Below are positions 1 through 24,359 of a stretch of DNA of 24,359 nucleotides, in pieces. The DNA is from a virus. The stretch covers positions 1 to 24,359 of the IMG/VR virus record IMGVR_UViG_3300037189_006833. One strand, 5' to 3'. Within the stretch, counting starts at the first letter, position 1. Every line of letters begins with the position of its first letter. A program made the position numbers and the translations under genes. A model generated the notes under the pieces. That model had not been told where the DNA came from and ran no database searches. It saw nothing but the letters and a program-made list of their open reading frames with translations.

Positions 1-1
1 A

Positions 2-2362
2 GACATCTTCGGAAATCCAGTTGAAAAAATAAAATTCTCTAGCATTCCAGACGCCAAAGACTTTCTACGATCCTATGAAGGCGTAGAAGGTATGAATATC
101 TATGGAATGGATCAATTCATCTATCCATACATCTTTGATACTTACTCCAGTAAGGTCAAGTATGATCCCCAGACGATTTCTGTGGTATGTATCGATATCG
201 AAAATAAAATTGGCGATGAGGATATTGACACCTCTATTAGAACTACTCCAAATGAAATTACTGCGATCACCATCTCACGAAACGGTAAGCGAGCAGTCTT
301 TGGATGTGGTGAATACACGATCCATCAGCCGAACATCACATATTACAAGTGTAAGGATGAAGTTGAGCTACTATTGAAGTTTCTTAATGTTCTGTGGTCT
401 CCTGAGTACAGTCCAGATGTCCTTACGGGTTGGAACATCGAGTTCTATGATATTCCCTATCTCGTAGGTAGACTTACTGTGGTGCTTGGTGAGAAGTATG
501 CCACTAGACTATCACCATGGGGAATTATTAGACCAAAGAAGACCTTTGTAAACGACCGAGAGATGTTCACGTACCAGATTATGGGTACAAGTGTTCTTGA
601 TTATATTGCTCTGTATCAGAAGTTTACGTATATCAAGCAGGAGTCCTATTCCCTAAGTCATATCGCATTTGTTGAATTGGGTGAAAGTAAACTGGATTAT
701 TCAGAGTACGGAAACCTGCAAGAGCTATATGAGAATAATTATCAGTTGTACATAGAGTATAACATTAAGGACGTTGATCTGGTTGATAGACTTGACGACA
801 AGATGGGTCTCATTGAACTGGTATTCACGATTGCGTACAGTGCAGGTATTCTATTCAATGATGCGTTGGCTTCGGTTAGACCATGGGATGTAATCATTCA
901 CAATTACCTCATGGACAGAAATATTGTGGTTCCGCCCATGAGGTCATCGGTCATGCCTAGGAAACTGGTAGGCGGTTACGTAAAGGAACCATTCGTCGGT
1001 CTACATAACTGGGTAGTAAGTTTCGACTTGAGTTCTCTATATCCTCACCTAATTATGCAGTACAATATTAGCCCAGAGAAGTTCATTCGTAAGGATAGAA
1101 TTCCTAGCATCATTGAACTACTGAGTAAGGTGGAACTGAATTCTGGTAATAGTACTACCATGGCAGCAAATGGATGTAGATATTCAAAGGATGGTGTTGG
1201 GTTCCTACCCGAGCTTATGATGGACCTATTCAAGCAGCGATCTGCTCACAAGAAGACTATGATCCAGTTTGAGAAGGAATACGAAGCAACTAAGAATGAA
1301 GATTTGCAGAATGACATTTCTAGGTATAATAACCTTCAGATGGCACTCAAGATTCTACTCAACTCTGCATATGGTGCTCTAGCGAATATTTACTTCCGTT
1401 GGTTCGATTTCGATAACGCTGAAGCCATTACGATGTCCGGTCAGCTATCTATTCAGTGGGTTGCACAAGACCTCAACATGAAGCTGAATAACATGCTAGG
1501 TACATCTGATGTTGACTACATCATCGCTTCTGATACCGACTCAGTTTACATTAGACTAGATAAGCTAGTTGAGATGTATATGCCGGGAGAGACTGATAAG
1601 CACAAGATCACTAGGTTCTTGGATAAGGTCTGTAAAGAGAAGATCGAGAAGATTATTCAGACTAGCTTTGATGATCTTGCTACATACATGTCTGGTTACA
1701 ATAACCACATGAACATGAAGCGTGAAGCTATTGCTAACCGTGCTATCTGGATTGCAGCCAAGCGATATATTCTCAATGTCTACGATCAGGAAGGTGTTAC
1801 TTACGCTGAACCTAAACTCAAAATGAGTGGAGTTGAAGCAGTAAAGTCTAATACCCCTAAATTCTGTAGGGATAGCATTAAACAGTCCTATAAGATCATC
1901 ATGAATGATACCGAGGAAGACCTACAGAAGTACGTTGAGAAGGTCCGAGATGAGTTCAATCAACTGGACTTCACTGAGATTGGTAGACCAACTGGGGTCA
2001 GTAACCTGACTAAATGGGCCAAGAAGTCTCCAGACAACAAGGCTGGTACTCCTATCCATGTGAGGGCTTCTCTGGTCTACAATGCTGCTATGAAGAAGCA
2101 TAAGCTTGGCAATCGGTACGAGACTATCTACAGCGGTTCCAAGATCAAATATTGTTATCTGAAGATGCCTAACCCAGTTCACTCTAATGTAGTAGCTGCA
2201 CCCGGAAAGCTTCCACCAGAATTCAATCTGGAGAACTATCTGGATCGTGATCTTCAGTTCACCAAAACTTATCTCAATCCCATGAAACTGGTCCTAGAAA
2301 AGATTGGTTGGGAAGCAGAAAAGACTGCCACTATCATGGGTTTGTTTGAAGACGACGCATAA
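2..2362 (+). CDS. 43: DNA polymerase gp43 (family B), 5'-truncated by window edge
   Basis: Replicative DNA polymerase with 3'-5' proofreading exonuclease. The reading frame is open from base 2, and the 30 codons before the first ATG (92) continue the T4 gp43 pattern (DIFGNP corresponds to T4 DIYGKN), so the true start lies upstream, perhaps about 50 codons away judging by T4. Numbering from the ATG at 92: Exo I DIE (D35, E37), Exo II NIEFYDIPY (D120), Exo III YNIKDVD, polymerase motif A DLSSLYP (D312), motif B K420-LLNSAYG, motif C DTDS (D481, D483). All catalytic carboxylates are present. The hydrophobic C-terminus GLFEDDA sits where T4 gp43 binds the sliding clamp, but is more acidic. It should act at the fork with gp41 and gp61, both in this window. 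uvsX follows after a 66 bp gap. Confidence 0.97.
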   Translation, partial: DIFGNPVEKIKFSSIPDAKDFLRSYEGVEGMNIYGMDQFIYPYIFDTYSSKVKYDPQTISVVCIDIENKIGDEDIDTSIRTTPNEITAITISRNGKRAVFGCGEYTIHQPNITYYKCKDEVELLLKFLNVLWSPEYSPDVLTGWNIEFYDIPYLVGRLTVVLGEKYATRLSPWGIIRPKKTFVNDREMFTYQIMGTSVLDYIALYQKFTYIKQESYSLSHIAFVELGESKLDYSEYGNLQELYENNYQLYIEYNIKDVDLVDRLDDKMGLIELVFTIAYSAGILFNDALASVRPWDVIIHNYLMDRNIVVPPMRSSVMPRKLVGGYVKEPFVGLHNWVVSFDLSSLYPHLIMQYNISPEKFIRKDRIPSIIELLSKVELNSGNSTTMAANGCRYSKDGVGFLPELMMDLFKQRSAHKKTMIQFEKEYEATKNEDLQNDISRYNNLQMALKILLNSAYGALANIYFRWFDFDNAEAITMSGQLSIQWVAQDLNMKLNNMLGTSDVDYIIASDTDSVYIRLDKLVEMYMPGETDKHKITRFLDKVCKEKIEKIIQTSFDDLATYMSGYNNHMNMKREAIANRAIWIAAKRYILNVYDQEGVTYAEPKLKMSGVEAVKSNTPKFCRDSIKQSYKIIMNDTEEDLQKYVEKVRDEFNQLDFTEIGRPTGVSNLTKWAKKSPDNKAGTPIHVRASLVYNAAMKKHKLGNRYETIYSGSKIKYCYLKMPNPVHSNVVAAPGKLPPEFNLENYLDRDLQFTKTYLNPMKLVLEKIGWEAEKTATIMGLFEDDA

Positions 2363-2390
2363 ATACCCACGAGGGTTAGTTCACCTTCGT
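2358..2390 (+). promoter_or_regulatory. late-promoter-like octamer overlapping a hairpin after gene 43
   Basis: CATAAATA at 2358-2365 matches 7 of 8 bases of the T4 late promoter TATAAATA and overlaps the gene 43 stop codon. Directly behind it is an 8-bp stem with one G-U pair (2369-2376 with 2383-2390, 6-nt loop). No T-run follows, so it is not a classical intrinsic terminator. A late start would fall about base 2371, inside the stem. It may be a chance match or an mRNA processing or regulatory element in front of uvsX. Confidence 0.3.
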
Positions 2391-2428
2391 AAAATCAAAC
2401 AACACTGTAAACATAAAAGGAAAATTAA

Positions 2429-3508
2429 ATGAACGCACTTATGAATAAGATGAAGGCGTCTGGCTCGATTAAAGAGTCCGCACTTCTATCAGACTCCATT
2501 CTCTTCAATGAGAAGGACTCAGTACCAACCGAAATCCCAATCATCAATCTAGCACTATCAGGAAAGCTCAAAGAGGGTCTAGTATCTGGGCTAACATTCC
2601 TAGCAGGACCGTCTAAACACTTCAAGTCATTACTTGGACTAATGATGGTCAAGGCATACATGGATCAGTATCCAGAATCCATCTGCCTATTCTTCGACTC
2701 TGAATTTGGTATCACACCAGATTATATCAGAGCAAATGGACTAGATGCTTCAAGGATTCTTCACATTCCTATTCTACATATCGAACAACTCAAGTTTGAT
2801 ATGGTGAAGCGAATTAATGATATCCTTCGTAAAGAGAAGGTCATTATCTTCATCGACTCCATCGGCAACTTAGCTTCCAAGAAGGAAGTGGATGATGCTG
2901 AGAAGGAAAATGAAGCTGCAGATATGACACGAGCAAAGGCTCTAAAGTCACTATGGAGAATTATTACTCCACATCTCACTATCCGAGATATTCCACTGAT
3001 TGCAGTAAATCATACATATCAAACCCAAGAAATGTACGCAAAGTCTATCATGTCTGGTGGACAAGGCGGAATGCTTAGTGCCATGCAAGTATTCTTCATT
3101 GGTAAGGCGCAAGAGAAAGATGGAACTGATATAGTCGGATGGAACTTCACCATCAATATTGAGAAGTCAAGGTTCGTTAGAGAGAAGTCAAAATTCACTT
3201 TCCAAGTCAATTATGGAAAGGGCATCAACAAGTGGTCTGGTTTACTCGATCTTGCCCTAGAGTCTGGACATGTCATTAAGCCTAAGCGTGGGTGGTACCA
3301 AACAGTGAATATGGAAACTGGGGAGGTGTCTGAAAAATCATTCAGAGAATCGGCTACTAATAATGCAGAATTCTGGACTCCAATTCTAGCATGTAAGAAA
3401 TTCAATAATTATGTTGAAAGTAAATTTTTGGTGTCATCTGGCGATATGATCGAGACAGATGACGTAAATGATGTCTATGATGACATCGAAGAAGAAGGAG
3501 ACGAATAA
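2429..3508 (+). CDS. uvsX: UvsX recombinase (RecA/RAD51 family)
   Basis: ATP-dependent strand-exchange protein for recombination-dependent replication and repair. The 359 residues compare with 391 for T4 UvsX. Walker A is GPSKHFKS (residues 60-67), nearly the T4 form; Walker B is VIIFIDS (138-144), followed by the UvsX signature IGNLASKKE. The C-terminus is strongly acidic (DVYDDIEEEGDE), as in RecA/UvsX tails. The start ATG has AAGGA 7 nt upstream. The stop overlaps the next start (TAATG), suggesting translational coupling. It lies between polymerase and helicase as in T4, although T4 has genes 42 and imm in between. A GTCATCTG/CAGATGAC stem (3433-3463) lies near the 3' end of the gene. Confidence 0.96.
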   Translation: MNALMNKMKASGSIKESALLSDSILFNEKDSVPTEIPIINLALSGKLKEGLVSGLTFLAGPSKHFKSLLGLMMVKAYMDQYPESICLFFDSEFGITPDYIRANGLDASRILHIPILHIEQLKFDMVKRINDILRKEKVIIFIDSIGNLASKKEVDDAEKENEAADMTRAKALKSLWRIITPHLTIRDIPLIAVNHTYQTQEMYAKSIMSGGQGGMLSAMQVFFIGKAQEKDGTDIVGWNFTINIEKSRFVREKSKFTFQVNYGKGINKWSGLLDLALESGHVIKPKRGWYQTVNMETGEVSEKSFRESATNNAEFWTPILACKKFNNYVESKFLVSSGDMIETDDVNDVYDDIEEEGDE

Positions 3509-3732
3509 TGGGTTGGGCAACTGGCGCAAGAGTACTTAGTGACATCATCGAAGTAGTCGATAGACATGTTCTAGATGATTCAGACAAGATGGGTCTATAC
3601 AAAGACCTCATCATCATATTTGAAGAATATGACTGTGACAATACTGATGAGTGTTTAGAGATTGACTCTATGTTCGATGAAGTGTATTATGAACTCAAGG
3701 GTAAAGAGGTAGTTTTAGAAGAAGAAGAGTAA
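3508..3732 (+). CDS. small acidic conserved phage protein (GWATGS type)
   Basis: 74 residues starting MGWATGARVLSDII, with two helical segments and a very acidic C-terminus (EVVLEEEE). I recall similar short proteins with an N-terminal GWATGS-like motif and a central FEEYDCD-type segment in many phages and some bacteria; none has a function known to me. It starts inside the uvsX stop (TAATG) and ends 3 nt before gp41, the slot of T4 gene 40, but I see no clear similarity to gp40. A cytoplasmic accessory to the UvsX-gp41 block is inferred from position only. Confidence 0.8.
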   Translation: MGWATGARVLSDIIEVVDRHVLDDSDKMGLYKDLIIIFEEYDCDNTDECLEIDSMFDEVYYELKGKEVVLEEEE

Positions 3733-3735
3733 TCT

Positions 3736-5109
3736 ATGCAACTTGAAAGAGTTATTTTTAACAACTTACTATATAATGAAGAGTACTGTCGAAAAGTAAT
3801 CCCCTTCCTTTTAGGGGATTACTTTCACGACCGAAATGATAGGTTGGTGTACGAACTTATTGACGAGTATATCACTAAGTATAATCGAAGACCAACGAAA
3901 GAAGCACTTCAGGTTAATCTGACATCTCGTGATGATGTGCTAGAAGATCAGTACGAAACCTGCAGTACGATTATCACTGATCTTAATGACGAAACCAAAA
4001 ATGACATCGAATGGTTACTGGATTCTACAGAGAAGTTCTGTCAGGATAAGGCGATCTATAATGCCATCATGGAATCCATTAAGATCATGGATGACAAGAC
4101 TGGTAAGAAGTCTAAGGGTCAGATTCCAGAACTGTTGACGGATGCGCTTAGCATTACGTTTGATAGCTCTATCGGACATGACTACTTTGAGGATGCCGAG
4201 AAGCGTTGGGAGTTCTATACCAATGTTGGCGAGAAACTTGTATTCTCGCTAGAGTTTCTGAATAAGATTACTAAGGGTGGTGTTAATCGAAAGACCCTAA
4301 ACCTTCTTATGGCACCTACCGGTGTCGGTAAGAGCTTGATCATGTGTGACCTTGCTGCATCATTCTTGGAGCAAGGTAGAAATGTTCTGTACATCACACT
4401 TGAAATGTCTGAAGAGAGAATTTCAGAACGTATCGATGCTAATCTGATTAATGTCGATATCGATGACATCCCAAATATGGCCAAGGACGTATTTCTGAAG
4501 AAGGTTAACGCGGTCAAGGAAAAGACTGTCGGTAAACTTATCATTAAGGAATATCCTACGAGTGGTGCAGGTTCAGCTAACTTCAGACATCTGCTACAAG
4601 AGCTAAAGTCCAAGAAAGGATTTGTTCCAGACGTAATCTTCATCGATTATATCAATATCTGTAACTCATCCAGATTGAAGGGTTCAGTCTCTGCTAACAC
4701 TAATACTTACATCAAGGCTATTGCTGAAGAACTTAGAGGGTTAGCAGTAGAGTTTGATGTTGCTATGTTCACTGCTACTCAGGTAACTCGTGATGGCATG
4801 GATACTAGTGACATCAATATTACTCAGACATCTGAATCTATTGGTCTAACTCACACGGTTGATATCATGCTAGCAGTTATGCAAACTGAAGAATTGGTCA
4901 GATTGAATCAGTTTCTATTCAAGCAGCTTAAGAACCGATATGCAGATGCTAACAAGTGGAACAAGTTTACTATCGGGGTTGACAAAAATCGTATGAGGCT
5001 GTATGATGTGGAAGGTAGTGCTCAGCATGATTTAGTATCTACTACACCAGCAGCTAACAATATGAAATCTAAAGAAAAATTCAAGAAGAAGTTTCAGGAG
5101 TTTAAATAA
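3736..5109 (+). CDS. 41: Replicative DNA helicase gp41 (DnaB-like)
   Basis: Hexameric 5'-3' helicase of the primosome, partner of gp61 primase. The 457 residues compare with 475 for T4 gp41. An N-terminal helical domain (about 1-150) is followed by the RecA-like motor: Walker A APTGVGKS (193-200), Walker B VIFIDY (300-305), then a conserved TATQVTRDG segment and a C-terminal KNRYAD...KNRMR region as in DnaB arginine-rich motifs. The C-terminus is lysine-rich. The only start upstream of the conserved part is ATG 3736, preceded by purine-rich GAAGAAGAG. Codons 20-30 form a perfect 13-bp inverted repeat, and the 3' end contains a sigma70-like promoter; both are listed separately. The stop overlaps the next gene. 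Confidence 0.96.
   Translation: MQLERVIFNNLLYNEEYCRKVIPFLLGDYFHDRNDRLVYELIDEYITKYNRRPTKEALQVNLTSRDDVLEDQYETCSTIITDLNDETKNDIEWLLDSTEKFCQDKAIYNAIMESIKIMDDKTGKKSKGQIPELLTDALSITFDSSIGHDYFEDAEKRWEFYTNVGEKLVFSLEFLNKITKGGVNRKTLNLLMAPTGVGKSLIMCDLAASFLEQGRNVLYITLEMSEERISERIDANLINVDIDDIPNMAKDVFLKKVNAVKEKTVGKLIIKEYPTSGAGSANFRHLLQELKSKKGFVPDVIFIDYINICNSSRLKGSVSANTNTYIKAIAEELRGLAVEFDVAMFTATQVTRDGMDTSDINITQTSESIGLTHTVDIMLAVMQTEELVRLNQFLFKQLKNRYADANKWNKFTIGVDKNRMRLYDVEGSAQHDLVSTTPAANNMKSKEKFKKKFQEFK
3793..3825 (+). other. perfect 13-bp stem-loop inside gene 41
   Basis: AAAGTAATCCCCT (3793-3805) and its exact reverse complement (3813-3825) are separated by 7 nt (TCCTTTT). The element covers codons 20-30 of gp41, which encode VIPFLLGDYF, a stretch typical of the DnaB N-terminal domain. 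The pairing is far longer than expected by chance in 24 kb. It is about 60 nt after the start codon, so it could slow translation or be a nuclease processing site. Its function is unknown. Confidence 0.85.
4979..5007 (+). promoter_or_regulatory. sigma70-like promoter inside gene 41
   Basis: TTGACA (4979-4984), 17-bp spacer, TATGAT (5002-5007, 5/6 to consensus). It lies in the last 130 bases of gene 41 and would start RNA about base 5014, supplying the small genes from 5109 onward. Confidence 0.55.
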
Positions 5110-5291
5110 TGGCAGAATATAGTTATGTTAAAGAGAATGGTGAGTTTCTAATCAAGGAACGTGCGACTGGGTATACTGTCAGGTACTTCTTTGATCTTGA
5201 TCAAACTAAGAAGTTTATCAAGCATCTAAATTCGGGTGGTGCATTTGCTGGATGGACACCTAACTTCTTTCTAGTAGAAAGATATAAGTGA
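5109..5291 (+). CDS. small hypothetical protein
   Basis: 60 residues, mixed charged and aromatic, no membrane segment or motif I recognise. The sequence AEYSYVKENGEFLIKERATG followed by TVRYFFDLDQTKKFIKHLN reads as a short beta-hairpin plus helix. It starts in the gp41 stop (TAATG) and overlaps the next gene by one base, so it is translated as part of the gp41 operon or from the internal promoter at 4979. Function unknown. Confidence 0.7.
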   Translation: MAEYSYVKENGEFLIKERATGYTVRYFFDLDQTKKFIKHLNSGGAFAGWTPNFFLVERYK

Positions 5292-5512
5292 TGTCGGATT
5301 ATGCTAGAGACGACGATTATATTGAACTTGGTAAAAGATATGATGAACTTTATGTGGATAAAGTTGCATTAAGTAGAAAAATGGATATAATTAATTGGTA
5401 TTTAGAGTATATTAGCAAACATTATAAAGTAGATTCTAGACATCCGGGATATCATCTCATTCCAACTGAAACTTTTATGAAGTTGGTTCAATTGGGTATG
5501 GCCGATGACTGA
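5291..5512 (+). CDS. small hypothetical protein
   Basis: 73 residues (MSDYARDDDYIEL...), acidic N-terminus then a helical region rich in Lys and Tyr. I chose the ATG at 5291 because it overlaps the upstream stop as TGATG; a GTG one codon earlier (5288) is possible. Only a weak purine-rich AGAAAGA lies upstream. No family recognised. Confidence 0.65.
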   Translation: MSDYARDDDYIELGKRYDELYVDKVALSRKMDIINWYLEYISKHYKVDSRHPGYHLIPTETFMKLVQLGMADD

Positions 5513-5580
5513 TGAAAATGGACTAAATGCAATCGAGTCAGTTTTTAGTAGTTGACATATCTAAACGAATGGAGTATCCC

Positions 5581-5883
5581 ATGGTTTATAAAATTGGTTA
5601 TATGTGGGTAGTAGAAATTTTGGGTGAGATGAGTGGTGAAGTTATTGAAAAAAATCACCAGTTTTCCTATGCAAAGGCTTGCAAGTTTGCTAAGAATCTT
5701 CAAAGCTTCAATATTGGTATAGTTCGAGATATATATGACGATGACGAGTGTTTATATGACCGTTCATGGGCATATATAGAAGATGGTGAGCTTCCAGAAT
5801 ATTTTATCGATGAGTACGGTATTGAAGTAGCAAAGGTTCCACCAAGGTTCCATAAACAAATGAAGGATGATAGATATGGCTAA
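5581..5883 (+). CDS. hypothetical protein
   Basis: 100 residues from ATG 5581 (MVYKIGYMWVVEILGEM). The centre has a helix YAKACKFAKNLQ, followed by an acidic DIYDDDE stretch and a C-terminal VPPRFHKQMKDDRYG. The frame is open back to an ATG at 5527, which would add 18 residues, but only the 5581 start has a Shine-Dalgarno sequence at good spacing (GGAG 5571-5574, 6 nt); the 5527 start has none. A TTGACA at 5552 lies in the extension, but its paired -10 is poor. Function unknown. Confidence 0.6.
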   Translation: MVYKIGYMWVVEILGEMSGEVIEKNHQFSYAKACKFAKNLQSFNIGIVRDIYDDDECLYDRSWAYIEDGELPEYFIDEYGIEVAKVPPRFHKQMKDDRYG

Positions 5884-5950
5884 CGCGACTACAAAGACCG
5901 AGACCAAGATTACTGGGGTTACGCTAGAACTAACTCCGATGGAGGCGTAA
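5876..5950 (+). CDS. possible 24-residue micro-ORF, perhaps a truncated gene
   Basis: ATG 5876 overlaps the end of the preceding gene and has AAGGA about 10 nt upstream. It encodes MANATTKTETKITG followed by VTLELTPMEA and a TAA stop. The VTLELTPMEA end resembles the beginning of a longer domain rather than a finished protein. After the stop, the same frame stays open to about 6108 and at first reads like protein (YEVDERFGPEHYERLAVDA). It could be a real micropeptide, a gene cut short by a nonsense change, or chance. Confidence 0.3.
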   Translation: MANATTKTETKITGVTLELTPMEA

Positions 5951-6017
5951 TATGAGGTGGATGAACGATTCGGTCCAGAACACTATGAAAGATTGGCGGT
6001 AGACGCTATCAATCGGG

Positions 6018-6045
6018 TTGACATAGTCTCCTCATTTGATATTAT
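6018..6045 (+). promoter_or_regulatory. sigma70-like early promoter before the ArfA/DUF7230-like gene
   Basis: TTGACA (6018-6023), 16-bp spacer, TATTAT (6040-6045, 5/6) continuing as TATTATAA. Transcription should begin about base 6052. The promoter at 6615 has the same -35, spacing and TATTATAA. The -10 lies between the arms of a 13-bp inverted repeat. Confidence 0.75.
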
Positions 6046-6064
6046 AAGTACATCAAATGAGGAG
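6028..6064 (+). promoter_or_regulatory. 13-bp inverted repeat hiding the RBS from read-through RNA
   Basis: CTCCTCATTTGAT (6028-6040) and ATCAAATGAGGAG (6052-6064) are exact reverse complements around an 11-nt loop. The right arm contains the Shine-Dalgarno AGGAG for the ATG at 6072 (7-nt spacing). RNA reading through from upstream could fold and block the site. RNA started at the 6018 promoter begins at about the right arm and lacks the left arm, so it stays open. The repeat could instead, or also, be an operator. Confidence 0.7.
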
Positions 6065-6071
6065 AACCGAA

Positions 6072-6182
6072 ATGAGAAATCCGATTGCCAAGTACTGCGG
6101 GCGTGTTAACAAGCCCAAAATTCACAAGCCCGCTAAAGGGCCGGGTTCATATACCCGTAAACCTAAATTTGGAGATAAATGA
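6072..6182 (+). CDS. small basic protein, ArfA/DUF7230-like (putative ribosome-rescue factor)
   Basis: 36 residues, strongly basic: NPIAK near the N-terminus, then KPKIHK and KGPGSYTRKPK. The second half matches the recalled ribosome-binding signature of bacterial ArfA, KKGKGSYxRKxK, and NPIAK is common at the start of short ArfA proteins. The same layout (NPVAK...FNK...RK) also fits a small bacterial family I recall as DUF7230. ArfA recruits release factor RF2 to ribosomes stalled on nonstop mRNA; that role here is inference. It lacks the hydrophobic C-terminal tail of full-length E. coli ArfA. Shine-Dalgarno AGGAG 6060-6064. Two short GC-rich hairpins (GCGGGC/GCCCGC 6097-6133; CGGGT/ACCCG 6142-6157) lie in the gene. 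The stop overlaps the next start as TGATG. Confidence 0.6.
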   Translation: MRNPIAKYCGRVNKPKIHKPAKGPGSYTRKPKFGDK

Positions 6183-6559
6183 TGGAACATATTACATACC
6201 CTACTGAGAAGCCAGTATTCGTGGTTAAAGCATGCGTCGAATATTGCGGTAGTGCTATGCAGAAGATACATCTGCAAGGAGACACTCTAGAAGAATTATA
6301 TGAGGAAATGGCCAAATATAAGACTTATAATGAGACGAGCGAAGATTTTGTGGTAAGGTTTGAAAGAGAAATTCTTGAAGTAATTTCAAGCACTATGACT
6401 GATGAAGCTAATCTTGAACACACCGAAGCTATGGAAGAATTTCGGAATCCGAAAGAACCTACGCCAGAAGAAGTTGAAGCAGTTGAAAGGAATATTCGTA
6501 GAGTTTTGGAGTATATGGAAAAGAGGGAGATTGAATATAAAAAGGATGGGATTTGGTAA
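6182..6559 (+). CDS. hypothetical acidic helical protein
   Basis: 125 residues from ATG 6182; the adjacent ATG 6179 is also possible, but GGAG at 6171-6174 is 7 nt from 6182 and only 4 from 6179. The N-terminal third looks like a beta strand pair (KPVFVVKACVEYCG), the rest a long Glu-rich helix with likely coiled-coil character (EEVEAVERNIRRVLEYMEKR). No enzyme motif is seen. Translational coupling to the ArfA/DUF7230-like gene is likely. Codons 88-92 contain a perfect 6-bp stem with a 3-nt loop (6440-6454). Confidence 0.7.
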   Translation: MEHITYPTEKPVFVVKACVEYCGSAMQKIHLQGDTLEELYEEMAKYKTYNETSEDFVVRFEREILEVISSTMTDEANLEHTEAMEEFRNPKEPTPEEVEAVERNIRRVLEYMEKREIEYKKDGIW

Positions 6560-6614
6560 TGTACATAAACACTAATTTTAACGAGGTTCCTACATTAAAA
6601 ATTAAAATAATTAG

Positions 6615-6642
6615 TTGACATCATTTCGGATTATGTTATTAT
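6615..6642 (+). promoter_or_regulatory. sigma70-like early promoter
   Basis: TTGACA (6615-6620), 16-bp spacer, TATTAT (6637-6642) continuing as TATTATAA. AGTTGA at 6613-6618 and TCAACT at 6648-6653 form a 6-bp inverted repeat bracketing the promoter, a possible operator. A start about base 6649 gives a 23-nt leader with GGAG before the ATG at 6672. The roughly 110 bp upstream holds only a 19-codon ORF I do not support. Confidence 0.7.
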
Positions 6643-6671
6643 AACTCATCAACTGATTTTGGAGAACGAAC

Positions 6672-6875
6672 ATGAACCGATTTGTAGTCCTTCTGGCGGC
6701 GGCTGAATATAACCAGAGCTTTATTGATCGTGAAGAAATTTTTTACGTTGTGACTAAGGGTCATAAGTTTGATGTTCTGTACAATGAATTGAACCGAGCA
6801 GACAAGAACTACGTTGAGGCTAGCCTTGATCTTTTCGACACCATTAAGAACTTCGCTAGGGGAGCAGTTCGATGA
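6672..6875 (+). CDS. small hypothetical protein (paralogue of next gene)
   Basis: 67 residues, start supported by GGAG at 6661-6664. The C-terminal half (LNRADKNYVEASLDLFDTIK) resembles that of the following gene (LNRDDQEFVDNFLDTMYILE), so the two look like tandem diverged copies. The N-terminus MNRFVVLLAAAEYNQSF is mildly hydrophobic but too short and too polar afterwards to be a clear signal or membrane helix. It overlaps the next gene by 4 nt. Confidence 0.65.
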   Translation: MNRFVVLLAAAEYNQSFIDREEIFYVVTKGHKFDVLYNELNRADKNYVEASLDLFDTIKNFARGAVR

Positions 6876-7072
6876 ACAAGAAAATCACACAAACGCTTCA
6901 CGCATATGTGGATTGGTCTACTGGATCATTTGCTGATAGAATTGGCGGACTTCAACGATATAATCGTTTGAGAGGATCATTAAATCGCGATGACCAAGAA
7001 TTTGTTGACAACTTCCTTGATACCATGTATATTCTTGAGGATGGATTTTATCGAATGATTGGAGATTACTAA
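6872..7072 (+). CDS. small hypothetical protein (paralogue of previous gene)
   Basis: 66 residues; start overlaps the preceding stop (ATGA), with GGGGAG upstream. It contains YNRLRGSLNRDDQEFVDNFL, resembling YNELNRADKNYVEASLDLF of the preceding protein. Probably a small all-helical domain. Function unknown. Its 3' part contains the sigma70-like promoter at 7005. Confidence 0.65.
   Translation: MNKKITQTLHAYVDWSTGSFADRIGGLQRYNRLRGSLNRDDQEFVDNFLDTMYILEDGFYRMIGDY
7005..7033 (+). promoter_or_regulatory. sigma70-like promoter inside a coding region
   Basis: TTGACA (7005-7010), 17-bp spacer, TATATT (7028-7033, 5/6). The start would be about base 7040, 34 nt before the ATG at 7074. It would drive the small membrane gene, the gene at 7252 and the phosphatase. 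Confidence 0.55.
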
Positions 7073-7073
7073 A

Positions 7074-7250
7074 ATGGCACATGAAGCTGAGTTTAATAAC
7101 ATGGAAAAGCTGTTCGTTCGTTCGATCCAGCAATTTCCTCCTCGTGAACATTTCCTAGTTCGCGCAACTAAGATTACTGCAAAGTATGTTACGATTGCTG
7201 CATGTCTGGGGGTTGCGGTCATGGGTCTAACGGTATGGTTGGGGCAGTAA
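7074..7250 (+). CDS. small single-pass membrane protein
   Basis: 58 residues from ATG 7074, chosen because GGAG (7061-7064) is well placed; an upstream in-frame ATG at 7059 overlaps the previous gene and has no ribosome-binding site. A charged N-terminal half (FNNMEKLFVRSIQQFPPREH) is followed by one hydrophobic helix near the end (YVTIAACLGVAVMGLTVWLG) with positive residues before it, predicting N-in topology. An early-expressed inner-membrane microprotein; possible roles such as immunity or host takeover are guesses. Confidence 0.65.
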   Translation: MAHEAEFNNMEKLFVRSIQQFPPREHFLVRATKITAKYVTIAACLGVAVMGLTVWLGQ

Positions 7251-7251
7251 G

Positions 7252-7608
7252 ATGACTGAAGTTCTTGATGTAGATGACACGGTATGGCTCAATCCAGCTA
7301 AGGTGGCTAAAGTCTTTGGTCCATATGCTGATCGACCAGACGAGGAAGTTTGGTATGAAGTAGACTGGCACATTATGAATGACATGTATATGAGCGTCAG
7401 ACTCCCCGCTAGCCAAATTCATCACTATGAGCGTACTTCTGAACCAAAACTGAAAATTGGTGAAAAGGCTATCTGGGTAAGTCACACCGAAGGTGAGGAT
7501 GACGAAGAGGTTATCGTGAATTATATCGGACTATCTGAAGCTGTAGTCCAAAGTGCAAATCTTAGAGAATATTTCGTCGAGCTTAAAAATCTGAAGGCGG
7601 TGAGGTAA
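7252..7608 (+). CDS. hypothetical protein
   Basis: 118 residues, acidic, rich in predicted beta strand: DDTVWLNPAKVAKVF near the N-terminus and KIGEKAIWVSHTEG in the middle suggest two similar barrel-like halves. No catalytic motif recognised. It starts one base after the previous stop and ends 3 nt before the phosphatase, so it belongs to the same transcript. Confidence 0.65.
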   Translation: MTEVLDVDDTVWLNPAKVAKVFGPYADRPDEEVWYEVDWHIMNDMYMSVRLPASQIHHYERTSEPKLKIGEKAIWVSHTEGEDDEEVIVNYIGLSEAVVQSANLREYFVELKNLKAVR

Positions 7609-7611
7609 TGG

Positions 7612-8298
7612 ATGAAACGTAAACTTACATATGCAATAGGTGACATTCATGGGCATCTCAATTCTCTAATACAGCTACTAGATCATATTGAGGCTCATCG
7701 TCAGTCTTGTGATGCAGAAGCCACTATTATCTGTGTAGGCGATTACGTTGATCGTGGCCCTAACAGTAAGGGTGTCATAGAACTCCTCATGAAGAAGCAA
7801 TCAGAAAAGTTCATCTGTCTGATGGGTAACCATGAGAATATGTTTCTGAATGCTATGGTTGATGATAGAGATATGTCATACTACATCTACCCGGATAATG
7901 GTGGACATGAGACGCTGAAAAGCTACGACTTTGCAGTTGACCCAGATCACCTACTATGGTTATCTGGGTTACCATTCATGCATCAAGATGAGCATCGCGT
8001 CTACGTCCATGCGGGAATCGATCCATGGGTAGAACTGAAGGACCAACAGCCTGAAGTTTGTATGTGGATCAGAGATAAATTTTTACGTGCAGATGGTACT
8101 TCGTTCCAAAAGCATGTGGTCCATGGTCATACTCCGTACCATCATGGTAAGCAGGATTTCATTAAGCCCGAACTTCTACCACATAGAACAAATTTAGATA
8201 CTGGAGTTTGTTTTGGTGGACTATTGACCGCCGCAGTATTCGATGATACTATTCCAAATGGACCAATCACTTACTTTCAAGTTGCAGGAGATTTATAA
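7612..8298 (+). CDS. Serine/threonine protein phosphatase, lambda-phosphatase type
   Basis: Metal-dependent phosphoesterase of the PPP family. In order: GDIHG (10-14), GDYVDRG (43-49), GNHE (72-75), HAGID and GHTPYH toward the C-terminus. All expected metal ligands (D11, H13, D44, N73, two later His) are present. The 228 residues are close to lambda phosphatase (221). ATG 7612 is preceded by GAGG (7602-7605); another ATG at 7608 is out of frame and short. Likely early-expressed. The substrate is unknown; phage members act on phospho-Ser/Thr/Tyr proteins. A stem (7940-7947 with 7962-7969, inner ACC/GGT) lies in the gene. The stop overlaps the next start (TAATG). Confidence 0.93.
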   Translation: MKRKLTYAIGDIHGHLNSLIQLLDHIEAHRQSCDAEATIICVGDYVDRGPNSKGVIELLMKKQSEKFICLMGNHENMFLNAMVDDRDMSYYIYPDNGGHETLKSYDFAVDPDHLLWLSGLPFMHQDEHRVYVHAGIDPWVELKDQQPEVCMWIRDKFLRADGTSFQKHVVHGHTPYHHGKQDFIKPELLPHRTNLDTGVCFGGLLTAAVFDDTIPNGPITYFQVAGDL

Positions 8299-8537
8299 TG
8301 AGTTCTGATAAGCAGCTAAACTATGAAGAAACTGTCGTAGTTCAAAATACGGTTGAACTCTCACAAGAGATGCTTGATCTAGTTTTCCAACACGTACAGA
8401 CACAGGGATCAAATGATCCACACCTCACCCCTATGGTTGCTGCATCATTTGCATCTGCTATTGCAGTCCTTTCGGCACTGATCCCCGGTTTCCGTGAGAC
8501 CTTTGATAAAATGATGGGAACTATCCCAAAGATGTAA
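8298..8537 (+). CDS. small hypothetical protein
   Basis: 79 residues, start in the phosphatase stop with GGAG upstream. A polar N-terminal half ends in HLTPMVAASF, then a hydrophobic helix SAIAVLSALIPGF and an amphipathic end (RETFDKMMGTIPKM). The helix is only about 15 residues, so membrane insertion is uncertain. No family recognised. Confidence 0.65.
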   Translation: MSSDKQLNYEETVVVQNTVELSQEMLDLVFQHVQTQGSNDPHLTPMVAASFASAIAVLSALIPGFRETFDKMMGTIPKM

Positions 8538-8545
8538 GAATTATG

Positions 8546-8574
8546 TTTACATCATTATAGGAATGCGGTATAGT
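8546..8574 (+). promoter_or_regulatory. sigma70-like promoter for the deaminase gene
   Basis: TTTACA (8546-8551, 5/6), 17-bp spacer, TATAGT (8569-8574, 5/6). The -10 ends 6 nt before an ATG at 8581, so the expected first base of the RNA is the A of that ATG. Confidence 0.55.
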
Positions 8575-8580
8575 ACTCCC

Positions 8581-8994
8581 ATGATGACAAAACACGACAA
8601 ATACTTCTCGATTATCTCTAAGGCAGCCGAAGCGGTTGCTCCTGTAGGTAAACAGCGATTGGCTTCCATTCTTGTTTATAAGAATGAAATCATCGCTATG
8701 GGATATAATCAACGTAAGTCTCATCCGTTCCAGAAGAAATATGGAACGGATGAGCAGTGTATCTATTTGCATAGCGAAGTAGATTGTATTCGAAATGCTT
8801 TGCGAAGTGTGAGTCTGGACGTCCTGTCGAAATGCACCATGTATGTGTATCGCGCCAAGCATCCGGATTACCAACCAGATAAATATGTTGCTGGTCTAGC
8901 TAAGCCTTGTGCTGGTTGTCAGCGGTGTATTGCTCAGTTCGGCATCAAGAAGGTTTATTACTCGACTGATGACGGATCGTATGATATGTTGTAA
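8581..8994 (+). CDS. Cytidine/deoxycytidylate deaminase family protein
   Basis: Zinc-dependent deaminase, probably dCMP to dUMP, which would feed the ThyX at 23550. Numbered from ATG 8581: zinc and catalytic motif H64-S-E66, then PCAGC with C110 and C113 as zinc ligands. The proton-shuttle Glu and all three zinc ligands are present; the usual HAE is HSE here. About 137 residues, shorter than T4 Cd (193). The frame opens at ATG 8563, but AGGA touches that codon directly, so 8581 or 8584 is more likely; neither has a Shine-Dalgarno and the promoter points to a leaderless mRNA. A perfect 13-bp stem (8720-8732 with 8742-8754) lies inside. Confidence 0.85.
   Translation: MMTKHDKYFSIISKAAEAVAPVGKQRLASILVYKNEIIAMGYNQRKSHPFQKKYGTDEQCIYLHSEVDCIRNALRSVSLDVLSKCTMYVYRAKHPDYQPDKYVAGLAKPCAGCQRCIAQFGIKKVYYSTDDGSYDML
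8720..8754 (+). other. perfect 13-bp stem-loop inside the deaminase gene
   Basis: CTCATCCGTTCCA (8720-8732) pairs exactly with TGGAACGGATGAG (8742-8754) across a 9-nt loop. It encodes the loop segment before the catalytic motif (SHPFQKKYGTDEQ). It is a second perfect 13-bp intragenic stem in the window, like the one in gene 41. Function unknown. Confidence 0.85.
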
Positions 8995-8997
8995 TAT

Positions 8998-9072
8998 GCA
9001 CCTGTAGTTCAGGGGAAGAACGGCTGACTCTTAATCAGCGCGTCACAGGTTCGATTCCTGTCAGGTGTACCA
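8998..9072 (+). tRNA. tRNA-Lys (anticodon CUU)
   Basis: 75 nt including encoded CCA. Cloverleaf read by eye: acceptor GCACCTG with CAGGTGT (first pair G-U), D stem GTTC/GAAC, anticodon stem GCTGA/TCAGC with loop CTCTTAA (anticodon CTT), variable GCGTC, T stem ACAGG/CCTGT with TTCGATT, discriminator A, CCA. CUU reads only AAG, which is very frequent in neighbouring phage genes (runs of AAGAAG at 13.5-16.4 kb). It begins 3 nt after the deaminase stop, so it is probably co-transcribed and processed. Confidence 0.95.
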
Positions 9073-9117
9073 AACTTAACCATCATGTGGTAAAGATGAT
9101 TCTAGAAACTGATATTT

Positions 9118-9152
9118 TATAAATAGTTATATCAAACCTTCAAGGAGATATA
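9118..9152 (+). promoter_or_regulatory. late promoter plus RBS-masking hairpin before the homing endonuclease
   Basis: TATAAATA (9118-9125) is a perfect T4 late-promoter octamer. TATATC (9128-9133) can pair with GATATA (9147-9152), with CCT/AGG stacking inside, enclosing the Shine-Dalgarno AAGGAG for ATG 9155. Late RNA should start about 9131-9132, within the 5' arm, so only late RNA would escape the hairpin. The 80 bp between the tRNA and this site holds nothing else I recognise. Confidence 0.65.
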
Positions 9153-9154
9153 GC

Positions 9155-10060
9155 ATGATTTATGAATGTCTAGAGTGCAATAAATCACTCAATAAACTGA
9201 GTCAACATCTTAAGTATATCCATCAAATGAGTGGCATAGACTATTACAATAAACACTTTGGGATAAAACACTGCTTAAATTGCGATAATATTCCTACATT
9301 CCGTGGTGTTACTATAGGATATTTAACTTACTGTTGTATAGAGTGTCGAGATTCACACAATAAAGCAAGCGGAAAGTTAAAGGGAGTCAATAGCGGAAAG
9401 AAGCAATCAACTGAAACTATACAAAAAAGAATTGCGAATACTGATCAAAGTAGAAAGGAAAATACAAAGCAAAATACCATGTTGGCGAGATATGGTAAGA
9501 AATTTCATTGTTTTAATCCAGAATCTAGAAGTAAAAGAGTATCTGATTCACTTTCAGGTAAATCTCATACCAAAGAACACCACATAAAGGTAATTGAGTC
9601 GAAAAGGAAAAATAATACATTATTTCACTCAGAATCTACTAAACAGAAGATAAAAAATTCTATTAATATTTTGTATCAGTCAGATGATCCTCCAATGACA
9701 TTGAGTAAATTTGGGGCCGGAAATAAACATCACCATGGCTACTACAATAATTTTTACTTCAGGTCAAGTTGGGAATTGTTCTTCATAAAATATTGTCAGG
9801 ATAACGGTATAGAAATTATCTCTGCTGAATCCAAAGAATACCGAGTTAGATATGTTGACAATGAGAAACAAAGGTATTATTATCCAGATTATTATCTTCC
9901 GCGTTATGACATGATAGTAGAAATAAAACCAAAAAGTAGACTCGATGACAGTATCATTAAATTGAAAGCCGATGCTGCTAAATGCGTCTACAAAAACTAT
10001 AAAATAATAACAGAAGATGAATTAGCCAATTTAGACGACTTTTTTAGAACTGGAGATTAA
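9155..10060 (+). CDS. free-standing homing endonuclease (zinc finger, NUMOD-like, PD-(D/E)XK-like)
   Basis: 301 residues. N-terminal Cys/His pairs (YECLECNKS...HLKYIH, then HCLNCDN and CCIEC) look like two zinc-binding modules. A basic middle contains NUMOD3-like repeats (SGKSHTKEHHIKVIESKR and similar) typical of DNA-binding spacers in phage homing enzymes. The C-terminal domain has E207 (SSWELFF), PD at 244-245 and E256-I-K258, a PD-(D/E)XK-like nuclease core. AAA/ATA/AAT-rich codon use differs from the AAG-rich neighbours, a sign of transfer. Strong AAGGAG ribosome-binding site behind a hairpin and late promoter. It lies between a tRNA and a gene that lacks a normal start codon, consistent with insertion there. 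Confidence 0.85.
   Translation: MIYECLECNKSLNKLSQHLKYIHQMSGIDYYNKHFGIKHCLNCDNIPTFRGVTIGYLTYCCIECRDSHNKASGKLKGVNSGKKQSTETIQKRIANTDQSRKENTKQNTMLARYGKKFHCFNPESRSKRVSDSLSGKSHTKEHHIKVIESKRKNNTLFHSESTKQKIKNSINILYQSDDPPMTLSKFGAGNKHHHGYYNNFYFRSSWELFFIKYCQDNGIEIISAESKEYRVRYVDNEKQRYYYPDYYLPRYDMIVEIKPKSRLDDSIIKLKADAAKCVYKNYKIITEDELANLDDFFRTGD
9855..9883 (+). promoter_or_regulatory. possible sigma70-like promoter inside the endonuclease gene
   Basis: TTGACA (9855-9860), 17-bp spacer, TATTAT (9878-9883, 5/6). It could supply the gene at 10062 independently of the late promoter at 9118. The host gene is AT-rich, so chance is more likely here than for the other sites. Confidence 0.35.
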
Positions 10061-10061
10061 G

Positions 10062-10610
10062 ATTAATATTTTCTATGTGGACACCGACCCAGTAAAAGCT
10101 GCACAAGCTCTAGGAAATCCTCATATTTGCAAAATGCTGATTGAAAGTGCACAAATGCTTTCTACTGCCCATCGAATTCTTGACGGCAAAGAGTATATCG
10201 ACTCTAGCAGTGGACGTAAAATTAAACGATGGTCACTAGACGATAATCGAGAGCACATTCTATATAAGGCGACTCATATCAATCACCCAAGCAATGTTTG
10301 GGTGAGAACATCTGTAGAAAATTACCTATGGCTAGTCGAACACATGTTCGCCATAGGTGAGGAATATACCTATCGATATGGCAAACGACATAAGTCTATT
10401 GTCAATCTCGGTTATACTCTACAGTCCCCTCCATTCAATCTAAAATCTTATGACATGACTCAAATTCCGTCATGTATGCCAGAGGAATACATCCTCGGCT
10501 CTCAAGACCCGGTAGCCAACTACAGAAATTACTATAAATATGCAAAGGTAAATATGCACACTTGGAAGAACCGAACTCCTCCAACATGGCTCAACATTAA
10601 GGATGATTAA
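10062..10610 (+). CDS. conserved phage protein with atypical start (ATT or GTG)
   Basis: About 182 residues. I recall similar phage proteins beginning M-x-(I/V)-F-Y-V-D-x-DP, then AAxxL...KM..E.AQ.L.TAHR and ending YRxYY...W.NR.PPxW; this protein has all of these (DPVKAAQALG, ESAQMLSTAH, YRNYYKYAKV, WKNRTPPTW). It faintly resembles pyrimidine-dimer glycosylase-like folds, but no function is known to me. The first conserved strand is encoded upstream of the only canonical start, GTG 10077. GGAG (10052-10055) is 6 nt from ATT 10062, giving (M)NIFYVDTDP; the codon before is AAG, one base from ATG. The endonuclease ends at 10060. Several strong stem-loops lie inside, and a TATAAATA lies near the 3' end. 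Confidence 0.75.
   Translation: MNIFYVDTDPVKAAQALGNPHICKMLIESAQMLSTAHRILDGKEYIDSSSGRKIKRWSLDDNREHILYKATHINHPSNVWVRTSVENYLWLVEHMFAIGEEYTYRYGKRHKSIVNLGYTLQSPPFNLKSYDMTQIPSCMPEEYILGSQDPVANYRNYYKYAKVNMHTWKNRTPPTWLNIKDD
10283..10358 (+). other. two consecutive stem-loops inside the 10062 gene
   Basis: First: TCACCCAA (10283-10290) with TTGGGTGA (10298-10305), 7-nt loop. Second: ACCTATGG (10324-10331) with CCATAGGT (10351-10358), enclosing CGAAC/GTTCG (10337-10341 with 10346-10350) and a 4-nt loop, so 13 pairs with one 5-nt bulge. A third 7-bp stem (10453-10459 with 10469-10475) follows. Function unknown. Confidence 0.7.
10533..10540 (+). promoter_or_regulatory. late promoter octamer inside the 10062 gene
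   Basis: A perfect TATAAATA, 70 nt before the ATG of the metallophosphoesterase gene at 10610. RNA would begin about 10546. It lies in a coding region (residues YYKYAK), so chance cannot be excluded. Confidence 0.4.
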
Positions 10611-12247
10611 TGACTGAAATTACAACAATTGATCAAGTACGTGAATTAGAATATAGTGAACTACTAAAACTAATCGAAAAACATGGCTCTCAAAATAAAT
10701 TAGCTGAATTTCTCGGTGTATCCAGAAAGGCGATTTATAGAGTCATCAAGCGAGCAAGCACAGAAGTACTACAACATCGACCCGCACCAGAAGCAATTAT
10801 TCAAAGAGTCGATAGTGGTATCCGTAGATTCATTTTAACGGCTGCTCAGGATCGAACTGTAGTACATGAAGGGTTCTTACAGAACATTGAAGCTTATCGT
10901 GACTGGCTGTCTCAGACTGGACCTTGCGATATCTATATCTCTGGATTCACATATGGCACAAGAGTATTAGGTCAAGAGTCTAATGCACAAAAGGATACTG
11001 CCATTTATGATGAACGAGTGGAAAAATATTTAAATAATAATCGGGTTCGACTTGGTGATCGAATCGACTGGTGTGGCGAGATGAACACATGGCCTACAGC
11101 GGTTACTCCACTGTCAGGATTTGAATCCTACACTCAACATCGTTGGGGTATTTTCCCACACACTAAAGTTCAACTTAAATCAGTTGCAACGATGAAGAAT
11201 GAGCCCGCTAAGATTATTATGACGACTGGTGCCATCACCAAACCTAATTATATTCAAAGAAAAGCCGGGATCAAGGCATCCTTCCATCACATTATTGGTG
11301 CAGTTCTGGTTGAAATTTCAGCGGATGGCACATTCTTTGCTCGACATTTAGCGGCTGAAGAAGATGGATCATTCTGTGATCTAGACCGGATAGTCTACAA
11401 TGGGCAAGTAACTTGTGGTAATAGAGTAGAAGCTATCAACTGGGGAGACATCCATGTGGCTCAGATGGACAAAGAAATCGTATTCAAGAGCTTTGGCATT
11501 CGAATGTTCAATTCATACCCCGACCAAGCTATCACTGCAGATTCTCAATCGTCAATGCTAGATGATCTACAGCCAAAGTATCAATTCTTCCATGATGTTG
11601 CTGACTTCCAATCTAGAAACCATCACAACATTAAAGACCCACATCACATGTTCAAGCTATTCATTGAGGGTAGTGATTCGGTAGAAGAAGAATTGTCTGA
11701 TGTGGCACTATTCTTGAGTATGACTAAGCGTCCGTGGTGTAAATCTGTGGTAGTAGAATCCAATCATGACCTTGCACTGAATAAGTGGCTGAAGTATGCA
11801 GATCATAGACTTGATCCACCTAATGCTAGGTTCTGGCTAGAATGCTCACTTGAGGTCTATAAGGCGATTGAACGAAGAGAGAATGACTTCTCCATCTTCC
11901 ACCACACAGTCAAGAGATTGACAGATGATCCACTTGACGATGTGTTATTCCTCAAGACAGATCAAAGCTTCAGAGTTTTGGATATCGAGAAGGGCCTCCA
12001 TGGACATAATGGTGCTAATGGTGGTCGAGGATCAAGTCTAACATTCTCTAAGATCGGCTCTAAGTGCACTACAGGGCATACGCATACTCCAGCTATCACT
12101 GATGGAGCATATACGTCTGGTACCAAGTCTAAACTCGATCTAGGGTACAATCTTGGTCTATCGTCATGGTCGCACTCTGACGTCGTGACATTATCTAATG
12201 GTAAGCGTCAGATCATCACATGGAACAACGGAAAGTATCGACTATAA
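10610..12247 (+). CDS. HTH plus metallophosphoesterase protein, T5 A1-like
   Basis: 545 residues. Residues 20-50 form a helix-turn-helix (GSQNKLAEFLGVSRKAIYRV). The rest reads as a calcineurin-like phosphoesterase: an early strand CDIYISGFTYG (about 105-115), then WGDIHVAQ (about 283-290), VVESNHDLALNKWL (about 380-393) and GHTHTP (about 486-491), matching the GDxH, GNHD-like and GHTH motifs. I recall this architecture from the A1 protein of phage T5, needed for host DNA degradation and completion of DNA transfer and said to be Mre11-like; assignment is by memory, so the role here is tentative. A DNA nuclease is most likely. The start overlaps the previous stop (TAATG). A late octamer lies 70 nt upstream. 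Confidence 0.75.
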   Translation: MTEITTIDQVRELEYSELLKLIEKHGSQNKLAEFLGVSRKAIYRVIKRASTEVLQHRPAPEAIIQRVDSGIRRFILTAAQDRTVVHEGFLQNIEAYRDWLSQTGPCDIYISGFTYGTRVLGQESNAQKDTAIYDERVEKYLNNNRVRLGDRIDWCGEMNTWPTAVTPLSGFESYTQHRWGIFPHTKVQLKSVATMKNEPAKIIMTTGAITKPNYIQRKAGIKASFHHIIGAVLVEISADGTFFARHLAAEEDGSFCDLDRIVYNGQVTCGNRVEAINWGDIHVAQMDKEIVFKSFGIRMFNSYPDQAITADSQSSMLDDLQPKYQFFHDVADFQSRNHHNIKDPHHMFKLFIEGSDSVEEELSDVALFLSMTKRPWCKSVVVESNHDLALNKWLKYADHRLDPPNARFWLECSLEVYKAIERRENDFSIFHHTVKRLTDDPLDDVLFLKTDQSFRVLDIEKGLHGHNGANGGRGSSLTFSKIGSKCTTGHTHTPAITDGAYTSGTKSKLDLGYNLGLSSWSHSDVVTLSNGKRQIITWNNGKYRL

Positions 12248-12273
12248 TAAATACTCCTATATGAGGAGTATTT
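12246..12273 (+). promoter_or_regulatory. late promoter overlapping an RBS-sequestering hairpin
   Basis: AATAAATA (12246-12253) matches 7 of 8 bases of the T4 late octamer. AAATACTCCT (12249-12258) and AGGAGTATTT (12264-12273) form a perfect 10-bp stem with a 5-nt loop; the right arm holds the Shine-Dalgarno AGGAG for ATG 12276. A late start about 12259-12260 falls in the loop, so late RNA lacks the left arm and is translatable, while read-through RNA from 10610 is masked. The layout parallels that reported for the T4 lysozyme gene e. Confidence 0.75.
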
Positions 12274-12275
12274 CA

Positions 12276-12950
12276 ATGATTTCATTTACCGAATTTCTAA
12301 AAGAAGGTGTACATGATCCTTCAATATTTAAAGCCGTATTCATGGCAGGAGGTCCCGGTTCCGGGAAGTCATTTATTGTAGGTAACACTGCACTAAAGCA
12401 AATGGGGTTCAAGTTAATTAATTCTGATATCGCGTTTGAACGTGAATTGAAGAAGGCTAACTTGGCCCCTACTCCGTCTAACATCTCTTCTCCGAGAGGT
12501 CAGGCACTTCGAAATAAATCTAAGCATACAACTGGAAATATTAAAGAGCTTGCACTAACGGGTAGATTAGGATTAGTGATCGACGGTACCGGTAGAGATT
12601 ACGAGCATATCAGATCACAGAAAGTTAATCTTGAACATCTTGGATATGAAACTATGATGGTATTCGTCAATACCAATCTTGAGACTGCTCAGTTCAGAAA
12701 TAATATGCGGGAACGATCATTGGATAATAAAATGGTCGAAAAGATGTGGACTGACGTCCAGAACAACCTTGGAAAGTTCCAACAATTATTTAGCCATAGA
12801 CTTGTCATCATCGATAACAATGAAAATTCTGATGTCAAGGCTCAGACGAATAGAGCATACAAATATATTCTCAACTGGTCTAAGCAGACTCCGAAGAATG
12901 AAATTGCCCAAAAGTGGATCAAGAATCAAAATCATATAAATAAAGGGTAG
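12276..12950 (+). CDS. P-loop kinase with capsid-targeting-like N-terminus
   Basis: 224 residues. Walker A GGPGSGKS (25-32), then LINSDIAFE (D51) and LVIDGTGRD (D103), the pattern of zeta-toxin/kinase-type P-loop proteins that phosphorylate small molecules or proteins; the substrate is unknown. ATG 12276 is chosen over the in-frame ATG 12198, which would lie inside the previous gene, because AGGAG (12264-12268) is 7 nt away and the hairpin/promoter targets it. The N-terminus MISFTEFLKEG resembles the T4 internal-protein targeting peptide MKTYQEFIAEA, with LKE-G matching a gp21 prohead protease site. If correct, the kinase is packed in the head and injected. A late octamer lies at its 3' end. 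Confidence 0.8.
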   Translation: MISFTEFLKEGVHDPSIFKAVFMAGGPGSGKSFIVGNTALKQMGFKLINSDIAFERELKKANLAPTPSNISSPRGQALRNKSKHTTGNIKELALTGRLGLVIDGTGRDYEHIRSQKVNLEHLGYETMMVFVNTNLETAQFRNNMRERSLDNKMVEKMWTDVQNNLGKFQQLFSHRLVIIDNNENSDVKAQTNRAYKYILNWSKQTPKNEIAQKWIKNQNHINKG

Positions 12951-12964
12951 GAAATATTTCCTAC
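12935..12964 (+). promoter_or_regulatory. late promoter and 18-bp palindrome
   Basis: A perfect TATAAATA (12935-12942) in the last codons of the kinase gene, followed by the perfect palindrome GTAGGAAATATTTCCTAC (12947-12964, 7-bp stem with ATAT loop) spanning the stop codon. Late RNA would start about 12948 and so carry the hairpin at its very 5' end, which could protect it from decay. No T-run follows. It would transcribe the small ORF at 13023 and probably the genes after it. Confidence 0.65.
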
Positions 12965-13022
12965 TAAATGATTAAGGCCAAGGCAAACTCATTTATAACG
13001 GATCAGTCTTAGGAAAACTCCG

Positions 13023-13169
13023 ATGTATAGTAAGTTTATTAGTAATACCCAGCGACCAACATTTTCTTCTCCCAAACTAAACGATGTCGTAGGAGAATGG
13101 TTTGCTTTGACCCTAGTCATTTGTAGTCTCTGCTTAATCAGCACGAGACTTTTTTATTTTAAGGGGTAA
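13023..13169 (+). CDS. 48-residue putative membrane protein
   Basis: Starts MYSKFISNTQRPTFSS; residues 25-46 form one hydrophobic helix (WFALTLVICSLCLIS followed by TRLFYFKG). The Shine-Dalgarno AGGAAAA at 13011 is 8 nt from the ATG. The stop is 5 nt before the next start, suggesting coupling. The positive C-terminal flank (TR...K) suggests the C-end may stay in the cytoplasm. No family recognised. Its last 15 codons coincide with a terminator-like hairpin, so either the ORF or the terminator may be spurious, or transcription ends inside the gene. The 70 bp before the ATG hold only the leader. Confidence 0.5.
   Translation: MYSKFISNTQRPTFSSPKLNDVVGEWFALTLVICSLCLISTRLFYFKG
13125..13160 (+). 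terminator. Rho-independent terminator-like hairpin
   Basis: AGTCTC+TGCT (13125-13134) pairs with AGCA (13140-13143) and GAGACT (13145-13150), a 10-bp stem with one bulged C and a 5-nt loop, followed by TTTTTTATTTT. It lies 200 nt after the late promoter at 12935, so a short RNA of about 205 nt may be made. It overlaps the 3' end of the 13023 ORF. Confidence 0.6.
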
Positions 13170-13174
13170 GGTTT

Positions 13175-15070
13175 ATGACGCTAGAAGAAGAATTAGAACT
13201 AAAGGAATTTCTCCGCAATTCAGAGCATGAGAGTGAACACGCATCACTTCGTGCTGCAGTGGCTTGGCATAAGGAACAGGCGGCTAAGCTCAGAGGTAGA
13301 GCACGTAGACTCAGAAGTAGAAGTGAAGAGGTCGTAGAACTTATTAATCGTGCTAAACGACACATGAAACATGCCGAAAATAAAGAGGCAAGAGGTCGTC
13401 GATTGAGAAAAGAGGATGTCGAGATTGAACTCGATGAACGTGTATTGGACCTAGCTCAAAGACAGAAGAGAGCAATGGTATTCAGACGTTATAAAGAAAA
13501 AATTGAACGATCAAAGGAAATTGCACAGAAGCATATGGCTCCGGATAAGAATATCAAGAAGAGAGCATATGTACTTGCCAGACAATTGGTTCGTAAGAAA
13601 TTCGCTGGTCAACGTGGTGCAGAGTATGCACAACTCGGTCCATCAGAAAAAATGTCAATCGATAGAATTATTGATAAGAAATCTGCTCTTATAAAGAAGT
13701 TAGCGCTTAGATTGATTCCTAAAGTAAAGCAAGCTGAACGTCAGCGCTTGTCTTCATATATGGATGGTGCTGCACTTGTAAATAATCATAATGAGAGTTA
13801 TAATAACCTATTCAGTGAGGCATTCAAAGACAATGAAAAGGTACAGCCTAACAAACCGGGCAATAAAGCTCCAGCAGTTAAACTCAAGACTGGTAAGGAA
13901 ACCGGTAAAAGTAATATTGAGCAATTTAGAAAATTCTCTGAAGAAGCAGAAGATGGATCGTCTATCTATCAAGCGCTCAAGAAGAAGGCTGACAAGTCCT
14001 CGGTAGACATCGAAATTCTCGGTGAAGTATACAATAGAGGATTAGAGTCATGGGATACAGACACCAGTGTTTCTGCTCAACAATATGCGTTCGCTAGGGT
14101 GAATTCTTTCCTTAATCGTGGTAAAACTTATTATAACGAAGATTCTGATCTAGCTCATTCAAATTGTGGAACTGAAGATTGCTGTGGTCAATGTGATTCT
14201 GGTGAATTGACCGAACTATCAAAGAAGGCCATGGGTTCTTATGTCAAGAAGGCTGTCCATAGTAGAGATAATATCAAGCGTAAAATTGTCTCTGCTGAAC
14301 ATGAATTAAGGGCCAGTAAAGGCACTAAGGGTCATCATGCGAAGAAGAAGTCATTCGATGCTATCGTATCAAAACTAGTCAAGAGAGACAAGGGACTTGA
14401 GCATGCCATCGATAAAATTGCTGAAGATCGTCTTGAAGAAGCCAAGAATGCTAAGCCAGCACATCGTCTAAGATACGATCCGTTAGAGAATCAATGGTGG
14501 CATTCTTCTAATGCTGGATTCACATGGAAACGTGCTACTCCAGAAGACGCTAAGAAGGCCTATCCCGGCAAGTATAAAGACCTTTCGAACCAACATAATC
14601 TCAGTGAGGAAGACCCCTGCTGGAATGGCTACAAGCAGTATGGAATGAAGAAGAAGGGCGGAAAGAAAGTTCCTAATTGTGTCAAGGAAGACGAGACCAT
14701 GAATGAAATTTCATGGGACACACAACTAAAATATGACACTGCTGCTCGTAAAGATAGATTAGAATCATTTGAAAAGACTCTAGATTCAAAATTCAGAAAT
14801 GAAGATGGAACCTACGAAGACCATCCAGAAAGAGATGCGCTTAATAGCCGTGTAGAACGAAGAAATTTTGGTATCAATACTGTGATGGAGCGATCCAATA
14901 GACGAAAGGGATTCACCATTGAAGACGTAAAGACGTCTGAGCGCGAACCAGTTCTAGTTCCTGCACATACCGATGAGCATGGTAACACCATCAGAGCGAA
15001 AACTGTCATGAGGAAGACTGGTCGCAAAATATTAAGGTCTGGTAATGTTCACAACGGCAAGCCAGACTAA
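13175..15070 (+). CDS. large basic/acidic modular virion-type protein
   Basis: 631 residues. An N-terminal Arg/Glu-rich coiled coil (1-130), then KKFAGQRGAEYAQLGPSEK (about 145-165), recalled from putative structural or internal proteins of cyanophages and other T4-like phages. Cys cluster C331, C336, C337, C340. A module ELSKKAMGSYVKKA (about 345-425) of a type often repeated in large-phage proteins. C482-W-NGYKQYGMKKKGGK with VPNC, another recurring phage motif. Lys is mostly AAG. No transmembrane segment. AAGGGG is 8 nt before the ATG. The next gene shares the LSxxTLxxY modules. Head-internal or core-like structural protein is inferred. It belongs to the late block. Confidence 0.75.
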   Translation: MTLEEELELKEFLRNSEHESEHASLRAAVAWHKEQAAKLRGRARRLRSRSEEVVELINRAKRHMKHAENKEARGRRLRKEDVEIELDERVLDLAQRQKRAMVFRRYKEKIERSKEIAQKHMAPDKNIKKRAYVLARQLVRKKFAGQRGAEYAQLGPSEKMSIDRIIDKKSALIKKLALRLIPKVKQAERQRLSSYMDGAALVNNHNESYNNLFSEAFKDNEKVQPNKPGNKAPAVKLKTGKETGKSNIEQFRKFSEEAEDGSSIYQALKKKADKSSVDIEILGEVYNRGLESWDTDTSVSAQQYAFARVNSFLNRGKTYYNEDSDLAHSNCGTEDCCGQCDSGELTELSKKAMGSYVKKAVHSRDNIKRKIVSAEHELRASKGTKGHHAKKKSFDAIVSKLVKRDKGLEHAIDKIAEDRLEEAKNAKPAHRLRYDPLENQWWHSSNAGFTWKRATPEDAKKAYPGKYKDLSNQHNLSEEDPCWNGYKQYGMKKKGGKKVPNCVKEDETMNEISWDTQLKYDTAARKDRLESFEKTLDSKFRNEDGTYEDHPERDALNSRVERRNFGINTVMERSNRRKGFTIEDVKTSEREPVLVPAHTDEHGNTIRAKTVMRKTGRKILRSGNVHNGKPD

Positions 15071-15083
15071 AGAATAACAATTT

Positions 15084-15091
15084 CATAAATA
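15084..15091 (+). promoter_or_regulatory. late-promoter-like octamer
   Basis: CATAAATA (7/8) followed by TATAAAATA (15092-15100), in the 51-bp gap before the gene at 15122. Either could serve as the late -10. RNA would begin about 15097-15106, just ahead of AGGAG (15111-15115). Confidence 0.6.
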
Positions 15092-15121
15092 TATAAAATA
15101 CATTTCTATTAGGAGAAGAAA

Positions 15122-17083
15122 ATGAGTTTTGATAAGAGTTTCGACAACATTAGTAAAGATTTACTAGAAAAGATTAAGGATATTACATCTGAGAAGAAGT
15201 CATTGTACGAGAAGACCGTAGAAGTGACTGAAGTAGATACTTCATATCTGGATAGAAATTCAGTAGAATCTACTGGACAACTAGATGAGCTATCTGATGA
15301 TACTCTAAGGAACTATCGTAAGGCTGCTCAAGCCGTAGTCGATACCAAGAAGAAGGGTCGTCCATCTGCTGCTGATGTAGCAACCAAGGCGAAGAGAACT
15401 GCTGGTATTAGTCGTGCTAATGAAATTATGGGTGATAGATCAAATAAAAGACAACAGAAGTATCAAGATGATACTAATGAGGTAAAAAATCATATGTACT
15501 TCATGGCACCAAATATTCTTATGGCACATGGGTATAATTCTGCAGGTAATACACCAAATTCACAAATGTTTTTTAAAGTCCATCCCGAACACGGTCTAGT
15601 GACACATTTCAAGTTACATAATCCTAAAGCTGATAACTACTACATGGGGGAGTTTGGCTCTTCTGTTAAGGGATGGAGTACTGGAGATTCTCATAAGCAT
15701 GAAGAGGGGGATACTTACTTCATTAAGAAGAAGGATGTTTCTGAGCGTAAAAAAGATGCTGAACTTCTACTTCGTAAGAAGATTAATGATTATGAAGCAG
15801 AACAGAAGAATAGAGCACTCAACGAATCATTCGACCCAGAAGAAGTAGAAGCTGTCCTAAATGAGGCTCAGGGCTCGTCTAACCGTCTTGAAAAGATGGG
15901 TAAGAAGAATTCAGATTTTGACTATAAGAAGTTCGACAACAAGAGATATGACAAGAAGTCCTTTGATCGTTCCAAGAGACAAATGAAGGACGATGACTTC
16001 AGAGAAGAACTAGAACTTGAGGAATCTTCAGATAAGCTCGGTGACCACACCCTAGTCGCCACTAGAGGTAGTGAGGATGGTAATCGATACGAACTTCATC
16101 ATAAAGATAAAAACTCTGCCGTTCTCATCAGAACACATAAAGATGGTAGACCGTTTAAAAGTTCATATGAGAAACATGATGTCATGTGGAGAGGGCATCC
16201 ATTGGGTGGTAAAAAAGAAATTAACCACTGGATGTACAATACCGATGACAAACTAGCCAAATTCGTCAATAAAGGCGATCTAAAAGAAGCTCAATGTTCA
16301 GCTAATCGTGTCGAGAAGATGGGTAAGAAGAGTTCTGATTCAGAATATAAGAAGTTCGACAACAAGAGATATGATAAGAAGTCATTTGATCGTTCCAAGA
16401 GAACAATGAAAGATGATGACTTCAGAGAGGAAATTGAGTTAGACGAAATTTCATTAAATGCACATGTCAAATATTTAAAGGCTGCAGACAAAGATACTTC
16501 TGGTAAGGATCGTTCTAAATTTGTCAACAAAAGTGTCAATAAATTAAATGCTTATAGAGACAAGCAACTAGAAGATTCCAAAAAGAGAGACCTTGAGCCC
16601 ATAAAACATGAATTAAAAGTTCATGATCTTTCTAGAATGGATCATGGTCGTGCTTACGATGAAACCCAAACTAATGATGATATCGAAGATGGTCATGTCC
16701 TTAAGGTAAAGGGCGGAACTGCCATTCTTATGAGAGCTTGGCCCACTATGGTATCTGGTAAATCAAAGCATCTACATTCTCTAGCAGATGGACATTCTTG
16801 GGAAACTATAGATGGCGGTAAATATAAAAAGTCATATGAACTTGCCAAGAGAACAATGAAAGATGATGACTTCAGAGAGGAAGTCGAAGAACTAGACGAA
16901 GTTTCCAAGAATACTCTTGCATCTTATATCAGTAAGGCTGCAAGGAAGATTTCAACTACTTCACATAGTATCGGCAAAAGCGGTTACAGTAATGATCGAG
17001 CTAAAGACGTCAATAAAAGAATTTCTGGTATTGATCTAGCAGGAAGAAAAATGTCTAGTAAGCCGACGAGAATGGATGACTAA
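15122..17083 (+). CDS. large repetitive modular virion-type protein
   Basis: 653 residues, very charged. Modules: LDELSDDTLRNYRKAAQAV (about 55-105), a globular part (about 120-240), linker repeat 1 starting at A249, a second globular part (about 305-385), linker repeat 2 starting at A390, an ELDEISLNAHVKYLKAA module, a third globular part, a short third linker (KRTMKDDDFREE) and a C-terminal LDEVSKNTLASYISKAA module. The linkers read NRLEKMGKK...KKFDNKRYDKKSFD..., Lys/Asp rich and probably disordered. VLNE-A and DLKE-A before the two long linkers match the T4 gp21 prohead-protease consensus (I/L-x-E, then A/G). AGGAG is 6 nt before the ATG. Likely a late, head-associated protein; role inferred. 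Confidence 0.75.
   Translation: MSFDKSFDNISKDLLEKIKDITSEKKSLYEKTVEVTEVDTSYLDRNSVESTGQLDELSDDTLRNYRKAAQAVVDTKKKGRPSAADVATKAKRTAGISRANEIMGDRSNKRQQKYQDDTNEVKNHMYFMAPNILMAHGYNSAGNTPNSQMFFKVHPEHGLVTHFKLHNPKADNYYMGEFGSSVKGWSTGDSHKHEEGDTYFIKKKDVSERKKDAELLLRKKINDYEAEQKNRALNESFDPEEVEAVLNEAQGSSNRLEKMGKKNSDFDYKKFDNKRYDKKSFDRSKRQMKDDDFREELELEESSDKLGDHTLVATRGSEDGNRYELHHKDKNSAVLIRTHKDGRPFKSSYEKHDVMWRGHPLGGKKEINHWMYNTDDKLAKFVNKGDLKEAQCSANRVEKMGKKSSDSEYKKFDNKRYDKKSFDRSKRTMKDDDFREEIELDEISLNAHVKYLKAADKDTSGKDRSKFVNKSVNKLNAYRDKQLEDSKKRDLEPIKHELKVHDLSRMDHGRAYDETQTNDDIEDGHVLKVKGGTAILMRAWPTMVSGKSKHLHSLADGHSWETIDGGKYKKSYELAKRTMKDDDFREEVEELDEVSKNTLASYISKAARKISTTSHSIGKSGYSNDRAKDVNKRISGIDLAGRKMSSKPTRMDD
15866..16447 (+). 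repeat. diverged direct repeats inside the 15122 gene
   Basis: A segment of about 155 bp at 15866-16020 recurs at 16289-16447, both coding for A-x-x-S-N/A-NR-(L/V)EKMGKK and the KKFDNKRYDKKSFDRSK linker, with mostly silent differences. A third partial copy follows outside this span: 38 nt at 16845-16882 are identical to 16395-16432. The pattern suggests internal duplication followed by exchange between copies. Confidence 0.9.
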
Positions 17084-17101
17084 GTGATGTTTAGAGAAAC
17101 T

Positions 17102-17109
17102 TATAAATA
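17102..17109 (+). promoter_or_regulatory. T4-type late promoter
   Basis: A perfect TATAAATA 19 nt after the previous stop and 20 nt before the ATG at 17130. It is followed by AGGAGATAT as ribosome-binding site, with no masking hairpin seen. This is the cleanest late promoter in the window. Confidence 0.8.
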
Positions 17110-17129
17110 CAATCAAAAGGAGATATCAA

Positions 17130-17954
17130 ATGTCACTATGGGGTAAAACAGATAACGCAGCTAATTCCGTACTATGGGGACCGGTTGCAGTAAATAAAAC
17201 ACCTAACACTGTAAATCAGACTCTATTGTTTGGTAACACGACTGCTAACGCATTTATTTCTGGGGAAACTGTAGGTCAATTTGGTCTAGATACTTCAGAA
17301 ATGACAGCATCCGGCAATGCTTCGGTTTTGTCATATGTCGTTACGGCAGGGGGGTCCGGTTACAGAGCAAACACTACTGTTACGGTTACCGGAACTGCTA
17401 CTGCAAACGCGAGAACTGATGCTACGGGTAGAGTAATTGATGTTAGAGTTGTTCTAGCAGGAAATGCTTACTCCTCTGCACCAACAGTAACTGTGGCTGC
17501 ACCTCCTGCACTCAAGTTCAGTGGTAATGCAATAGCAGTTAATGTTGCTACTGATTATATTACTCTTGGTTCTAACGCTGCATTCCTAGCTAATGGTGAT
17601 CTAGTCACCTATACAGTAGGGGCAGGAAATACTGCTATCACTGGACTAACAAACGCAACTTCATATTATGTTGTAGAAGCTAATACTACCGCAGTTAAGC
17701 TCTCAACTACATATGGTGGTTCTGCCATCAATGTGACTGCTGTTTCTGCTAATGCTGAACCAAATCACTTTCTAACTGGACAAACCGCATCTGCAGTAGC
17801 AGTTATTACTGGTGCTAAGGGTGCTGCTCACTCTGGTTGGGTATTGAGAACTGTAGGTACCGGTGGACGTGCTGGAAGAATCACATACGAAACTCTTGTC
17901 GCTACTGGTTCTATTACCAGTGACTCCGAAGACACAGTACTAAAAGATAGCTAA
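17130..17954 (+). CDS. putative virion structural protein
   Basis: 274 residues, Ala/Thr/Asn/Val-rich and almost all beta: repeated strands such as VTAGGSGYRANTTVTVTG and STTYGGSAINVTA, as in phage fibre, collar or decoration proteins. The N-terminus MSLWGKTDNAANS matches a recurring start (M-x-LWGKTD) that I recall from T4-like phage structural proteins. The ATG has AGGAG 7 nt upstream and a perfect late promoter. The segment YSSAPTVTVAAPP plus GGSGYRANTTV resembles tandem Ig-like or carbohydrate-binding repeats. The stop overlaps the next start. Confidence 0.75.
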   Translation: MSLWGKTDNAANSVLWGPVAVNKTPNTVNQTLLFGNTTANAFISGETVGQFGLDTSEMTASGNASVLSYVVTAGGSGYRANTTVTVTGTATANARTDATGRVIDVRVVLAGNAYSSAPTVTVAAPPALKFSGNAIAVNVATDYITLGSNAAFLANGDLVTYTVGAGNTAITGLTNATSYYVVEANTTAVKLSTTYGGSAINVTAVSANAEPNHFLTGQTASAVAVITGAKGAAHSGWVLRTVGTGGRAGRITYETLVATGSITSDSEDTVLKDS

Positions 17955-18214
17955 TGTCAACCAGAGCTAGGAAAATACCTAATCTTTCCTCTGCTACTTC
18001 CGTATCTAACTCCGACCTTTTCATAATTGAAGTGGTCGGAGCTAATACTTCTACGACTAAAAAGATCACTGCAACTTTACTAAAGCAGAATATTCGTAAA
18101 AACCTCGTTCCCGGTCCATATGCTAATGATTCAGTCGCCAACTCTTCAGGCGGAATTGTCGTAGGGGAACTGTACTATACATCCTCTGGGGACATCAAAA
18201 TTAGACTGGCTTAA
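17954..18214 (+). CDS. small putative virion protein
   Basis: 86 residues. The N-terminal SSATSVSNSDLFIIEVVG and C-terminal GPYANDSVANSSGGIVVGEL with YYTSSGDIKIRLA match a short domain I recall next to structural genes in T4-like phages and at the ends of fibre-like proteins. It starts within the previous stop (TAATG), so it is coupled to the structural protein upstream. Possible partner or tip of that protein; inference. Confidence 0.7.
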   Translation: MSTRARKIPNLSSATSVSNSDLFIIEVVGANTSTTKKITATLLKQNIRKNLVPGPYANDSVANSSGGIVVGELYYTSSGDIKIRLA

Positions 18215-18592
18215 ATGACACATTTGAATGAAGATACATTTCTACTGTATGCTGCAAAATATTATGACAACCCACAATGTATAGACTCAGAAGAGTTCTA
18301 TGAAGACATAAAACGCTTTGCTTATCTTAAGCGTCTTTTTGGTAAATATTGCGAATATGGTGAGTTAAAGGAACGACTGATCCTTAATCACATCATCATA
18401 CTATACAACATCTTTGGCAACAATGCAACAGAAATGTTATTCATGAAGCTAGAAGATTTTCATGTACAATTAAAACCATTTGTAGTACTCTTAGGAAGAA
18501 TGCCAGAAACTATTAAATATGAAGATAAGACCCTTTTGAACACCGATATACCTATGGACCTAACCATCATTAAGAAATTGAGGCTTGTCTAA
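18215..18592 (+). CDS. conserved phage protein, DUF7207-like
   Basis: 125 residues, mostly helical. The pattern ENTFLLYAAKYYDNPQC-type start, RFAYLKRLF, GELKERLILNHIIILYN and a final LGRMPE matches a T4-like phage family of unknown function that I recall as DUF7207. Starts directly after the previous stop; its own stop overlaps the next start. No catalytic motif. It sits in the late operon, so a virion or assembly role is possible. Confidence 0.75.
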   Translation: MTHLNEDTFLLYAAKYYDNPQCIDSEEFYEDIKRFAYLKRLFGKYCEYGELKERLILNHIIILYNIFGNNATEMLFMKLEDFHVQLKPFVVLLGRMPETIKYEDKTLLNTDIPMDLTIIKKLRLV

Positions 18593-18957
18593 TGTCAAAT
18601 AAAATTCCTAACAATGGCGAATACGTTCATGTACCAGAACTTGGTGTCTGGAGGGCGAAGAATAAGGGCGGAAGGATGGATGCCTTCAAAACAGAAGATG
18701 AGGCGAAGAAGCATGCCTCTCACGATCCGTTTGCTGGGCTATCTTCATTAAAACAATCGGCTCAGAAGCATAATGATCGTCTTAATGCTACATTTGGTAA
18801 CCGAGCAATCAAGAAATTCACAGTTAAGGAAGAAGCTCCAGTAAATTCTGCGGGTGGTGGAAATATTGCTGCTATCGGTGTAGGTCCACAGGGTGAACCT
18901 CCCGGTAAGATAAATAAGAAGAGAAAAACTTTCAAAGAGTTTAGAAGGAATATGTAA
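18592..18957 (+). CDS. conserved phage protein with VNSAGGGNIAAIGVGPQGEP motif
   Basis: 121 residues. An N-terminal domain with YVHVPELGVWRAKNKGGRMD, a linker, then VNSAGGGNIAAIGVGPQGEP, a motif I recall in several proteins of T4-like and large phages near head genes, and a basic end (KINKKRKTFKEFRRNM). Function unknown. Overlaps both neighbours by about one base in the late operon. Confidence 0.7.
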   Translation: MSNKIPNNGEYVHVPELGVWRAKNKGGRMDAFKTEDEAKKHASHDPFAGLSSLKQSAQKHNDRLNATFGNRAIKKFTVKEEAPVNSAGGGNIAAIGVGPQGEPPGKINKKRKTFKEFRRNM

Positions 18958-19484
18958 TGTTCGGATTAGTGATACCCACATGGATTAAAGTAGTAGCAGT
19001 ACTAGCCGCAATTGCAGGAACCTTTGGTGCTGGGTATTACTCTGGATATAGTAATGAGCATGCCAAGTTCGAGAAATATAAACTCGAACGTAAACTGGAA
19101 ATTTCTGATCTAAAGGTGAATCATGCAACTGCATTATTGAATCTTAAGGATAAGACAGTTACTGAGTATATCGATAGAGTTCAATATGTTAAGCAACTAG
19201 AAACCAAGTATGTTCAAGTAGCATCTACTAATGTTCCACAGCAAGGAACTATGTCTAATGGTTGGGTGTCACTACATGATGCTAGCGCAAAGTCTAGAGA
19301 ACCTGACATCGAATTAGCTTCTGATCCTACGTCATCTGGAGTCACTGATACATCTGCTCTAGTAACTATTATCACTAATTATGCCAGATGTACACAAGAT
19401 CAACAACAATTAATGTCACTACAGAAGTTCATTCGAGACTACAATATTAACGTAGATATTATTAATGCAAAGGCGAAGAAATGA
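18957..19484 (+). CDS. i-spanin (Rz-like) inner-membrane lysis protein
   Basis: 175 residues. One N-terminal transmembrane helix (about 8-30: IKVVAVLAAIAGTFGAGYYSG), then a long Lys/Glu-rich helical periplasmic part (about 32-80: EHAKFEKYKLERKLEISDLK), the classical Rz layout. The call is supported by the lipoprotein gene starting 4 nt inside its end, as in Rz/Rz1 pairs. It would span the periplasm with Rz1 and fuse the membranes at lysis. The C-terminal domain is longer than in lambda Rz (153 residues). Similarity is structural, not motif-based. Confidence 0.82.
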   Translation: MFGLVIPTWIKVVAVLAAIAGTFGAGYYSGYSNEHAKFEKYKLERKLEISDLKVNHATALLNLKDKTVTEYIDRVQYVKQLETKYVQVASTNVPQQGTMSNGWVSLHDASAKSREPDIELASDPTSSGVTDTSALVTIITNYARCTQDQQQLMSLQKFIRDYNINVDIINAKAKK

Positions 19485-19645
19485 AACTAGCTCTGATCGG
19501 ATTACTATCTCTTATGCTAATTGGCTGCACTACTATTGTGGAGAAGCCTGTATTGGTTAAATTTGAGCCACCTGAAGTCCTTATGCGACCACCACAAGAA
19601 TTAATAACTATAAAACCAGAGGTTGTAGATGAGAAGCCTGAGTAA
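19481..19645 (+). CDS. o-spanin (Rz1-like) outer-membrane lipoprotein
   Basis: 54 residues starting MKLALIGLLSLMLIGC, a lipoprotein signal with lipobox LIGC, so Cys16 would be lipidated and 39 residues left in the periplasm. These are Pro-rich (EKPVLVKFEPPE, MRPPQE), as in Rz1. The start overlaps the end of the i-spanin gene (ATGA), and its last 17 nt overlap the next gene. The best-supported gene in the window below 60 codons. Confidence 0.88.
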   Translation: MKLALIGLLSLMLIGCTTIVEKPVLVKFEPPEVLMRPPQELITIKPEVVDEKPE

Positions 19646-19901
19646 TTTCATAACCGAAGCAGAAAATAGAACTGCACTAGCAGATTTGGATGGAATGAAG
19701 CCGAGTGAGGCTAGGTCTTCGCTTGCCAATTATATAACTTCAAATTTTTATCGTCTAGCATCTAAGGGTAGTGACAGAAGTCTTCTACTATTATTAGCTG
19801 CTATCAATGTTTTATCACTAGGTGACGATTCTAGAAATATTAGTAATGCCAGACGATTGGTGTTGATGGCAACCGCTCAGAAAGACAGTTCGAAGAAATA
19901 A
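19629..19901 (+). CDS. small protein with capsid-targeting-like N-terminus
   Basis: 90 residues. The start MRSLSNFITEA lines up with the T4 internal-protein targeting peptide MKTYQEFIAEA, with ITE-A matching the gp21 cleavage consensus. The remainder is helical with a hydrophobic helix (SLLLLLAAINVLSL, about 50-63) and a basic end. The ATG is preceded by AGAGG. It overlaps the o-spanin gene by 17 nt. Possibly an injected internal head protein, or a lysis-cassette protein given the neighbours; unresolved. Confidence 0.65.
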   Translation: MRSLSNFITEAENRTALADLDGMKPSEARSSLANYITSNFYRLASKGSDRSLLLLLAAINVLSLGDDSRNISNARRLVLMATAQKDSSKK

Positions 19902-19965
19902 TAAATATACTACTATATTATTGAAATCCGTGAATAATTTAAAAATTTATTGGGGAGATTTCAAT
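19900..19965 (+). promoter_or_regulatory. late-promoter-like octamer and start-codon hairpin of the holin
   Basis: AATAAATA (19900-19907, 7/8) follows the previous stop. ATTGAAATC (19920-19928) pairs exactly with GATTTCAAT (19957-19965), which includes the first two bases of the holin start codon and abuts the Shine-Dalgarno GGGGAG; an inner AATAA/TTATT stem sits in the loop. Unlike the hairpins at 9128 and 12249, the promoter lies upstream of both arms, so late RNA would still carry the block. Confidence 0.6.
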
Positions 19966-20191
19966 GATCGAGAGAATTAAAGCTGTTATGGAAGTAGGAT
20001 TGTGTCTCATTAGAAAATGGTGGAGACCATTGACCTGTGTTGGTATTGCTGCTACTATGTGGGTACAAGGAGTTATTATTCCTCTAGCAACAAAAACTGT
20101 ACCCGATCTAACGGGACTAGCTGCCCTAGTAACCGCCATCGCTGCAGCATTTGCAGTTCGTGAGTGGGGTAAGACGAAGGGTAATGACTAA
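19964..20191 (+). CDS. putative holin (two to three membrane helices)
   Basis: 75 residues. Helix 1 about 8-18 or 24-42 (RPLTCVGIAATMWVQGVIIP) and helix 2 about 49-66 (LTGLAALVTAIAAAFAVREW), charged ends (IERIK; REWGKTKGND). The WRPLTC...GLAALVTAIAAAFAVREWGK pattern matches a holin-like family I recall from phages and gene transfer agents. Holins set lysis timing by opening the inner membrane to the endolysin; no endolysin gene is seen here. It lies just after the spanins. ATG with GGGGAG upstream, partly held in a hairpin. Stop overlaps the PAS gene. Confidence 0.78.
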   Translation: MIERIKAVMEVGLCLIRKWWRPLTCVGIAATMWVQGVIIPLATKTVPDLTGLAALVTAIAAAFAVREWGKTKGND

Positions 20192-20943
20192 TGACTCAAG
20201 AAATTGTAGAACTATATAACGGATATATCGGACTGATTGCTGCAGCATTAGGTGTTCTTACTACATTATTCAGTAAGAAGGTTAGATCAATTGTGGCTGC
20301 ACCATTCATCTATATTCATAGAACATTCAGCAATAAAGCTATGGAGACTAAGCTTGACTTTATAGTACATGAGCTTAGAGATAACTGTGGATCAAGCCTT
20401 AAGGATGCCATTAAGAAAATTACAGTTCAACTCGATGTGTTCTCATCTACATTTGAAGAACGATCTAATCAGTTAAATAGCTTATTTACTCACGTTGAAG
20501 GTCTCAAATCAGAAATTTCTGAGATGAAGTCTTCTATCAATGATAAGCAAGCCAATCTGGTAGCAAAGTTTACTGCTATGCTAGACCAACCGAATAGTCC
20601 GCCAATCTTTGAATCAGATAAAGATGGCAAGTGCATTTGGGTATCGTCATCATATGTATCTATGGTGTCAAGACCAGCCAATGAATTGCTTGGTTGGGGA
20701 TGGCTCAATTCGATTCATGAAGATGACCTAGAGCACGTCAAAGAACGTTGGCACGAATGTGTTAATGAAAAGAGAATCTTCGACCTTAAATATAGATTCG
20801 TTGATGTAGAGAATCGAATAATTCATGTTAGGTGCAGGGCGACTCCAGTCATGAATGCTTTTGATATTACTGGATGGATGGGAGTAATCACAATTTTACC
20901 CAAGAGGAAAGCTGCAAGTAATAGCGAACTTTTATTCACATAA
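20191..20943 (+). CDS. membrane-anchored coiled-coil PAS-domain protein
   Basis: 250 residues. One transmembrane helix (about 10-27: NGYIGLIAAALGVLTTLF), basic KK VRS afterwards (N-out, C-in), an amphipathic coiled coil about 50-125 (HVEGLKSEISEMKSSIND), then a PAS_3-like domain about 130-240: FESDKDGKCIWVSSSYVSM, LGWGWLNSIHEDDLEHVKER, FDLKYRFVDVENRIIHVRCR and GWMGVITILP. There is no kinase, cyclase or output motif. Starts in the holin stop (TAATG), so production is coupled to the holin. PAS domains bind ligands, haem or flavin; a role as lysis-timing modulator or antiholin is inference. No gene lies between its end and 20957. Confidence 0.8.
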   Translation: MTQEIVELYNGYIGLIAAALGVLTTLFSKKVRSIVAAPFIYIHRTFSNKAMETKLDFIVHELRDNCGSSLKDAIKKITVQLDVFSSTFEERSNQLNSLFTHVEGLKSEISEMKSSINDKQANLVAKFTAMLDQPNSPPIFESDKDGKCIWVSSSYVSMVSRPANELLGWGWLNSIHEDDLEHVKERWHECVNEKRIFDLKYRFVDVENRIIHVRCRATPVMNAFDITGWMGVITILPKRKAASNSELLFT

Positions 20944-20956
20944 CTACATTTTCTTG

Positions 20957-20985
20957 TTGACAGGGCCTTAAATCCTCAGTATAAT
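20957..20985 (+). promoter_or_regulatory. consensus sigma70 promoter before the primase gene
   Basis: TTGACA (20957-20962), exactly 17 bp, TATAAT (20980-20985): a 12/12 match. RNA would begin about 20992, giving a 46-nt leader containing AGGGAGG (20996-21002), which is too far from the ATG to be its ribosome-binding site, and GTGAGG for ATG 21038. It separates the late lysis genes from the early gp61-thyX operon. Confidence 0.9.
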
Positions 20986-21037
20986 CTTTAGTAACAGGGA
21001 GGACATAGGTTCTTCGCGGGTCGGTGAGGTATATACT

Positions 21038-22075
21038 ATGAGTACTGTATGGTTAGATACTAAATATATTTCTATAATTTCTTCTAGACTAGATTGTTTT
21101 AAAAGAAAAAACACGTATACATGGAACTTTAGGTGTCCTATATGTGGAGATTCAAAGAAAAATAGATTTAAGGCTAGAGGATGGATTTATCCGAAGGATA
21201 ACAAATTATTATTTCATTGTCATAACTGTAGCATCACTAAAGATGTGCCTAGTTTTCTTAAGGAACTGGATCAGTCATTATTCAATGAATATTTTCGAGA
21301 GAAGTATGCATCTATAGAGAAGGATGCAGAAGAGCAAGTCAAGTTTGAAGAATTTGTAAAGAAGATGAAGCCTCCGGTGTTTGAGGCTTCTACGGCTCTA
21401 TCAGAACTCAGAAGAGTGTCTAGGCTTAGACCAGATCATCCGGTCAAGCAATACATCATGAATCGTAAGATTCCTTCTGAGTATCACTACAAGCTCTATC
21501 TATGCATGAAATTTAAGGAGTGGACTAATAGCATCATTCCCGGAAAGTTTGAGAATATAGAGAAGGATGAGCCTAGGTTGATCATTCCATTTCTGGATGA
21601 AGACAAAGAGCTATTTGGATATCAAGGACGATCATTCAAGAAGAAGGATGATCTGAGGTATATCACTATCATGCTAGACGAGAGACCTAAGCTATTCGGT
21701 CTCGATACACTAAATAGAATGTCTCATGTTCTAGTGGTAGAAGGTCCGATTGACTCTATGTTTCTACCTAACTGTATAGCATCTGCTGGAGGGAACATAA
21801 ATACTGATCTTGACAGTCTTGGTTTACCTAAGGAGCAGTTCACAATCATTTATGATAATGAACCAAGGAATATTCATACAGTAAAAAAGATCGAGAAGGC
21901 TATGGATATGGGATATCGAGTCTGCATGTTACCAGAGAATATTCAGTCAAAGGATATCAATGACATGATACTTTCTGGCATTAGTCGAGAACAATTGGTT
22001 GACATTATATACGAACATAGTTATAGTGGTCTCCAAGCCAAACTTAAACTTAGTACATGGAGAAAAGTACAATGA
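21038..22075 (+). CDS. 61: DNA primase gp61
   Basis: Synthesises RNA primers for lagging-strand replication with gp41. 345 residues, about the size of T4 gp61 (342). N-terminal zinc-binding domain C33-P-I-C36 and C61-H-N-C64, then a TOPRIM region: VVEGPIDSM (E235, D239) and YDNEP (D273, E275). A central basic part has SEYHYKLYLCMKFKEW. ATG 21038 is supported by GTGAGG 8 nt upstream and by the zinc domain beginning shortly after. Unlike T4, it is far from gene 41 and has its own consensus promoter. The 3' end contains a promoter (21999). Confidence 0.95.
   Translation: MSTVWLDTKYISIISSRLDCFKRKNTYTWNFRCPICGDSKKNRFKARGWIYPKDNKLLFHCHNCSITKDVPSFLKELDQSLFNEYFREKYASIEKDAEEQVKFEEFVKKMKPPVFEASTALSELRRVSRLRPDHPVKQYIMNRKIPSEYHYKLYLCMKFKEWTNSIIPGKFENIEKDEPRLIIPFLDEDKELFGYQGRSFKKKDDLRYITIMLDERPKLFGLDTLNRMSHVLVVEGPIDSMFLPNCIASAGGNINTDLDSLGLPKEQFTIIYDNEPRNIHTVKKIEKAMDMGYRVCMLPENIQSKDINDMILSGISREQLVDIIYEHSYSGLQAKLKLSTWRKVQ
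21999..22027 (+). promoter_or_regulatory. sigma70-like promoter inside gene 61
   Basis: TTGACA (21999-22004), 17-bp spacer, TATAGT (22022-22027, 5/6), the same -10 as the deaminase promoter. RNA would begin about 22034, 38 nt before the ATG at 22072, supplying the two small genes, the 22549 gene and thyX. Confidence 0.65.
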
Positions 22076-22293
22076 AATTTATGACAGAAATAAGAGAAAT
22101 TTTAAATGAACAACATAAGGATAATGAGAGAGATTTCAAAAGACAGGTGAAATTAGAGGAGTGTCTTCAGAGGAAATTTGGTGACAGTGTCATGATAGAC
22201 GCAGACTTTGTTACTCTTGACGATGGATCAACTGGAATAGATATCTATCTTACATTGGATGATGATGACCTTGAATGGAAGGTAGGACAGTAA
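22072..22293 (+). CDS. small hypothetical acidic protein
   Basis: 73 residues from ATG 22072 (MKFMTEIREILNEQHKD), chosen because it overlaps the gp61 stop (ATGA) and has GGAG 9 nt upstream; an in-frame ATG at 22057 is less likely. An N-terminal helix, then beta segments with acidic loops (LDDGSTGIDIYLTLDDDDLE). No family recognised. Confidence 0.65.
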   Translation: MKFMTEIREILNEQHKDNERDFKRQVKLEECLQRKFGDSVMIDADFVTLDDGSTGIDIYLTLDDDDLEWKVGQ

Positions 22294-22535
22294 TGACTAA
22301 TAAGCCTTATCACCTAGCAGATTATGGTGGTAAGCGGGTCAGGTTAACAAAAGCTTCACTTGGTCAATTTTGTTACGATGCATTGACGACTGGAGTGGAA
22401 ATCTACCAACTATGGCAGATAAATACCATGAGAGGATCAGCGGTCTATCCAGCCATCAAAGCTACAGATGAACAAATAGAGAAGCTGAGAACTTTGGGCT
22501 ATCATTTCGTAGAGACCCACCAACAATTCATCTGA
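22293..22535 (+). CDS. small hypothetical protein
   Basis: 80 residues from ATG 22293, which overlaps the previous stop (TAATG) and has AGG upstream; an in-frame ATG at 22275 would extend into the preceding gene. Compact sequence with GGKRVRLTKASLGQFCYDAL and a C-terminal IEKLRTLGYHFVETHQQF, alpha/beta in character. Function unknown. Confidence 0.65.
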   Translation: MTNKPYHLADYGGKRVRLTKASLGQFCYDALTTGVEIYQLWQINTMRGSAVYPAIKATDEQIEKLRTLGYHFVETHQQFI

Positions 22536-22548
22536 ATAGGACAAAACA

Positions 22549-23547
22549 ATGCTAATTGAATACAAAGCAATCTTACACCCAAGAACAAAGTTAGAATTAT
22601 CATCTTTCAATAGATCATTGCAGGGTCGAGTTACAGTTTCTGGAGCTACCAATAGCAATCGTAGATGGGAACTAGATAATGATTCTGAGACACTCAACAT
22701 CGAAGGTCAACGAATCTGTTTACAACTGATATGCGCCGGATTAGCTACATTTCCCATCGCAACTGATCTAATTTCACAGGGATGTAAAGCTATCGAGTGG
22801 TCACTATCACCACAGATTATGGGTGATGGAAATTGGCCACAACTTAGAGCCGGTGATCTGGGTAATAATACCCATCCAAGAGTAGTGTTTCTAAATGCTG
22901 CATGCAAGTCGATCCATCTACTAGAATCAAGTCTCTATCCACTAGATAGAGTTTGGTTAACCAATATTAAAGCTCAACTTATCAAAGCTGCACTGTGGAA
23001 TCTGAATTCTGAAGATTTCAAGGAATTTCTTGAAATGAAGAATACTATGAACCAACGATTTACTGCTGGTGCAGTAATGAGAATTACTGGACTCTGGAGT
23101 AAGAATCCTGATCTACTAAAGATGGCAGATTACATTTACTTGGATGCTACCAAACGAATGACTCCAGATGGAGTTCTACCTGAAGCATATGGATATGATT
23201 GGTCATATCAATCAGTAAGTCTAGGGTCTATAGCACTATATATCGGGACATATACTGATGCTGGATTGAAACCACCTGCTGCAGTACTAAGTATGCTTAA
23301 GTTAGCTTCTAATAAGTGGTGCTCCAGCATTGATGACAAAGGGATTGTTACAGTAGCAGGTTCTAGAACACAGGTAAGTTCTTATAGAAATTCGGTTGGT
23401 CCACATGGATTTGATGTTGATCAATATGCTCAACGAGCAAGGTATGTTGCATTAGCACCACTACCAAAGAAGACTAGAGAATTATTGCTTGAAAAGTCTA
23501 AACTATTAGAATTTTCGGGTCCGGATTATGAACACATCGAGGGATAA
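22549..23547 (+). CDS. alpha-helical hypothetical protein (toroid-like)
   Basis: 332 residues, starting 13 nt after the previous stop with AGGAC upstream. Long amphipathic helices with tight turns, few beta strands. The middle (TKRMTPDGVLPEAYGYDWSY, about 205-224) resembles the DGS(F)xxH...YxYxY loop of (alpha/alpha) toroid polysaccharide lyases, but the usual catalytic His/Arg pattern is not clear. No signal peptide. Its position between primase and thyX in an early operon argues against a tail depolymerase. I cannot assign a function; a helical-toroid enzyme-like fold is a hypothesis. Contains a CTCTATC/GATAGAG stem (22933-22951). Confidence 0.7.
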   Translation: MLIEYKAILHPRTKLELSSFNRSLQGRVTVSGATNSNRRWELDNDSETLNIEGQRICLQLICAGLATFPIATDLISQGCKAIEWSLSPQIMGDGNWPQLRAGDLGNNTHPRVVFLNAACKSIHLLESSLYPLDRVWLTNIKAQLIKAALWNLNSEDFKEFLEMKNTMNQRFTAGAVMRITGLWSKNPDLLKMADYIYLDATKRMTPDGVLPEAYGYDWSYQSVSLGSIALYIGTYTDAGLKPPAAVLSMLKLASNKWCSSIDDKGIVTVAGSRTQVSSYRNSVGPHGFDVDQYAQRARYVALAPLPKKTRELLLEKSKLLEFSGPDYEHIEG

Positions 23548-23549
23548 TA

Positions 23550-24341
23550 ATGAAAGTAAATTTAGTAGGATTAACTACACCATCTGCATATACTGGTTGC
23601 CATACTGCAGAAGAACTGATAGTATGGGCAGCTAGAGTTTCGAATCCTAGTAACCAAGCAAACAAAACTACGTCTGCTAGGTTACTAAGATATCTCATCA
23701 CGAATGCTCACTGGTCTCCTCTGGAACTAGTGAGCATGACTGTAGAGATTGTTACTACAAGAGATATTGCTCGACAGATTCTTAGACATAGGTCATTTAC
23801 CTTCCAAGAGTATAGTCAGCGGTATGCAAATCCTCTAGAAGACCTTCAGTTCGAATTTAGAGAAGCTCGACTTCAGGACCCTAAGAACCGACAGAATTCT
23901 ATTGCAGTTGATGACAAACGCCTTCAAGAGACGTGGAATTCTATGCAGTATACTAATCAATGTAGTGCCAAGATTGCTTACAATTGGGCCATAGAAAATG
24001 GTATAGCTAAAGAACAAGCTAGATCAGTACTCCCTGAAGGTAATATTCAATCAGTATTGCAAGTGCAGGGAACCATTCGAAGTTGGATTCATTACTGTAT
24101 GTTGAGGATGAAGAATGGAACTCAAAAAGAGCATGCTGAAGTTGCTGCAATGGTTCTTGATATCATGTCTGTCCACTTCCCTACTATAGTAGAAACAATA
24201 AAGCAGATGGAAGAGATTGCTTATCTGAAGGATAAGGCTCTAGAAATTCTTGTTAACAAGTATAATAACGATGAAACAATCTCTCCAGAAGACGAAGAGC
24301 TACTACTCAAGTTTATAAATACATACTCCACCAAGAAGTAA
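23550..24341 (+). CDS. thyX: FAD-dependent thymidylate synthase ThyX
   Basis: Converts dUMP to dTMP using methylene-tetrahydrofolate, NADPH and FAD. 263 residues, complete. ThyX signature R79-H-R81 SFTFQEYSQRY (the RHRxxSxxxxSxRY-type motif), preceded by HWSPLELVSMTVEI and followed by LPEGNIQSVLQVQGTIRSW with the conserved late Arg cluster. Partner of the deaminase at 8581, which would supply dUMP. T4 uses the unrelated ThyA-type Td. The ATG is 2 nt after the previous stop with GAGGGATA upstream. A 12-bp hairpin lies in codons 52-63 and a perfect late octamer near the stop. Confidence 0.95.
   Translation: MKVNLVGLTTPSAYTGCHTAEELIVWAARVSNPSNQANKTTSARLLRYLITNAHWSPLELVSMTVEIVTTRDIARQILRHRSFTFQEYSQRYANPLEDLQFEFREARLQDPKNRQNSIAVDDKRLQETWNSMQYTNQCSAKIAYNWAIENGIAKEQARSVLPEGNIQSVLQVQGTIRSWIHYCMLRMKNGTQKEHAEVAAMVLDIMSVHFPTIVETIKQMEEIAYLKDKALEILVNKYNNDETISPEDEELLLKFINTYSTKK
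23704..23737 (+). other. 12-bp stem-loop inside thyX
   Basis: ATGCTCACTGGT (23704-23715) pairs with ACTAGTGAGCAT (23726-23737) over a 10-nt loop, 11 Watson-Crick pairs and one G-U. It encodes the conserved NAHWSPLELVSM segment. A third strong intragenic stem of similar size after those in gene 41 and the deaminase gene. Confidence 0.75.
24314..24321 (+). promoter_or_regulatory. late promoter octamer near the end of thyX
   Basis: A perfect TATAAATA in the last codons of thyX. RNA would begin about 24327 and read into the next gene, whose start may be ATG 24355 with AAAAGG about 9 nt upstream; only the first 5 bases of that gene are in the window. Confidence 0.55.
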
Positions 24342-24359
24342 GAAAAGGCAGTCGATGAT

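Follow-up and report, generated by a model that had tools for sequence, protein, structure and literature searches.

A conserved P-loop kinase with a T4-type capsid-targeting leader is a candidate injected head protein of T4-like phages

Is a P-loop kinase encoded by a T4-like phage an enzyme of the infected cell, or could it travel inside the virion? The question arises from the first codons of the gene, whose product begins MISFTEFLKEG; a sequence-only reading had taken this for a T4-type capsid-targeting peptide with a cleavage site for the prohead protease gp21. The window (the whole stretch of DNA analysed, 24,359 nucleotides) comes from a marine T4-like phage, and its first genes read as a family-B DNA polymerase, a UvsX-like RecA and a gp41-like helicase. 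The order of UvsX, helicase, further genes, kinase and DUF5824 protein agrees with that of Pelagibacter phage HTVC008M, and no head genes are present in the 24-kb fragment. The sequence evidence, read by analogy with T4, makes it quite probable that the kinase is packaged in the head, processed by gp21 and then injected. We think that the enzyme is carried in the particle and delivered to the host because the T4-type tag recurs in dozens of relatives. The features of the locus are collected in Table 1.

Table 1. Features of the kinase locus and of a second leader-bearing ORF, in window coordinates (a slash marks a predicted cut)
Feature	Position	Strand	Remarks
T4-late-type promoter core AATAAATA	12246..12253	+	Read from sequence
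Shine-Dalgarno GAGGAG of the kinase gene	12263..12268	+	Read from sequence; 7 nt before ATG 12276
P-loop kinase gene with leader	12276..12950	+	224 aa plus stop; begins MISFTEFLKEGVHDPSIFKAVFMAGGPGSGKS
Ten-residue capsid-targeting-type leader MISFTEFLKE	12276..12305	+	Fits IPIII determinants 4, 7, 8, 10; family conservation; low pLDDT
Predicted gp21-type cleavage junction E10/G11 (LKE/G)	12303..12308	+	Conserved in the family
Predicted mature kinase, residues 11-224	12306..12947	+	24.2 kDa, pI 9.9
Walker A AGGPGSGKS	12345..12371	+	Invariant or nearly so in family alignments
Asp51 of NSD motif, putative general base	12426..12428	+	Invariant column; catalytic role inferred from PNK/zeta families
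Putative lid arginines R141, R145, R147	12696..12716	+	Invariant columns; role inferred
631-aa multi-module protein downstream of the kinase	13175..15070	+	DUF5824
Second IPIII-like leader protein	19629..19901	+	90 aa; MRSLSNFITE/AENR

Judged from the sequence, ATG 12276 is the correct start: the ribosome binding site, the position of the promoter core and the starts of homologues, which also begin at the Met encoded there, all agree. A longer alternative ORF starting at 12198 is excluded for the late transcript because the promoter core sits inside it. Within the T4 IPIII leader (MKTYQEFIAE/A), residues 4 and 7 serve targeting and residues 8 and 10 processing, and the gp21 cleavage site lies after L/I-x-E (PMC9026906). 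F4, F7, L8 and E10 of the window peptide correspond to all four determinants, and the protein has no [LI]xE[AGS] other than that at residue 10. A single match of this kind in one genome would be weak, because 0.36% of internal Met positions match a loose leader pattern; a narrow pattern, [FY]4-F7-[LI]8-E10, has an expectation of 3e-5 per start, although this pattern was written after the peptide had been seen. Weak when taken alone, the leader match becomes strong once family conservation is considered. The sequence-only reading had also proposed a search for the same peptide elsewhere, and another ORF of the window does begin MRSLSNFITE/A; no relatives of this ORF were found beyond the same phage. 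As a stand-alone detector, the bare motif [LIV]xE[AG] near N-termini was rejected as insufficient, because it shows no genome-wide excess in HTVC008M (2.55 versus about 2 per 1000).

A scan of viral contigs gave 80 relatives which, with three phage isolates added and redundancy removed, formed a set of 46. When these are aligned at the junction, P1 is Glu and P1´ is Gly in every member, and P3 is always hydrophobic (I in 18, L in 15 and V in 13, the last slightly outside the strict L/I consensus), while P2 is variable. Column entropy is high through the leader, where residues upstream of P3 are highly variable, and falls at P3, P1 and P1´. All 16 close homologues with a readable N-terminus in another collection keep the site, one of them with Met at P3. 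The IPIII pattern itself fits 11 of the 46, the window included (for example MITYEQFLKE, MRTYEQFIKE and MKSFYSFLEE). The other 35 are off the exact IPIII spacing, and a large class (MRVNEIIGSVEE/G and similar, with an amphipathic leader) shares only the cut site. Among other genes on the relatives' contigs, just 3.7% have [LIV]xE[GASN] beginning at residues 5-17. The predicted mature kinases are basic (family median pI 9.5, 41 of 46 above 8), and internal [LI]xE[GAS] is absent from 44 of the 46. As a negative control we used the nucleotidyltransferase family encoded beside the kinase in HTVC008M; because its members mostly lack a conserved site (MKTLKELLRKK...), the site is not a generic N-terminal feature of these phages. 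Exceptions that carry leaders are the nucleotidyltransferases of contigs L017 and L164. A genome scan for bacterial homologues, sought as an unpackaged control, returned mainly short marine MAG/SAG contigs resembling phage fragments, among which two distant kinases (L214 and L215) lack the E/G junction.

Cleavage-type sites also occur at domain junctions in fusion proteins that contain the kinase. Gp053 of phage Atu_ph07 has SEVTE/G behind a domain read as ART-like, and L009 has AWLNE/G behind a nucleotidyltransferase, with an embedded MASFRAWLNE leader. Further junction sites are RSIEE/G in L017 and FNLDE/G in L074, and an embedded TFKEYFELDE/F stands ahead of a C-terminal NT5C-like HAD domain in L085. 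The leader reaches distant homologues as well. Those of Straboviridae are about 24% identical; past the cut their sequence is unrelated and the distance to Walker A is longer, yet leaders are kept in RB43 (MKSFKDFVSLDE/A), KP15 (MKSFKQFTESTLTE/A) and POP12 (MKSFIEYINLDE/A). Further leaders from this group are MNFKEFCQLDE/A in LPCS28 and MKKFSEFIKLEE/K in Aeromonas phage 65. The sequences point to a conserved enzyme family that travels by the capsid-targeting route in several lineages related to T4 and that also exists as fusions whose domains are separated by a protease site. A wider reading is possible, though we lean against it: marine T4-like and Rak2-like jumbo phages may load cargo polyproteins (nucleotidyltransferase, ART-like, ParB-like, kinase and HAD modules), which the prohead protease would cut at gp21-type [LIV]-x-E sites, freeing a set of injectable enzymes inside the head.

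Several family members have unusual architectures. From position 5182 of L017 onward, a nucleotidyltransferase with its own MKSFKEYITE/C leader is fused to the kinase, and more L/I-x-E motifs lie between the modules. Tenacibaculum phage PTm1 ORF187 (L098, 1400-3241) has an intein-like insertion within Walker A (GGAG / CYPKG...VSGN / SGKG). In Vibrio phage nt-1 (L096, 2489-3934), a kinase homologue without Walker A keeps MLGNFDSFLSE/N and directly follows gp24 and gp55; the next gene (3943-4590) starts MKKFDTFLTE/V and looks methyltransferase-like, with no Pfam hit.

If the kinase is an internal head protein, it would be expected to be made late and to meet a prohead protease. By the promoter core upstream, the window kinase is a predicted late gene. 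Of 43 representative kinase genes, 27 have the core NATAAATA in the 90 nt upstream of them, where 0.02 would be expected per 90 nt from its overall density. It precedes 49 of 73 kinases, as against 176 (17%) of 1022 other genes predicted on these contigs (nominal Fisher p 3e-19, relatedness ignored). The homologues of RB43, KP15, POP12 and LPCS28 also have a core, and several standalone copies (for example those of HTVC008M and L007) lack one within 90 nt. Peptidase_S77, the gp21 family, was detected in 12 of 19 other records: seven contigs and each of the five complete isolate genomes tested. HTVC008M gp23 reads FLGE/I at the position where T4 has FLTE/A.

The genes around the kinase offer some context. 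The 631-aa protein encoded downstream shares its DUF5824 domain with HTVC008M gp130, whose gene follows the HTVC008M kinase, and the basic helical module that it contains is found joined to the kinase in L079 (BLASTP 31% over 105 aa, E 2e-9). Immediately 5´ of the kinase, on the same strand, a gene (10610-12247) encodes a phrog_1745 'DNA transfer protein' whose N-terminal part contains a helix-turn-helix. In a 653-aa protein (15122-17083, plus strand), L-[DE]-E motifs come after imperfect internal repeats (KRYDKKSFDRSKR-MKDDDFREE-), and its gene has a late-promoter core at 15084. At 20191-20943, also on the plus strand, a PAS domain, unusual in a phage, follows a possible membrane segment and coiled coil.

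Two other accounts of the conserved site deserve consideration. The E-G pair could be the first structural element of the kinase fold, with the leader a non-functional extension and the enzyme acting only in the infected cell. In the marine branch, E10, G11, D14, I17, F18, K19 and A20 do form one invariant block beside Walker A, part of which the marine search patterns themselves favoured. However, the Straboviridae branch lacks this block and has a different spacing, yet keeps L-x-E and a MKSFKDF-type leader, and P3 is constrained where P2 is not. In an AlphaFold2 model built with the family alignment (mean pLDDT 90.4), residues 1-8 fall below pLDDT 50, outside the confident fold, and the cleavage site coincides with the modelled start of the confidently folded domain. 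The scarcity of such sites in the neighbouring nucleotidyltransferases also argues against this account, which we consider unlikely. The reading of the leader as a capsid-targeting peptide with a gp21 site, as first proposed, is well supported by conservation of the site in every relative examined, at fusion junctions and in distant Straboviridae, its place at the edge of the confident fold and the late promoter. Alternatively, the kinase might be packaged and processed but serve head assembly or DNA packaging in the prohead, as a core component or in DNA-end processing. T4 core proteins undergo the same processing (PMC9026906). In RB43-type and Aeromonas phages the kinase gene is found close to hoc, in Vibrio phage nt-1 it follows gp24, and a PNK-like fold could work on DNA ends. 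Such a role seems quite improbable to us, since the kinase is not universal among T4-like phages and is presumably missing from T4 itself. Its fusion partners, moreover, include nucleotidyltransferase, ParB-like and ART-like domains of the kind usual in injected polyvalent proteins (PMC5512222).

What the enzyme might do after delivery is a matter of more tentative assignment. The window protein matches phrog_12810 (6e-40) and scores above the cut-offs of two Pfam profiles, AAA_33 (36.9 bits, cut-off 27) and Zeta_toxin (31.4 bits, cut-off 22.3). In a fold search the best match was the polynucleotide kinase of Clostridium thermocellum (4mde, E 4.5e-7, TM 0.57/0.72, about 17% identity); adenylate/UMP-CMP kinases and zeta toxins followed closely and PezT was also among the hits. 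A profile search against PDB sequences placed adenylate kinase 1 first, followed by T4 polynucleotide kinase and zeta. Fold search and alignment show the polynucleotide 5´-kinase hallmarks of a P-loop fold, an Asp and lid arginines, and K31 is invariant in the family, as are D51, R141, R145 and R147. A gene for a HAD 5´(3´)-deoxyribonucleotidase-like protein follows the kinase in RB43, KP15, POP12 and Melnitz (in Melnitz read from sequence), and the two are fused in L085. Because of the fold and profile ranks, the invariant residues and the HAD neighbour or fusion, our first guess is a 5´-end-healing kinase; an NAD-salvage kinase acting beside the nucleotidyltransferase is our second. The choice of a polynucleotide kinase over its neighbours is read solely from fold rank, where the margin is small. 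The earlier label of zeta-toxin/kinase-type enzyme agrees with a Zeta_toxin profile score above cut-off, but zeta toxins are just one of several related kinase families that the protein resembles, polynucleotide kinase is the best fold match, by that same small margin, and no antitoxin gene is adjacent. A zeta/PezT-type kinase that acts on UDP-GlcNAc and is injected to block cell-wall synthesis would be compatible with packaging, and the Zeta_toxin profile was found in all kinase-containing proteins scanned, as were zeta and PezT among the fold hits for the window protein. We nevertheless regard such a toxin as very unlikely: polynucleotide kinase or adenylate kinase ranks ahead of zeta in both searches, AAA_33 outscores Zeta_toxin, the kinase is flanked by the phrog_1745 gene and the 631-aa protein gene and not by an antitoxin gene, and a cell-wall poison at time zero has no obvious benefit to the phage.

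The nearest link to real particles is Atu_ph07: among the phages in which we found a homologue, it alone has virion mass spectrometry, and the homologue is gp053. The published account reports 29 products of Atu_ph07 CDS 31-76 as detected in virions (PMC6102473), and gp053 lies inside this cluster. The numbering used agrees with GenBank, in which gp198 is the portal, gp204 the prohead core protein and gp215 the major head protein. The region from gp053 to gp066 (L089, 19485-33138) consists of tandem paralogues, among which M[RK]Wx[QHD]L[TNI]E leaders are frequent; they read as ART-like from sequence, a reading that no family hit confirms, and are grouped in phrog_11975/12810. We found no virion proteomics for the window's phage or for any phage with a standalone kinase, and a literature search with partial coverage returned no paper describing the kinase as an internal protein.

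The observed features, which comprise a conserved leader, the domain boundary, the late-promoter core and protease genes in relatives, can be assembled into a model whose packaging, cleavage and injection steps follow T4 precedent. The kinase would be made late as an internal head protein, and its first ten residues would recruit it to the prohead core in the manner of a T4-type capsid-targeting sequence. The prohead protease gp21 (Peptidase_S77) would then cut after Glu10 to release a basic 24-kDa P-loop kinase, which would stay in the head with the DNA and be ejected into the next host on infection. Its target there could be a small substrate or the end of a nucleic acid. A 5´-OH end, phosphorylated as by a polynucleotide kinase, is the most plausible guess, and the enzyme may often act beside an NT5C-type HAD phosphatase.

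Known systems provide both parallels and differences. T4 IPI, IPII and IPIII have the same ten-residue leader (aromatic 4, F7, L/I8, E10) with a predicted cut after L/I-x-E, and the window kinase likewise has a late-type promoter and a basic predicted mature form. The characterised internal proteins are restriction inhibitors, whereas the cargo here is a conserved P-loop kinase, and many of its relatives, unlike the T4 proteins, have a divergent leader class. Basic proteins bearing capsid-targeting sequences occur in T-even phages (PMC9026906). Polyvalent proteins, which are multi-domain and virion-associated and mix enzymes (ParB-like, ART) in portal-terminase phages (Iyer et al., 2017, PMC5512222), differ from the present family, in which the junctions of the kinase domain carry gp21-type sites and most copies of the kinase are standalone genes. 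The polynucleotide 5´-kinases T4 Pnkp and Clostridium thermocellum Pnkp have Walker A, Asp and lid arginines in common with the window kinase, but the HAD partner of the kinase family is NT5C-like. The zeta/PezT toxin kinases (PF06414) belong to the same superfamily, but the window gene lacks an antitoxin.

The closest functional precedent is T4 Alt, an ADP-ribosyltransferase that has a short gp21-cleaved leader and is packaged and injected. Like the window protein it is an enzyme with a short gp21-type leader, differing in being an ART and not a kinase; in gp053 of Atu_ph07 the kinase follows, within one polypeptide, a domain read as ART-like. The sequence-only reading had envisaged a new class of injected effector; the novelty lies in the enzyme family, which would be new, and not in the class, since T4 injects the enzyme Alt by the same route. 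To our knowledge T4-type phages have few enzymes known to be injected from the head, with Alt as the prototype, and the kinase, if packaged, would add an enzymatic class to this set. The family spans Kyanoviridae of the pelagiphage/methylophage type, a Rak2-like jumbo phage and the culturable Straboviridae RB43 and KP15. We suggest that the combination of leader, fold boundary and late promoter could serve as a signature for candidate injected proteins in phage genomes for which there are no proteomics.
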